Origin: Actinomycetota bacterium | GTDB lineage: Bacteria > Actinomycetota > Aquicultoria > Subteraquimicrobiales > Subteraquimicrobiaceae | Assembly: GCA_030018275.1 (NCBI GenBank) | Contig: JASEGB010000009.1 | Span: 11,911-71,897, forward strand | Direction: 5' to 3' | DNA length: 59,987 nt | Part shown: positions 1 through 59,987 of the stretch, piece after piece | How positions within the stretch are numbered: position 1 is the first letter of the stretch | How the letters are laid out: every line of letters starts with the position of its first letter | Position numbers and translations under genes: made by a program | Notes under the pieces: generated by a model | Database searches by the model: none | What the model was told of the DNA's origin: nothing | Seen by the model: the letters and a program-made list of their open reading frames with translations, nothing else

Positions 1-57
1 ATTTTTTTAAGGACTCGAAGCAAACCACCCATGTGCCGTTTTTGATAACACAGGGGG
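1..57. repeat. Direct repeat, copy A
   Basis: This stretch recurs almost exactly at 211-266. Both copies start in a T run, run through the word GGACTCGAAGCAAACC and end in a G run. The two copies are about 210 bp apart, so the region may be part of a tandem array whose left side lies outside the window. Copy A leads into the tRNA-like sequence, while copy B leads into unrelated sequence. Confidence 0.8.
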
Positions 58-59
58 TG

Positions 60-150
60 ACAGCGAGCAAAGCGAGCGTCCTCAGGGGGACGGAGTCCCC
101 CTAGGAACGCGCGGAAGCGCGAGGAGGTTCAAATCCTCTAGCGCCCACCA
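60..150 (+). tRNA. tRNA-like 3' part ending in CCA, 5' half not convincing
   Basis: The 3' end looks like a tRNA: a T arm GGAGG-TTCAAAT-CCTCT (about 123-139), an acceptor strand AGCGCCC, a discriminator A and an encoded CCA (148-150). Upstream are a GC-rich hairpin that could be a long variable arm (about 107-121) and a G5/C5 stem with a 7-nt loop containing GGA (about 86-102), which would suggest a serine-type class II tRNA. However, position 33 would be C rather than U, and the expected 5' acceptor strand GGGCGCT is absent. The 5' half therefore seems to have been replaced by the repeat that starts at 1. It could be a tRNA pseudogene, an attachment-site remnant or a non-tRNA repeat that resembles one. 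Confidence 0.3.
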
Positions 151-190
151 AATTCCGTCGATAGTTGATGGTCCATAGTCGATCGTCCAA

Positions 191-217
191 AAGGCTCCGA
201 AAGGGGGCCTATTTTTT
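191..217 (+). terminator. Rho-independent terminator-like hairpin
   Basis: A stem AGGCTCC / GGGGCCT-type with a GAAA loop is followed by a run of six T. It lies downstream of the tRNA-like sequence, and its T run is the first part of repeat copy B. Confidence 0.5.
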
Positions 218-266
218 AAGGACTCGAAGCAAACCACCCATGTGCCGTTTTTGATAACACAGGGGG
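211..266. repeat. Direct repeat, copy B
   Basis: This is the second copy of the repeat at 1-57, differing mainly by one T in the leading T run. It diverges after the G run: GCGTC follows here and TGACAG follows in copy A. Confidence 0.8.
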
Positions 267-615
267 CGTCTTTTCCCGGCCTAAACAAGGTAAGGTACCT
301 CAGAAAGTATTTCCACTTCTTCCACTTTTTGCTGAAAAACCCTTGATAAGTTGACGCGGAAGGGTCGCGTCTTCACTTTTCGTAAAAGCTTAAGAGACAA
401 GACTCGAATATGAACGGAGACTGTATCAAGAAAGCCTCCCCTTTGAGCACTTGTTTGGGGCTCTTTTCTTTCTATCTTGCAGGAGGATGCCAGAAATTGC
501 CTTCACCCCAACCCTTACAAGTGGGGAGTCTCACGAAATTAGAGCATACCCTAAAGCAAACTTCCTTCTAAACCGAGTATAAGTACTAGATTGTTGAACT
601 TTCAGGAAACTCTTA
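267..615. other. Gene-free stretch upstream of the pilin gene
   Basis: I see no convincing coding sequence. There is a hairpin GAGC...GCTC followed by TTTTCTTT near 453-475 that could be a terminator. A weak purine-rich ribosome site (CAGGAAAC) precedes the first ATG of the pilin-like gene. Confidence 0.5.
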
Positions 616-966
616 ATGAGAATTCTAATGAAAAAACTATTGGGAAACCAGAAAGGTTTTACCATAATTGAACTAATGGTTGTCATGACCATTCTAGCTA
701 TCCTTGTTACTATCGCAATAGCAAGTTACAATTTCTCGCTTGCCAAAGCTAATGAGGCAACTTGTCGCTACAATCTTCGTGCAATTCGCAATGCCATTGT
801 TCTCTACACGAACCTAAATGATCAAAACAATCCTGATTCCTTGGATGATTTGGTACCCGAATATATAAAGAGTGGATTCGAATTTAAGTGTCCAGCAACA
901 AAACAAGAGTATTTGTATGATCCAATTGCTGGAGAGGTACAATGTTCAACTTCTGGGCATGAATAG
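616..966 (+). CDS. Type IV pilin / pseudopilin-like protein
   Basis: The 116-residue product has a class III (prepilin) signal: a short basic leader, then KGFTIIELMVVMTILAILV, with cleavage expected after the Gly and Glu at mature position 5. One hydrophobic N-terminal helix follows, which in this family builds the filament core. The remainder is a small globular domain with two pairs of Cys. The short length and the CPATKQEYLYDP region resemble type II secretion pseudopilins or minor pilins of Gram-positive-type bacteria. ATG at 628 is an alternative start and gives a more usual leader length. No peptidase or assembly ATPase is nearby, so the assembly partner is unknown. Confidence 0.75.
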   Translation: MRILMKKLLGNQKGFTIIELMVVMTILAILVTIAIASYNFSLAKANEATCRYNLRAIRNAIVLYTNLNDQNNPDSLDDLVPEYIKSGFEFKCPATKQEYLYDPIAGEVQCSTSGHE

Positions 967-984
967 ACGTGGAAGGGGGAAACC

Positions 985-1791
985 ATGAAACATTCTAAGT
1001 ACGCTATGTTTGAATTATTGGTTCTGATTTTTGGAGCAGGAACGGTATTTGTCCTGATACTTTCATCACCTTGGCAAACGCCTGTTGAAATAACGGCGCA
1101 ACTGCTTTTAATCCCTATCCTTGTAGGTGTTCTTCATTATGGACGAAAGGGTGGCCTGGTGACTTTTCCCCTTGCTAGTGCTGTTTATCTGGCAATAAGA
1201 GTACCTGACATAATAAAAATAGGATTAGTCGGCCCCATTTTTCAACTCCTTATTGTAAGAGTTCTTGTATATGGAGTTGTGGGAATTGGCGGAGGTATGA
1301 TTTGTTCGCGCATAAAATACCTCTTTGCTAGGTTGGAACGACAAGATCTTATCGATGACGTGACTAGTCTTTACAACCCAAATTATCTAGCGCAGCTAAT
1401 TGAGAGGTATGAGCAAGAGTTTAAGCGATATCAAAACCCCTTTTCGGTGGCTATTCTAAAGATTGACAGTAAAGCTTTTAATAAGCTTAAGGAAGCTCAA
1501 CTTAGAACACAATTGAGAGAAATGGGGTCAACTATCCGTAATAATACTCGAGCAGTTGACGAAGTGGGACGTGTCAGTAATACTGAATTCGGTTTGATTT
1601 TTCCTTATACAAATGCCTCCAGGGCGACTGTGGCAGGCAAAAGAATCCAAAAACTTGTGGCTAATTATCTAAAGAAGCAGAGATATTTTGTTGAAAATGA
1701 CGTTAAAATCAGATTGGAAATTTTCGGATACCTCGATGATAAAAGGAGACTACGGAGATTACGGAGGAGGCTAGCGACAAAAGCTTTCTAG
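985..1791 (+). CDS. Membrane protein with degenerate GGDEF domain
   Basis: The 268-residue protein starts with about four hydrophobic segments (residues 5-110). A domain follows with the layout of a diguanylate cyclase, opening with the D-x-LT-like motif [12 protein letters not shown]. The signature loop reads [13 protein letters not shown] where GGDEF would be expected, so the two catalytic glycines are missing and cyclase activity is unlikely. It may sense or bind rather than make cyclic di-GMP. The last codons are a low-complexity stretch rich in Arg and Leu, encoded by a repeated 'GACTACGGAGATTACGGAGG' type sequence (about 1746-1769), which suggests the natural C-terminus has been replaced. 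It starts 18 nt after the pilin stop, behind GGAAGGGG. Confidence 0.6.
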
Positions 1792-1834
1792 AACCCCCAA
1801 AGTCGCGCTCACGACTAAATCACTGAAAGCTAGT

Positions 1835-2464
1835 GTGGATCTACTCTCAATGTCCTCCCACAAACTCTATGGTCCAAAAGGCGTGGGCGCTCTTTACATT
1901 CGAAAAGGGACGAGGATGATACCCCTATTACATGGAGGAGAGCAAGAGCGAAAGCGTCGAGCAGGCACGGAAAATGTTCCCGGTATCATTGGATTCGGCA
2001 AGGCAATGGAAATAGCCCAGGCTCAAATGGAGCAAAAGCAATGTCAAATTGCAAATTTTAGGGATAAACTCATCAAAGGTCTCTTTGAAAGGATTGATGG
2101 AATCAGATTAAATGGTCATCCCTTACAGAGGTTACCAAATAATGTAAGTGTGTGCATCGAAGGGGTAGAGGGGGAAGCCATGCTTCTCAATCTGGACATG
2201 AAAGGGATTTGTGCTTCCAGTGGTTATACAATCATTGACGTCAAGTTCAAGAACTTGGGCTGCGGGGCAGCCATTGCTACCAGTTCCATGGTTACGGAGA
2301 TGGTCAAGGGAAAGACCATCGACGAAGCCTTGAGGATATCAAACAAGACCGTTGCCGAAGCCTTGGATGGATTGCCTCCCATAAAAATGCATTGTTCGGT
2401 CTTGGCGGAGCAAGCTCTCCACGCCGCGGTCAAAGACTATTTGGGAAGGAAGAACAAATCCTGA
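1835..2464 (+). pseudogene. NifS-NifU deletion chimera (cysteine desulfurase fragment fused in frame to IscU-type scaffold fragment)
   Basis: Residues 1 to about 130 match the C-terminal half of a NifS/IscS cysteine desulfurase, including the PLP lysine motif [10 protein letters not shown] and the RAGTENVPG motif. The reading frame then passes at ICASSG directly into the IscU-type NifU sequence [17 protein letters not shown], ending with [12 protein letters not shown]. The join (about nt 2225) falls just before the catalytic Cys of the NifS motif SSGSAC, and it also removes the N-terminus of NifU with its first cluster-binding Cys. The NifS N-terminal half is missing too. The ORF is open for 209 codons but should not work as a desulfurase. 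A NifS-NifU-MnmA order upstream of mnmA is normal, so this is a remnant of that operon. Confidence 0.8.
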
Positions 2465-3351
2465 TGGCTCAATTCATCATCGCGCTCAAGCATTATATCG
2501 TGGAAATATTTCCCGCTTTGGTTCTGGGTTTCTTCCTCAGCGGTTTAATTCACGAGCTCGTACCCGATTCATGGGTGGAAAAACATCTGGGGAAGAAAGG
2601 AATAAAACCGATTTTTTACGCCACCATCGTGGGAACGGTTTTACCCATTTGCTGTTGGGGCTCCCTTCCCGTGGCCATAAGCTTTTACAAGAAGGGATCG
2701 AGACTGGGATCGGTTCTCGCCTTTCTGGTTGCCACTCCCGCCACTTCCGTAACAGCTCTCCTGGTGACCTTCAAACTCCTGGGGTTAAAATTCACCATCT
2801 TCTTATTTTTCTCCGTGATCTTGATGGGACTGATCATGGGCACCATCGGTAATTTTCTGACCTTTGAACCAAGGATCGGAGTGGAGCATTGTTCTTACTG
2901 TGCCCAGGAGGTACAAAGTTGTGTTTGCGAGAGGAAGGTGGGGGATCGAATCAAATCCATTTTTAAGTTTGCCTTTGTGGACATGGTCAGAGAGATTGGA
3001 CCCGAGATGCTTCTGGGAATAATTTTGGCTGCCTTTGTGGCATCCTTCGTTCCCCTTGGAAGATTGATAAATACGTATCTTGCTGCTGGTTGGGGATACC
3101 TGTTCGCTTTGATTTTTGGTTTGATTACGTACATATGTTCGACAGCTACCGTTCCTTTAGTCGATGCCTTTATTGTCAAAGGAATGAGTGTCGGTGCAGG
3201 GATGGTATTGCTCCTTGTGGGACCGATCACCAGCTATGGAACGATTTTGGTTATGAGAAAGGAGTTTGGCGCTAAAATATTATTTAGCTATTTGGTCACG
3301 GTTAGCACTCTCTCTTTAATCTTAGGATATTCTTTTTCTTTGATTCACTAA
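2464..3351 (+). CDS. Permease of the COG0701 / SO_0444 type (predicted efflux)
   Basis: The product is a roughly 295-residue polytopic membrane protein with about eight helices. It carries the paired motifs ICCWGSLPVAISFYKKG and LAFLVATPATSVTALL, typical of COG0701 permeases, some of which are linked to arsenic, copper or zinc export. A cytoplasmic loop holds a cysteine cluster (HCSYCAQEVQSCVCE) that may bind metal. I placed the start at the ATG that overlaps the previous stop in a TGATG arrangement, which implies translational coupling. A longer frame open from 2392 would begin inside the upstream gene. The substrate cannot be told from sequence. Confidence 0.75.
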   Translation: MAQFIIALKHYIVEIFPALVLGFFLSGLIHELVPDSWVEKHLGKKGIKPIFYATIVGTVLPICCWGSLPVAISFYKKGSRLGSVLAFLVATPATSVTALLVTFKLLGLKFTIFLFFSVILMGLIMGTIGNFLTFEPRIGVEHCSYCAQEVQSCVCERKVGDRIKSIFKFAFVDMVREIGPEMLLGIILAAFVASFVPLGRLINTYLAAGWGYLFALIFGLITYICSTATVPLVDAFIVKGMSVGAGMVLLLVGPITSYGTILVMRKEFGAKILFSYLVTVSTLSLILGYSFSLIH

Positions 3352-3405
3352 TTTGGTTAGGCCATGGGTTTTTGGAGTATTTTAACACTCTGGAGCGCAT
3401 GAACT

Positions 3406-4509
3406 ATGAGCGGGAAAGTGGTTGTAGCTATGAGTGGAGGAGTGGACAGTTCTGTCACCGCTGCTTTACTCAAGGAGCAGGGATATGAGGTTATTGGGAT
3501 TACCATGCAGATCTGGCCATCCGATAAGTTAGCGGAAGAAGCCGACAGATTCGGAGGTTGTTGCTCTCTGGCTGCGGTGGATGATGCCCGTCGAGTAGCT
3601 TTCAAATTGGATATACCTTACTATGTAATAAACTTTAGAGAGATATTTGCCCAAAAAGTAATCGCCAATTTCTGTGAAGAATATACACGGGGACGAACGC
3701 CCAACCCCTGCATTAGATGTAATCAACATATAAAGTTTGATGCTTTACTTAAAAAAGCCAAAGAATTGAATGCAGATTTTATAGCCACTGGACATTATGC
3801 CAGAATAGGCTTTGACAAGGAAAAGAAACGCTATATTTTGAAGAAGGGAATAGATGCCGCCAAGGATCAGTCCTATGTCCTCTATATCATGACTCAAGAA
3901 CAGCTTGCCCATACCTTGATGCCCCTGGGGAATCTGACAAAGACTGAAGCTAGAAGAAAAGCTGCTGAGCTGGGGTTGCCGGTAGCCGAAAAGCCAGAAA
4001 GTCAGGAGATTTGTTTCATTCCCGACAACGACTATGGCAAATTTTTAAAGGAGTACATACCGAAGGTTGCCCAGTCCGGTCCCATTCTAGATAGCCGGGG
4101 AAACCTATTGGGAGAGCATAAGGGGATTATATTCTATACCATTGGGCAACGTAAGGGATTGGGCATATCCGCTAAAGAGCCACTTTATGTGATAGCCATC
4201 GATAGAGAAAGAAATGCTATCGTTGTTGGAAGCGAGGATGAGGTATATGGTAGTGAGCTAATAGCGGAAGAAGTAAATTATATTTCCATAAGGCAACTAA
4301 CCAGGTCCATCAAGGTTAAGGCAAAAATAAGGTATAAGATGAAGGAGGCAGAAGCAGTGGTTACCCCGCTCAATGGTGGTAAGGTTCAAGTGAAATTTAC
4401 CCAGCCCCAAAGAGCAATCACTCCAGGACAAGCGGTGGTATTTTATCAAGATGATGTAGTTGTGGGGGGAGGAAGGATTGTCCATCAGGTAGACAGAAGA
4501 GCGAGGTGA
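3406..4509 (+). CDS. mnmA: tRNA-specific 2-thiouridylase MnmA
   Basis: MnmA transfers sulfur to U34 of tRNA-Lys, Glu and Gln, using ATP to adenylate the base. The 367-residue length is normal. The PP-loop SGGVDSS lies at residues 10-16, the first catalytic Cys in NPCIRCNQ is C102 and the persulfide Cys in PESQEICF is C203. The C-terminal half forms the usual beta-barrel tRNA-binding domains (IGQRKGLG, GGGRIV). It follows the NifS/NifU remnant and the permease and precedes a truncated sufC after 5 nt. Since the neighbouring desulfurase is broken, sulfur must come from another desulfurase elsewhere in the genome. Confidence 0.95.
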   Translation: MSGKVVVAMSGGVDSSVTAALLKEQGYEVIGITMQIWPSDKLAEEADRFGGCCSLAAVDDARRVAFKLDIPYYVINFREIFAQKVIANFCEEYTRGRTPNPCIRCNQHIKFDALLKKAKELNADFIATGHYARIGFDKEKKRYILKKGIDAAKDQSYVLYIMTQEQLAHTLMPLGNLTKTEARRKAAELGLPVAEKPESQEICFIPDNDYGKFLKEYIPKVAQSGPILDSRGNLLGEHKGIIFYTIGQRKGLGISAKEPLYVIAIDRERNAIVVGSEDEVYGSELIAEEVNYISIRQLTRSIKVKAKIRYKMKEAEAVVTPLNGGKVQVKFTQPQRAITPGQAVVFYQDDVVVGGGRIVHQVDRRAR

Positions 4510-4514
4510 TATAG

Positions 4515-4871
4515 GTGAGCCTTTTAGAAACCAAAAATCTAAATGCCAGCATGGGTGATAAGGAAATACTAAAAGGTATTGACCTACGTATGGAAGAGGG
4601 TGAAATCCATGTACTTATGGGACCCAATGCTTGCGGTAAGACCACGCTCGCTCTGGCGATACTCGGCTATCCGGCTTATAGGATAACCAAGGGGACCATC
4701 ATTTTCGATGGACAAAACCTCACCGAGAAAGATATTTCTGAGCGGGCCAAGCTTGGAATTGCCTTGGGATATCAAAGCCCTCCGGTAGTTCGAGGGGTAA
4801 AGCTAAGAGACATAATAAGGCTTATAGCTGGCAAGGAGCCCTGGAATCCTTACCTTGGAATCTGTTGGTAG
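4515..4871 (+). pseudogene. sufC: Truncated SufC-type Fe-S assembly ATPase
   Basis: The 118-codon frame begins with GTG after GAGGTGATATAG. It matches the N-terminal half of SufC, the ABC ATPase of the SUF iron-sulfur cluster machinery (normally about 250 residues). The Walker A motif reads GPNACGKTT (residues 36-44), a variant of GPNGSGKST, and the Q-loop region (ALGYQSPPVVRGV) is present. Homology stops near RLIAGKEPWNP, before the LSGGE signature, Walker B and H-loop, so the product cannot be an active ATPase. No sufB or sufD follows. Like the upstream NifS-NifU chimera, it looks like the result of deletion in an old Fe-S/sulfur operon. Confidence 0.75.
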
Positions 4872-4910
4872 CGGCTCTTTTGGGGTTATTTGTGGATATG
4901 CTCTTTTCTT

Positions 4911-5144
4911 TCAGTTGACCTTTTTGCCGGATAAAGTCTTTATTTTCCTCTCGAATTTGTTGATAGTGGTTTGAGCATTTTCCAATTTTTCTTTTAAAAT
5001 CGAATGGAGTAACCTGTCGTTAGGGATTTGGTTAGTTGAATCTCCGAGTTCACGAAACCGGATCCCCGTTTCCATGATAAATAGTGTGAGTTCGATGGTT
5101 CCATAGAAGATTAAGAGGAATAGAATCAGCAGAAATTTGAGCAT
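4911..5144 (-). CDS. Small membrane-anchored hypothetical protein
   Basis: The predicted 77-residue protein has one N-terminal hydrophobic helix (residues 2-22) and then a charged region (RLLHSILKEKLENAQTTINK) likely to be helical or coiled coil, ending with basic residues. A good ribosome site (GAGGTGAGG) stands just upstream of the ATG. I do not recognise the family. It lies between the sufC fragment and thrS on the opposite strand. Composition and ribosome site favour a real gene, but the short length leaves doubt. Confidence 0.45.
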   Translation of the reverse strand: MLKFLLILFLLIFYGTIELTLFIMETGIRFRELGDSTNQIPNDRLLHSILKEKLENAQTTINKFERKIKTLSGKKVN

Positions 5145-5280
5145 AACACCTCACCTCGAAAATAATGGTTTCTTTTTTATTTAGCGGAATTTTGCCCCTT
5201 AAGATTTACCCTCTGAAATGGAATGCGCCGTGAAAAATTGGTAAAATAAGAATCCGAGTTTAAAATATGGGGGAAGGTGC

Positions 5281-7221
5281 ATGGGCGAGAAGATTAGAGT
5301 TTCGTTGCCTGATGGGTCCACCTTGGAGATAAAAAAGGGATTGCTCCTAAGGGATTTAGCCGCTTGCATAAGCCCTGCGCTTGAAAGGGAAGCTTTGGCT
5401 GGAAAGATCAATGGTGAACTATGTGATCTTTCCACCCCCATTTTAGGAGATGCCGATGTAGAGATAATCACCTTCTCCTCCCCGGAAGGTCAAAGCATCT
5501 ACCGCCATAGCGCCGCTCACGTAATGGCTCAAGCTGTAACGGAGCTCTTCTCCGATGTGAAGTTGGGCATCGGTCCGCCCATCGAAGACGGCTTTTATTA
5601 CGATTTCAATATCAAGCACATCCTCACTCCGGATGATTTGAAAAAGATTGAACAAAAAATGCGTGAGATAATCGAGAACGATTTTCCCTTTGTTAAAGAG
5701 GAAATTCCGCGAAGTGAGGCCATAAAGCTCTTCAAATCCAATGGTCAGAATTATAAGGTGGAGCTTTTGGAGGAGATGGAGGACGAAACGGTCACCATCT
5801 ATAAGAATGGAAATTTTTTTGATCTATGTCGTGGACCGCATGTTCCATCGACGGGCAAAATATCCGCTTTCAAGTTGTTGAATATCGCTGGCGCTTATTG
5901 GAGGGGTGATGAGCATCGCCCGATGTTGCAAAGGATATATGGAACGGCTTTTGATGCAACAGAAAAGCTAGAAAAGTATCTACATAGGCTGGAAGAAGCT
6001 GCAAAGAGAGATCACCGTAAGCTTGGTAGAGAACTCGATTTGTTCACCATCAGTGAACAATTTGGAGCGGGGCTTCCCCTCTGGCATCCGAAGGGCGCCT
6101 TGGTCCGCAAGATCATCGAGGATTTTTGGTGGGATGAACACCTAAAGCGAGGATACGAGATGGTAATGACACCCCACATCGCCAAGGTTGATCTCTGGAA
6201 AGCCAGTGGTCACTGGGATTTCTATCGCGAATATATGTATTCGCCCATGGAGATCGAAGGGCAGGGATATGTGATCAAGCCCATGAACTGTCCCGCCCAT
6301 ATCCTCATCTATAAATCTCGGACGCGCAGTTATCGCGAATTACCTCTTAGATGGGCTGAGTTGGGCACGGTCTATCGTTACGAGCGGTCGGGAGTCCTTC
6401 ATGGATTACTTAGGGTTAGAGGGTTTACCCAGGATGATGCCCATATTTTCTGCCGCTTAGATCAGCTCGAAGCTGAAATCCTGGGAGTCATCGATCTCGT
6501 ACTTTACATGCTTAAGACCTTCGGTTTTGAAGAATACGATGTTTTCCTCTCCACACGACCCAAAAAGTATGTTGGAGCCCTCGAACATTGGGAGAAGGCA
6601 ACGGAGGCCCTTAAAAAGGCTTTAGAGAAAGTTGCTCTCGATTATCAGATCGATCCGGGCGAAGGCGTTTTTTACGGACCCAAAATCGATATTAAGATCA
6701 AAGATGCCTTGGGTCGAGCCTGGCAGTGCACCACCATCCAAGTTGATTTCAACATTCCCGAGCGATTCGATATGACATACATGGGAGAAGATAACAGGGA
6801 ACATAGGCCAATTATGATCCATCGCGCGATCCTTGGATCCATGGAGAGATTCATGGGCTGCCTCATCGAACATCATGCCGGTGCCTTTCCAACTTGGCTT
6901 TCACCCGTGCAAGTTGTGGTCATACCCATTGCCGATCGTCACCTTGAGTACGCCAAGGATGTTCTCTTGAAATTGGTTGAAGCGGAGATACGAGTTGAAC
7001 TCGATCCAAGATCGGAATCGGTAAACAAAAAAATTCGCGACGCCCAGGTTCGAAAGATTCCCTATATGTTGGTGGTAGGTGACAGGGAAAGGGAGACAAA
7101 CACCGTGGCAGTGCGAGATCGAAGCGGCGTGGATAGAAGAGGTATATCCCTTGGCCAATTTATTGAGAATTTAGAAGTGGAAATAAGGGAAAGGAGATCA
7201 GCCAGTGAACTGACTTTTTGA
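5281..7221 (+). CDS. thrS: Threonyl-tRNA synthetase
   Basis: ThrRS charges tRNA-Thr. The 646-residue protein has the full bacterial layout: TGS domain (1-62), editing domain with HSAAHVMAQAV near residue 77, class II catalytic core with the zinc-binding MNCPAHI, motif 2 region RYERSGVLHGLLRVRGF and motif 3 region RAILGSMERF, then the anticodon-binding domain (PVQVVVIPIADRH to the end). GGGGGAAGG precedes the ATG. I found no T-box in the short upstream gap, unlike pheST. It heads the translation gene block thrS, infC, rpmI, rplT, pheST, an arrangement common in Firmicutes and Actinobacteria. Confidence 0.97.
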   Translation: MGEKIRVSLPDGSTLEIKKGLLLRDLAACISPALEREALAGKINGELCDLSTPILGDADVEIITFSSPEGQSIYRHSAAHVMAQAVTELFSDVKLGIGPPIEDGFYYDFNIKHILTPDDLKKIEQKMREIIENDFPFVKEEIPRSEAIKLFKSNGQNYKVELLEEMEDETVTIYKNGNFFDLCRGPHVPSTGKISAFKLLNIAGAYWRGDEHRPMLQRIYGTAFDATEKLEKYLHRLEEAAKRDHRKLGRELDLFTISEQFGAGLPLWHPKGALVRKIIEDFWWDEHLKRGYEMVMTPHIAKVDLWKASGHWDFYREYMYSPMEIEGQGYVIKPMNCPAHILIYKSRTRSYRELPLRWAELGTVYRYERSGVLHGLLRVRGFTQDDAHIFCRLDQLEAEILGVIDLVLYMLKTFGFEEYDVFLSTRPKKYVGALEHWEKATEALKKALEKVALDYQIDPGEGVFYGPKIDIKIKDALGRAWQCTTIQVDFNIPERFDMTYMGEDNREHRPIMIHRAILGSMERFMGCLIEHHAGAFPTWLSPVQVVVIPIADRHLEYAKDVLLKLVEAEIRVELDPRSESVNKKIRDAQVRKIPYMLVVGDRERETNTVAVRDRSGVDRRGISLGQFIENLEVEIRERRSASELTF

Positions 7222-7296
7222 TATCGTCTCAATTTAAAAATGATGGTAGAATATTTATGATTGATGTTGGTATATGATGTCTTTTATTTTTTAAAC

Positions 7297-7325
7297 TGGA
7301 CACGATACAAGGGAATGTGTATACT
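7297..7325 (+). promoter_or_regulatory. Sigma-70-type promoter for infC-rpmI-rplT
   Basis: TGGACA (7297-7302), a 17-bp spacer and TATACT (7320-7325) lie about 50 bp upstream of infC. Each box differs from consensus by one base. Transcription would begin near 7332. Confidence 0.55.
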
Positions 7326-7373
7326 ACTGCCGAATTATTTTAAAGTAAAGGCTTTGATAGTTTCAGGAGGTGA

Positions 7374-7898
7374 ATGCCCATCATTGATGAGGTTCGTGTA
7401 AATGAGCGTATTCGAGCTCAAAAGGTGCGACTTATTTCGTCGGAAGGTAAACAGATTGGAATTTTACCCCTAGAGGAAGCTTTGAGAATTGCTTATGATG
7501 AAGGTCTTGATCTGGTTGAGGTTGCACCGCAGGGGGATCCGTCTGTTTGCCGTATTATGGATTATAGTAAATACAAGTATGAACGGACTTTAAGAGCAAA
7601 AAGGGCGAGGAAACATCAAACTACTATTGTCGTGAAGGAAATAAAGATGCGACCAAAGATCGAAGAGCACGATTTCAATGTCAAGAAAAAGCATGTGGTG
7701 AGGTTCTTGGAACACGGTGCGAAGGTCAAGGTTACAATGATGTTTCGGGGACGCGAATTAGCCCACATCGATCTGGGAGAAAAGCTTTTAAATAAATTGG
7801 CGGAAGATGTTAAGGATTTAGGAATTGTGGAGTCAAAGCCCAAACTCGATGGTCGGAATATGGTAATGATTTTAGCTCCATTGTATTTATCCCGTTAG
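7374..7898 (+). CDS. infC: Translation initiation factor IF-3
   Basis: IF-3 binds the 30S subunit and checks the start codon. The 174-residue protein has the N-terminal domain (NERIRAQKVRLI), linker and C-terminal domain (KEIKMRPKIEEHDF) of normal length. The start is doubtful. A perfect Shine-Dalgarno AGGAGGTGA runs straight into ATG at 7374, leaving only 3 nt after AGGAGG. The next two codons but one, ATC (7380) and ATT (7383), sit 9 and 12 nt away. Many infC genes use a rare AUU/AUC start so that IF-3 can limit its own translation, so one of these may be the true start. It begins an operon with rpmI and rplT. Confidence 0.95.
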   Translation: MPIIDEVRVNERIRAQKVRLISSEGKQIGILPLEEALRIAYDEGLDLVEVAPQGDPSVCRIMDYSKYKYERTLRAKRARKHQTTIVVKEIKMRPKIEEHDFNVKKKHVVRFLEHGAKVKVTMMFRGRELAHIDLGEKLLNKLAEDVKDLGIVESKPKLDGRNMVMILAPLYLSR

Positions 7899-7958
7899 TT
7901 TGTTAGATTCATAATCTTTCCACTTTCAAACAATGGAATTTTTTTGGGGGAATATTTT

Positions 7959-8156
7959 ATGGCCACCAAGGCAAAGGTCCGTAAAAGCGCTGTGAAACGA
8001 TTCAAGATCACCTGTTCGGGCAGGATTATGCGGCGTCGGGCCTTCAAGGGTCATCTTCTGGAGAAAAAAACCTCTAAAAGGAAGCGTAAATTGGGAAAGA
8101 AAGCCATCCTGACTCCAACGGCTAGGAAGGCTGTGGAGAGGATGCTTTCGATATAA
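7959..8156 (+). CDS. rpmI: 50S ribosomal protein L35
   Basis: The small, strongly basic protein begins [16 protein letters not shown], the standard L35 N-terminus, and is about 65 residues long. A frame open further upstream would add five residues (MGEYF) that the family lacks, so I chose the ATG at 7959, which follows TGGGGGAA. It lies between infC and rplT as in most bacteria. Confidence 0.95.
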
Positions 8157-8177
8157 TCATCTGGAGGCTTAAAACAT

Positions 8178-8537
8178 ATGCCCAGAGTGAAGAGGGGATC
8201 CATTACCAGGAGGAGAAGGAAAAAGATCTTAAAACTTGCAAAAGGCTATCATGGGGCTAAAAGCAGGTCTTTTCGTGCTGCCAAAGAGCAGGTTATGCAT
8301 TCCTTAATGTATTCCTATAGGGATCGCCGGGCTCGCAAGAGAGATTTTAGAAGATTGTGGATAACCAGGATAAATGCCGCGGCGAGGGAAAATGGTTTAT
8401 CTTATAGTAAACTGATGGATGGATTGAGAAGGGCAAATATCGAAATAAACAGGAAGATGTTATCCGAACTTGCGGTAAGCGACCCAGAGGCCTTTGCTGA
8501 ACTCGCTTCGTTGGCGAAGGAGAAACTCGAGGTCTAA
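8178..8537 (+). CDS. rplT: 50S ribosomal protein L20
   Basis: The 119-residue protein has the conserved start [18 protein letters not shown], a long basic helix, and the globular C-terminal domain ([21 protein letters not shown]) that binds 23S helices 40/41. L20 is an early assembly protein and represses the infC-rpmI-rplT operon in several bacteria. The ribosome site GGAGG is 12 nt upstream of the ATG. Confidence 0.97.
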
Positions 8538-8611
8538 ACCATGTTCAAACATCGAAGTGGATATATTATAAGTTATAAATAGCAAGTTGTGTGTTTTAGA
8601 TATAGCGAGAT

Positions 8612-8958
8612 ATTGTTATGACAAAGGCTGTGAAGGAGAGAGTAAACAGGTAAGCTCCCTTCAGAGAGGCAGCGTCGCTGGCTGAAAGCGTTGTCAGGGA
8701 GGACTGATTGAAGTTCACTCTGGAGCTGTGGGCTGAACAAGATCAGTCAGGAGGGACAAGTCAAGAGTCAAAAGAAAAAACTTTTGACTAGCAAGTTCTT
8801 TAAGGACGAGCGGTTGACTAGGCCAAAGGCCGATTGACTGAACTTAAGTAGGTTACACCGGTTTCCACCGTTATCAGGAATCTCTAGAGTGCCCATGGGG
8901 AATTTGGGTGGTACCGCGGAAGTAAGCCTTTCGTCCCAGAGACGGAAGGTTTTTAATA
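8612..8958 (+). promoter_or_regulatory. T-box leader with terminator, upstream of pheST
   Basis: The conserved T-box core GGGTGGTACCGCGG lies at about 8905-8920. It is followed by a terminator hairpin (CCTTTCGTC / GACGGAAGG, 8927-8950) with a T run. Uncharged tRNA-Phe is expected to pair with the core, open the terminator and switch on pheST. The purine-rich stem I region (GAAGGAGAGAGTAAACAGG) starts near 8632. Several TTC triplets could be the Phe specifier; I cannot choose without folding. Between stem I and the core lies an odd insert (about 8755-8845) of GACT-rich repeated words, including a perfect hairpin AGTCAAAAG / CTTTTGACT. Confidence 0.85.
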
Positions 8959-8998
8959 TTGAGCATTTTTAAATTGGCTATGTGGGGAGGACAAGCGG

Positions 8999-10051
8999 TT
9001 GTCAATACGGGAAGAACTAAGGTCTTTAGCTGAAGAAGCCCAACGAACCATTTCCCAGAGTTTCTCAATCGAGGAGCTCAACGAGGCGAGGGTGAAATTT
9101 CTGGGCAGAAAGGGGCAGTTGACGGTCATCTTAAAGAGCCTGGGCAAGCTTCCCCTCTCGGAAAGACCTGCTGTGGGACGTTTGGCCAATGAGATACGCG
9201 AGACCTTAGAGGAAAGCATCGTCTCAAGAGAAAAGGAGCTCAAAAAGGAGCTTTTGCAGAGAAAGCTCGAAGCGGAGAGAGTGGACATCACACTCCCAGG
9301 CAAACGCCCTTGTGTGGGAAGAAAGCATCTGTTGACCCAGGTTATAGAGGAGATCATCCGCATCTTCGTGGGCCTGGGTTACAATGTGGTTGAAGGTCCT
9401 GAGGTGGAGTTGGACTATTACAATTTTGAAGCGCTCAATACTCCCCCCGATCATCCGGCTCGTTCCCTTCAAGCTACGTTATACGTCAAGACTGCACTTG
9501 AGCCCAAATCGAGTAAGGAGGAAGTTCTCCTGCGAACTCACACATCACCTGTCCAAATCAGGGTCATGGAAAGAATGAAACCCCCTCTCTATGTGGTTTC
9601 ACCTGGGAGAACCTATCGCCGCGATGTTGCAGACCCAACCCATTCTCCCATGTTCCATCAAGTTGAGGGATTTGCCGTCGATAGACGCATCACTTTTGGT
9701 GATCTTAAGGGTACACTTGAAATCTTTGCCCGGGAGATGTTCGGTAAGGATCGAAAGGTAAGGCTCCGTCCCCACTTTTTCCCTTTCACTGAGCCCAGTG
9801 CCGAGGTCGACGTCTCCTGCATCGTTTGTGATGGGAGAGGATGCCGAATCTGTAAGTATAGTGGATGGTTGGAGATTTTAGGGGCGGGGATGATAGATCC
9901 CAACGTTTTTAATGTTGTGGGATACAATCCCGAGAAGGTAACCGGATTTGCCTTTGGTATGGGTGTGGAGCGAATAGCCATGCTTAAATACGGAGTAAAC
10001 GATATCCGACTATTCTTTGAAAGCGACTTGAAATTTTTGGAGCAATTCTAA
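8999..10051 (+). CDS. pheS: Phenylalanyl-tRNA synthetase alpha subunit
   Basis: PheS carries the catalytic site of the alpha2beta2 enzyme that charges tRNA-Phe. The 350-residue product has the N-terminal coiled coil (1-85), the class II core with RTHTSPVQIRVM, the motif 2 element FHQVEGFAVD and the motif 3 element GMGVERIAMLKYG. A zinc-like Cys set (CIVCDGRGCRICKYSG) is in the usual bacterial insertion. The start is TTG behind GGGGAGG. It is controlled by the T-box just upstream and followed by pheT after about 157 nt that hold a stuttering repeat. Confidence 0.96.
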   Translation: MSIREELRSLAEEAQRTISQSFSIEELNEARVKFLGRKGQLTVILKSLGKLPLSERPAVGRLANEIRETLEESIVSREKELKKELLQRKLEAERVDITLPGKRPCVGRKHLLTQVIEEIIRIFVGLGYNVVEGPEVELDYYNFEALNTPPDHPARSLQATLYVKTALEPKSSKEEVLLRTHTSPVQIRVMERMKPPLYVVSPGRTYRRDVADPTHSPMFHQVEGFAVDRRITFGDLKGTLEIFAREMFGKDRKVRLRPHFFPFTEPSAEVDVSCIVCDGRGCRICKYSGWLEILGAGMIDPNVFNVVGYNPEKVTGFAFGMGVERIAMLKYGVNDIRLFFESDLKFLEQF

Positions 10052-10055
10052 ATGC

Positions 10056-10140
10056 CGATGGAAGATGTTCGATCAGCGATTTTCGTTTTTTAAAGAATTT
10101 CTCGCTCATCGCTAGTCGCTTTTCGCTAATCGAATGTGGT
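10056..10140. repeat. Stuttering intergenic repeat between pheS and pheT
   Basis: The gap contains repeated variants of GCGATT/TCGC words (GATCAGCGATTTTCG, CTCATCGCTAGTCGC, TTTTCGCTAATCG). Similar words, in different order, are found after polX at 23604-23660. The function is unknown. Confidence 0.5.
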
Positions 10141-10208
10141 TGAAGTAGAAAGTATGGAGCGCAAGATAAGAATCGCTTGTGCACATAAAGGATTAGGGTG
10201 GAGAAAAG

Positions 10209-12620
10209 ATGCGTGTTTCATTAAATTGGCTAAAAGAATATGTGGAATTCAATCTTTCCCCGGAGGAACTTGCGGAGAGGCTGAATCTAACAGGAACGGC
10301 CGTTGAGGGAATAGAATATCTCGGGAAGGATTTACAGGGGGTAGTGGTTGGGCGGATAAAAAGAATCAAACCACATCCAAATGTCGATTATCTCAAGGTT
10401 TGTTCGGTGGATATTAGGGACAAGGAGCTTCAAATCGTCTGTGGTGCCAAGAATATGAAAGAAGGGGATAAAGTCCCCGTGGCTTTGGTTGGCGCGAAGC
10501 TACCGAGAGGTCTCGAGATAAAGAGGGCCATCATAAAAGGAGTTGCCTCCGAAGGAATGATGTGCTCTGAGTCGGAGTTAGGGATAGGTGAGGATGCAAG
10601 TGGTTTGCTCATTCTTGATGAGAGCGCCGAGGTTGGTGAGGATTTAGTGAAGGTCCTTGGTCTTGAAGATGTGGTCCTTGAGTTGGAGATCACCCCCAAC
10701 CGACCGGATTGTTTGGGGGTCATAGGCATTGCGCGAGAAGTCGCCGCCATTGTGGGCAGTGAACTCAAGAAACCGAAGATCAAATTGAAAGAGGTTGATA
10801 GATCCATCCACCAGGCAACAAGAGTCGATGTTCTGGATGGTGATCTTTGCCCCCGATATGCGGCGCGAATCATCGACGATATAACCATCGCTCCCTCCCC
10901 GTTGTGGATGAAGCGCCGTCTACAGGCGGCGGGTTTTCGGGCTATCAATAACGTTGTGGACATCACCAACTATGTAATGCTGGAAACGGGTCAACCCCTC
11001 CATGCTTTCGACTTCGACCGTTTAAATGAGGGCAGGATTGTGGTAAGGACTGCCCATCTTGGAGAGACGATTGTTACCCTCGACGGTGTCTTCCGCCAGC
11101 TGGATGAGACCATGCTGGTCATCGCCGATGCCAAAGAACCCATTGCTTTAGCTGGGGTAATGGGTGGTGCTCATTCGGAGGTATCCGAGGGAACAACCAC
11201 CATCCTGCTGGAATCGGCCAATTTTAATCCGCGAAGCATCATGCGCACATCGCGGAAATTGGGGCTAATCACGGAGTCTTCAAACCGTTTTGAAAAGGGA
11301 CTTGATCCAAATGGTCCGGTTTATGCTGCGGATAGAGCTGCTCAATTGATGCAAGAGCTCGCCGGGGGTAAGGTATTCAAGGGTGTAATTGATGTATATC
11401 CCAAACCGAAGCGAGTCTGGAGTCTTACGCTTCGTCCTCAGAGGGTTAACGACATCCTTGGCACCAACCTCTTGCCTAAGCAAATCACCCAAATTTTGGA
11501 GAGTCTAGAACTCAAAGTCTCCCAACTCCCAACTCCCAACTCCCAACTTGAGGTCCATGTGCCCACGTTCAGAACGGACCTGGAGCGGGAAGTCGATTTA
11601 ATTGAGGAAGTAGCTCGTCTTTACGGATACAACCGGATTCAATCCACCTTGCCTGAGAGCGGTAGAAAGCGGGGCGGTTTAAATTTAAATCAAAGGATAA
11701 GCCTATGTATCAAGGATATTTTAGTTTCTTGTGGTCTTTGGGAGGTCGTTACCTATAGCTTCATCGGTCCCCAACACTTCGATAAGCTCATGCTACCCGC
11801 AGACAGCGCCCTAAGGGAGGCTATAACCTTGAGAAATCCATTGAGCGAAGAACAATCAATCATGCGAACCACTCTCCTTCCGGGATTGCTTGAGGTCTTA
11901 AGGTACAATGCCCATCGAAATCGATATAATGTGCAAATTTTTGAAGTTGGGCACATCTTTCATTCTCGACCAGGCGAGATTTTGCCCCATGAGCCGGTTA
12001 TGGTTGCCGCGGCTTTGACCGGTTCCTGGAGGGATAATGAGTGGCATGAAAGGGCTAAGCTACTGGATTTCTTCGATGCAAAGGGCATAATTGAGACCTT
12101 ATTTGACCAGTTGTGCATCGAAGATTGGCACCTTAATAGAACCATCCGTCCCTTCTTCCATCCGGGTCGGGGTTCGGAAGTTTTCATAAAGGACAAGATG
12201 GTTGGGATATTAGGGGAGATTCATCCTCATGTCCAAGAAGCTTTTGAGCTTCCCAATCCCGTGACCATTTTTGAATTGGAGCAAGCGAAGCTGGTGAAAT
12301 ATGCCTCGCTCCTCAGGCACTTTGAGGAGATACCGAAATACCCCGGCGTTACCTTGGATATCGCTTTAGTTGTGGATGAAGTCATCTCCAATGAAGAGGT
12401 GTACAAGATTATCCACCGATGGGGAGGTAGGTTACTAAGGGAGATTCATCTCTTTGATCTCTATCGCGGTGGGCAGATTCCCAGGGGCAAGAAGAGTCTC
12501 GCTTACTCCCTGACTTTCAGAGCGGATGATAGAACCCTCACCGAAGACGAAGCGAAAAAGGCTCTGGAGCGCATCATCGCCAGATTAAAAGAGGAGCTCG
12601 GTGCAAGAATTCGCGCTTAG
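10209..12620 (+). CDS. pheT: Phenylalanyl-tRNA synthetase beta subunit
   Basis: PheT (803 residues) supplies tRNA recognition and editing for PheRS. Visible parts are the EMAP-type tRNA-binding domain (VVVGRIKRIKPHPNVDYL, about 45-150), the B3/B4 editing region with the TP-rich VLELEITPNRPDCLG, the B5 domain and the C-terminal ferredoxin-like anticodon domain (FEEIPKYPGVTLDIALV). Around residues 438-446, inside B5, four copies of the heptamer TCCCAAC (11520-11547) encode SQLPTPNSQL. This length is not needed by the family and looks like an insertion. The reading frame remains open because the flanks compensate. Confidence 0.96.
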   Translation: MRVSLNWLKEYVEFNLSPEELAERLNLTGTAVEGIEYLGKDLQGVVVGRIKRIKPHPNVDYLKVCSVDIRDKELQIVCGAKNMKEGDKVPVALVGAKLPRGLEIKRAIIKGVASEGMMCSESELGIGEDASGLLILDESAEVGEDLVKVLGLEDVVLELEITPNRPDCLGVIGIAREVAAIVGSELKKPKIKLKEVDRSIHQATRVDVLDGDLCPRYAARIIDDITIAPSPLWMKRRLQAAGFRAINNVVDITNYVMLETGQPLHAFDFDRLNEGRIVVRTAHLGETIVTLDGVFRQLDETMLVIADAKEPIALAGVMGGAHSEVSEGTTTILLESANFNPRSIMRTSRKLGLITESSNRFEKGLDPNGPVYAADRAAQLMQELAGGKVFKGVIDVYPKPKRVWSLTLRPQRVNDILGTNLLPKQITQILESLELKVSQLPTPNSQLEVHVPTFRTDLEREVDLIEEVARLYGYNRIQSTLPESGRKRGGLNLNQRISLCIKDILVSCGLWEVVTYSFIGPQHFDKLMLPADSALREAITLRNPLSEEQSIMRTTLLPGLLEVLRYNAHRNRYNVQIFEVGHIFHSRPGEILPHEPVMVAAALTGSWRDNEWHERAKLLDFFDAKGIIETLFDQLCIEDWHLNRTIRPFFHPGRGSEVFIKDKMVGILGEIHPHVQEAFELPNPVTIFELEQAKLVKYASLLRHFEEIPKYPGVTLDIALVVDEVISNEEVYKIIHRWGGRLLREIHLFDLYRGGQIPRGKKSLAYSLTFRADDRTLTEDEAKKALERIIARLKEELGARIRA
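11520..11547 (+). repeat. Four tandem TCCCAAC heptamers inside pheT
   Basis: Four perfect units of the 7-bp word TCCCAAC run head to tail within the coding sequence. Loss or gain of one unit would shift the frame of an essential gene, so the number should be fixed by selection. Confidence 0.95.
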
Positions 12621-12652
12621 GATGGGAAAAAGAAAAAATTCAGGAAAAGCTA

Positions 12653-12681
12653 TTGCATAAATATGCAAATTTTTGTATAAT
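12653..12681 (+). promoter_or_regulatory. arg operon promoter with overlapping ArgR-type operator
   Basis: TTGCAT (12653-12658), a 17-bp spacer and a perfect TATAAT (12676-12681) form a strong promoter. The perfect palindrome TTGCATAAATATGCAA (12653-12668) covers the -35 box and part of the spacer. It resembles ARG boxes, the AT-rich 18-bp palindromes bound by ArgR, and an argR gene lies in the operon downstream. Arginine-bound ArgR would therefore block RNA polymerase. Confidence 0.75.
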
Positions 12682-12707
12682 TTTGGCAATACTTATGGAG
12701 TCTGAGG

Positions 12708-13769
12708 ATGCGATGGTGGATGTCTCGGGTTTGTAGGATAGGGATAATTGGAGCCTCCGGTTACACTGGAGCTGAGCTCGCTCGGTTGTTACTGAATCAT
12801 CCCCACGTTGAGCTGACTTATGTTACAGCCGACCGATATAGGGATCAGAAAGCCGCCTCTCTTTATCTCAATTTAACGGGAATTTGTGACCTTTCTTACA
12901 CGGTTTTCGATTCAAGGCAAGCCAAGGAGAATTCGGATCTTCTTTTCATTGCTTTACCTCATGGGACTTCGATGAAGATCGTGCCCCAGCTGGTGGACGA
13001 GAATCACAAGATCATCGACCTCAGTGGGGATTTTCGATTGGTTGATAAAAACATCTATGAGAAGTGGTATGGGATACCCCATGTTTATCCCGTGCTTTTG
13101 GGTGCGGCCATTTACGGACTGCCGGAGATTAATCGGGAAGCTATTAAAAGGGCGAATTTTGTGTGCAATCCCGGTTGTTATCCCACTAGCGTTCTCTTGG
13201 CAACGGCTCCTTTGTTGACAAAGAGGCTCATAGACACCCAAAGTATCGTGGTGGATGCGAAATCCGGGGTTTCGGGGGCGGGTAGGGGTTTAAGTATCTC
13301 CAGCCACTTCCCTGAATGTAATGAAAATGTAAAGGCGTACTTGGTTGCCGCGCATAAGCATACCCCGGAAATGGAGCAAGAAATGAGCAAGCTCGCCGGA
13401 AAGGAGATAAAGATTTCTTTCACTCCTCACCTCATCCCCATGACCAGGGGCATCTTGAGCACCATATATTGTGATCTAAAACGGAGTTTAAAGACCCCTG
13501 ATCTCCTCGAAATATATGGGCTTTTTTATGAGGGTGAACCCTTCGTACACATCCTAAGTGAGGGAGAATACCCCGAGACGAAAAGCGTTTTGGGTTCTAA
13601 CCACTGCCATATAGGTTTGGAGGTGGATAGGCGAACTCGCAAGGTCATCGTGGTCTGTGCGATCGATAATTTGGTCAAGGGAGCTGCGGGCCAGGCCATT
13701 CAGAACATGAATATCATGTGTGGGTTTTCTGAAGATGAAGGGCTAAGAGCTGTTGGGCTTGTACCTTGA
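12708..13769 (+). CDS. argC: N-acetyl-gamma-glutamyl-phosphate reductase
   Basis: ArgC reduces N-acetylglutamyl phosphate to the semialdehyde with NADPH, the third step of arginine synthesis. The Rossmann motif GASGYTGAELARLL is near the N-terminus, and the catalytic Cys is C157 in NPGCYPTS. The residues HTPEMEQEM and HLIPMTRGIL are typical of the family. The 353-residue frame starts at ATG 12708 behind GGAG; ATG 12720 is an alternative. It is the first gene after the ArgR-type operator. Confidence 0.96.
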   Translation: MRWWMSRVCRIGIIGASGYTGAELARLLLNHPHVELTYVTADRYRDQKAASLYLNLTGICDLSYTVFDSRQAKENSDLLFIALPHGTSMKIVPQLVDENHKIIDLSGDFRLVDKNIYEKWYGIPHVYPVLLGAAIYGLPEINREAIKRANFVCNPGCYPTSVLLATAPLLTKRLIDTQSIVVDAKSGVSGAGRGLSISSHFPECNENVKAYLVAAHKHTPEMEQEMSKLAGKEIKISFTPHLIPMTRGILSTIYCDLKRSLKTPDLLEIYGLFYEGEPFVHILSEGEYPETKSVLGSNHCHIGLEVDRRTRKVIVVCAIDNLVKGAAGQAIQNMNIMCGFSEDEGLRAVGLVP

Positions 13770-13864
13770 TTGGTCGGGAGTCTGTTAGTTCGTAGTTGGG
13801 AGCGCAAGATCAAATATTTCTATGATTTCTCGCTACTTTAAAGATTACAGGGGGATAAAAAGAG

Positions 13865-15094
13865 ATGGTAAAGGTCAAGGTGATATCCGGGGGAGTAACC
13901 GCCTCGAGTGGGTTTAAGGCTTCCGGGGTAAGTTGTGGGATCAAGGGAAGTGGTAGAAAAGACCTTGCCCTCATCTTTTCCGAAGTTCCCGCTATTGCCG
14001 CTGTGGTTTTTACCACCAATAAGATGGCCGCTCCCCCCGTTTTGATCAGCAAAAAACATGTTCAGGAAGGGGTGGCTCAAGCGGTGGTGATCAACAGTGG
14101 CAATGCCAATTCCTGTACGGGGAGGCGAGGCATAACCGATGCTATAGAGATGGCAAAAATCACCGCGGGTGAGCTCACAAAGAAATGTTTGGGGAAAATC
14201 TCTCCTTATCAAATTTTACTAGCTTCAACTGGGATTATTGGTGTTCCCCTCCCCATGGACAAGCTGAAACGAGGCATCCAAAATGCTGTAGCATCTCTTT
14301 CTTACGATGCTCATCTGGATGCCGCCGAAGCGATTATGACCACCGATTCTTTCCCCAAGGAAATGGCGATTGAATTTAAAATAGGCAACAAAACCATTAC
14401 TCTAGGAGGGATGACCAAGGGAGCTGGGATGATTGCTCCGAATATGGCTACAACCCTTTCGGTTTTGACATCGGATATCAGAATTTCCCATTCATGTTTA
14501 AAACGGGCTTTAAGAAAATCGGTCGATAAATCCTTCAATATGATCACCGTCGATGGTGAGATGAGCACCAACGATATGGTCGTTATCCTTGCCAATGGGA
14601 TTGCTCAGAACCAGGAGGTGGTCGAAGACAGTAAAGATGCTCTCATCTTCCAAGAGGCATTGGACTTCCTCACCCAGGAATTGGCCAAGATGGTTGTGAG
14701 GGATGGGGAAGGAGCCACCAAATTCATCGAAATCATCGTCAGAGGTGGAAAATCCTTCGAAGATGCTAAGACCATAGCCATGACCGTAGCCAACTCAAAT
14801 TTGGTTAAAACCGCCTTTTTCGGTGAGGATATCAATTGGGGAAGGATCATCGCCTCAATTGGTCACTCTGGAGCGGAAATCAATCCACACGATATAGATA
14901 TTTACCTTAGCCATCATCAAATCGTGAAAGGTAGTGTGGGCTTGCCTTTTAATGAAGGGGAGATCAAAGAGGTCTTGAAGGATAAAGAGATAAGGGTAAC
15001 CATCGATCTTAATCTAGGTGATTCAATAGCAACCGTGTGGACTACGGATTTATCCTATGATTACGTGAAGATAAATGCAGCCTATAAAACGTAA
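13865..15094 (+). CDS. argJ: Bifunctional ornithine acetyltransferase / N-acetylglutamate synthase
   Basis: ArgJ moves the acetyl group from N-acetylornithine to glutamate, closing the acetyl cycle, and in many thermophiles also makes N-acetylglutamate from acetyl-CoA. The self-cleavage site is visible as KGAGMIAPNMATTL, with nucleophile Thr at residue 196. Other family marks are INSGNANSCTG and NMITVDGEMSTND. The 409-residue length is normal. No separate argA or argE is seen, in keeping with the cyclic pathway. Confidence 0.96.
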   Translation: MVKVKVISGGVTASSGFKASGVSCGIKGSGRKDLALIFSEVPAIAAVVFTTNKMAAPPVLISKKHVQEGVAQAVVINSGNANSCTGRRGITDAIEMAKITAGELTKKCLGKISPYQILLASTGIIGVPLPMDKLKRGIQNAVASLSYDAHLDAAEAIMTTDSFPKEMAIEFKIGNKTITLGGMTKGAGMIAPNMATTLSVLTSDIRISHSCLKRALRKSVDKSFNMITVDGEMSTNDMVVILANGIAQNQEVVEDSKDALIFQEALDFLTQELAKMVVRDGEGATKFIEIIVRGGKSFEDAKTIAMTVANSNLVKTAFFGEDINWGRIIASIGHSGAEINPHDIDIYLSHHQIVKGSVGLPFNEGEIKEVLKDKEIRVTIDLNLGDSIATVWTTDLSYDYVKINAAYKT

Positions 15095-15304
15095 AGGACA
15101 CTGTTTCTCGACTCTCGAAACTCGAATCTCAAATCTTACTTGTATTATTAACAAGATGGGTTAACTATGGTCGGGGTGAAGTGCTCCGAAAACACCCCGA
15201 AGAACGCTGTCGCATCTACGGGGCAGGCGCGGTTGACTGCAGTGTAAACCTAACTCGTTAATAGTCCACTTGTATGACGAGCGGCGAGGGACGATGTTAA
15301 AGGA
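15095..15304. other. argJ-argB gap with stutter words and a repeat element
   Basis: The left part has repeated CTCGA words (CTCGACTCTCGAAACTCGAATCTC, read here in pieces at 15108-15132). The right part holds the short copy of a repeat family described separately. No coding sequence is apparent. Confidence 0.5.
15205..15275. repeat. Repeat family R2, short copy
   Basis: The left block CGCTGTCGCATCTACGGGG and the right block ACCTAACTCGTTAATAGTCC are both found again at 40409-40620. There they are separated by about 140 bp of extra sequence, so this looks like an internally deleted copy of the same element. Confidence 0.75.
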
Positions 15305-15312
15305 TGAGGAAA

Positions 15313-16203
15313 ATGGAGAATGCATTAACTAAAGCCAAAATTCTGATGGAGGCGCTTCCATACATCAAGGAGTATTATGGGAGAACCATCACCGTAAAAT
15401 ATGGTGGAAGTGCCATGCTCGATGATTCTCTTAAACAATCCATCGCTTCCGATATCGTTTTGATGAGGTATGTGGGCATGAATCCGGTGATTGTTCATGG
15501 AGGAGGTCCCGAGATTTCAAGCTACATGAAGAAGTTGAAAAAAGAGGTAAAATTCGTGGAAGGGCTTCGAGTCACGGATAAGGAAACCATGGACATTGTA
15601 AAAATGGTCCTGGTGGGTAAAGTAAATAAGGAACTCGTTTCCATGATCAATTGCCATGCCCGCCTGCCTGAGCCTGGTGGGCAGGGCAGGATAGCCGTGG
15701 GAATAAGCGGTGACGACGCAGGGTTAATAATAGCTCAAAAGTGTACCACAACCACCGGGCAAGACCTCGGTTTCGCTGGCGAGGTTCAGAGGATCAATAC
15801 GGAAATTCTTCAAAATTTGATAAAGGATGGATTTACCCCAGTCATCGCCTCTGTGGGGGTCGGAGAAGAGGGAGAAAGCTATAATATCAACGCCGACTCT
15901 GTCGCCGCTGAGATTGCTGCAGCGCTGAAAGCTGATAAGATAATCTTTCTTACAAATGTTGATGGATTGTATAAGGATTTTGCCGATAAGAAATCTCTCA
16001 TTTCTGCACTTAACATCGATGAGTGCGAGAGGTTGATAAAGGAGAATTTAATAGGTGAAGGAATGCTACCTAAAGTCAGGGGGTGTATAAGGGCCCTTAA
16101 GGCTGGGGTGAAAAGGGCGCACATCTTAAATGGAACGATCCCACATGCCCTTCTTTTGGAGATTTTCACCGATGAGGGCATTGGAACAATGATCACTGCC
16201 TAA
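15313..16203 (+). CDS. argB: Acetylglutamate kinase
   Basis: ArgB phosphorylates N-acetylglutamate. The kinase motifs VKYGGSAM, VHGGGPEIS and the C-terminal NADSVAAEIA, ATP-site VDGLYKDF and GMLPKVRGC are all present. I prefer ATG 15313 (MENALTKAKILMEALPYI) over the ATG nine bases earlier, because the family starts this way. Around residues 116-126 the sequence NCHARLPEPGGQGRIAVG is longer than the usual N-x-H-G-G-x-AVG. The extra residues are encoded by a GC-rich inverted repeat (15658-15690). Arginine feedback is likely, given the pathway, but I did not identify the N-terminal helix with certainty. Confidence 0.95.
   Translation: MENALTKAKILMEALPYIKEYYGRTITVKYGGSAMLDDSLKQSIASDIVLMRYVGMNPVIVHGGGPEISSYMKKLKKEVKFVEGLRVTDKETMDIVKMVLVGKVNKELVSMINCHARLPEPGGQGRIAVGISGDDAGLIIAQKCTTTTGQDLGFAGEVQRINTEILQNLIKDGFTPVIASVGVGEEGESYNINADSVAAEIAAALKADKIIFLTNVDGLYKDFADKKSLISALNIDECERLIKENLIGEGMLPKVRGCIRALKAGVKRAHILNGTIPHALLLEIFTDEGIGTMITA
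15658..15690 (+). repeat. GC-rich palindromic insert inside argB
   Basis: GCCCGCCTGCC is followed by a short spacer and GGGCAGGGC, forming an imperfect palindrome that stays in frame within argB and adds about nine residues. It resembles the inserts in argD and the DUF1015 gene. Confidence 0.65.
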
Positions 16204-16285
16204 TTGTTGCATGAATCCGGTTGCAGGTCTTAATCTTAGGAATGTTTTAAGGATTTTTCCTGCGACATGTGACTTGCGGCTGCAT

Positions 16286-16419
16286 AACAGGGATTGTGCC
16301 CTAGACATAAATAAATAGAGTGATCTCTAAGAGCCATCCTTACAGGCGCTAGATGCGCCTTCCAGAATACTCTTATCGAATTATTAAGCGTGAATTATGT
16401 CTAGGCTATAACAGGGATT
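16286..16419. mobile_element. MITE family M1, long copy, with 10-bp target duplication
   Basis: The element (16296-16409, 114 bp) has terminal inverted repeats CCTAGACATAA / TTATGTCTAGG. It is flanked on both sides by the same 10 bp AACAGGGATT (16286-16295 and 16410-16419). A second, shorter copy with the same ends and a different 10-bp duplication is at 54127-54204. The long copy has an internal segment of about 50 bp that is absent from the short one. It sits directly before the argD ATG, so the right duplication now provides the sequence just upstream of that start. Confidence 0.85.
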
Positions 16420-17676
16420 ATGAACAAGGAATTCCAAATGAATGTTGAGGACTTCATTAGCAAAGAGCAACGGTATCTTGTGAATACTTATAGCCGCCTC
16501 CCGGTTGTCTTCTCGCGAGGAAGAGGAAGTAGATTGTGGGATGTAGAGGGCAAAGAATACCTTGATTTCCTGGGAGGATTGGGAGTGGCTAACATTGGAC
16601 ACTGTCACCCGGCGGTAGTTAAAGTGGTTCAGGAGCAGATGGAGAATCTCGTTCACGTTTCCAATCTTTACTACACCATTCCTCAAATCGAGTTAGCTGA
16701 GATGCTGGTGGAAATATCCTTTGGAGATAAATGCTTCTTTTGCAATAGTGGTGCCGAAGCAAACGAGGGAGCCCTGAAATTGGCGCGCAAATACGGCAAG
16801 GAGAATTTTGGCGGGAGCAAATATGAGGTGATCACCGCCTTTCGCTCATTTCACGGTCGAACCCTCAAGACTTTAGCGGCCACGGGGCAACCCGATAAAC
16901 AAAAACCCTTTGAGCCCTTGCCACCGGGTTTCAAGCACGTGCCCCTAAATGATTTGGATGCTCTGAAGGATTGCCTAACCGAGAATACCTGTGCGGTAAT
17001 GCTCGAACCCATCCAAGGGGAAGGCGGAGTATATGAGTGCGAGGTAGATTACATCAAAGGTGTGAGGGAACTTTGTAACCAGGAGAATCTCTTGCTCATT
17101 CTGGATGAAGTTCAAACCGGTATGGGTCGTACGGGAAAGATGTTTGCCTACGAGCATTACGACATCGAGCCTGATGTCATGACTTTAGCAAAGGGTTTGG
17201 GAGGTGGACTACCCATCGGTGCTTTCATCACCCGCGAGGAAGTGGCTCGAGTCTTTAAACCAGGTGATCATGGATCAACATTTGGTGGTGGACCTGTTGC
17301 TACTTCGGCGGCAATGGCCGCATTGAAGGTCCTAAAAAAGGAAGGATTGATAGATAATTGCGCCAACTTAGGAAGTTATTTTAAACAGGAGCTTGAAAAA
17401 CTGAAGGAGAAAAGACCTATAATTAAGGAAGTGAGGGGGAAAGGTTTGATGATTGGAGTCGAATTCCACAGGGACCTGCCTGGCAGACCCGCCTTCCAGA
17501 CGGGTAGGGAGGGTATTGCCCAGGATATTGTACTGAAATTTTTTCATCGCGGGGTGATTGCAAATAATATCGGAGATAACATCGTTCGATTTCTTCCCCC
17601 ACTTTGTATAATGAGGGAGGAAATCGAGACCGTTCTGGGCATATTTGATGAGATTCTCGACGAATTGGAAAGATAG
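16420..17676 (+). CDS. argD: Acetylornithine aminotransferase
   Basis: ArgD is a class III PLP aminotransferase acting on N-acetylornithine semialdehyde. Visible marks are FFCNSGAEANEGALKLARK, the LILDEVQTGMGRTGK motif with the PLP-ring Asp and the PLP lysine in TLAKGLGGGLPIGAF. The length of 418 is slightly above normal. Residues about 351-366 (DLPGRPAFQTGREG) are an extra segment encoded by a palindromic repeat (17474-17511). ATG 16438 (MNVEDFISKE), with AAGGAA upstream, may be the true start, because the ATG at 16420 lies right against the MITE. Confidence 0.95.
   Translation: MNKEFQMNVEDFISKEQRYLVNTYSRLPVVFSRGRGSRLWDVEGKEYLDFLGGLGVANIGHCHPAVVKVVQEQMENLVHVSNLYYTIPQIELAEMLVEISFGDKCFFCNSGAEANEGALKLARKYGKENFGGSKYEVITAFRSFHGRTLKTLAATGQPDKQKPFEPLPPGFKHVPLNDLDALKDCLTENTCAVMLEPIQGEGGVYECEVDYIKGVRELCNQENLLLILDEVQTGMGRTGKMFAYEHYDIEPDVMTLAKGLGGGLPIGAFITREEVARVFKPGDHGSTFGGGPVATSAAMAALKVLKKEGLIDNCANLGSYFKQELEKLKEKRPIIKEVRGKGLMIGVEFHRDLPGRPAFQTGREGIAQDIVLKFFHRGVIANNIGDNIVRFLPPLCIMREEIETVLGIFDEILDELER
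17474..17511 (+). repeat. Palindromic insert inside argD
   Basis: CCTGCCTGGCAG is followed by the hairpin ACCCG...CGGGT. The segment keeps the frame and encodes residues that ArgD proteins normally lack, just before the AQDIV motif. Confidence 0.65.
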
Positions 17677-17766
17677 GTTGTTAGGTGGATGGATTGATAG
17701 GTAGTTGGAAATTAACCCATTACCAGTAAGGCGAGCAGATACCTAATTATCAGGGTGGAGGTTAGT

Positions 17767-18699
17767 GTGGCATCACTTAAGGGAAGAGACCTTCTAACAT
17801 TGGGTGATCTGGGCCCGGATGAAATTTATCTCATTCTATCCAAAGCCATGGAATTCAAACGCCTGCAACGGATGGGGATTTCCCATCGATATTTAGAGGG
17901 TAAAGCCGTGGCCATGATCTTTGAGAAGCCATCCACGAGAACGAGGGTCTCCTTTGAAGTCGCTTTGGCACATCTCGGTGCACACCCAATTTTCTTAAGC
18001 GCTGAGGATATGCAATTGGGTCGGGGAGAGTCCATCGAGGACACCGGTCGGGTTCTTTCCCGATACGTGGATGCCATAATCATTCGGACTTTTGCTCAAA
18101 GGGATGTGGAAAAGTTGGCTAAAGATGCGGATGTACCGGTGATCAATGCTCTCACCGACGATTTTCATCCATGTCAAGTCCTTGGCGATTTCATGACCAT
18201 CCTGGAAAAGAAAGATCGCCTGGCGGGTCTCAAGCTCGCCTATGTGGGGGATGGAAATAATGTTGCTCACAGCCTTTTAATGGGTTCAGTTAAAGTGGGG
18301 CTAAATATCTTCATCGCTTCTCCAAAGGGATACGAGCCCAAGAAGTGGATCGTTGACATGGCTTTAAGGAACCTAAGAGGGTTAAAACCAAAGGTGGAAA
18401 TGGTCAATGACCCCATAAAGGCTGTGAGGAATGCTGATATCGTATACACGGATGTCTGGGTAAGTATGGGTCAGGAGGCGGAGCGGGATGAGAGACTATC
18501 TGCTTTCCAGTCCTACCAGGTAAATAAGGAACTTTTAGCTTACGCTAAGCCTGATGCCATCGTCATGCATTGTCTTCCCGCCCACCGGGGTGAAGAAATT
18601 ACCGCTAAAGTGATGGACGATCCCAGGTGTGTCGTTTTTGATCAGGCGGAGAATAGACTTCACGTTCAAAAGGCCTTATTAATTTCGCTAATCGGTTGA
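17767..18699 (+). CDS. argF: Ornithine carbamoyltransferase
   Basis: ArgF joins carbamoyl phosphate to ornithine to make citrulline. The carbamoyl-phosphate site EKPSTRTRVSFE, the DDFHPCQVLGD loop and the ornithine-binding HCLPAHRGEE are all intact. I chose GTG 17767 (VASLKGRDLL) because GGAGG stands 5 nt upstream. A GTG at 17755 would put the ribosome site inside the gene. It ends where argR begins, consistent with co-transcription. Confidence 0.96.
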   Translation: MASLKGRDLLTLGDLGPDEIYLILSKAMEFKRLQRMGISHRYLEGKAVAMIFEKPSTRTRVSFEVALAHLGAHPIFLSAEDMQLGRGESIEDTGRVLSRYVDAIIIRTFAQRDVEKLAKDADVPVINALTDDFHPCQVLGDFMTILEKKDRLAGLKLAYVGDGNNVAHSLLMGSVKVGLNIFIASPKGYEPKKWIVDMALRNLRGLKPKVEMVNDPIKAVRNADIVYTDVWVSMGQEAERDERLSAFQSYQVNKELLAYAKPDAIVMHCLPAHRGEEITAKVMDDPRCVVFDQAENRLHVQKALLISLIG

Positions 18700-18704
18700 T
18701 CAAA

Positions 18705-19166
18705 ATGAGGTTAAAAGGCGAGAGACACGTTGCTATCAGGGAAATAGTGGAATCAAAGAGAATTCACACACAGGAAGAACTGGTATCTGAGTTACAAAAA
18801 CTGGGATACGAAGTGACTCAGGCTACGATATCGAGGGACATAAGTGAATTGGGCTTGTTGAAAGTCCGGATGGGTGATGGTACCAGTATTTATGCTCTTC
18901 CCGAAGGTAAATTCATAGGCGATGAAACGGAGCATCTTCGAAGGATGATCGAGGATTTTGTGGTAAGCCTGAATCGGAGCGGGAATCTCATCGTGCTTAA
19001 AACCACTCCAGGTACCGCTCAGGGTGTAGCCTCCGCACTTGATGGAGTGAGATGGGAAGAGGTTCTGGGAACGGTGGCCGGAGATGATACCATCTTGGTG
19101 GTCACTCACAATAGCAGGGAGGGAGCTTCCGTTCTAGCTAGATTAAATGAGCTGAAAAGTAAATAA
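18705..19166 (+). CDS. argR: Arginine repressor ArgR
   Basis: ArgR is the arginine-dependent hexameric repressor. The N-terminal winged helix ([31 protein letters not shown]) and the C-terminal arginine-binding and hexamer motif [11 protein letters not shown] are clear. The ATG at 18705 lies 5 nt after the argF stop; a TTG at 18696 overlapping that stop is a weaker alternative. Its location inside the operon and the palindrome over the operon promoter suggest direct feedback control. Confidence 0.95.
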
Positions 19167-19189
19167 GCTCCACTCTCGTAGGAGGAAAA

Positions 19190-20428
19190 ATGGCGAAGGA
19201 AAAGGTAGTTTTGGCTTATTCGGGTGGGTTAGACACCTCTGTGGCTATAAAGTGGCTTCAAGAGAAATATGATCTGGACGTAATAGCCATGGTCGTTGAT
19301 GTGGGGCAGGCAAAAGATGACCCATCTAAGGATTTGGAGAGTGTAAAGGAGAAAGCCCTGAAGATAGGGGCAATCGAATCTCACATCGTCGATGCCAGGG
19401 AGGAATTCGCTTGTGATTTTATTCTCCCTGCTCTGAAAGCGAATGCCCTTTACGAGGGAAAGTATCCCCTGGTATCAGCACTTTCTCGCCCTTTAATTGC
19501 CAAGTGGCTTGTGGAGACGGCCAAATCAAGTGGGGCTAAATATGTGGCTCATGGTTGTACGGGTAAGGGAAATGATCAGGTGCGTTTCGAAGTATCAATA
19601 GGTGCACTTGATCCCTCCCTGGAAGTGATCGCTCCTGTACGTGCGTGGGCCATGTCTCGGGAGGAGACCATAAAATATGCCAAAAAACATCGAATTCCAG
19701 TCTCGGTTAGTATAAAGAGTCCCTATAGTGTGGATGAAAATCTTTGGGGGCGAACCGTTGAATGTGGGATTTTGGAGGATCCCTGGGTAGAACCCCCAGC
19801 CGATGTATATGAGATGACCGTGGATCCCATTCAGGCTCCCCATAGACCACAGTACGTAGAGGTTGGTTTCGTGGAGGGAGTACCAAAGAGCTTGAATGGG
19901 AGAGAAATCCCCTTTGTGGATCTCATCACCCGGATCAATGAAATTGCGGGTAGTCACGGATATGGGCGGATCGATATGATTGAAAATCGGCTGGTAGGTA
20001 TAAAATCCAGGGAGATTTACGAAGTCCCAGGCGCTTTGGCTCTCATTGCTGCCCATCGGGATTTAGAGGATTTAACCTTAGAGCGAGAATTACTCCACTA
20101 TAAATCGATCTTGGAGCAGAGATATGCCGAACTGGTCTACTATGGTCTGTGGTTTTCTCCCCTTAAAGAAGCTCTCGATGACTTCATCAGTGATTCCCAA
20201 GGGAATGTTACAGGGATCGTACGTTTGAGATTCTACAAAGGTTCCTGCAATGTCGTGGGAAGGAAATCCGAAAAATCCCTTTACGATTATTCATTGGCAA
20301 CTTATGGAGAAGCCGATGAATTTTCACACGAGTTAGCCAGGGGATTTATCGAACTTTGGGGTTTACCATTGAAGTTATGGGCGCGAAGGAGTAGAGAGTC
20401 ACGGGACAAGGGACCAGCGAAGCGATGA
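19190..20428 (+). CDS. argG: Argininosuccinate synthase
   Basis: ArgG condenses citrulline and aspartate using ATP. The N-type ATP pyrophosphatase motif AYSGGLDTS lies at residues 9-17, and the [13 protein letters not shown] citrulline/aspartate-binding segment follows. The 412 residues match the family, except for a short basic tail ([14 protein letters not shown]) partly encoded by a stuttering sequence. AGGAGG precedes the ATG. Confidence 0.97.
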
Positions 20429-20464
20429 GCAATTGATTAACCTTCGAAGAAAGAGGAGGTGGCA

Positions 20465-21850
20465 ATGGAATATCGGGGAAATCCCACGGATCCGAAGGAG
20501 TTTATCGCCTCTCTTTCCTTCGATCGTCGCCTGTACAAATATGATATACGGGGGAGCTTGGCCCATGTGGCCATGCTTGCTAAGTGTGGAATAATCCCAA
20601 AGGAAGATGCGGGAAAAATCACTCGAGGACTTAAGGAAATTGAGCGGGAGATCGAGGCGGGTAAATTCAGGTTCGATATCGCGGATGAGGATATTCACAT
20701 GAGCATTGAGCGGGCTTTGATTGAGAAAGTTGGTCCCTTGGGGGGGAAATTACACACGGCGAGGAGCAGAAATGATCAAATTGCCCTGGATATCAGAATG
20801 TACTTAAAGGAAGAGATCTTAAAGATAGGGAATCTGATACGTACTCTCCAGAAAGCTCTTTTAAATCTGGCGAAGGAAAATACCGAAGTGATTATGCCCG
20901 GGTATACTCATCTTCAGCGGGCTCAACCCGTACTCTTTTCTCATCATATCATGGCTTATTTCTTCATGTTAGGTCGAGATATTGATCGGCTCAAGAGTTG
21001 TTATGAGCGTACTGATGCCATGCCTCTGGGATCGGCGGCCTTGGCGGGAACCTCCTTCCCTATCGATAGGGAATTCGTCGCAAAAGAACTTGGCTTCTCG
21101 AAAATAGCTGAGAACAGCATGGATGCCGTGAGCGATAGGGACTTCCTAGTGGAGTTTCTTTCAAGTTTATCCCTTTTGATGATCCATCTCAGCAGCTTTT
21201 GTGAAGAGCTGGTTCTGTGGTCAACATCCGAATTTGGTTTTATTCAACTTGATGAAGCTTTCACCACGGGATCGAGCATCATGCCTCAGAAGAGAAATCC
21301 CGATGTGGCTGAACTAATTCGGGGGAAGACCGGACGCACCTTTGGGCATTTGATGGGACTTCTCACCACGCTAAAGGCCCTTCCCTTGACTTATAATAGG
21401 GATCTTCAGGAGGACAAGGAACCTCTCTTCGATGCCGTAGATACGGCCAAGCGCTCTTTGGAGATATTCACACCGATGGTTGCCTCCATAAGAATAAATC
21501 CAGAGCGGATGGGACGAGCGGCTGAAGAGAGTTTCACGGTGGCAACAGATGTCGCTGATTATCTGGTAAGAAAGGGACTCCCCTTCAGGGAAGCCCATGG
21601 GGTCGTGGGGAAAATAATCGCGTATTGTCTGGATCGCAATTGTGTTTTGAGTGATCTCAACTTGGAGGATTATCGAAGCTTTTCTCCCCTTTTTGATCAA
21701 GATGTGTTCGAGGTTCTTGAGGTTAAACATTCAGTGGATTCAAAGACCAGTGTCGGGGGAACTTCGGTCAAAGGTTTGAAAGATCAGTTCATAAGGGCCG
21801 AAAGTTTACTTGAATCCGAAAAGATGTGGCTATCTCATCCGCTTGCCTAA
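20465..21850 (+). CDS. argH: Argininosuccinate lyase
   Basis: ArgH cleaves argininosuccinate into arginine and fumarate, the last step. The fumarase/aspartase superfamily signature GSSIMPQKRNPD is intact, with the TARSRNDQIALD and THLQRAQPV segments. I chose ATG 20465 (MEYRGNPTDP) behind AGGAGG; an upstream GTG at 20459 overlaps that ribosome site. Its end overlaps the start of the frame that contains polX. Confidence 0.96.
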   Translation: MEYRGNPTDPKEFIASLSFDRRLYKYDIRGSLAHVAMLAKCGIIPKEDAGKITRGLKEIEREIEAGKFRFDIADEDIHMSIERALIEKVGPLGGKLHTARSRNDQIALDIRMYLKEEILKIGNLIRTLQKALLNLAKENTEVIMPGYTHLQRAQPVLFSHHIMAYFFMLGRDIDRLKSCYERTDAMPLGSAALAGTSFPIDREFVAKELGFSKIAENSMDAVSDRDFLVEFLSSLSLLMIHLSSFCEELVLWSTSEFGFIQLDEAFTTGSSIMPQKRNPDVAELIRGKTGRTFGHLMGLLTTLKALPLTYNRDLQEDKEPLFDAVDTAKRSLEIFTPMVASIRINPERMGRAAEESFTVATDVADYLVRKGLPFREAHGVVGKIIAYCLDRNCVLSDLNLEDYRSFSPLFDQDVFEVLEVKHSVDSKTSVGGTSVKGLKDQFIRAESLLESEKMWLSHPLA

Positions 21851-21885
21851 CCAGAGATGGCAAGTGGGATTATAGAGGACTTGAG

Positions 21886-23601
21886 ATGACCAACGAGGAA
21901 GTGGCAAACATTTTAGACGAAATTGCAGATTTGCTCGATATTCGTGGGGAGATGAGCTTCAAGGTGCAGGCGTATCACCGCGCCGCCAACAGCATCCGTA
22001 GTCTCAGGGAGGATATCAACGTCCTTTATAAAGAGGGAAACTTAAGGGAAGTTCCGGCGGTGGGAAAGGGAATCGCCGAGAAAATAGTGGAGCTCTTGGA
22101 AACCGGAAGTCTCCCCTATTATGAAGATTTAAAAGAGGAAATCCCACCCAGCCTTGTGGAGCTGATGAGAATCCCCGGTCTTGGTCCCAAGAAAGCCAAA
22201 TTCCTCTATGATACCCTGAGCATCACCACCATCGACGAGCTTTTGGAAGCTGCACGAACTCATCGTCTTCGGGGCTTAAAGGGAATGAGTGCCAAGACGG
22301 AAGAGAACATCATCAGGGGAATTCAACAGTTGAGAAGGGCTAGGGAGCGCATTCTCCTCTTTGAAGCCCATCCCATCGCCGAACGGTTCATCAAGAACTT
22401 AAGGAGGCAAGACTTTGTTGAGAGAGCGGATATGGCCGGCTCTTTGAGACGAATGAAGGAAACCATCGGTGACATCGACCTTTTAGCTGCAAGTTATGAG
22501 CCCCATAAGGTGATGGATTATTTTTGCCACATGCCCGAGGTAGCTCAGGTTTTAGTGAAGGGCGACACCAAGAGTAGCATCATCGCCCGGAACGGTCTTC
22601 AAATAGACTTGCGTGTGGTGAGCCCCGACCAATATGGATCAGCCCTCCAATATTTCACTGGTTCCAAAGAGCACAATGTACACTTGAGGGAAATCGCCCG
22701 AAAAAAGGGTCTAAAAATAAATGAATATGGGATTTTTGAGATGGAGGTGGATAGAAGAATAGGCGGGGAGAAGGAGGAGGAAATTTACGAAGTATTGGGA
22801 ATGTCCTATATCCCACCCGTTTTAAGGGAGGATAGGGGAGAGATAGAAAGGGGAATTGAGGATTCTCTTCCCAGGCTCATTCAACTTGAGGACATAAGGG
22901 GTGACCTTCACGTCCACTCTTCGTGGACCGATGGATTGAGCAAGATAAAAAGGATCGCCGAAGCCGCCATCGAATTGGGCTATGAGTACGTAGCCATCTG
23001 CGATCATGCTGAGCAACTCAAAGTAGCTGGGGGATTGACCAAAAAAGAGCTTAGAGCTCAGGCCGAAGAGATTATGAGGCTGAATGAGGAACTCGATGGC
23101 ATCACCATCATGTGCGGGATTGAGCTGAACATAGATAATGATGGCAGGGTCGATTACGAGGATGAATTTTTAAAGGAGCTGAACATCGTGGTAGCCTCAA
23201 TACATGGGGGTTTCCGCCAGCCGGAGGACCAGCTCACAAAGCGAACCTTATCCGCTATATACAATGAGTACATCGATATAATTGGTCATCCCACTGGCAG
23301 GATATTGGGTAAACGCGAACCCTATGCCATCGATCTAAAAACCATTTTTAAGGCGGCTGCGGAGACGAATACCATTCTGGAATTGAATTCGTTTCCCGAT
23401 AGACTGGATCTCAATGATATTCAACTAAGAGAGGCCAAGGAGGGATACGGCATAAAATTCGCCATAAACACGGATGCCCACAGTGCGGCTCAACTGGCTT
23501 ATATCAAATATGGCGTGGCTACGGCTCAAAGGGGCTGGCTGGAGCCAGAAGATGTCATCAACACCTATCCACTCGATAAACTGAAGGAGATACTCAAGTA
23601 A
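21886..23601 (+). CDS. polX: Family X DNA polymerase with PHP domain (PolX)
   Basis: Bacterial PolX fills short gaps in base-excision repair and has a 3'-5' exonuclease in its PHP domain. The protein shows an HhH-bearing 8-kDa domain (LREVPAVGKGIAEKI, MRIPGLGPKKAKFLYD), the palm with catalytic aspartates in GDIDLL and IDLRV, then the PHP domain (GDLHVHSSWTDG, CDHAEQ, NTDAHS). The start is probably ATG 21886 (MTNEEVANILDEIADLL), since the frame upstream runs inside argH. The product is about 571 residues, normal for the family. Confidence 0.95.
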   Translation: MTNEEVANILDEIADLLDIRGEMSFKVQAYHRAANSIRSLREDINVLYKEGNLREVPAVGKGIAEKIVELLETGSLPYYEDLKEEIPPSLVELMRIPGLGPKKAKFLYDTLSITTIDELLEAARTHRLRGLKGMSAKTEENIIRGIQQLRRARERILLFEAHPIAERFIKNLRRQDFVERADMAGSLRRMKETIGDIDLLAASYEPHKVMDYFCHMPEVAQVLVKGDTKSSIIARNGLQIDLRVVSPDQYGSALQYFTGSKEHNVHLREIARKKGLKINEYGIFEMEVDRRIGGEKEEEIYEVLGMSYIPPVLREDRGEIERGIEDSLPRLIQLEDIRGDLHVHSSWTDGLSKIKRIAEAAIELGYEYVAICDHAEQLKVAGGLTKKELRAQAEEIMRLNEELDGITIMCGIELNIDNDGRVDYEDEFLKELNIVVASIHGGFRQPEDQLTKRTLSAIYNEYIDIIGHPTGRILGKREPYAIDLKTIFKAAAETNTILELNSFPDRLDLNDIQLREAKEGYGIKFAINTDAHSAAQLAYIKYGVATAQRGWLEPEDVINTYPLDKLKEILK

Positions 23602-23665
23602 GTCCGATTAGCGATTCGCGATGTTCGATGAGCGAGCCCATCCGCTAGTCGCTGATCTCGCCGAA
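23602..23665. repeat. Stuttering repeat after polX
   Basis: Words such as GATTAGCGATTCGCGATG, GATGAGCGAGC and GCTAGTCGCTGATC overlap and vary around a GCGAT core, resembling the gap between pheS and pheT. Confidence 0.5.
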
Positions 23666-23681
23666 AAATGAAGGGGAGAAA

Positions 23682-24641
23682 ATGGCCATGAAACTCAGAG
23701 AAGTATACAGGTTAGCTGTGAAGATGGGCATGTCTAAGGATCCTCGGGGTGAAAAGGGTGTTAAACGGGTTTTGGACAGAATCAAGGATAACTTTGGGCA
23801 ATTAAGGGAAGAGGAAAGGGAGTTCTTCGACATCGAGAAGCTGACCAATCCCTATTCTGATACCCGCATCCTATGTGGCGATCTGGAGATGGAGATAACT
23901 GGGGTTCTGGCTGGAATTGATCTGGAGGTCCCCGAGGTCCTGTTGGCCGATAGATTGAATGAAAAGGGAGAAAGGATAAATCTCCTCCTCGCGCATCACC
24001 CCGAGGGAAGCGCGTTGGCAGCTCTTCCCGAGGTTATGGCGATGCAGGCGGATATATGGGGAAAGCTCGGTGTACCCATAAATATCGGTGATGTCCTCAT
24101 CGATAAGCGCATGAAGGAGGTACACAGAGCCTTGCTTCCCTTAAACCATAATAGAGCGGTTGATGCAGCACGTCTTTTGGGATTTGCTTTCATGACCATC
24201 CACACCCCCGCGGATAATCTTGTGACCTCTTTTTTGCAGAAGATCTTCGACGAGGAAAAGCCCTATACCGTCAAGGACATTGCGGATAGGTTGAGGAGGA
24301 TACCCGAGTACAACTATGCCGCGAAGGATAGCGCTGGTCCCACCATTTTAGTTGGCGAACCGGATAGACGAGCGGGTAAGGTTGTCGTGGACATGACGGG
24401 TGGAACTGAGGGTCCTGAGGAAGCCATCGAAAGGCTGGCGGATGCCGGTGTGGGAACCTTAGTTGGAATGCACATGGGGGATAAGCTTCGAAAGAGAGCG
24501 GAGAAACATCACATAAATGTGGTCATTGCGGGGCACATAGCCAGTGATGCCGTGGGAATCAATCTCTTCCTCGATGAGCTGGAGAAAAAAGGGGTAAAGA
24601 TCATCGTCTGCTCAGGGTTAAGACGTGTTAGAAGGACTTAG
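23682..24641 (+). CDS. NIF3-like protein (DUF34 family)
   Basis: The 319-residue product resembles NGG1p-interacting factor 3 proteins, which bind two metal ions and have poorly known functions. Visible features are LLLAHHPEG in the middle, GEPDRRAGKVVVDMTGGTEG, and a C-terminal VVIAGHIASDAVGIN motif with a His-containing metal ligand set. The N-terminal 100 residues (LAVKMGMSKDPRGEKGV...) belong to the longer variant seen in thermophiles. It converges with the penicillin-binding protein gene, with the two stop regions overlapping by about 4 nt. Confidence 0.65.
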   Translation: MAMKLREVYRLAVKMGMSKDPRGEKGVKRVLDRIKDNFGQLREEEREFFDIEKLTNPYSDTRILCGDLEMEITGVLAGIDLEVPEVLLADRLNEKGERINLLLAHHPEGSALAALPEVMAMQADIWGKLGVPINIGDVLIDKRMKEVHRALLPLNHNRAVDAARLLGFAFMTIHTPADNLVTSFLQKIFDEEKPYTVKDIADRLRRIPEYNYAAKDSAGPTILVGEPDRRAGKVVVDMTGGTEGPEEAIERLADAGVGTLVGMHMGDKLRKRAEKHHINVVIAGHIASDAVGINLFLDELEKKGVKIIVCSGLRRVRRT

Positions 24642-27058
24642 CTACCCCCATGCCTCGCCACTCTAATGGAAATGTTACTTCCTCTATCGACTGTGATTCC
24701 ACCGAGGGGATTTTGTTTTATCACCTTCCCATCATTGCTCGGAATCGAGGTTTTTTCGTAACTCATGATAGTCATCAACCCAGCTCGATCGATGGCTCGA
24801 ATGGCTTCGTGCTCTTCCATTCCCAAAACGTTGGGAACAACAGTTTTTTGCGAAATCGGTTCGCCCGCGCTCACGGAGATGGTGACCGTGAATCCCGGTT
24901 CAACTTCGGTTCCCTCCTTTGGCTCTTGATTGAAAACTTCACCTTTGGGAACGCCGGGATATACCTCGTCTACCCGATTAACTTTAAATCCAAGCTTGGT
25001 AAGAATGTTCTTTGCTTCCTCAGCGGTCAAGCCAACGACATTGGGGACGACTATTTTTTTGGGGGCGGTGTGGATATTGCAAAGTTTAGTCGGCTCGGTG
25101 CCCTTAACGAAGGTACGAGTGACCACATTGGGGCAATAGATGCTGGCCAAAAGTCCAGAGTCTTTGCATACCCTGACTCTCACCACTTCCGATTCGGGGG
25201 CGGGGAACCTGGAGGGGGGAGTGTCCTCAAGGGCTTTGTACATGAATTTTGCCCAGATCTGAGCGGGGAAGCTACCCCCCACAACTCGAATGCCATGTAC
25301 GTTTTTCATCTCAATTTGTCCCTGTGGATAACCTACCCAGATACTGGCCACCAAATCCGGGGTATAGCCTATGAACCAGGCATCTCGATAATTCTGTGTC
25401 GTACCCGTCTTTCCCGCGGCCGGACGTCCGATATTCGCTCTTCGCCCCGTTCCATATTTGATCACATCTTGGAGAATATCGGTGACAACATAAGCGGTCG
25501 TAGGATTTATGGCCATTTTTTCATCCACCTTATTTTCCTCCAATACTTTCCCCTTCGAATTGGTGATTTTTAAGATACTTAAGGGCGTGCAGTGTACTCC
25601 ATGATTAGCGAGGGTGCCATAGGCTGAAGCCATTTCCAAAGGGGAGACTCCGATCTTTAAACCACCCAGGGCGATTGCAGGATTTGGGTTAAGAGGGGAG
25701 GTTATACCCATCTTTTTGGCGATATTGACCACATTTTTGGGACCTATTTCCATTATTAACCTGGCGAAAACGGCATTAACTGATTTTATCGTTCCTTCTT
25801 TAAGGGTCATGGGAGGGCCGCCGCTTCCCTCTGTTGCATTCCTGACATGCCAGTCTTTACCGGGGAGCTTAATTGTAAGAGGGGTTGATTGATAGACTTT
25901 ATTTGGCGAGACGCCATCCTCAATGGCGGTGACCAGGACGAAGGTTTTAAAGGAGGATCCAGCTTGCCGTCTTCCCTGAACGGCCAGATTAAATTTTTGG
26001 GTATTGAAATCTCTCCCTCCGACCATGGCCTTTATATAACCAGTTTTTGGATCTATGGCCACAATGGAAGCACTGGGATCTTCTGGTCGATTGAGTGTGG
26101 ACCACACTGCCTCTTCGGCATGAGTTTGCATCTTTAGATCCAAAGTAGTAAAAATGCGTAAGCCCCCCTTGAAAACCGCATTAGCTCCATATTTATCGAT
26201 GAGGATTTGCTTGACGTACTCCACAAAGTAGGGAGCTCGAATTGGTTTTTCCTTAATTTCCTGAACTTGAATGGGGATGGCTTGGGCGGTTGCAGTTTCC
26301 TCCGCGGTTATGAATCCAAGTTCCGCCATCCTTTTTAGGACAAGGTCGCGACGGGCCTTTGCCTTATCGGGATTGGTGTAGGGGGAATAATAACTGGGGG
26401 ATTTAATGAGTCCAGCCAATAAAGCACATTCTGGGAGGTTCAAATCCCTGGCTTTCTTTCCGAAGAATGTTTCCGCGGTGGTCTCTATTCCATAACAACC
26501 ATGCCCGAAGTAGATGGTATTCAGATACTTTTCCAAGATGATTTTCTTTGAATACTTTTTCTCTACCTGATAGGCCAAAACTGCCTCTTTTATCTTCCTT
26601 CTCAACGTTTTTTCGGGAGTGATGAAGGTATTTTTGACGTATTGTTGAGTTATTGTGCTTGCTCCTTCTACTATTTTTCCTCTTTTAAGATTTATGATTA
26701 CGGCTCGCGCTATTGCTTCAAAGTCCACCCCCTTATGCTTGTAAAATCTCTGATCTTCTATGGCTATTACGGCATCTTGAAGGCTCTTGGGGATTTCGCT
26801 TAGGGGGACGATGACCCTATTTTGTTCGGCGTAAAGGTTTGCTATCAGGGAACCGTCGGCAGCATACATTTTGGAGGTTTGGGCGGCTTCAGGGGCTGTT
26901 TGACTTTCCAGTCTGGGGAGATCTTTGGCGCAGCTTGCTAAAATCCCTGCTGCAGCCAGAAAGAAGGTGAGAAAGGCGAAAAAGACTCCTAGGCTTATAA
27001 TCCTTAAGAATCGACCCCTCCTTTTCCTAACTATTCTTCGTCTCCTTGCTCTCGACAC
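24638..27058 (-). CDS. Class A penicillin-binding protein with two PASTA domains
   Basis: The 806-residue protein polymerises and cross-links peptidoglycan outside the membrane. In order it has a basic cytoplasmic tail, a transmembrane helix (about 19-42), a glycosyltransferase domain (EDQRFYKHKGVD, GASTITQQYVKN), a transpeptidase domain with SSFK, SVN and KTGTT motifs, and two C-terminal PASTA repeats (VVPNVVGLTAEEAK..., VVPNVLGMEEHEAI...). PASTA domains on a class A PBP are typical of Actinobacteria and some Firmicutes. The start is GTG. A long open frame on the plus strand at 24650-25573 is only its antisense shadow. Confidence 0.95.
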   Translation of the reverse strand: MSRARRRRIVRKRRGRFLRIISLGVFFAFLTFFLAAAGILASCAKDLPRLESQTAPEAAQTSKMYAADGSLIANLYAEQNRVIVPLSEIPKSLQDAVIAIEDQRFYKHKGVDFEAIARAVIINLKRGKIVEGASTITQQYVKNTFITPEKTLRRKIKEAVLAYQVEKKYSKKIILEKYLNTIYFGHGCYGIETTAETFFGKKARDLNLPECALLAGLIKSPSYYSPYTNPDKAKARRDLVLKRMAELGFITAEETATAQAIPIQVQEIKEKPIRAPYFVEYVKQILIDKYGANAVFKGGLRIFTTLDLKMQTHAEEAVWSTLNRPEDPSASIVAIDPKTGYIKAMVGGRDFNTQKFNLAVQGRRQAGSSFKTFVLVTAIEDGVSPNKVYQSTPLTIKLPGKDWHVRNATEGSGGPPMTLKEGTIKSVNAVFARLIMEIGPKNVVNIAKKMGITSPLNPNPAIALGGLKIGVSPLEMASAYGTLANHGVHCTPLSILKITNSKGKVLEENKVDEKMAINPTTAYVVTDILQDVIKYGTGRRANIGRPAAGKTGTTQNYRDAWFIGYTPDLVASIWVGYPQGQIEMKNVHGIRVVGGSFPAQIWAKFMYKALEDTPPSRFPAPESEVVRVRVCKDSGLLASIYCPNVVTRTFVKGTEPTKLCNIHTAPKKIVVPNVVGLTAEEAKNILTKLGFKVNRVDEVYPGVPKGEVFNQEPKEGTEVEPGFTVTISVSAGEPISQKTVVPNVLGMEEHEAIRAIDRAGLMTIMSYEKTSIPSNDGKVIKQNPLGGITVDRGSNISIRVARHGGS

Positions 27059-27439
27059 TGGAATCTCCGCCTAGTTTGAATCTTTAAATTTTCTGAAAGA
27101 ATTATATCATAATGAGCTCCAGCATAGTTCCCACAAGTATTTTTCTGCATTCATTCACCTTTTACTCCCGCAGCTTCCTTAATGCAAAATGCAAAGATCA
27201 AAAATCAAAATCACAGATCAAAATCAAAAATCATTTTGTCTCAGGTCCGAGGCCCAACGTTCTATAATCTCGGAGACCGTTCATGATTTGACTTAGACTT
27301 TGGGCAGGAGATTTCAGACTTTAAATAAATTTTGAAATTTACTCTGTCATTTTGCATTTTAAATTTTAAATTTTGAGTTAAATTTGGTTCGTAGACAGAT
27401 TTGGAAAAAGCATGGTAGACTTATGCAAGGTGAGGAGAG
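27059..27439. other. Gene-free gap upstream of tyrS
   Basis: This 381-bp gap holds the divergent upstream regions of the PBP gene and tyrS and an AT-rich inverted-repeat element (separate entry). I looked for a T-box core before tyrS and did not find one. Confidence 0.6.
27181..27358. repeat. AT-rich element with 11-bp inverted ends
   Basis: AATGCAAAATG (27181-27191) and its exact reverse complement CATTTTGCATT (27348-27358) bound a 178-bp stretch. The left part contains stuttering ATCAAAA words and the right end is followed by a duplicated AAATTTT word. I could not define a target duplication, so mobility is a guess. Confidence 0.5.
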
Positions 27440-28663
27440 ATGGAGCAAGTTGATGAGCAACTGGGGATAATTACACGGAGTACCGAGGAAATCTTGCCTC
27501 TGGAGGATCTGAAGGCGAAATTGACCCGCTCTTTAAAGGAGAAAACTCCTCTCACCGTCAAGTTTGGAGTGGATCCAACTTCACCCGATCTTCATTTGGG
27601 TCACGCCGTAATCCTTCGAAAACTTAAGACTTTTCAAGAGCTGGGTCACAGGGTGGTATTGCTGATCGGGGACTTCACAGCTCGGATTGGAGATCCCTCA
27701 GAGAGGTCTGTGACAAGACCACAACTCGGTGCCGAACAGGTGAGAAAAAACGCGAAGACCTACACGGATCAAGCCTTTAAGATATTGGATAGGGCGCGAA
27801 CGGTGATAGATTACAATAGTCGTTGGTTTGGCAAAATGACTTTTGAGGAGATATTAAAACTCTCTGCAAAGTTTACTGTGGCTCAAATGCTCGTAAGAGA
27901 TGATTTTGGAAAGCGGTATTCCGAGGGTTTTCCCATCGGGCTTCACGAGTTTCTTTATCCTGTGATGCAAGCCTATGATTCAATAGTTCTCCATGCCGAT
28001 ATAGAAATCGGGGGGACCGATCAAATATTTAATATGCTTGCAGGTAGAGATCTTCAACGGGAGTCTGGGCAGGAACCACAGGTCGTAATAACTATGCCCA
28101 TTTTGGAGGGAATCGATGGAAAGCAAAAGATGAGTAAGAGTTTGGGAAATCACGTGGGTTTGACCGATCCTCCTGAAGAGATGTTCGGAAAGATTATGTC
28201 CGTCCCCGACGAGCTAATGATAAAGTATTTTTATCTTACAACCGATTTATTAAATGGTGAGATAGAGCAGATAAACCAGGGTTTAGAGCAAGGAACACTC
28301 CACCCCGCTAAGGCTAAACGTCGATTGGCACGAGAGGTCGTCACACTATACCACGGTCATTCGGCTGCAGAGTGGGCCGAGAGAGAATTCGACACCATTT
28401 TTAAAGAGAAGGAGTTGCCATCCCAGATACCAGAGGTTTTGGTATCCAGAGAGCTTTTGAAGGATAAGAAGATCTGGATAGTGAGGCTCATAACCTCAGT
28501 TGGATTTGCCAAAACGGGCAGTGAGGCGAGGCGCCTTATACAGCAGGGTGGGGTCAAGTTAAATGGGAAGGTTATCCAGTCTCCGGATATTGATATCGAA
28601 ATTAAAGATGGATATATTTTGCAGGTGGGAAAGAGGAAATTTACCAGACTCAAATTAAGTTGA
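27440..28663 (+). CDS. tyrS: Tyrosyl-tRNA synthetase
   Basis: TyrRS charges tRNA-Tyr. The 407-residue class I enzyme shows the HIGH variant HLGHA, the KMSKS motif in GKQKMSKSLGNH and a C-terminal S4 RNA-binding domain (TGSEARRLIQQGGVKLNG). AGGTGAGGAG precedes the ATG. The stop codon lies inside the -35 box of the first rRNA promoter, so the two units are packed together. Confidence 0.97.
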   Translation: MEQVDEQLGIITRSTEEILPLEDLKAKLTRSLKEKTPLTVKFGVDPTSPDLHLGHAVILRKLKTFQELGHRVVLLIGDFTARIGDPSERSVTRPQLGAEQVRKNAKTYTDQAFKILDRARTVIDYNSRWFGKMTFEEILKLSAKFTVAQMLVRDDFGKRYSEGFPIGLHEFLYPVMQAYDSIVLHADIEIGGTDQIFNMLAGRDLQRESGQEPQVVITMPILEGIDGKQKMSKSLGNHVGLTDPPEEMFGKIMSVPDELMIKYFYLTTDLLNGEIEQINQGLEQGTLHPAKAKRRLAREVVTLYHGHSAAEWAEREFDTIFKEKELPSQIPEVLVSRELLKDKKIWIVRLITSVGFAKTGSEARRLIQQGGVKLNGKVIQSPDIDIEIKDGYILQVGKRKFTRLKLS

Positions 28664-28689
28664 CAAATAATTATGGCAGGTGCTATTAT
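28660..28689 (+). promoter_or_regulatory. rRNA promoter P1
   Basis: A perfect TTGACA (28660-28665), an 18-bp spacer and TATTAT (28684-28689) make a strong sigma-70-type promoter. The -35 box contains the tyrS stop codon TGA (28661-28663). Confidence 0.75.
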
Positions 28690-28750
28690 CGTATTGGTGT
28701 GAGCACTGAATGTGCGGGTGTGAGATTTGAAAAGTTTACACGAACTGGAG

Positions 28751-28835
28751 GCGACAAGTCCATAGGTGAGTGATCTTCAATCTGGACAAAAACAGATTGT
28801 TGACTTGTCGCTGAACATTTCAGCGACATTTTTTT
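28751..28835 (+). promoter_or_regulatory. Attenuator-like leader: mutually exclusive hairpins with terminator
   Basis: GCGACAAGTC (28751-28760) can pair perfectly with GACTTGTCGC (28802-28811), enclosing a second hairpin CAATCTG / CAGATTG (28778-28799). GTCGCTGAA (28807-28815) can instead pair with TTCAGCGAC (28819-28827), a terminator stem followed by seven T. The two structures compete for 28807-28811. This lies between rRNA promoters P1 and P2, so it could make P1 transcripts conditional or yield a short RNA of about 140 nt. Confidence 0.6.
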
Positions 28836-28845
28836 CAAGTTGAGC

Positions 28846-28875
28846 TTGACAGTAAAGTTTTTAATATGTTAAATA
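28846..28875 (+). promoter_or_regulatory. rRNA promoter P2
   Basis: A perfect TTGACA (28846-28851) is followed, after 18 bp, by TAAATA (28870-28875). It would start transcription just upstream of boxA and downstream of the terminator hairpin. Confidence 0.6.
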
Positions 28876-28885
28876 CCTTGATGGT

Positions 28886-28911
28886 TGATCTTTGAAAACT
28901 GAACAGTGTGC
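28886..28911 (+). promoter_or_regulatory. boxA-like antitermination site and 16S processing stem, 5' strand
   Basis: TGATCTTTGAAAA (28886-28898) resembles bacterial rRNA boxA, bound by NusB-S10. GAACAGTGTGC (28901-28911) is the exact reverse complement of GCACACTGTTC after 16S (30558-30568), giving the double-stranded stem cut by RNase III. Confidence 0.75.
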
Positions 28912-28975
28912 CCTGGGTTAGCAAGGAATTAAGCGATTGGCCATCGGTGAAAGTGATGGCTGAGAGCTAAAAGTT

Positions 28976-30537
<1,562 letters not shown>

Positions 30538-30733
30538 TAAGGAGTATGAAAAATACAGCACACTGTTCAGTTTTGAGAGATCAACTAAATGGAGCCAAGA
30601 GGATTTGATCAGGAAGTTAAAATTCATTTAGTTTATTTGGATTAAGCGAAGTTTAACAGGAAAGCGGTTATAGGCCAGCTTCGCTGGCTTTTTTGCACCT
30701 TGAAAATTACATAGCGGAAGTCGAGTATCCATA
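30538..30733 (+). other. 16S-23S spacer without tRNA genes
   Basis: The spacer holds the 3' strand of the 16S stem (30558-30568), a hairpin GCCAGC-TTC-GCTGGC followed by six T (30674-30694), a second boxA-like CACCTTGAAAATTAC and the 5' strand of the 23S stem (30709-30727). There is no tRNA-Ile or tRNA-Ala. The hairpin looks like an intrinsic terminator inside an operon that must be read through. Confidence 0.75.
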
Positions 30734-31883
30734 GGTCAAGTTACTAAGGGCATATGGTGGATGTCTTGGTGCTGGGATCGATGAAGGACGTGGTAAGCTG
30801 CGATAAGCCTCGGGGAGGCGCAAACAGCCTTTGATCCGGGGATCTCCGAATGGGGAAACCCAGCTCTGCTAAACCGGAGCTATCCACATCTGAATACATA
30901 GGGTGTGGAGGACAACCGGGGGAACTGAAACATCTTAGTACCCTGAGGAAAAGAAAGCGAGTGCGATTCCCTGAGTAGTGGCGAGCGAAAAGGGAACAGC
31001 CCAAACCAGTTGGGTGTTAAACCTGCAGGTGCTGCCCAACCTGGGGTTGTAGGAGCTACCAGGCGCTGCTGCAGAAGTGCCAGGGAGTTAAAAAACTTAA
31101 GGGTAGTCGAAGGGCTTGGAAAAGTCCGCCAGAGAGGGTGAAAGCCCCGTAGACGAAATCCTTAAGTCTCCCGGTAGTTTCCTGAGTACCACGGGACACG
31201 GGAAATCCTGTGGGAATCTGGCCCGACCACGGGTTAAGGCTAAATACTCCCCAGCGACCGATAGTGGACTAGTACCGTGAGGGAAAGATGAAAAGAACCC
31301 CGTTGAGGGGAGTGAAATAGAACCTGAAACCATATGCTTACAAGCAGTCGGAGCCCTCTATCGGTTATCCTTTTGGGTGCCGATATGGTGACGGCGTGCC
31401 TTTTGTAGAATGAACCGGCGAGTTACGGTGCGTAGCGAGGTTAAGGCCGATGAATCGGCCGGAGTCGTAGCGAAAGCGAGTCCTAATAGGGCGTTTAGTT
31501 GCGTGGCGTAGACCCGAAGCTGAGTGATCTATCCATGGCCAGGGTGAAGTCTCAGTAAAACGGGATGGAGGCCCGGACCCACTGGTGTTGAAAAACCAGG
31601 GGATGAGCTGTGGATAGGGGTGAAAGGCTAATCAAACTCAGTGATAGCTGGTTCTCCCCGAAATAGCTTTAGGGCTAGCCTCAGGTGTTTAGCTTTGGGG
31701 GTAGAGCACTGGTTGGGCTAGGGGCCCTAACAGGTTACCAAACCCAGCCAAACTCCGAATACCAAAGCTTGAGAGCCTGGGAGTCAGACTGTGGGGGATA
31801 AGCTTCATGGTCAAAAGGGGAACAGCCCAGACCACCAGCTAAGGTCCCAAAGTGTGAGCTAAGTGGAGAAGGATGTGGAATCG

Positions 31884-31916
<33 letters not shown>

Positions 31917-31919
31917 TAT

Positions 31920-31950
<31 letters not shown>

Positions 31951-32202
31951 AAGCGATTCTGCGCCGAAAATTTAACGGGGCTTAAGCTCATCACCGAAGC
32001 TGTGGCCCTGAAGTATGCGCGCAAGCGCTTAACTTCGGGGGGTAGGGGAGCATTCCCTGCGGGACGAAGTTGAGTCGCAAGGCTTGGTGGACTGTAGGGA
32101 AGAGAGAATGCCGGTATAAGTAGCGAGATCCCGATGAGAAATCGGGACGCCGTAAGCCTAAGGTTTCCTGGGGAAGGTTAATCCGCCCAGGGTTAGCCGG
32201 GA

Positions 32203-32235
<33 letters not shown>

Positions 32236-32790
32236 CAGCTGGTTGATATTCCAGCGCCACCAGGTCGCGTTCCCTTTGGGGTGAAGTGATGGGGTGACGC
32301 AGAAGGGTAGGCCATCGCGGCGTTGGTCGTCCGCGTTTAAGCACGTAGGGGGTCCCGACAGGGAAATCCGTCGGGATATTAACCCTAAGGTGCGATGACG
32401 AGCCAATTTAGGTGAAGTGACTGATCCCACACTGCCGAGAAAAACCTCTAGCAAGCGACTTGGTGCCCGTACCGTAAACCGACGCAGGTAGGCGGGTAGA
32501 GGATACTCAGGCGATCGAGCAAACCCTCGTTAAGGAACTCGGCAAAATGACCCCGTAACTTTGGGAGAAGGGGTGCCTCATTAGCGTGAACTCCTCACGG
32601 GGGGAGCGTGAAGAGGTTGCAGAGAAACAGCCCAGGCGACTGTTTACTAAAAACACAGGTCTCTGCTAAGCCGCGAGGCGAAGTATAGGGGCTGACGCCT
32701 GCCCGGTGCCGGAAGGTTAAGGGGACGGGTTATCTCCCGACTTTGTCGGGAGAGAAGCTCTAAACCTAAGCCCCGGTAAACGGCGGCCGT

Positions 32791-33143
32791 AAGAAAGTTG
32801 CGGCTCCTTAGGGGTAACCCTAAGGAAAAAACCTGGCTATATGCTGGGAAGCCTGTCCCCTCAAAGGGGTGTAGTATCTCACGCTACTCCTGGATTTTTA
32901 CGAACATTTGTTCTAAAATGCAAAAATGACTGTAACCAAGGAGTGATAAAGCGTTGGGTGCAGGTAATCAGCAGGAAAGGCTAAGGGCTATTGGATGGGT
33001 CGTAGGTTTTGTAGATGGACAAACAATGAATCGCAGAAGCCCATCTAGGTTCTTAGAATCCTCAGAGGCCATACGCCAGGCCCCTTGCTAATAGCAAGGG
33101 TGAAGATATGGTCCACCCCTCATGGCGATATGAGGACTAGGTG
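32791..33143 (+). other. Group I intron 1 in 23S rRNA (after U1911, E. coli numbering)
   Basis: The 353-nt intron follows exon GGCCGT (32785-32790) and ends in G before the exon AACTATAACGG. Its internal guide GCGGCT (32800-32805) pairs with the exon, with a U.G pair at the splice site (P1). AGTT (32796-32799) pairs with AACT of the 3' exon (P10). The core contains GAAGATATGGTCC, also found in intron 2. Codons at 32993-33047 read GWVVGFVDGQT, which resembles the first LAGLIDADG motif, so it may keep a trace of a lost homing endonuclease. The remaining intron is otherwise ORF-less. Confidence 0.9.
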
Positions 33144-33163
33144 AACTATAACGGTCCTAAGGT

Positions 33164-33428
33164 TAGTATGTGCTTGCCTTAGTAAAATCCGGCTATATGC
33201 TGGGAAGTCCCGTGTATCCGGCGGTACCTTGAGAAGGTAACAATCCGACCGGTGGGGATGATCAGCAGGAAAGACCCCCGATATATCGGGGGAATCCTCA
33301 GAGATCATACGCCGGACACCTAGGTGTGAGCTTGGGTGAAGATATGGTCCGTACCTCCTAGCGATAGGAGGAGACCGGCAGAAATGACGGTCCGCTCCGA
33401 TGATTCGAAGTCATCAAGTAACAGACAG
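33164..33428 (+). other. Group I intron 2 in 23S rRNA (after U1931)
   Basis: The 265-nt intron lies between exon CCTAAGGT and exon AGCGAAATTCC. The guide GCCTTAG (33176-33182) pairs with CTAAGGT, again with U.G at the splice site, and the last intron base is G. It has no ORF; a hairpin CCCCCGATATATCGGGGG occupies the peripheral loop where an ORF might sit. Long matches to intron 1 (CGGCTATATGCTGGGAAG-type, ATCAGCAGGAAAG, AATCCTCAGAG, GAAGATATGGTCC) show that the two share ancestry. Position 1931 is a known bacterial intron site, used in Thermotoga. Confidence 0.92.
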
Positions 33429-33448
33429 AGCGAAATTCCTTGTCGGGT

Positions 33449-34154
33449 AAGTTCTAACTTGCCCCTTATGGAAGAGATTCCATAAGCAAAACCGGCTCAT
33501 ATCGGTGAAGCCCTATCGCATTGTAAGAAGGCGAGGGTAATACCGAGGGAAGCTGCCCCAATTAAGTTGGGGTTAGCCCTGTAACGACTGATAAAATCAG
33601 GGGAGATAGCAGCTACTGCCAACTGGCAAATCTAAGGTTGCTATAACACGCCGGTATCTTGAATTTGGGGGTCTGAGATGGATATCGCATCTTATCTCTC
33701 CGGCGACGCTGATGGTGAAGGATGTTTCTGTGTGACCTTTAATCGAAGCAAACGACATGCTTTTGGTTGGGACATTAGACCTAGTTTTTCTGTAAGTCAG
33801 AATCATGACCGTGCTGAGATTTTGGAGTTGTTTAAGAACCAGTTCGGTTGTGGAACAATTAAGATTTGGGGGATCGGATAAGACGGTAAAATATGAAGTC
33901 AGAAGTATTCCGGAACTGGTAGCGAAGGTCATCCCCACATTCTGAGCTATATCCGCTCATCTCTAGTAAACAATGCGATTTTGAGATATTTGCGGAGATA
34001 TGCCGGATGATGAATAGGAGAGAGCATCTGATGCCAAAGGGTCTTAATAAGATTGCTGAACTTGCATCAGAAATGAACACTTCAGGCAAGAAGAAATACC
34101 CCCGAACCAAGATAAAGGTATAGTCTACACCTCTGGTAACAGGGGAGCAATGTG
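33449..34154 (+). other. Group I intron 3 in 23S rRNA (after U1951)
   Basis: The 706-nt intron follows exon TTGTCGGGT and ends in G before AAGTTCCGACC. AACTT (33456-33460) matches the 3' exon AAGTT as P10, and GCCC (33461-33464) pairs with GGGT as P1. The same site is used by a Coxiella 23S intron. It holds a broken LAGLIDADG endonuclease gene (33678-34123) and differs in sequence from introns 1 and 2. Confidence 0.9.
33678..34123 (+). pseudogene. Frameshifted LAGLIDADG homing endonuclease in intron 3
   Basis: The first frame reads from ATG 33678 with the motif YLSGDADGEGCFCV and then SQNHDRAEILELFKNQFGCG. The frame shifts by +1 near 33870 into DKTVKYEVRSIPELVAKVI, and again near 33942 into YPLISSKQCDFEIFAEICRM, ending at the stop 34121. 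Joined, these pieces match a single-motif LAGLIDADG endonuclease of about 145 residues, the type common in bacterial 23S introns. Two separate frameshifts indicate that the gene is dead, unless they are sequencing errors. Confidence 0.85.
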
Positions 34155-34254
34155 AAGTTCCGACCTGCACGAAAGGCGTAACGACTTGGGCGCTGTCTCG
34201 ACGAGGGGCTCGGCGAAATTGTACTACTCGTGAAGATGCGAGTTACCCGCAACT

Positions 34255-34285
<31 letters not shown>

Positions 34286-34434
34286 GCTTGACATTGGACT
34301 TTGCTGCGGCATGTGCAGGATAGGTGGGAGGCAGTGAAGCCCCGACGCCAGTCGGGGTGGAGCCGCCCTTGAGATACCACCCTTGTCGTAGTGGGGTTCT
34401 AACCCTAACAGTTATCCTGTTTGGGGACAATGTT

Positions 34435-34466
<32 letters not shown>

Positions 34467-34620
34467 CAAATGGTAACGGAGGTGCTCAAAGGTTCCCTCA
34501 GCGCGGTCGGCAATCGCGCGTTGAGTGTAAGGGCAGAAGGGAGCCTGACTGCGACCCGTACATGGGGAGCAGGGACGAAAGTCGGACCTAGTGATCCGGC
34601 GGCTCAGCGTGGAATGGCCG

Positions 34621-34659
<39 letters not shown>

Positions 34660-34676
34660 CATCTCCCCCAAGAGTC

Positions 34677-34712
<36 letters not shown>

Positions 34713-34734
34713 CCATCGCATCCTGGGGCTGGAT

Positions 34735-34787
<53 letters not shown>

Positions 34788-34788
34788 T

Positions 34789-34820
<32 letters not shown>

Positions 34821-35098
34821 TTGCGGGCGCAGGAGACTTGAGGAGAGTCGTCCCCAGTACGAGAGGACCGGGACGAACGGACCTCTGGTGTACCAGTTGT
34901 TCTGCCAAGGGCATCGCTGGGTAGCTATGTTCGGAAGGGATAAGCGCTGAAGGCATCTAAGCGCGAAGCCCACTCCAAGATTAGGTCTCCCATCCTTAGG
35001 AGTAAGACCCCAGGTAGACTACCTGGTTGATAGGCCACAGGTGTGAGCCCAGCAATGGGTTGAGCCGAGTGGTACTAATAGGTCGAGGACTTGACTTT

Positions 35099-35225
35099 TA
35101 CTCGATGACCGCTATGTAGTTTTGAGGGTGCAAATAGGTAGTCGATGGACGATAGTCCATAGTCGATTGTTTGAAAGATTGGTTCAGGGGAGGTCGTCAG
35201 AAGGATGATCTCCCCTAATTTTATT
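35099..35225 (+). terminator. 23S processing stem, stutter repeat and rRNA terminator
   Basis: The 3' strand of the processing stem (35099-35117) is followed by a repeated GTCGAT/GTCCATAG word (35141-35170), also seen at 158-184. The hairpin GGGGAGGTCGTC / GATGATCTCCCC (35188-35216) with following T-rich sequence is the likely end of the operon. No 5S rRNA lies between. Confidence 0.65.
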
Positions 35226-35260
35226 GCTCAAGCCTATTAGTTTGTTTTTGATTCCTCCGT

Positions 35261-35289
35261 TTGACATAGCAAACTGCCAGGGTTATCGT
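35261..35289 (+). promoter_or_regulatory. Promoter-like sequence upstream of the small membrane gene
   Basis: TTGACA (35261-35266), 17 bp, then TATCGT (35284-35289). Confidence 0.45.
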
Positions 35290-35310
35290 ATAGTGAGAAA
35301 ATGAGTTGGG

Positions 35311-35553
35311 ATGAAGATGAGAAAATTATTGTTGATACTGGGTCTGGCAATGTGTGGTGAGGGGCTCGTTTGCCTTATAACTCCTAAAAGCTATCTTAAG
35401 CTTTGGAAATTTGACTGGGCCCCTGCGGACTACAATGACCTTCTGGACAATTTGAGTGCCTCGCCCGGTCTTGTGCGGGCTTTGGCTGCTGCGGAGTTAG
35501 CCCTCGGGATGTGGCTTACATTCCACGAATTAAGCAGAAGACGGGAAAACTAA
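35311..35553 (+). CDS. Small membrane protein, DUF2065-like
   Basis: The 80-residue protein has an N-terminal hydrophobic helix (LLLILGLAMCGEGLVCLI) and a second one near the C-terminus (LAAAELALGMWLTF), with a charged tail. The layout of GLAMCGEGL and SPGLVRALAAAELALG resembles the YjeT/DUF2065 family of two-helix inner membrane proteins of unknown function. It stands alone behind a promoter-like sequence after the rRNA terminator. Confidence 0.55.
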   Translation: MKMRKLLLILGLAMCGEGLVCLITPKSYLKLWKFDWAPADYNDLLDNLSASPGLVRALAAAELALGMWLTFHELSRRREN

Positions 35554-35663
35554 ACCCCGGCCATTGGATATTGAGAAATTGGTTTCTACCATGGGAGATG
35601 AGGTATAAAAATTCATGTCCTGGCGATAATATGTTAGACTTCAATTATTGAGGAGGTGAATTG

Positions 35664-36125
35664 ATGAGCGATAAGGTTTATACCGTAAACCAAGTGGCGG
35701 CTCTTTTGAATCTTAAACCAGAGACCGTTAGGACTTATTGCACGCGAGGAAAGATACGAGCTCTTAAGGTTGGTGGGGAGTATCGCATTCCCAAAAGAGA
35801 TCTGGAAAAATGGGTTGAGGCTAGCAAAAGAAAGTTTGCATACCATTCCAGAGGCGGAACGGAGTTTAAGGTTGAGATTTGTAAACTCTCTGAATTAGGA
35901 ACACAAAATCCTTCCTTCTTTTATATCTCCTCTTCGAAGGGTGATTCATTCTTTTTTGAGCTTTATATCTCGCCTGAATACTTGAGGGATAGAGAGATTG
36001 AATTAACTGACAGATTGAAAATCATATACGATGCCTTAGAGCAAGATGTGCGTGAGCCAAAAAGAATAGAGGTTCTACCCTCAGGGATATATTATGGGGA
36101 TATCGTCCCAGATATCGAATTTTAA
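35664..36125 (+). CDS. Excisionase/MerR-like helix-turn-helix protein
   Basis: The N-terminal 55 residues (YTVNQVAALLNLKPETVRTYCTRGKIRALKVGGEYRIPK) form an HTH_17 (excisionase-type) winged helix that binds DNA. The C-terminal 100 residues (FKVEICKLSELGTQNPSFFYISSSKGDSFFFELYI... in part) do not match any family I know and may sense a ligand or pair subunits. ATG 35664 follows AGGAGGTGAATTG. It could be a stand-alone regulator; no phage gene is nearby. Confidence 0.7.
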   Translation: MSDKVYTVNQVAALLNLKPETVRTYCTRGKIRALKVGGEYRIPKRDLEKWVEASKRKFAYHSRGGTEFKVEICKLSELGTQNPSFFYISSSKGDSFFFELYISPEYLRDREIELTDRLKIIYDALEQDVREPKRIEVLPSGIYYGDIVPDIEF

Positions 36126-36169
36126 TTGCTACCATTGTAATTGCTCTTCTTTGAACTTTTGCAAAAGCC

Positions 36170-36186
36170 CGCCTGCCGGCAGGTGG
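36170..36186. repeat. GC-rich palindrome CGCCTGCCGGCAGG
   Basis: An intergenic palindrome sharing the core GCCTGCCGGCAGG with the insert inside the DUF1015 gene at 39949-39972. Confidence 0.7.
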
Positions 36187-36213
36187 AAAAGATTTTTATA
36201 GGAGAAAAGAAAT

Positions 36214-37128
36214 TTGTTCGTCCCAAGTTACATAAAATTACATGAAATCAACGAACTCAGAAAAAGGGTCGAGAAGGCTTACGAAATCTTAAAAGGGTGC
36301 AAAATCTGCCCTCGTCAGTGCGGGGTAAATAGACTTGCTGGTGAGAAGGGAGTTTGCCAGGTTGGTAAATTACCCATGGTTTCCAGCTATCATCCGCATT
36401 TTGGCGAGGAGAGACCCCTTGTTGGAAGGCACGGTTCAGGGACGATCTTTTTGACATTTTGCAACCTACTTTGCGTTTATTGCCAGAACTATGAGATAAG
36501 TCACCTCGGTGAGGGATCCGAGGTTAGCATCGATGAACTTACTAAGATGATGCTCTATCTGCAGAAGATCGGTTGCCACAATATAAACTTTGTCACCCCT
36601 ACTCATGTAGTTCCCCAGATTTTGGCGGCTTTACCCTATGCTATCGAGGGAGGGCTCTCTGTTCCCTTGGTCTATAATTCCGGTGGCTACGAGCGCGTCG
36701 AAACCCTAAAACTCTTGGATGGTGTCTTTGATATTTACATGCCTGATTTTAAATATGCCCACCCCGCAGTGGCTAAAAGATTTTCCAAGGCAAGGGATTA
36801 TCCTGAGGTTGCCAAAGCTGCTCTACGCGAGATGCACCGGCAAGTGGGCGATCTGGTATTGGATGAAGATGGTATCGCCCAACGGGGGCTTTTAGTGCGA
36901 CATCTGGTACTTCCCGATGGTCTGGCGGGAACGAGGGAGATCATGAGATTTTTAGCCCAAGAAATTTCGCCCAACACCTACGTAAATGTAATGGATCAAT
37001 ATCGACCCTGTGGTCAGGCTCACAAATATCCTCCCCTAAACCGCCCTATAACCCTTAAGGAATTTCAAGATGCGGTGAATGAAGCGTTTGAGGCTAGCTT
37101 AAGGAGGCTTGACGGAATCACTGTGTAG
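36214..37128 (+). CDS. PflX-like radical SAM protein (COG1313)
   Basis: The 304-residue protein has a Cys-rich N-terminus (CKICPRQCGVNRLAGEKGVCQVG) and the radical SAM motif CNLLCVYC (CxxxCxxC), followed by QNYEIS. This matches COG1313, relatives of pyruvate-formate-lyase activating enzyme whose substrate is unknown. SAM is the expected cofactor, made by the archaeal-type MAT encoded 5 kb downstream. The start is TTG after AGGAGAAAAGAAA. It is distinct from the AmmeMemoRadiSam radical enzyme (COG1180), although protein B of that system is nearby. Confidence 0.8.
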   Translation: MFVPSYIKLHEINELRKRVEKAYEILKGCKICPRQCGVNRLAGEKGVCQVGKLPMVSSYHPHFGEERPLVGRHGSGTIFLTFCNLLCVYCQNYEISHLGEGSEVSIDELTKMMLYLQKIGCHNINFVTPTHVVPQILAALPYAIEGGLSVPLVYNSGGYERVETLKLLDGVFDIYMPDFKYAHPAVAKRFSKARDYPEVAKAALREMHRQVGDLVLDEDGIAQRGLLVRHLVLPDGLAGTREIMRFLAQEISPNTYVNVMDQYRPCGQAHKYPPLNRPITLKEFQDAVNEAFEASLRRLDGITV

Positions 37129-37212
37129 AGCTCTATATTATTGATGTTCTCAAATCTTTTGATATGTCCCTGAAAGCGGAGCAACGAGAATATCTTGCAG
37201 GAGGGATGAGCC

Positions 37213-38607
37213 ATAAATAAGGCATTTTTCAGTGGGGGTAACATTCTTACAGCTCTTCAGCACCCAGTTGTTAAGGAATTGAGCTCCCTCTTTGGGCATG
37301 CTCACAGAAAGCTGTATCTGGTCGGAGGAAGTGTGCGTGATGCTTTTCTCGGCGAATTTCATGAGGATTTTGATTTTGCCACGGATGCTCCACCAGAGGA
37401 GGTCATCAAGATCGTGAGAAAGTGGGCTGATGGGATGTGGTTGGTGGGGGTGAAATTTGGCACGGTCGGCGTGGTTAAAAATGATATCAAAGCTGAGATA
37501 ACCACCCTGCGCCGTGAGGTTTATCCCGAACCTGACCGCCACCCAAAGGTTAGTTTCTCCACGGATATAATGACCGATCTTTCCCGTCGTGATTTCACCA
37601 TCAATGCCATGGCTCTGGAATTGCCCCAAGGAGAGCTCATCGACCCCTTCGGCGGCAAAGATGATTTGCGAAAAAAACTTTTGAGGACACCTGTCACGCC
37701 CAGCCAGAGCTTTCTTGATGACCCATTGCGTATGTTAAGAGCAGTACGCTTTGTAGCTACTCTGGAGATGCATGTAGCCCCGGAAGTCAAAGAGGCCATG
37801 ATCACTTACCGTTCTCAACTCTCCATAGTCTCTAGAGAGAGAATCAGGGATGAATTTTCGAAGATTCTCATGGGCAACAAGCTCACCAGTGCTCTGCAAC
37901 TGATGGTCGATACGGGTCTCATGGAGGAAATCGCCCCTGAATTGTTGACTTTGAAGATGGCTCTGGATCCGGAGTATGATCATAAGGATGTTTTAGAGCA
38001 CACTTTCCAGGTTGTTGGTCGAGTGGAAGCCGATTTAACCCTCCGTTTAGCCGCCTTGTTGCATGATATCGGAAAACCAAGGTGCAAAAGGATAGTTGAG
38101 GATAAGATCACCTTCTACGGTCACGATGTCGTAAGCGCTCACATGGCTGAAAGAAGACTTAAACAGCTCAAATATCGTGGTAAGGAGGTCGAGGAAGTCG
38201 TTAAACTGGTGAGGATGCACATGCGGGCTTATACCTATCGCCAAGGTTGGACGGATAAAGCGATTCGAAAATTTGTCAGGGATGCCGGAGAATTACTGCC
38301 GAAACTGCTTGCATTGATAAAAGCGGATTGCACAAGCAAGGATCCCAAGAGAACCAAAGAAGCCCTGGCTTTGCTCGAGGAATTGGAGAACAGAATCAAG
38401 GAGCTTGAGGCGAAGGAGGAATCCGCAAAGATCAGACCGCCTCTTAATGGATACGAAGTCATGGAGTTCCTCAATATTTCCCCGGGTCCTCTCGTTGGAG
38501 AAGCCTTAAATGCCTTGCTTGAAGCCAAGCTCGATGGCATCATCGCCACGAAAGAGGAAGCCTACGAGTTCTTGAGGAAGTGGACGAGTGAGCGGAGCGA
38601 ATTATAA
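37213..38607 (+). CDS. CCA-adding enzyme / poly(A) polymerase family nucleotidyltransferase with HD domain
   Basis: The class II nucleotidyltransferase adds or repairs the tRNA CCA end. It has LYLVGGSVRDAFLG, the DFDFATDAPPEEV catalytic pair of aspartates, the RRDFTINAMALE motif, the RNA-binding head and an HD domain (LAALLHDIGKPRCK). The first standard start is TTG 37279, but the coding similarity (ALQHPVVKELSSLFGHAHRK) extends upstream. The best ribosome site AGGAGGG (37199-37205) is 7 nt from an in-frame ATA at 37213, with a TGA just before it. I therefore place the start there, tentatively. ATG 37206 opens only a four-codon frame. Confidence 0.88.
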   Translation: MNKAFFSGGNILTALQHPVVKELSSLFGHAHRKLYLVGGSVRDAFLGEFHEDFDFATDAPPEEVIKIVRKWADGMWLVGVKFGTVGVVKNDIKAEITTLRREVYPEPDRHPKVSFSTDIMTDLSRRDFTINAMALELPQGELIDPFGGKDDLRKKLLRTPVTPSQSFLDDPLRMLRAVRFVATLEMHVAPEVKEAMITYRSQLSIVSRERIRDEFSKILMGNKLTSALQLMVDTGLMEEIAPELLTLKMALDPEYDHKDVLEHTFQVVGRVEADLTLRLAALLHDIGKPRCKRIVEDKITFYGHDVVSAHMAERRLKQLKYRGKEVEEVVKLVRMHMRAYTYRQGWTDKAIRKFVRDAGELLPKLLALIKADCTSKDPKRTKEALALLEELENRIKELEAKEESAKIRPPLNGYEVMEFLNISPGPLVGEALNALLEAKLDGIIATKEEAYEFLRKWTSERSEL

Positions 38608-38620
38608 TTTTGGAATCTCT

Positions 38621-38812
38621 TTACTTGAAGGCTGAAAGGAATCTCTCGAGGGATCTATCGTAAGTTCTTTCCACGTCCGAAGGGAAAAGACACCCTGGGA
38701 GCTGTCGATTTTTCCTATGATAAGCTATACATTCGCAGCAAATACCCTTTCGTTCACAGGGTTCGTAGGTACAGGTACAATTATTCATATTTTCCTCCCG
38801 CTTGCACTCCAT
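38621..38812 (-). CDS. Small cysteine-rich protein, DUF6485-like
   Basis: The 63-residue protein starts MECKREENMNNCTCTYEPC and continues ERKGICCECIAYHRKNRQLPGCLFP. Seven regularly spaced cysteines suggest zinc or Fe-S binding. I recognise this as the DUF6485 type, found in anaerobic bacteria and archaea, function unknown. It converges with the nucleotidyltransferase gene. Confidence 0.75.
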   Translation of the reverse strand: MECKREENMNNCTCTYEPCERKGICCECIAYHRKNRQLPGCLFPSDVERTYDRSLERFLSAFK

Positions 38813-38928
38813 TTTTTAACCTCCCTTTACATTTATGAAGGGATGAGGGATGAGCCAAGAGTCTAGAGGGGGAAATTCTTTTCCTATCTTTTATCCCTCT
38901 AGACTTCTCCCTTATCCCTTACCCCTTT
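38813..38928. other. Gap with 11-bp inverted repeat and stutter words
   Basis: AGTCTAGAGGG (38858-38868) and CCCTCTAGACT (38893-38903) are exact inverted repeats enclosing an AT-rich spacer. It is flanked by GGGATGAGGGATGAG and by CCCTTATCCCTTACCCC. It could terminate the DUF1015 transcript; it could also be a repeat element. Confidence 0.5.
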
Positions 38929-40260
38929 TCATTCGAGTTTATACATAACAAGACCCGAAAGAAGTTTTGGGTAGAAGAACGTGGACTTTTGTGGCATTAT
39001 TTCACGATTGTTGGCTATCTTCTTAATCTGGTTAATTTTGGTTGGATTGAGGAAGAATGCAATCTGATATTCTCCTCGATTTATGAGCTCAATTGCCTCT
39101 TCTTCATGGATGGTGTATTTGATGCTATCCTCAAGATCTGTTTTTTTAAGACCCAATATACGGCCGAACAATAGATTATGAAGGATGATTACATCCAATT
39201 TTTTCCACTCCGCTGAATGGCCGGGACCCAATATCTCATCGATGGTTTTTTCCTCACGTGCCGTCAGCAGGTAGTATTTATCGCCCCAATACATCCCAAA
39301 CGCGCGATCCTTTCGCTTTTCCCTCAATTTTTCAAGGAATTTCTCTCTCTGCATCGTTTCATTCGCTCGGTTGAATTGCAGTATTTGAAGATCAAAGAAT
39401 TCCTCGATCTTTTGTAGAAGCCTGTGGAAATTAAGTTCCTTTATATTTCTTACCACTCTATGGATGGGCAAAATCGTTAGTTTCTCACCATCCATGTTCA
39501 CGAGCATCATGATGACATAGTCGTAAACCTCTGTTAATTCCGGAAATTTTTTCCTCATCTCATTTCTGAAGTTGAGAGCAGTTTCATATCGATGGTGACC
39601 ATCGGCTATGTAAAGTTCTTTGTCCTTGATTATTTGGACTATTTTATCTATCGTTTTTTGTTCGTTTATCCTCCACAATTTATGCCTTACGCCATCTTCG
39701 TCCCTTACATCGATTATCGGTTGCTCTTTCGCTTTAGCCTCTAAGATGTGATCGATACCCCCTCGTGGATCGGAATATAAAGCTAAGATTTGGCAGAAAT
39801 GAGCCTTACATGCTCTAAGCAGGTTCAATCGATCGATCTTGGTTTTGGACTCTGTTCTTTCGTGGGGAAATATCTTCCCGTTGTCAAAATCCTCCAATTT
39901 AGCTAAAGCAATGAATCCCATTCTCCTTTTTCTTTCCCCGGTTTTCCATGCCTGCCGGCAGGCAGGTAGGGAATATTCCTGCTGGTAAAGGTAGATTGCA
40001 GGCTTTTCATCCTCTCGCAACACCCCTTCCCTCAACCACCCCTGGAAAAAGGTTGCTGCTCGTGTGTACTTGTTGTTGACTGCATTGTCACCGGGATACT
40101 CTTTCCCCAGTATTAGGCGAATTACATTATACTCACTGAGATTGTAGTATTTTCCCTGTTCTCTTGGAGAAATTACGTCATAGGGTGGAGCTACAACTCG
40201 CTCTAAATTCACCTTTTCTTCGTTGTAGAGAATCCCTTTAAAAGCTCTGATTTCAGCCAA
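38929..40260 (-). CDS. DUF1015 family protein
   Basis: The protein begins LAEIRAFKGILYN, the usual DUF1015 N-terminus, with VAPPYDVISPREQGKYY and the central YIADGHHRYETAL. The function is unknown; DUF1015 occurs in anaerobes and has been linked by context to amino-acid metabolism. I prefer the TTG at 40260 (10 nt after GGAGG) over the ATG at 40278, which would put the ribosome site in the gene. Residues about 97-108 (SLPACRQAWKTG) are an extra segment encoded by the GC-rich palindrome at 39949-39972. The same palindrome core is intergenic at 36170. Confidence 0.85.
   Translation of the reverse strand: MAEIRAFKGILYNEEKVNLERVVAPPYDVISPREQGKYYNLSEYNVIRLILGKEYPGDNAVNNKYTRAATFFQGWLREGVLREDEKPAIYLYQQEYSLPACRQAWKTGERKRRMGFIALAKLEDFDNGKIFPHERTESKTKIDRLNLLRACKAHFCQILALYSDPRGGIDHILEAKAKEQPIIDVRDEDGVRHKLWRINEQKTIDKIVQIIKDKELYIADGHHRYETALNFRNEMRKKFPELTEVYDYVIMMLVNMDGEKLTILPIHRVVRNIKELNFHRLLQKIEEFFDLQILQFNRANETMQREKFLEKLREKRKDRAFGMYWGDKYYLLTAREEKTIDEILGPGHSAEWKKLDVIILHNLLFGRILGLKKTDLEDSIKYTIHEEEAIELINRGEYQIAFFLNPTKINQIKKIANNREIMPQKSTFFYPKLLSGLVMYKLE
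39949..39972. repeat. GC-rich palindrome inside the DUF1015 gene
   Basis: CCTGCCGGCAGGCAGG sits in frame in the minus-strand gene and encodes LPACRQA. The insertion lies between the conserved QEY and the RRMGFIAL segment. Confidence 0.75.
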
Positions 40261-40280
40261 AAAGACAAGTCCTCCCATCA

Positions 40281-40408
40281 GAAATAATAATGGAATTTTC
40301 CCGTAGGATCTCCGTTACAGTTCCCACTTGCATGCTTTTAATTTTAAGTTAGCCTACCGGTCTTAAGCAATATGAATTTAAGATCAGTCAAGAGTCATGC
40401 GTCAAGGG
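40281..40408. other. Upstream region of the DUF1015 gene
   Basis: No coding sequence is apparent. It contains the stutter AGTCAAGAGTCATGCGTCAAG just before repeat family R2. Confidence 0.4.
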
Positions 40409-40620
40409 CGCTGTCGCGTCTACGGGGCAGGCGCAGTTACGGCCGTTTACCCCGTTGGCGAGTGAAACGAGTCCTTCGGGGCTGCTCGGGTCTCGCCTCG
40501 CTACAAAACTCTGAGTATGTTTTAAAGGTTTTCATGGGCGAGGCTCCGACACTTTCTTAACACTTACCCTCCTTAAAATGTCAAAAGTGTTAACCTAACT
40601 CGTTAATAGTCCATCTGTAT
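40409..40620. repeat. Repeat family R2, long copy
   Basis: The left block CGCTGTCGCGTCTACGGGG and the right block ACCTAACTCGTTAATAGTCC match the short copy at 15205-15275. The central about 140 bp is extra, with its own GC-rich hairpins (GGCGAG / CTCGCC). The right end stops 2 bp before the stop codon of the AmmeMemoRadiSam protein B gene. Confidence 0.75.
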
Positions 40621-40621
40621 C

Positions 40622-41464
40622 TCATTTGAGGACTGCGAGGGAGGCATATCCAACCACGGCACCAAAATCCCCTGTAACATCGCCCGATGTTGCATAGGAG
40701 ATGAGTTTGGCTTTCTTGGCTCCGAGGATTCTGCACGCGGTGAGCATGGCCATAACCGGACCTGTTCCACACATAGTAATGGAAAGATTTTTGACTACGC
40801 CATTCAACTTGTGGGGATCCAATTCTAGGATAGCTTGCAGAGCTTCTTTGTCTTTTCTTTGGGCCTGACTGTGAGGCTCATAGTGGGTGAAGTCCGTGCT
40901 GGCAATGATGATGGCCTCTTTCTCGCTCAGCGCTTCGGCTAGAATCTCTCCCACCTTTAAATTCGTTTCCAGACTCTGATCCAGCATACATATGGGGACG
41001 AATTTGAAACGAGCGCCATAAAGATATTGGAGGAAGGGCAATTGAACTTCGATGGAATGTTCTCGGATGTGAGCCATTTCATCCTCATTAATTACAGGAG
41101 ATTCAATTTCTTGAGCTACTTTGGAATCGATTTCCACGGAGCCTAAAGGCATATTCCAGATCCTCTTGCTTATGGCCACGGGGGAGCCAATACCGGAGTG
41201 ATTGGGACCTAAAATTATCGCTAGCTTAGTTTCTTGATCCCGGGCCAGGCGGTGAAACCCATGGGCGGCGATGGGTCCGGAATACATATATCCGGCATGT
41301 GGGCTTATAAGACCAATGATCCTATGTTCTCCTTTGGGATTAACTTGGGGTAGACTCCCTGGACCAAGGGGATTTAAGAAGCAATCCTCAAGCTGTGTTC
41401 TTAAATCATCGGGATCTGCTTGATAAAACAACCCGGCCACGGCGGGTTTTCTGATGGGTTTCAT
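40622..41464 (-). CDS. amrB: AmmeMemoRadiSam system protein B (MEMO1 family)
   Basis: The 280-residue protein carries the MEMO family motifs SPHAGYMYSG, ILGPNHSGIG, STDFTHYEP and MCGTGPVMAM, which form a metal site related to class III dioxygenases. In prokaryotes it usually travels with an AMMECR1 protein (A) and a COG1180 radical SAM enzyme. Neither is adjacent here, although a COG1313 radical SAM gene is 3.5 kb away. The reaction of the system is not established. The ATG follows AGGAGGTTCGCA on the minus strand. Confidence 0.92.
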   Translation of the reverse strand: MKPIRKPAVAGLFYQADPDDLRTQLEDCFLNPLGPGSLPQVNPKGEHRIIGLISPHAGYMYSGPIAAHGFHRLARDQETKLAIILGPNHSGIGSPVAISKRIWNMPLGSVEIDSKVAQEIESPVINEDEMAHIREHSIEVQLPFLQYLYGARFKFVPICMLDQSLETNLKVGEILAEALSEKEAIIIASTDFTHYEPHSQAQRKDKEALQAILELDPHKLNGVVKNLSITMCGTGPVMAMLTACRILGAKKAKLISYATSGDVTGDFGAVVGYASLAVLK

Positions 41465-41765
41465 TGCGAACCTCCTGTTATCGGCTTTGGGTAAAACCCT
41501 TATTTTTGGTTGGTTTCCATCCTAAGTTTTCGTCAAAATTCTTCCATTTTCCTTTTGAAACATATATTCTTTTGGAATGAAAATATTTGAGACGAGGGAT
41601 CTGTAATCTTTTGTTATAATAAGCGGGGTTCTGCAGCAAATTTCTATGCTGCTGATTAGTCTAAAGGCAATTTAATGAGGATACCAATTTACTGGTGCGA
41701 GAGAGTATTTCAAATTCAAAAAGGATAAAAAATTTGCAATTATTTATCTAAAGGGGGAAGGGGAG
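41465..41765. other. Divergent intergenic region between amrB and archaeal-type MAT
   Basis: The region is AT-rich. A strong -10-like TATAAT (about 41612) points toward the MAT gene, but I see no good -35 at 17 bp. I looked for SAM riboswitch cores and did not recognise any. A hairpin CAGCAAATTT...GCTGCTG is present near 41636-41655. Confidence 0.4.
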
Positions 41766-42977
41766 ATGAGGAACATCTTAATTGAGAGCATGAAGGAGAC
41801 ACCGGTATCCGAACATCAAGTGGAAATCGTGGAGAGAAAGGGCATTGGTCACCCCGATTATATTTGCGATGCCGTAATGGAGGAGATTTCCATTGCTTTC
41901 TCTTGGGAGTATGTCAAAAGATTCGGGAATATCATGCATCATAATGTGGATAAGGGCTTGCTCGTTGCCGGCAAGGTCGAGAATAGATTGGAGGGAGGAA
42001 GGGTTCTGGAGCCCATGCAACTGATCGTCGGCGACAGAGCCACCTTTGAAGTCGATGGAGAGAGGATACCCGTGGTGGAAATAGCGGTGGAGACCGCGAA
42101 GAGATGGTTCAGGGAAAATCTCAGATTTGTCGATCCCGATAAACATGTGGTTTACAAGGTTGAGCTCAAACCCGGCTCCCCCGAGCTAATTGATATATTT
42201 AGGAGAAGGAAGGGACTATTGGGAGCGAACGATACATCGGCTGCCGTTGGCTATGCTCCTCTCACTGATACCGAGAAAATTGTCCTTGAAACCGAGAAAT
42301 TCTTAAATTCCCCCCGATTTAAGGAGATGTTCCCGGAGTCGGGCGAGGATATCAAGGTCATGGGCTACAGGGAGAAAAAGAATTTGCATTTGACCATCGC
42401 CATGCCACAAATCGACAGATTTGTCCACAGCGAAGAATCCTACTTCCGAAGGAAAGATGAGATGCAGGAAGTCATAGAGGAATTCGTCAAAGAGAAACGC
42501 GCTTCCCTTAAGGCGATCCGCGTCTATCTCAATACCCTGGATAAAAAGGGTAGGGGAATGGGTGGCATGTATCTATCCGTTCTGGGCACTTCAGCCGAGG
42601 ATGGAGATTCCGGTGAAGTCGGTCGAGGAAACCGGGTAAATGGAGTAATTGCCCTAAACAGACCCATGGGCACGGAGGCTGCAGCGGGGAAAAATCCCGT
42701 GAGTCATGTGGGGAAAATATATAATATCCTCACACACAAGATCGCAAATACTATCCATCAAGAAGTGTCGGGGATAAGGGAGGTATATGTCTGGCTATGT
42801 AGCCAGATAGGCATGGCCATAGATCAGCCGAAGATTGCCTCTGCTCAGCTCATCCTAGAACGGGGGGTTTCCTTCGATCCAGTGTCCAAGAAGGTTAGGG
42901 AGGTAATGGATTTCGAATTATCAAAGATCGATGAGTTCTGCAACGATCTGGCTAAGGGAAAATATAAGGTCTGCTAG
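41766..42977 (+). CDS. mat: Methionine adenosyltransferase, archaeal family
   Basis: The 403-residue protein is of the archaeal AdoMet synthetase type, not the bacterial MetK type. Marks are VEIVERKGIGHPDYICD at the N-terminus, HHNVDKGLLVAG, GANDTSAAVGYAPLT, GDSGEVGRGNRVNGVI and NRPMGTEAAAGKNPVSHVGK. It makes S-adenosylmethionine from methionine and ATP. Bacterial copies of this family are uncommon and occur mainly in thermophiles, suggesting transfer from archaea. GGGGGAAGGGGAG precedes the ATG. A Nudix hydrolase follows after 15 nt. Confidence 0.93.
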   Translation: MRNILIESMKETPVSEHQVEIVERKGIGHPDYICDAVMEEISIAFSWEYVKRFGNIMHHNVDKGLLVAGKVENRLEGGRVLEPMQLIVGDRATFEVDGERIPVVEIAVETAKRWFRENLRFVDPDKHVVYKVELKPGSPELIDIFRRRKGLLGANDTSAAVGYAPLTDTEKIVLETEKFLNSPRFKEMFPESGEDIKVMGYREKKNLHLTIAMPQIDRFVHSEESYFRRKDEMQEVIEEFVKEKRASLKAIRVYLNTLDKKGRGMGGMYLSVLGTSAEDGDSGEVGRGNRVNGVIALNRPMGTEAAAGKNPVSHVGKIYNILTHKIANTIHQEVSGIREVYVWLCSQIGMAIDQPKIASAQLILERGVSFDPVSKKVREVMDFELSKIDEFCNDLAKGKYKVC

Positions 42978-42992
42978 GTTGGGTGATTTTCT

Positions 42993-43403
42993 GTGAAAAG
43001 GTATCCCATTCCCGCTGTGGGAGCTGTAGTCAAACGCGGTGATTCCATGCTTTTGGTGAGAAGAGGCAAGGAGCCATCGAAGGGTATTTGGTCGATACCC
43101 GGTGGGGGAGTAAAATTCGGGGAGACTCTGCATCAGGCGCTGAAGAGAGAGGTCCGAGAGGAAACCAACATAAATGTGGAAATAACCGAGTTAGTGGGGG
43201 TTTTTGACCACATCATCAAAGATGGTAAAGGAACTCTCCACCATTATATTCTCATCGACTACCTCGCTAAACCTCTCAACTTTGATGTCGAAGCAGGTTC
43301 GGATGCGATGGAAGCGAAGTGGGTTCCCTTCAAGGATTTAAAGGATTTTGAACTCACCGAGCCCCTTCGTGAATTATTATCGACACTTTTCCCCAAATTC
43401 TAG
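42993..43403 (+). CDS. Nudix hydrolase
   Basis: The 136-residue protein contains the Nudix box GGGVKFGETLHQALKREVREE, given here in part (G-x5-E-x7-REVREE, residues 37-57), which binds Mg for hydrolysis of a nucleoside diphosphate linked to another group. It resembles ADP-ribose or 8-oxo-dGTP type enzymes, but the substrate cannot be told. The start is GTG with a weak ribosome site. It probably shares the transcript of the MAT gene. Confidence 0.88.
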   Translation: MKRYPIPAVGAVVKRGDSMLLVRRGKEPSKGIWSIPGGGVKFGETLHQALKREVREETNINVEITELVGVFDHIIKDGKGTLHHYILIDYLAKPLNFDVEAGSDAMEAKWVPFKDLKDFELTEPLRELLSTLFPKF

Positions 43404-43425
43404 TATGGCAGATCTACCTAAGTTC

Positions 43426-43832
43426 TCACCATGCTTTACTTTGCTCACTCGCGGAGAATAAGCCTCTGGCAAACATCTCCGTGGTGAGTTTCTCCAGGCA
43501 ATCGGTATTTCCCCTGAAGAACTCCTTTAGTTTGGAAAAGAAGAGCCCTGCGGCGTCTCTTACCTGAGGAAGCTCCATTTTTACCTCTCCTTCAGCGGTC
43601 TTTACCTTCGATGGCTCATAACCATTTCTGTATCCTCTGTGAGGCCCTTCCTTTCTCCTTTCGTAGTGCTCCCTCTCCAGAAACTCGGTTACCTCGGCTT
43701 CTAAAAGCTCCTGCATCATAAGCTACATTCCTTTCAAAAGAAACTCGCTCAAAAGATTTCCTCCATCACTCCTTCCTCTAAGATTTCCTTTAGCTCCTTG
43801 CGAATTCTCTTGCTCGGTGGCACCTTTTTCAT
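43426..43832 (-). pseudogene. IS256-family transposase remnant
   Basis: The minus strand reads MKKVPPSKRIRKELKEIL from 43832. It then passes a frameshift and an in-frame TAG before LLEAEVTEFLEREHYERRKE, GYRNGYEPSKVKTAEGEV and ELPQVRD, the N-terminal part of IS256/mutator transposases. The sequence diverges after FARGLFSASE, about 130 codons into a protein that is normally near 400. The DDE catalytic region is absent. It is a dead fragment, with no inverted ends that I can see. Confidence 0.82.
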
Positions 43833-43968
43833 AGGACTTCGGTCTCCTTTCTTCTTGGTTTTGGAATCAATAAAATGTGACCGAAGCCCCTCTATTTTTA
43901 CAGGAATTTTAGGACATCACCTATGAGATATCAATACTAAGTTATAATTGAAAAAGTGTCCACTAATA

Positions 43969-44179
43969 CGCTGGCGAGTATATGTAGATTTTGTTTGTCT
44001 TGAGAGAAGGATTGTAGTAGAGGTCGATGGTGGACAACATCAAAAGGGAAAAGGATGAAGATATCCAAAGGGATAGGTGGCTCCGAAACCAAAGCTTTAA
44101 GGTTCTAAGATTTTGGGACAATGAGATTCTTGAAAATATCGAGGGAGTATTGGAGATGATAAGGGAAAATTCTTCGTAG
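43969..44179 (+). pseudogene. DUF559 endonuclease-like remnant with frameshift
   Basis: The first frame reads RWRVYVDFVCLERRIVVEVDGGQH, quoted here in part: VDFVCLE and VEVDGGQH are the DUF559 (VSR/restriction-fold) core. A +1 shift near 44045 leads to DEDIQRDRWLRNQSFKVLRFW and NEILENIEGVLEMI, the C-terminal part. The N-terminal third is absent. GGGAGGGG-type repeats follow directly, as often seen around DUF559 genes. Confidence 0.8.
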
Positions 44180-44290
44180 CACCCTCCCCTCAATCCCCTC
44201 CCATCAAGGGAGGGGAAGACAAAAAAGATTTCTCCCATCGAGGGAGGGGAAACAAAAAGATATGCTCCCATCAAAGGAGAGAAAAAGAGT
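44180..44290. repeat. Three degenerate copies of a CTCCCATCRAGGGAGGGGAA unit
   Basis: CTCCCATCAAGGGAGGGGAA, CTCCCATCGAGGGAGGGGAA and CTCCCATCAAAGGAGAGAAA occur about 35 bp apart after the DUF559 remnant. Each is a small hairpin. Similar GGGAGGG repeats are often next to DUF559 genes in other bacteria. Confidence 0.8.
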
Positions 44291-44418
44291 ATCCACTAAA
44301 AATGGAGAAGAACCAAATTTTTGATACCCATTTGGATTCCTTTCAAATATATTCAATTCCCCCGTTTAGACGATCGAGGCGCACCAAATGTTCCATAAAA
44401 AGAAAAACCCATTCGGAT

Positions 44419-45091
44419 TCACCGAATGGGTCTCAAAGGGAATGTCAACTTTAGGGGGTCTTTTATCTCCGCTTCAAGTTCGCTTACCTTTTTTGTTTCA
44501 ATTCCTTTACACACAGCTAAATCTTTCTGTATAAAGTACTGTCCTTGAGGTCCTCCCTTAATAAAATATACGTTTTTTAGAGGGATTTTCTTTAAGAAAA
44601 GGATTATATAGTCTCCGAGTTTTAGAGGAGTTATGCCAGCAACTACTACCTCTTTATCACCAATCTTTCCCCCCTCTTCACGAACAATGATTTTATTTTT
44701 GCTTTGGGGGTTCTTTAGATATTTCTCAACTTTGATAATTTTATCGGTGTAGATAATACTTGAATATCTTTTGGCAGCTTCTTTTTCTTTCTCATTGGAT
44801 ACAATGAATATACATGTTTCACCTTTTTCTGCTGCCTTTTTGGCATCCTCCTCACTTGTAACGATAACTGGTTTTTCTTCCACACTGGGCAAAATCTCAA
44901 CCACTTTACCTTTAATGATTATATCGGATTCCTTCACAATATCCGGAAAATCCATTTTTTTTCCATAATGCACGCGAGACTATTGAAACTTTCTGAGTCT
45001 TAAGTAACTTTGGGGCTACAATCACTCCGATCAAAACACTCGCTAGTACTATCAAAATCACCAAGACAAGGATTTTCTGCTTCCCAGTCAT
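44419..45091 (-). pseudogene. Hypothetical exported protein split by a frameshift
   Basis: From ATG 45091 the minus strand encodes MTGKQKILVLVILIVLASVL, a membrane anchor or signal, preceded by GGAGAGG. This frame continues to about 44980. A second frame (44973-44419) then encodes a soluble 184-residue domain starting near MDFPDIVKESDIIIKGKV and holding GDKEVVVAGITPLKLGDYIILFLKK and GGPQGQYFI. The two halves fit one exported protein, with the shift next to a run of eight A (about 44955-44962) or just upstream. I do not recognise the family. A sequencing error or slippage would restore the gene. Confidence 0.55.
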
Positions 45092-45497
45092 TTAATGATC
45101 CTCTCCTTGAGTTTTTTATTTCACATAACAGACTATTCCCTCATAATTATAACCCACACTCGTGGCAAAGATTACTTCGTTCCAATTGTGGTGTAGAAAT
45201 GATCACGCCCATTATATAGGCGATAGAGTGGCATGATACCTGCAGCTGAAGAACCACAAACCGCAGAGGCTATTTTTGATGAGGCAACGAATGATCATTT
45301 CGAATATATTTTTACATGAGGCAACAAGTTTTGGATTTCATCAGGGTTTTCGAAAAATAATTTTTTGTTCTAATGGGGAACTTTTCACCATGTGGAAAAA
45401 CTTAAAAGATTTGACTGAATAATAGCTATATATGATCGATTAAGCTAAAATTTGAAGAGTTAAAGTTCGATAAAAGGGAATTTGGGGGCGGGTTTAG
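45092..45497. other. Gene-free gap upstream of the HAD hydrolase gene
   Basis: The 406-bp AT-rich gap has two related words, GATGAGGCAACGAATGATC and CATGAGGCAACAAGT (about 45278-45330). TTGACT near 45413 is followed by TATATATGAT, a weak promoter. No coding sequence or known RNA motif was recognised. Confidence 0.4.
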
Positions 45498-46289
45498 ATG
45501 GCAAAGTTCGTGGAGATGTTCCAAAATTTTATATTCGATATGGATGGAGTGATCTATCTGCAGGACAGTTCCATTCCTGGGGCTAAGGAGGTCATAAATT
45601 ATCTGAAATCCGCCGGCAAGTCCATCCTTTTCTTAACGAACAACTCCTATTACACCCCCGAATATTATGTGGAGAAGCTTTCATCCATGGGAATTCAAGC
45701 GAGTCCGGAACGGATTCTAACATCAGCCGCTGCAACGGCGATGTATCTCAAAAAACATCACCGATTGAAGGGGAAAACTGCCTTTGTCATAGGTGGACCT
45801 GGCCTTGAGTGGGAGATTAAATCCATCGGATTGGAGCTACTTACCACCGATAGCGGAAGGAATGCTCATTTCGTCATCGTTGGCTGGGATACAAATTTTA
45901 ATTATGAAAAGATGAAGGTTGCTACCCTGGCGATCAATGGTGGTGCAATCTTCATTGGTACCAATTACGATAAGACTTTTCCCAGCGGCGAAGGCTTGTG
46001 GCCTGGAGGGGGAGCGATAATTGCTTCCATCGAGGTTGCTACGGGCAAGAAAGCCAAGATTATAGGAAAGCCTGAAAAATACATGGTCGAAGTGGCTTTG
46101 GCTCTTTTCGATGGAAAACCCCAAAAGACGGTGCTCATAGGGGATAGACTGGATAGCGATATCTTGGCTGGAAAGAGAGCGGGGATAAAAACGATCCTAG
46201 TTCTCACGGGTGTGACTTCCCGGGAGATGTTGGAAAAATCCGGCATTAAACCCGACTACACCTTGAAAGGAATTTGGGAATTGTTCTAA
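45498..46289 (+). CDS. HAD-IIA family sugar/nucleotide phosphatase (NagD-like)
   Basis: The 263-residue protein has the HAD motif I FIFDMDGVIYL (nucleophile and acid Asp), motif II TNNS, the motif III Lys in GKPEKYM and motif IV IGDRLDSDI. The C2-type cap between motifs II and III marks the NagD/4-nitrophenylphosphatase subgroup. The physiological substrate is unknown. It converges on the EF-G-like gene with no gap between stops. Confidence 0.88.
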   Translation: MAKFVEMFQNFIFDMDGVIYLQDSSIPGAKEVINYLKSAGKSILFLTNNSYYTPEYYVEKLSSMGIQASPERILTSAAATAMYLKKHHRLKGKTAFVIGGPGLEWEIKSIGLELLTTDSGRNAHFVIVGWDTNFNYEKMKVATLAINGGAIFIGTNYDKTFPSGEGLWPGGGAIIASIEVATGKKAKIIGKPEKYMVEVALALFDGKPQKTVLIGDRLDSDILAGKRAGIKTILVLTGVTSREMLEKSGIKPDYTLKGIWELF

Positions 46290-48362
46290 TTATTCTTCCC
46301 TCTTTGCCTCCTCGATTATCTTTTGAGCGATATCCCCCGGTACTTGCTCATAGTGAGAGAATTCCATTCCATAGGTACCTCTTCCGTGGGTTATGGATCT
46401 CAGTTGAGTTGCATATTTCGCTATTTCCGCCAGGGGGACGAGGGCTTTAATCACCTGATTGCGTCCGCGAGGTTCCATCCCCAGAATTTTTCCTCGTTTC
46501 CCGCTTAAGTCACCGATGACGTCACCCATATATTCCTCTGAAACTATCACTTCCACTTTCATGATGGGTTCAAGGAGGATCGGATTTGCCCCAAGTACCG
46601 CCTTTTTTAGCGCCATCGAACCCGCAATCTTGAAGGCCATATCTGAGGAGTCCACGGGGTGGAAGGAACCATCGTATACAGTCACTTTGACATCTATCAC
46701 GGGATAGCCCGCAAGTACTCCTCCTTCCAAAGCTTCTTTGAGCCCCTTCTCAACGGCGGGGATGTATTGCTTGGGAATGGCGCCTCCCACAATTTTGTCG
46801 ACAAATTCGTATCCAGCACCACGAGGTAGCGGTTCGACCTCAATCCAGGCATCACCATATTGTCCACGACCTCCCGTTTGTCTCTTGTATTTTCCCTGTG
46901 CTCTGGCTGAGGCGAGAACCGTTTCTTTATAGGGTATTTTTGGTGTAGACAAAGTGGCTTCTACCCCGAATTTTCTGCGCAGATGATCAATGGTCACCTC
47001 CAAATGCATATCCCCCACTCCGGAGACTATGGTCTGCCTGGTTTCGTGATCACGGCGGACCCTTAAGGTCAAATCCTCCTCAGCCAATCTCATAAGAGAG
47101 GTGCTCAACTTTTCCTCGTCGCCCTTGGTTTTTGGCTCGATGGCCACGGAAATCATGGGTTCAGGTAGGGTTGGCGGTTGTAGTTTTATGGGCTTACCTT
47201 CGTCGCATAAGGTATCACCGGTGAATGTTTCGTTGAGTTTTGGCACGGCTGCGATGTCCCCCGCTGGGACATCGCTAGTTTCGATCTGATTCTTGCCTTG
47301 CATGAAGAAAAGATGTCCTATTCTTTCCCTCTTGCCTCTTGATGCATTATGGACTGCGGAGTCGGCGTGAAGCACTCCTGAATACACTCGGAGGAAAGTT
47401 AGTTTGCCCACATAAGGGTCGGCAACGCTTTTAAAAACTAAAGCTGTTAGAGGCTCCTTTTCACTATGTTTTCTGATCTCTTCCTTCTGCGTTTTGGGAT
47501 TGACCCCTTTGATTTCGCGCCCCTCCATCGGCGAGGGCATTATCTCCACTATGGTATCCAGAAGCGACAATATTCCAATGTTTTTAAGAGCTGAGCCGCA
47601 GAGAACTGGCACAACGGTTCGGTTCAATGTAGCTGTCTTTAGAATCGTTCTTATCTCCTCTTCGGTTAATTCCTCACCTTCAAGATATCTCTCCAGGAGC
47701 TTGTCATCGGCTTCGACCACGGATTCGATCAGTTTCTCCCTATATTTTTCGGCTTCTGCCTTTAAATCCGCGGGGATTTCTTCTTCCTTGGATTTGCCAT
47801 CGGAAAAGACCGCGGTCATTTTGATTAGGTCTATAACCCCCTTGAATCCGCTTTCTTTCCCAAGCGGCAATTGGACGGGAGCTACATTAACGCCGAAGGT
47901 CTCCTTGACAACATCCATCGCTTGATAAAAATCGGCGTTCTCCTTATCCATCCTATTGATGAAAACCAGGCGGGGTAAATCATACTCATCCGCGAGATGC
48001 CAGACTCTCTCCGTTTGCACTTCTACCCCTGATACGGCGCAAACGACGATTATCGCGCCATCCGCCACGCGCAGAGCGCTTATAACCTCGCCGATGAAAT
48101 CAGCGTATCCCGGTGTATCTATTATGTTGATTTTGTGATTTTTCCATTCACAGGGAGCAAGTGCAGCATTTATCGATATCTTCCTTTTGATCTCTTCGGG
48201 ATCGTAATCGGTGACCGCGCTGCCACTGTCAACGCTTCCCATCTTGCTAATGGCTCCCGAGGTGTAAAGCATCGCTTCGGTCAAGGAAGTCTTTCCAGTT
48301 CCTCCATGGGCAATGATGGCGATATTTCTTATCCTTTCGGTGGAATATTTTTTCAATACCAT
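46290..48362 (-). CDS. Elongation factor G-like GTPase (EF-G2 type)
   Basis: The 690-residue protein has the five EF-G domains. The G1 loop reads AHGGTGKTS rather than the AHIDAGKTT of standard EF-G; G3 is DTPGYADF and G4 is NRMD. The C-terminal part (GYPVIDVKVTVYDGSFHPVDSSD) is typical of translocases. This variant is the EF-G2/FusA2 group, which occurs beside a standard fusA and whose role is not settled. It stands alone, away from the str operon. Confidence 0.88.
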   Translation of the reverse strand: MVLKKYSTERIRNIAIIAHGGTGKTSLTEAMLYTSGAISKMGSVDSGSAVTDYDPEEIKRKISINAALAPCEWKNHKINIIDTPGYADFIGEVISALRVADGAIIVVCAVSGVEVQTERVWHLADEYDLPRLVFINRMDKENADFYQAMDVVKETFGVNVAPVQLPLGKESGFKGVIDLIKMTAVFSDGKSKEEEIPADLKAEAEKYREKLIESVVEADDKLLERYLEGEELTEEEIRTILKTATLNRTVVPVLCGSALKNIGILSLLDTIVEIMPSPMEGREIKGVNPKTQKEEIRKHSEKEPLTALVFKSVADPYVGKLTFLRVYSGVLHADSAVHNASRGKRERIGHLFFMQGKNQIETSDVPAGDIAAVPKLNETFTGDTLCDEGKPIKLQPPTLPEPMISVAIEPKTKGDEEKLSTSLMRLAEEDLTLRVRRDHETRQTIVSGVGDMHLEVTIDHLRRKFGVEATLSTPKIPYKETVLASARAQGKYKRQTGGRGQYGDAWIEVEPLPRGAGYEFVDKIVGGAIPKQYIPAVEKGLKEALEGGVLAGYPVIDVKVTVYDGSFHPVDSSDMAFKIAGSMALKKAVLGANPILLEPIMKVEVIVSEEYMGDVIGDLSGKRGKILGMEPRGRNQVIKALVPLAEIAKYATQLRSITHGRGTYGMEFSHYEQVPGDIAQKIIEEAKREE

Positions 48363-48672
48363 CTCCTCCTTTTTCTGCTAATAATATATCATGCATGGAT
48401 CATAATTTCAGATATCTAGTAATATATAATCCCAAACCTACAATAATATAATCCCACCCACAATATATCTTCTACAATATAATAAACCTTTTGTACATGT
48501 TCCATATCTCTGTTGAGGAAGTGCTAGAGGGAGAGTTTCAGCTGCGAGTATTTATCATTTTTATGAAAAAGCCGAAATATTACCACAAGAAAAAGAGTTC
48601 GCGGGTTAAAATCTGAACGGATCGACACGATATGTTATACTCTTTTTAGCATTACAAGGGGTTAAAGCGAAG
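48363..48672. other. Divergent region between EF-G-like gene and response regulator
   Basis: The left part has repeated AATATAAT words (48420-48485). The right part has TATACT (about 48637) that could be the -10 box for the two-component genes, with a poor -35. Confidence 0.4.
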
Positions 48673-49347
48673 GTGAAGGAAGCAATTTTAGTGGTCGATG
48701 ATGAGCAGAATATCGTGGAGTTGGTGAAGCTTTACTTGACCAATGAAGGCTTCACGGTTAGGGGCGCCATCAATGGCGAAGAGGCCTTAAAGACCTTTAA
48801 ATCCTTCCAGCCTTCATTGATCATCTTGGATATTATGCTTCCGGGAATGGATGGTTGGGAGGTATGTCGTCGGATAAGAAAGGAGTCGGATGTCCCCATC
48901 ATCATGCTCACCGCAAAGGTGTCGGAGGTCGATAAGGTCGTGGGGCTGGAATTGGGAGCCGATGACTACCTGACCAAGCCCTTTAGTCCTCGGGAGCTCG
49001 TGGCTCGAGTCAAAGCGGTGCTCCGGAGGGTTCGCGGCCCAGCGCCAAAATCTCCTCTCAGCTTCGGGGATTTGACCATAGATATCGATAAAAGGGAGGT
49101 AAGCTTGGCCGGAAAGAAAATCGATCTCACCTCCACGGAATTCGATGTATTAAAAGAACTGGCTTCAAATCCTGGCATCGTCTATTCAAGAGAGCGTCTC
49201 CTTCAGAAGGTGTGGGGATATGATTTCTTTGGTGGAGCTCGCACGGTGGATGTTCACATTCGTCATCTGCGACAAAAGCTGGGTGATGAGGGCTCTCGCT
49301 TTATCGAAACGATATGGGGCGTCGGATATAGGTTTAAAGGGAAGTGA
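48673..49347 (+). CDS. OmpR/PhoP-family response regulator
   Basis: The 224-residue protein has a receiver domain (VDDE acidic pair, phospho-acceptor Asp in LIILDIMLPG, Lys in YLTKPF) and an OmpR winged-helix DNA-binding domain (TSTEFDVLKELASNPG, RTVDVHIRHLRQKLG). It is activated by the histidine kinase encoded 3 nt downstream. The start is GTG behind AAGCGAAG. The stimulus is unknown; phosphate or cell-envelope signals are common for this subgroup. Confidence 0.95.
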   Translation: MKEAILVVDDEQNIVELVKLYLTNEGFTVRGAINGEEALKTFKSFQPSLIILDIMLPGMDGWEVCRRIRKESDVPIIMLTAKVSEVDKVVGLELGADDYLTKPFSPRELVARVKAVLRRVRGPAPKSPLSFGDLTIDIDKREVSLAGKKIDLTSTEFDVLKELASNPGIVYSRERLLQKVWGYDFFGGARTVDVHIRHLRQKLGDEGSRFIETIWGVGYRFKGK

Positions 49348-49350
49348 AAG

Positions 49351-50775
49351 ATGTTTAAGTCCCTTCGCTCTCGAGTTATTTTCTCCTATGTTTTTGTTCT
49401 TTTTCTCTCCTTGGGTATCGCGAGTCTACTTTTCTACCAATTTCTGGTGAGTTACACCGTTCGAACTCAGGGAAAAGAACTAACGAATCAAGCTGTTACC
49501 CTCGGTCGTGAAGTGGAAGCAATATTAGAGGGTCAGAACCCCTGGCTTGGGATACATAGAGTAAGGATCCACAAATTTCTATCCGCCTATGCCAAGCTGA
49601 CAAAGATAAGGATATTTTTCATCGATTCCAAAGGAGAAGTCATCGTCGATTCAGAGGGTCCTCCACTCATTCAAAAGCAACAGTTACCAAAGTGGGTGAC
49701 GGGCTTAGCTGGAGAGAGCCCTCAGGTGTTGAGGAGATATCTCCCCGAATTACGCAAGGAAGTTTTATTGGTCAGTGTTCCCTTGAGGGAATCCAAAAAT
49801 TTGCTAGTCATAGTGAAGCCCTTTGCGGAGGTAAAAGAAGCCCAGCGTCCCTTCTTAAATCTCCTGCTCGGAGCAGCTGCAATCTCCTTTCTCATCTCGG
49901 TATTCGTCGGTTTATACCTTTCGCGTTCAATATCGGAGCCCATTCTTAAATTGACTAGAGCTGCAGGTGAAATAGGAAAAGGGCGGTTCGATCAATACAT
50001 CGATGTGCAGTCGGAGGATGAGATTGGACGGCTGGCTAGAGTCTTCAATTTCATGGCCGAAAGGGTTAAAATGGCTTATCAAGCACAGCGGGATTTTGTG
50101 GCCAACGTCTCGCATGAAATAAGGACGCCCCTCACGTCCATAGAGGGATTCTCCCAAGCCTTACTGGATGGTGTAGTCAAGGATGAGGATTCTTTCAAAA
50201 ATTCACTTCGAATAATCAACCAAGAGAGTAAAAGATTGGTGAGATTGGTAAGGGATTTATTGGCCTTATCCAGCATTGATGCTGGACAACTGGATCTCAG
50301 TTTTAAATCCCTTGACTTGAGAAAATTCTTGCGCCAGATCGGCGAGAAGTTTCAACCCCGTGCCGATGAGGATGGTATCCAATTTAAGGTGCAAGTTTCG
50401 GGGAATATCAAAATTACCACAGATTCGGATCGCTTGGACCAGGTATTGACCAATCTTTTGGACAATGCCTTCAAATATACCCTATCCGGGGGAACGATTG
50501 CCTTGAGAGCCACCTTGCTCGATTCCAAGAAAGTGCAATTGGAAGTGGAAGATTCCGGTGTTGGTATCCCCTTTGAGGACCTACCCAGGATCTTTGACCG
50601 ATTTTATCGCGTGGAGAAATCCCGTTCCAAGGAATACGGTGGTGCTGGTCTCGGCCTTTCCATCTGCAAAGAAATCATCGAAATCCTGGGCGGGAGCATA
50701 GATGTGGAGAGCAAACTGGGTGAGGGAACGAAATTCACCATAGAGCTACCGATTTCCCCACAGAGAAATCAATAA
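49351..50775 (+). CDS. Sensor histidine kinase
   Basis: The 474-residue protein has two membrane helices (about 10-30 and 170-190) around an extracytoplasmic sensor domain, a HAMP domain (SRSISEPILKLTRAAGEIG), HisKA with the H box HEIRTPLTS, and HATPase_c with NLLDNAFKYT, DSGVGIPFED and GGAGLGLSICKE. The extracellular domain has no motif I recognise. It forms an operon with the preceding regulator. The L,D-transpeptidase downstream is a possible target of control. Confidence 0.95.
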   Translation: MFKSLRSRVIFSYVFVLFLSLGIASLLFYQFLVSYTVRTQGKELTNQAVTLGREVEAILEGQNPWLGIHRVRIHKFLSAYAKLTKIRIFFIDSKGEVIVDSEGPPLIQKQQLPKWVTGLAGESPQVLRRYLPELRKEVLLVSVPLRESKNLLVIVKPFAEVKEAQRPFLNLLLGAAAISFLISVFVGLYLSRSISEPILKLTRAAGEIGKGRFDQYIDVQSEDEIGRLARVFNFMAERVKMAYQAQRDFVANVSHEIRTPLTSIEGFSQALLDGVVKDEDSFKNSLRIINQESKRLVRLVRDLLALSSIDAGQLDLSFKSLDLRKFLRQIGEKFQPRADEDGIQFKVQVSGNIKITTDSDRLDQVLTNLLDNAFKYTLSGGTIALRATLLDSKKVQLEVEDSGVGIPFEDLPRIFDRFYRVEKSRSKEYGGAGLGLSICKEIIEILGGSIDVESKLGEGTKFTIELPISPQRNQ

Positions 50776-51146
50776 AATCCACTTTTAATCAAAACTTAAT
50801 ATTTTTTCAAAATTTCCATAATATTTTTCCCCCAATAATATATTTGGGGTCGGCTGGAGCCAAGGTACCAAATTTTTTGGGGGTCGGCTGGAGCTTAAGG
50901 TAATAAATGACGCAACCAATTATGAATGTCGGAGAATTTCCCTCCTTTCACCGTCCGGCTCGTAATGTACCCATCAGAAGACCACTCAAGGTTGTCTCCA
51001 GGCCTGACCCTTTTTATTATGCTCTCCTTAATCCTCAAGAAGTATTAATCCTAGGTTACAAGCTTCGAAACCATCTTTGATAATTCCCTCGTAAATGCCG
51101 GAAGGAATTGAACCCTCTCAGAGGAAATTCTTATTATTAATTTTAG
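50776..51146. other. Gap with a 15-bp direct repeat and a short minus-strand frame
   Basis: GGGGTCGGCTGGAGC is repeated at 50846-50860 and 50880-50894. A hairpin CCCCAA / TTGGGG (about 50830-50849) precedes it. On the minus strand, about 48 codons (51040-50895) read RPGDNLEWSSDGYITSRTV and SDIHNWLRHLLP; these look protein-like but I do not recognise the family, and the start would be TTG. Confidence 0.4.
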
Positions 51147-52514
51147 TTGAATGAATCTTTGCGGTTGAGGGGGCGACTTAAAATATATCTCTGGATAAAA
51201 TATATCCTAAGGACAAAACTTTTACCCATAGGTCTTTCCATTCTAGCCCTGATTTTCATTGCTGTCTGGGGATATCTTTATGCCTTTGCAGAGGACTTAG
51301 TCATAAAATCACCTTCCCATGGAAGGGTCATACCCAATGCTACTCCTTCTATTTCCGTAGAGTGGCAGATTTTTCCTCTGGCAAGGCTTGCTTCCGCAAC
51401 TGTTATCGTCGATGGCAGGGATGTCAGTGAATCTGTTTCCCTCTCTGCGGTCGGATTTTCCTATGATCCTCCTCAGAAATTGAGTGAGGGAGAGCACACC
51501 ATAGAGACAAAGCTCATCTACAAATTTCTGCTCCCCAAGAAATTAAAGCTCAAATGGGCTTTTGAAGTGGATACCATAGCCCCAAGCATAAAATTCGAAG
51601 ATATTGAGGATATAATCGCCACTCGCCAATCTTGGATTCATGATCTTTTGGGATTCACCGAACCTCACGCAAAACTCAAGGTTTATCTGAACGGTAGATC
51701 AATCCCCTCACCCAAGGTTGATGAAAGGGGTCATTTTAGCCTCGGTCTCTCTTCACTTTCGAGGAAAAATAGGTTGAAGATAGTAGCCATCGATCGAGCG
51801 GGAAACAAGGGTACTCTGGTGATTCCCGTTGTCGTGGATAACTCGGCTCCCGTGATAAAGGCATTTTCCCCTGCTCATGGCTCCTTGGTTCATTCCGAAA
51901 AACTCAAAATCTCGATCAAGCTGGAGGAACGGGAATCCGATATTCGCTTTGCCACATTGTGGATAGATGGGAATGTGGTCAAGCACAACTATAATCCCGA
52001 GACCAGGGAAATCACCAGCGGGTTGAGGCTTTCTCATGGAGAGCATGAAGTGGTGGTCAAAGCCATCGATGAAGCGGGTAATGCTGTTAAAAAACTTTGG
52101 TCTTTTAAGGTGGACACCACACGAGTCGTCATCAACATCACACAAAGAAGGCTATTCTTATATAGAGAGGGACAATTGATAAAGGAGTATCCCATAGCCG
52201 TTGGTCAAGAGTTTGCCTTCCCAACTCCTGCTGGTCACTATCGCATCATTCGCAAAAGAAAGAATCCAACCTGGTATAATCCTCATAAACCCTGGTCAGC
52301 GAATATGCCTGACAAGATTCCCCCTGGACCGGGCAATCCCTTGGGTACCAGAGCTATGGACCTTAATGCACCCGGTATCCGCATCCACGGGACCTATAGT
52401 TCGTGGTCCATTGGTCGTGCCGTTTCCCATGGCTGCATTCGCATGCATCTTCATCATGCCGAGGAGCTATTTGATCTGGTCTCTGTGGGAACACCCGTGG
52501 ACATCGTGAAATAA
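51147..52514 (+). CDS. L,D-transpeptidase with Ig-like domains, without PG-binding domain
   Basis: The roughly 455-residue protein has an N-terminal membrane helix, then two or three Ig-like beta domains (SPSHGRVIPNATPSISVEW, DTIAPSIKF, VDNSAPVIKAFSPAHG), and a C-terminal YkuD domain with HGTYSSWSIG and the catalytic SHGCIRM. Such enzymes make 3-3 cross-links in peptidoglycan outside the membrane. It is paralogous to the protein at 58393-59943 but lacks the peptidoglycan-binding domain. The start is doubtful: TTG 51147 has no clear ribosome site. Confidence 0.9.
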   Translation: MNESLRLRGRLKIYLWIKYILRTKLLPIGLSILALIFIAVWGYLYAFAEDLVIKSPSHGRVIPNATPSISVEWQIFPLARLASATVIVDGRDVSESVSLSAVGFSYDPPQKLSEGEHTIETKLIYKFLLPKKLKLKWAFEVDTIAPSIKFEDIEDIIATRQSWIHDLLGFTEPHAKLKVYLNGRSIPSPKVDERGHFSLGLSSLSRKNRLKIVAIDRAGNKGTLVIPVVVDNSAPVIKAFSPAHGSLVHSEKLKISIKLEERESDIRFATLWIDGNVVKHNYNPETREITSGLRLSHGEHEVVVKAIDEAGNAVKKLWSFKVDTTRVVINITQRRLFLYREGQLIKEYPIAVGQEFAFPTPAGHYRIIRKRKNPTWYNPHKPWSANMPDKIPPGPGNPLGTRAMDLNAPGIRIHGTYSSWSIGRAVSHGCIRMHLHHAEELFDLVSVGTPVDIVK

Positions 52515-52571
52515 CTTACGAGCGGTAGAGATGGAGATTATGATAGAATTGATTTAAAGGTGAGGATGAAA

Positions 52572-53408
52572 ATGGATTTCATGTCTTTTTTATTCTTCAT
52601 ATTACTTCTGGTATTCTTCGTTGGTCCCACTTTCCGCAAGAAGATGTTGGAGATCAAAAGGATAAAAGCCATCCGGGAGTTGGAGAGAAAGAGGGGCTCG
52701 AGAGTCATTACCCTCATTCATCGACAGGAAGCTCTAGGTATCCTCGGGATACCCTTTTATAGGTACATAGATATCGAGGACTCCGAGAAAATCTTGAGAG
52801 CAATAAGGCTTACCCCCCATGATATGCCCATTGATCTCATCCTGCACACTCCCGGAGGGTTGGTTCTGGCTTCAGAGCAGATAGCCCACGCCCTCTTAAG
52901 ACACAAGGCGAAGGTCACAGTGTTTGTGCCCCATTACGCCATGTCCGGTGGGATGCTCATAGCCTTGGCCGCTGATGAAATCATCCTCGATGAGGATGCT
53001 GTTTTGGGGTCACTCGATCCCCAGCTTGGTTGGCAGTATCCGGCAAGCTCCCTTATTTGGACAGCTCAGGCAAAGGATAGAAATGAGTTGGATGACAGAA
53101 CCTTGATCTATCTGGATGTTGCCCAGAAGGCCGTGCGACAACTGCGGCAGCTCATTTTCGATATTTTGCAACACAAAGTGGAGAAGGACAGAGCCTGGGA
53201 TATTGCAAATTTGCTTACGGAGGGAAGGTGGACCCACGACTTCCCTCTGACCGTCGAAAAGCTAAAGAGCCTGGGAATTGAGGTCAAGGTGGAGATGCCT
53301 CGAGAGGTTTATAATCTGATGGAGCTTTATCCCCAGGTTGGATTGCGCAGACCTTCCGTGGAATATATACCTCTTCCTTACGAGAGGAAGGTCGAAGAGA
53401 AGAAATAG
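52572..53408 (+). CDS. Membrane-bound serine proteinase, SDH/ClpP-fold family
   Basis: After a membrane anchor (MDFMSFLFFILLLVFFVG), the roughly 278-residue protein has a ClpP/crotonase fold. It shows LILHTPGGLV, the catalytic-serine segment PHYAMSGGMLIALAADEI and DEDAVLGSLDPQLG. This matches the serine dehydrogenase proteinase family (PF01972), related to SppA. Its target is not known. I chose ATG 52572, 6 nt after AAGGTGAGG; the frame is open from GTG 52560. Its 3' end overlaps the convergent rhomboid gene by about 31 nt. Confidence 0.88.
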   Translation: MDFMSFLFFILLLVFFVGPTFRKKMLEIKRIKAIRELERKRGSRVITLIHRQEALGILGIPFYRYIDIEDSEKILRAIRLTPHDMPIDLILHTPGGLVLASEQIAHALLRHKAKVTVFVPHYAMSGGMLIALAADEIILDEDAVLGSLDPQLGWQYPASSLIWTAQAKDRNELDDRTLIYLDVAQKAVRQLRQLIFDILQHKVEKDRAWDIANLLTEGRWTHDFPLTVEKLKSLGIEVKVEMPREVYNLMELYPQVGLRRPSVEYIPLPYERKVEEKK

Positions 53409-54109
53409 TTTGGTCTCCTTCGTCTCGGTCTCTTCGGAAGGATGAGGATGAGCAGAAATCCCGTTAAGAATCCACCAATGTGAGCGAACCAGGCTATGCC
53501 TCCACCTTGTTGAGGGCTTGTGATCGCGGCTACCCCACTGAACAATTGCAGGATAAACCAGAATCCTATCAGCAGCAATGCGGGTAGCCTTACAATCTGA
53601 ATGAAATAGAAGAGGGGAACCAAAGTAAGAATTCGAGCTGTGGGAAAGAGGATAAGGTAAGCTCCCAAAACCCCGGCAATGGCTCCACTGGCACCAAGGG
53701 AAGGTATCTGTGAATTGGGTCCAGAAAGGATGTGTCCAAAAGTTCCTCCCAAACCGCATAAGAGGTAGAAAAGAGTGAATTTGAAATGTCCCAGCATATC
53801 CTCGACATTGTTCCCGAATATCCACAGATACCACATATTCCCAATGATGTGAATGAAGCCTCCATGAAGGAACATCGAGGTTAAAATGGTGAGATAGGGA
53901 ATCTTTTGGATCCCAGGGAAGAGGCTCACACCGTGAGTTATTTCGTAGGGAATCAGCGAATAGGTGTATATGAATTGTCTGAGGCTGTACTCCGTACCCA
54001 GAGAGAGCTGATAAATGAAGACGGCTATATTGATTATTATCAGACCCACGGTCATGAAGGGGAAAGTTTCCGCGGGATTCTCGTCGCGAAGGGGGAACAA
54101 AACCCTCAC
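53378..54109 (-). CDS. Rhomboid-family intramembrane serine protease
   Basis: The protein has six or more helices with the catalytic serine in SLGASGAIAGVLGAY and the catalytic His in WFAHIGGFLTG. The conserved loop FLHGGFIHIIGNMWYL is present. Rhomboids cleave membrane helices. The frame runs back to TTG 54142, but that codon lies in a MITE, so the real start is probably GTG 54109 or TTG 54100, giving the usual N-terminus FPLRDENP. Overlap with the SDH-type proteinase end on the opposite strand suggests antisense interplay. Confidence 0.9.
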   Translation of the reverse strand: MRVLFPLRDENPAETFPFMTVGLIIINIAVFIYQLSLGTEYSLRQFIYTYSLIPYEITHGVSLFPGIQKIPYLTILTSMFLHGGFIHIIGNMWYLWIFGNNVEDMLGHFKFTLFYLLCGLGGTFGHILSGPNSQIPSLGASGAIAGVLGAYLILFPTARILTLVPLFYFIQIVRLPALLLIGFWFILQLFSGVAAITSPQQGGGIAWFAHIGGFLTGFLLILILPKRPRRRRPNYFFSSTFLS

Positions 54110-54126
54110 AACCTTTCTTGAAATTG

Positions 54127-54204
54127 AATTATACCTGCCCAAGACATAAATAGAGTGATCTCGAATTATTAAGCGTGAATTATGTCTAGGCTATAATTAT
54201 ACCT
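54127..54204. mobile_element. MITE family M1, short copy, with 10-bp target duplication
   Basis: The 58-bp element (54137-54194) shares its ends and GAGTGATCTC / GAATTATTAAGCGTG with the copy at 16296-16409. It is flanked by AATTATACCT on both sides (54127-54136 and 54195-54204). It lacks the internal segment of the longer copy. It lies upstream of the rhomboid gene on the minus strand. Confidence 0.85.
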
Positions 54205-54359
54205 ATTTTACATTAGATCATTTAAGTTTCAAGTTCGCTTTTTACTGTGGTCACATTCGGTTGATAGCTAAGGTTAAACTTGCCAGATAACATTTTGCAT
54301 GGCATCATATTTCTTAAGTAAAACGAAGACCCGTAGAAATTCAACTTTGGGGGGACAAA

Positions 54360-54929
54360 ATGGCCGTCATTTTCGGAATTTTAATGTTTTTAATCATCGG
54401 TTTAGTGCTGTTGATTGCCCTGGGTTTGATCTATATCTACAATCGGTTGGTGGTTTTGAGGAATAGAATCGAAAATGCCTGGGCGCAAATCGATGTCCAG
54501 TTAAAGCGACGTTATGACCTAATTCCGAATTTGGTGGAGACGGTCAAGGGTTATGCCGCCCATGAGAAGGAACTCTTTGAGAACGTGACAAAGGCTCGAG
54601 CCGAGGCAATCAAGTCCACGGGAAGCGTTGGAAAGCAGGCACAGGCGGAAAACATGCTCACACAGACTTTAAGATCACTCTTTGCCGTGGCTGAAAACTA
54701 CCCAGAATTGAAGGCGAATGAGAACTTCATGATGCTTCAGGAGGAATTGGCTGGGACCGAGAGCAAAATCGCCTATGCTCGCCAATTTTACAACGATACC
54801 GTGATGAAATATAATACCATGATTCAATCTTTACCCACCAGATTGGTTGCTCCCGCCTTTGGGTTTTCTCCTCGAGAATACTTCGAAATAGAAGAGGTAT
54901 CTCGAGAACCCGTTAAAGTACAATTCTAG
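54360..54929 (+). CDS. lemA: LemA family protein
   Basis: The 189-residue protein has an N-terminal membrane helix followed by the LemA motif [32 protein letters not shown]. LemA proteins have a helical soluble domain outside the membrane; their function is unclear. It is often next to htpX, as here, suggesting a joint role in membrane protein quality control. The ATG follows GGGGGGAC-like purines. Confidence 0.93.
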
Positions 54930-55011
54930 CCGCAAGTCGCAGGTCACAAGTTGCAGGCGAAGAAAATTTTAACTTGCGACATTCGATTTATGACATTCGA
55001 GGTGATTAGTT
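54930..55011. repeat. Stuttering repeat between lemA and htpX
   Basis: CGCAAGTCGCAGGTCACAAG, CAAGTTGCAGG, AACTTGCGACATTCG and TATGACATTCGAGG are overlapping variants of two words. No gene is present. Confidence 0.5.
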
Positions 55012-55917
55012 TTGTATGAACAAATTGCAAGCAATGTGAGAAAATCCTGGTTTTTAATTCTCCTCTTCGTTGTCCTGATCATGCTCCTCGGTTATGTATT
55101 CGGGGAGCTCATGCGGATAGGCTACTTTGGGGTGGCATTGGCTCTCATCATCGCCATGGTTATGAGCTTTAGTGGATACTACTACAGCGATAAAATCGTA
55201 CTCACCATGAGCAGAGCCCGCCCCGTGGAGAAGGAGGAATACCCATATTTATATAATGTGGTCGAGGGATTATCCATCGCTGCGGGTAATCCCACTCCAA
55301 AGATGTACGTCATCGATGATTCCGCCCCTAATGCCTTCGCCACCGGTCGGGATCCTGAGCATTCCGCTGTCGCCGTGACCACGGGACTCCTTGAGAAACT
55401 AAATCGCGTTGAACTCGAGGGCGTCATCGCTCATGAGATATCGCACATCCAAAATTACGATATTCGACTGGCTACCTTGACCGCTGTGATGGTTGGAGTG
55501 GTCGTTCTCTTAAGCGACTGGCTTTTACGTAGCTTCTGGTGGGGCGGAAGGAGAAGGGATTCGGAACGAGGGGCTTTAACCGCCGTCTTACTTCTCATTG
55601 GGATAATCCTCGCCCTTTTATCTCCTTTAATCGCCCAGCTCATCCGTTTAGCCATCTCTCGACGGAGAGAATTCCTCGCCGACGCCAGTGGAGCAATGCT
55701 CACCAGATATCCCCCCGGTCTGGCCAGCGCTTTGGAGAAATTGGCTGCAGATAGGGAACTCCTGGAAGTTGCCAACAAGGCTACCGCCCACCTGTATATC
55801 GTCAATCCTTTAAAGGACCTCCGGGGTGCCATGAACAGCCTCTTCAACACTCACCCACCGATAGAAGAAAGAATAAAACGCCTCCGTGAAATGTCCTTCG
55901 AACTCCAAACGGAGTAA
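55012..55917 (+). CDS. htpX: HtpX-like M48 membrane metalloprotease
   Basis: The 301-residue protein has two N-terminal membrane helices, the zinc motif HEISHIQNYD (HExxH), a second pair of helices and the third ligand region RREFLADASGAMLT. It ends with the conserved NSLFNTHPPIEERIKRL. HtpX degrades misfolded membrane proteins. The start is TTG with GAGGTGATTAGT upstream. It follows lemA closely and probably shares its transcript. Confidence 0.93.
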   Translation: MYEQIASNVRKSWFLILLFVVLIMLLGYVFGELMRIGYFGVALALIIAMVMSFSGYYYSDKIVLTMSRARPVEKEEYPYLYNVVEGLSIAAGNPTPKMYVIDDSAPNAFATGRDPEHSAVAVTTGLLEKLNRVELEGVIAHEISHIQNYDIRLATLTAVMVGVVVLLSDWLLRSFWWGGRRRDSERGALTAVLLLIGIILALLSPLIAQLIRLAISRRREFLADASGAMLTRYPPGLASALEKLAADRELLEVANKATAHLYIVNPLKDLRGAMNSLFNTHPPIEERIKRLREMSFELQTE

Positions 55918-56006
55918 AATTCCCAGCGATAACAATTTGATATTAGTGATAAAGAATGGTATCCTTAAAAGTATAAAATTTTATATTTAAAAAGGAGTGA
56001 AATATT

Positions 56007-56279
56007 GTGCCTTTGAGCATCATTGAGGATTTCAAATCCATATCCGATTTGAAGAAAAAGACGCGCGAGGTATTTGAACAGATTCACCGTACAGGTCGCC
56101 CTGTGATTATCACCGTCAATGGAAAGCCCGATGCAGTTTTGCTCGATGTCTCCGTTTTTGAAAGAAAGCTGAGGGCGTTAAATCTCGGGGCATTGTTGGC
56201 GGAGGCTGAGGTAGATGTGAAGAAAGGAAGAACACGCCCAGCCCAAGATTTCTTGAGGGAGCTGAAGCGTGGCTCGTAA
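56007..56279 (+). CDS. Phd/YefM-type antitoxin
   Basis: The 90-residue protein has the N-terminal DNA-binding fold of the Phd family (ISDLKKKTREVFEQIHRTGRPVIITVNGKPDAVLL in part), and a C-terminal tail expected to wrap the toxin. The start is GTG behind AAGGAGTGAAA. Its end overlaps the toxin start by 11 nt, ensuring coupled translation. It probably represses its own promoter. Confidence 0.88.
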   Translation: MPLSIIEDFKSISDLKKKTREVFEQIHRTGRPVIITVNGKPDAVLLDVSVFERKLRALNLGALLAEAEVDVKKGRTRPAQDFLRELKRGS

Positions 56280-56583
56280 ATACGAAGTCAAAATTACGGT
56301 CACTGCGGAAAATGATATCAAGTCCACCTTTGACCACCTCGCGCACGATAACCCGCAGGCAGCGGCAAAATGGGTTACCGAAATTGAGCGCCAAATCGAT
56401 TCCTTAGAGTTATTTCCCCAACGTTGTCCGGTAATTCCTGAATTGGAGGAACTTGGTCATCCATATCGCCATTTAATCTATGTCGATTATAGGACGGTTT
56501 TTCGCATCGAAGGCTCAACCGTGATCATTTTGCGTGTCATTCATGGGGCACGGTTACTTGATTTGCGGATGTTTGAGAAGTAA
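56269..56583 (+). CDS. RelE/ParE-type toxin
   Basis: The 104-residue basic protein shows the RelE/ParE fold: VKITVTAENDIKSTFDHLA at the start, then ERQIDSLELFPQRCPVIPEL, YRHLIYVDYRTVFRIEG and ILRVIHGARLLD at the end. RelE members cut mRNA in the ribosome and ParE members inhibit gyrase; which applies is not clear. The start is GTG 56269 inside the antitoxin gene. Confidence 0.9.
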   Translation: MARKYEVKITVTAENDIKSTFDHLAHDNPQAAAKWVTEIERQIDSLELFPQRCPVIPELEELGHPYRHLIYVDYRTVFRIEGSTVIILRVIHGARLLDLRMFEK

Positions 56584-56630
56584 ATTAAGATGGTCAAATA
56601 AGCTGGGAATTTTTACAAAATTTGGGAAGC

Positions 56631-56895
56631 ATGATGGACGGAAACAAAAAATATTCTGAGCGGGAAAGAGAAATACGCTGGAAATTACCGGTGGGAAAAT
56701 CAATACGATAGAGAGTATTTCGGTAAACTAAGTCCTCTTGAGAGGATAAGGATTTATGAAGGTCTTTATCAAACCGTGTTGAGATTGCATCCAGAGAAGA
56801 TAAGATGTCACTGGGAGTCGGATGAACGGGGCAAGAGGGAACCCCACATCAACTACCTCATGGAGATGAGAAAATCCTTTTTTAAAAAAATATGA
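56631..56895 (+). pseudogene. Frameshifted small hypothetical gene
   Basis: From ATG 56631 the sequence encodes MDGNKKYSEREREIRWKLP. A +1 shift near 56695 leads to a second frame reading QYDREYFGKLSPLERIRIYE, then GLYQTVLRLHPEKIRCHWES and EPHINYLMEMRKSFFKKI, ending at TGA 56893. Joined, these make a charged protein of about 88 residues that I do not recognise. It may be a broken gene or use programmed frameshifting. Confidence 0.5.
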
Positions 56896-57155
56896 AGGTT
56901 GCAAAAGCAATCAAATTAACAATAGATTTACGGGAAAATATGGACAATATCTATAGAAAAATCGAGAATAATCGACGCCGCTCCCGAATAATCTTTAATA
57001 GAAACAGATAAAACTTGCACTTCACTTTGTTCTCCCCGAAATGACCTCCAACTATGTTCCCAGTTTAGCTTACCGAAATTGTTAAGGGAATTGCCTTGGC
57101 TCAACGAATCCTAAATCTGAGCTGCTGAGCTATTGGTTTTTCAGCTAACAAAAAG

Positions 57156-57256
57156 GGGAGAGTCCCAAGACCTTTTCAGGTGATTTTTGTAGCTGCCGAC
57201 CTCGTATCTTATTTTAATTCGAGGTTCTGGTCATGCTACGCTCTCGGGACTCTCCC
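57156..57256. repeat. Nested inverted-repeat structure (possible structured RNA or MITE)
   Basis: GGGAGAGTCCC (57156-57166) and GGGACTCTCCC (57246-57256) are perfect inverted repeats. Between them lie ACCTTTTCAGGT and a longer stem GACCTCG...CGAGGTT (about 57199-57235), so the whole can fold as a multi-arm structure. I find no target duplication at the ends. Confidence 0.55.
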
Positions 57257-57551
57257 TGTATAGTATCGGATTTACCCATAAAAAGTTTAGAGCTTACAGA
57301 AAAGCCCTCAGTTTTCAAAAGTCCATCACGGAATTGAAAAAGAATGCTGGAAGTCAATTTGATTCATAAGTTCCTTCTAATCTAATGTTTAGCTAAGTAT
57401 CTTCTCAGGTAAATAGCACAGTTGACTCATTTTTGATAGTCCAAATGGACTAGAATGCGGGATCTACTCTCGGTGAGGGAGGAGGGGGGGTGTTTGCTAA
57501 AGATAGATAAGTTCTTTAAAATTGGAATGAACAGTGGGAGGGGTGAGTAGG

Positions 57552-58376
57552 ATGCCGGAGATGCCAGAGGTTGAGACGATTCGAAGGGAACTCGAGGAGA
57601 AGGTCAAGGGAGAGGAAATCACCAAGGTCGAGGTAAGATCGGCAAAACCACTTAAAAATGCAACTGTGGAGGAGTTCACCGATGTTGTGGAAGGAGCAAC
57701 CATTGAGGATGTAAAGAGACGAGGAAAGATTCTCATCATAAATCTTTCAGCCGGCTATAGTCTCTTAATCCATCTCAAGCTCACCGGTCGAATCCTTTAC
57801 CAAATAGCCAATGCTCCCATGGAGAAACACACCCATGTGATCTTCAGCCTCGATGACCATCAACTTCGTTTCTGGGATCAACGCCAATTCGGTTATATCA
57901 AAGTCTTTAAGACCGAGGATTTACCCAATGCCCCTGAGGTCAAAGAGCTTGGTCCGGAAGCCATGGGAGAGGATTTTATCCTAGAAGTCTTCCAAAAGCT
58001 TCTGCAAACTAGGAAAAAGGGTCCGATAAAGCCGCTCCTCATGGATCAGAATTTCATCGCCGGCGTGGGCAACGTCTATGCGGATGAGGCATTATATTAC
58101 GCCGGTGTTCAACCCACGCGCATCGTTTCCTCCTTGAGTCGGGGGGAAATCGCGAAAATTTACGAGGGCATTCGCAGAATCTTGCCCGCTGCTTTGGAGT
58201 ATCGTGGTTCCTCGGTCGATCTTTACGTGGATATTTATGGGAGACAGGGAGAATACGTACCCTACCTTAAGGCCTATGGCAGGGAGGGAGAACCCTGCGA
58301 GAGATGCGGAACCCCCATTAGAAAAATCACTTTGAGAGGACGAGGTGCCCACTTCTGCCCGAAGTGCCAGAAGTAA
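57552..58376 (+). CDS. mutM: Formamidopyrimidine-DNA glycosylase
   Basis: MutM removes oxidised purines such as 8-oxoguanine and nicks the strand. After Met removal the N-terminus is PEMPEVETIRREL, with catalytic Pro and Glu. The H2TH region (MDQNFIAGVGNVYADEAL) and the C-terminal zinc finger (CERCGTPIRK...CPKC) are intact. The ATG at 57552 is required to expose the catalytic Pro; the frame is open from 57534. The length of about 274 is normal. An L,D-transpeptidase gene follows after 16 nt. Confidence 0.97.
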   Translation: MPEMPEVETIRRELEEKVKGEEITKVEVRSAKPLKNATVEEFTDVVEGATIEDVKRRGKILIINLSAGYSLLIHLKLTGRILYQIANAPMEKHTHVIFSLDDHQLRFWDQRQFGYIKVFKTEDLPNAPEVKELGPEAMGEDFILEVFQKLLQTRKKGPIKPLLMDQNFIAGVGNVYADEALYYAGVQPTRIVSSLSRGEIAKIYEGIRRILPAALEYRGSSVDLYVDIYGRQGEYVPYLKAYGREGEPCERCGTPIRKITLRGRGAHFCPKCQK

Positions 58377-58392
58377 AAAACACAAATTGGTG

Positions 58393-59943
58393 ATGAATTC
58401 ACGGCTACTGAAATCAAAAAAATTTCTCCTCTCCCTTATGATCTTGATTCTCTTGATCTGTGGTTGGGGGACCGTTTATGCTACCTTCCCCAGAACCTTC
58501 AAGCTCAGTCCGGTCAATAAGGGTATAATCTCGACCAATACAGCCAGGATTCATGCGAAGTGGTCCATTTTCATGGGAGAAAAAGTTGAGGTGGTTAAGG
58601 CACTTCTGGACGGGAAGGATGTAACCGATGAAATCGATCTCAAAAGGGAGAGTTTTTCTTATATCCCTGGTATTCCCTTGGAGGAGGGCGAGCATAGATT
58701 CTTCATCAAATTAAAATATAGATTCCTGTTGAGTAAGGATTTTGGGGATGGTCGAATCTTCATCGTCGATACCCAACCCCCTGTTATTTCCTTTAAGAGC
58801 GATTCTTCGCTCATCGCCACCAGGGAATCGAAATTCGAGCTTGAGGGCCGGATCGAACCAGGTGCTCGACTTAGGTTGAGGCTCAATGGGAAATCCCTTC
58901 CCACCCCAACCATCCGAAATGATGGTTCCTTCTATTTGGATATCACCCTGCCATCCGAGAGGAATATCCTGAAAGCGATAGCCATCGATCTTGCCGGGAA
59001 TAAGGGCAGTAAGAGATTGGTTCTGGTCGTCGATAGAGATTCTCCCATAATAAGGGAATTCTCTCCGGATAATAAATCCGTGGTCAAAACATCCAATCCG
59101 ATGATAAAGGTTCAGGTTGAAGAGGCAAACTCAGAAATTAGCGAGATAAGTTTGAGAGTGGATGGGGTGAGGCGGGAGAGCGAATATGATCCGGAGACGG
59201 AATCGATCCTTTGCCCTCTCAGTTTAGCGGAGGGGAAGCACTCCGTTGAGTTGTGGATCAAAGATGCTGCTGGAAATAGTGCCCATGCCAAATGGGATTT
59301 CACCGTGGATAGCGCGGAGACTTTGGGTGAAAATGCCATAGCTTTTGGTGCGAGGGGAGCGGATGTAACGGAGCTTCAAGCCAAGCTCATCATGTTGGGT
59401 TTCGATTGTGGTGTGATCGATGGCGTCTTTGGACCGGCCACCAGGAAAGCAGTCGAGGTACTGCAGGAAGCCCGCGGTCTGCCAGTAAGCGGCATCGTCG
59501 CCTCAAAGGAATTTGAGATCCTAAGGGCTGGGAAGCTCCCTGGGGGACCAATTGCTGGTGCGAGGATCGTCATCCAAGTTTCTAAAAGGGCGCTTTACCT
59601 GTATCAGGGCGAGAATTTGCTCAAGGTATATCCCATCGCCGTGGGCAGGCGCAGCTTCCCCACCCCCATAGGGCACTTTCGGATAATCAGGAGGGATATC
59701 AATCCCACGTGGTATCCTCCCGGGTGGGCCGATGTGAGGCATCCAATACCTCCGGGACCGGGAAATCCTTTGGGGAATAGGCGCTTGCTTTTAAGCAATC
59801 CAATGTATGGAATACATGGGACCAACAGACCCTCCTCCATTGGCAAGGCGGTAACCCATGGTTGCATTAGGATGTATCCCAGCGATATCCTGGAGTTATT
59901 CGATGCCGTGTCCGTGGGGACACCCGTGGACATGGTAACGTAA
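58393..59943 (+). CDS. L,D-transpeptidase with Ig-like and peptidoglycan-binding domains
   Basis: The roughly 516-residue protein has an N-terminal membrane helix (FLLSLMILILLICGWGTVY), Ig-like domains as in the paralogue at 51147, a PG_binding_1 domain (ADVTELQAKLIMLGFDCGVIDG, FGPATRKAVEVLQEARGL) and a YkuD domain with YGIHGTNRPSSIG and the catalytic THGCIRM. It forms 3-3 cross-links in peptidoglycan. ATG 58393 follows TTGGTG; the upstream frame overlaps mutM. It is likely co-transcribed with mutM. Confidence 0.93.
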   Translation: MNSRLLKSKKFLLSLMILILLICGWGTVYATFPRTFKLSPVNKGIISTNTARIHAKWSIFMGEKVEVVKALLDGKDVTDEIDLKRESFSYIPGIPLEEGEHRFFIKLKYRFLLSKDFGDGRIFIVDTQPPVISFKSDSSLIATRESKFELEGRIEPGARLRLRLNGKSLPTPTIRNDGSFYLDITLPSERNILKAIAIDLAGNKGSKRLVLVVDRDSPIIREFSPDNKSVVKTSNPMIKVQVEEANSEISEISLRVDGVRRESEYDPETESILCPLSLAEGKHSVELWIKDAAGNSAHAKWDFTVDSAETLGENAIAFGARGADVTELQAKLIMLGFDCGVIDGVFGPATRKAVEVLQEARGLPVSGIVASKEFEILRAGKLPGGPIAGARIVIQVSKRALYLYQGENLLKVYPIAVGRRSFPTPIGHFRIIRRDINPTWYPPGWADVRHPIPPGPGNPLGNRRLLLSNPMYGIHGTNRPSSIGKAVTHGCIRMYPSDILELFDAVSVGTPVDMVT

Positions 59944-59987
59944 ACTATTGTGTGTAAATTCTTTTAATAGAAATATTTAGGGTGTAT

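Follow-up and report, generated by a model that had tools for sequence, protein, structure and literature searches.

The argB, argD and DUF1015 genes of an Actinomycetota bacterium (Subteraquimicrobiaceae; assembly GCA_030018275.1) each hold a short extra segment, encoded by a GC-rich sequence built on CCTGCC and GGCAGG, and the core of this palindrome also stands alone between genes. Are these segments native loops, or in-frame insertions of a repeated DNA element, as a sequence-only reading had proposed in recalling the Rickettsia palindromic elements (RPEs)? And, if they are insertions, what kind of element do they represent? The window, i.e., the whole stretch of DNA analysed, comprises 59,987 nt (JASEGB010000009.1, positions 11,911-71,897) of the source genome, termed here G000 (1.49 Mb; 1,491,089 bases). 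Two genomes of the same genus, G001 (ArgB 98% identical) and G002 (93%), were aligned to G000.

The window copies and their family in the source genome

The palindromic sequences reported earlier are present at all four places, with small shifts of coordinates only. The host genes and copies are the following:

15304-16203, plus strand: argB, N-acetylglutamate kinase (NAGK), first host gene (PF00696; NAGK structures)
15658-15690, plus strand: palindromic insert of argB, old and decayed, within HARLPEPGGQGR; net 9 amino acids
16420-17676, plus strand: argD, acetylornithine aminotransferase, second host gene (PF00202; ArgD structures)
17475-17508, plus strand: compound insert of argD, CCTGCCTGGCAGACCCGCCTTCCAGACGGGTAGG, 12 amino acids; remains of an outer CCTGCCTG with a nested variant 2
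36171-36184, no strand: intergenic copy of the palindrome core, GCCTGCCGGCAGGT; exact core match
38929-40278, minus strand: DUF1015 gene, third host gene (PF06245)
39946-39966, minus strand: DUF1015 insert, recent, 21 nt, coding strand CCTGCCTGCCGGCAGGCATGG; absent in G001

A search of the entire genome revealed 12 exact copies of the 12-mer CCTGCCGGCAGG and none of the reversed pattern, and a gapped search for CCTGCC-N(0-30)-GGCAGG gave 36 matches versus 1 for the control. Within the window, the 13-mer GCCTGCCGGCAGG (up to two mismatches) has five matches where 0.72 are expected, a number reached by none of 100 shuffles. The gapped-search matches and the window copies together provided the 26 family-like sites examined in G000, which are a lower bound for decayed copies, only the stretches around matches having been read. 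Seventeen of the 26 fall in genes with a Pfam match, distributed as follows:

Replication, repair and translation: PolB, RecO, LeuRS, DNA polymerase III alpha, DnaA
Other genes: metallophosphoesterase, phosphoglucose isomerase (PGI), amidohydrolase, DUF364, glycosyltransferase, P-type ATPase, PP2C phosphatase
Insert at the C-terminal end: RmlD, MraW
In the window: ArgB, ArgD, DUF1015

Empty sites and conservation of the reading frame

The argB insert, with its CCTGCC...GGCAGG ends (CCTGCCTGAGCCTGGTGGGCAGG at 15663-15685), gives the protein 9 residues more than relatives of other families, aligns to a gap in the solved NAGK structures (PDB alignment) and is missing from 16 orthologues of the class; in G002 it is 15 nt longer than in G000. 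A genome of another family (G003) has an insert of the same length in diverged sequence, and the ArgB insert is therefore old. Independent palindromes at the G003 site were considered and rejected, as the equal length of 9 residues looks inherited. Taken by itself, the argB copy shows no folding advantage over shuffled sequences (z = -0.59), and it was assigned to the family because of its ends and its position, its decay being too far advanced for a folding signal.

The argD insert extends the protein by 12 residues beyond the Thermotoga ArgD and again aligns to a gap in the solved structures. It contains a nested copy of variant 2 at 17488-17508 (CCCGCCTTCCAGACGGGTAGG, three mismatches to CCCGCCTGCCGGACGGGCAGG, 0.01 expected). 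At the same site, G002 bears a perfect 20-mer, CCTGCCTGCCGGCAGGCAGG, and is 18 nt shorter than G000 and G001, both of which have the three-mismatch copy. The intergenic core (GCCTGCCGGCAGG at 36171-36183) also occurs in G001. In DUF1015, the G001 gene reads TTCCCTA directly followed by AAAACC, and G000 holds 21 extra bases, exactly 7 residues, at this junction; the insert recurs in G002 with one mismatch and is missing from other families. Presence in G000 and G002 with absence in G001 may reflect precise loss rather than gain. The orthologues compared for the three genes did not retain the same residues without palindromic coding, the pattern that native loops would leave.

Clean empty sites of 21 nt each were detected within the genus for DUF1015, DnaA, DUF364, PolB, RecO and PP2C, and one of 27 nt for PGI. 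In DnaA and DUF364 exactly 21 nt of G000 are missing in both G001 and G002, and these inserts would most simply be gains in G000. Length differs between species at 13 internal coding sites, and does so by multiples of three at all 13 and in all 17 comparisons made there (15, 18, 21, 24, 27, 30, 33 or 42 nt); this count excludes RmlD, whose 20 nt lie at the extreme end of the gene, and also the P-type ATPase, whose local alignment is ambiguous. Only one of five non-coding length differences is a multiple of three. The in-frame insertion of palindromes put forward by the sequence-only reading is thus supported, both by the number of sites in identified genes and by these intragenic lengths.

Could the segments nevertheless be native protein loops, whose GC-rich codons are palindromic by chance? 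The lack of a folding signal in the ArgB copy would agree with this, as would sites such as L272 that are unchanged in G000, G001 and G002, and for single decayed sites this reading may hold. For DUF1015, DnaA, PP2C, PolB and RecG it is refuted by the empty sites in close relatives, and it conflicts with the recurrence of one nucleotide sequence in genes that are unrelated and in different frames and orientations; as a general explanation it is very improbable. We consider instead, with a probability of roughly 0.8, that the copies belong to one family of mobile DNA elements that are non-autonomous, form hairpins and are very short, at 20-21 bp. Mobility is suggested by the precise presence or absence of copies between close relatives.

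The P-type ATPase site deserves separate mention. The gene carries the palindrome in G000 (L009:1497), and its counterpart in G002 (L315) carries GGTCTAT repeats, an insert of similar length but unrelated to the palindrome. Two unlike inserts at one site suggest that there may be insertion-tolerant hot spots.

The unit and its distribution among phyla and phages

Fresh copies consist either of the 20-mer, which is a perfect palindrome, or of 21-mers, namely CCTGCCTGCCGGCAGGCACGG, the DUF1015 form ending in CATGG, and variant 2. Read directly, the 20-mer and the 21-mers are free of stop codons in all six frames. One copy adds about 7 residues (xLPAGRQ, xCLPAGR or PACRQAG); the 21-mer is frame-neutral by itself, whereas the 20-mer requires one further base, and yet the net gain is 21 in PP2C, PolB and RecG. 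As DNA, the 20-mer forms a hairpin of -8 kcal/mol (z = -2.3 against shuffles). Copies are preceded by a purine and followed by a pyrimidine, A...T being the commonest pair (41 of 163); the flanks show no other consensus. No target-site duplication of 3 bp was found, and identity over 1 bp is in weak excess (43 versus 30 expected).

Copies are nested in the centre of other copies in L077, ArgD and L268. By eye, copies seemed to prefer hairpin loops strongly (tRNA D-arm fragments, nested repeats), but matched controls reduced this to about twofold: 11 of 53 copies lie in hairpin-forming sites, against 8.9% in non-coding DNA, a weak excess. Transfer RNA genes were likewise considered as targets and rejected, as ARAGORN, run on the joined flanks, returned a single clean tRNA, the rest being tRNA fragments. 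The clean case is a tRNA-Met on a viral contig (L051), with the 20-mer in the variable loop. The fragments, from Patescibacteria and Bacteroidota, have the 20-mer in their D-arm part (L074, L098, L105, L154 with two copies, L163 and L170). The 20-mer is also nested in other repeat-like hairpins (L082:940, L136:5362, L147:188, L148, L160:3999 and L177:7776), whose types include GTCATTGCGAGGAGCG...CAGCGACGAAGCAATCTC and ATTCCC...GGGAAT, a hint that palindromic repeats common to several phyla may form a broader set.

At least 116 stretches from named genomes, belonging to many phyla, contain the exact 20-mer. According to their record titles, the matches listed include many Patescibacteria, Omnitrophota, Bacteroidota, Nitrospirota, Elusimicrobia and WOR-1, and further Ignavibacteria, Verrucomicrobia, Planctomycetes, Chloroflexota and Desulfobacteria; an isolated match in a GC-rich genome may be due to chance, and no Rickettsia titles appear among the matches listed. 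In an even sample of 150 genomes of the window's phylum, the 16-mer core TGCCTGCCGGCAGGCA was found in 6, and among 116 sampled Patescibacteria in 23, with 136 copies in all; the reversed core was found in neither sample. The maximum of 34 copies in 0.9 Mb belongs to the Patescibacteria genome at the centre of the sample, a known positive beforehand. Variant 2 recurs unchanged in Peregrinibacteria, Nitrospirota and Mucilaginibacter, and in a further Patescibacteria genome. The family therefore extends beyond the lineage of the window, and at least two of its variants are common, letter for letter, to several phyla.

Insertion into genes recurs in these distant hosts. In a Yanofskybacteria genome, RecG has an in-frame insert of exactly 7 residues, RLPAGRQ, which relatives with 87-89% identity do not have. 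Chorismate synthase carries in-frame copies in two genomes, apparently in the same loop (L123, identified by Pfam; L401, by motifs), and other in-frame hosts outside the lineage are a pseudouridine synthase (two copies), a phosphoglucomutase/phosphomannomutase and a Mur ligase.

Viral contigs contain the exact 20-mer in 33 stretches and variant 2 in 17; the reversed 20-mer occurs in none. The phage contigs of IMG 2820306284 (stretches L428-L434, L440 and L441) hold 38 copies of variant 2 (up to three mismatches) in 67.7 kb, i.e., 0.56 per kb. Open reading frames of 120 codons or more contain 31 of these copies, which occur there in several frames and in both orientations and leave the frames open; 37 of the 38 copies follow a purine. 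Five are found in one tape-measure gene, and others in the genes for tail sheath, head maturation protease and minor head protein.

Since most carriers are metagenome-assembled genomes and an adapter would also give an identical short sequence across phyla, a sequencing or assembly artefact has to be weighed. It can scarcely be credited, as copies in L006, L273 and DUF1015 occupy orthologous positions in different species and have acquired substitutions, frame is kept inside genes, and the Bacteroidota carriers include cultured isolates as well as the complete chromosome of Maribacter halichondriae. A second alternative dispenses with any dedicated enzyme and attributes the copies to accidents of replication or repair, e.g., template switching or gene-conversion-like copying of hairpin tips. 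Nesting, the weak excess in hairpin sites and the lack of a target duplication or a linked gene would suit such accidents, but they leave unexplained why the same 20 or 21 letters appear across phyla with the reversed sequence absent, why so many unrelated coding sites are involved, and why a purine/pyrimidine rule applies; we regard this explanation as improbable.

The proposed mobilising enzyme and the relation to known repeats

If the copies are mobile elements, an enzyme acting in trans would move the hairpin, probably as single-stranded DNA, and would place it mostly after a purine and before a pyrimidine, duplicating 1 bp of the target or none. Copies may travel between hosts on transferred DNA, phages included, and selection would retain the insertions that keep frame and land in tolerant loops. 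Copies are seen to nest in one another and to decay. Against the mobile-element reading stand the lack of a linked mobiliser gene in the searches described below and the lack of a clear target-site duplication.

One candidate system is that of the GTAG-tagged REP elements, for whose movement tyrosine transposases of the Y1/HUH type (RAYTs) act in trans. The size of the palindrome, its hairpin and its intragenic insertion fit this system. Y1_Tnp (PF01797) is equally frequent among relatives and among the named genomes that bear the element (30 of 40 each), G000 itself has three matches, and one copy (L182) lies about 200 bp from an IS200-type gene. The domain is no commoner, however, in relatives with two or more copies (8 of 10) than in the rest (22 of 30); G002, with a completeness of 97%, holds 8 copies and lacks any Y1 match; a Y1 gene is close to the 20-mer in only one of the 116 named stretches listed; and Y1 loci carry the palindrome at background rate. 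The GTAG tag is absent as well: of the 246 ends of 123 copies, 6 have GTAG within 8 nt (5.1 expected) and 1 has CGTC within that distance (4.2 expected). Local linkage to RAYT/IS200 transposases was accordingly rejected, three kinds of test having found none, and movement by RAYTs is unlikely. Nor did any recurrent gene appear beside the copies in five copy-rich Patescibacteria. A more specific proposal, to which we give somewhat less than even odds, is that of frame-neutral micro-elements of 21 nt, stop-free in six frames, untagged, shared across phyla and phages and reaching about one copy per 2 kb in coding genes, whose enzyme would be neither a RAYT nor any described transposase.

Most REPs are hairpins of 20-40 bp that carry an unpaired tag, GTAG or CGTC, on one side, and some are intragenic, many of these in replication and repair genes (PMC3733652). 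Like the GTAG REPs, the palindrome forms a hairpin within this size range, is repeated in the genome and is in part intragenic; unlike them, it is mostly perfect, has no GTAG tag and no adjacent or flanked RAYT, and in G000 lies in coding genes as often as between genes. CGTC REPs, which include Rickettsia RPE-4 and RPE-6, are known from several phyla and apparently have no dedicated transposase (PMC3733652). The palindrome resembles them in being short, without a dedicated transposase and present in several phyla, and differs in having no CGTC ends and in being one sequence across phyla, whereas CGTC REPs are family-specific. MITEs are larger (70-300 bp) and end in inverted repeats of 15-30 bp (PMC3733652); the palindrome is equally non-autonomous, dispersed inverted-repeat DNA, but it is a single unit of 20-21 bp with no 3-bp duplication and a weak 1-bp excess.

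The likeness to RPEs proposed earlier stands in part. A palindromic repeat does lie in frame within protein-coding genes (17 of 26 sites, multiples of three), but the terminal CGTC tag of RPE-4 and RPE-6 is absent, the unit is only 20-21 bp long (RPE-1 is longer; PMC3733652), and its letters are the same in many phyla and in phages. The family is therefore called RPE-like here, not RPE.

The GC clusters of yeast mitochondrial DNA are likewise short GC-rich palindromes that spread into genes, in frame in VAR1; they are organellar, longer and of unrelated sequence. In the open-access papers searched, neither the DNA cores nor the peptides LPAGRQ, PACRQAG or CLPAGR were found, and a prior description in subscription papers or preprints is possible. 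The family looks like an undescribed miniature mobile element. Its kind, that of intragenic REP/RPE-like palindromes, is already known; what is unusual is the tiny frame-neutral unit, the identity across phyla and phages, and the absence of a linked mobiliser gene in the searches made here.

Until now, in-frame palindromic insertions were an oddity known from Rickettsia and a handful of REP-rich genomes. The single sequence family described here occupies conserved, presumably essential genes of many phyla, including the streamlined Patescibacteria, and offers a large natural collection of conserved proteins that tolerate 7 inserted residues. It probably also marks the exchange of DNA between distant bacteria of groundwater and sediment. 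Inserts of the LPAGRQ type are to be expected in annotation and structure prediction of carrier lineages, and the question of which enzyme inserts a 21-bp hairpin can be approached through the cultured Bacteroidota carriers and the phage contigs.

Other repeats and insertions were observed in the window. A MITE-like repeat bounded by CCTAGACATAA and TTATGTCTAGG occurs at 16300-16405 and at 54139-54190, the latter copy being internally shortened, with an identical right part of 36 nt. A dispersed intergenic repeat, CGCTGTCGC.TCTACGGGGCAGGCGC ... AACCTAACTCGTTAATAGTCCA, occurs at 15200-15275 and 40404-40620 with different internal spacing. Near the window start, an exact direct repeat of 55 nt is found at 3-57 and 212-266 (209 nt apart), and the 23S rRNA gene contains two tandem group I introns at 32781-33371 (Rfam RF00028).
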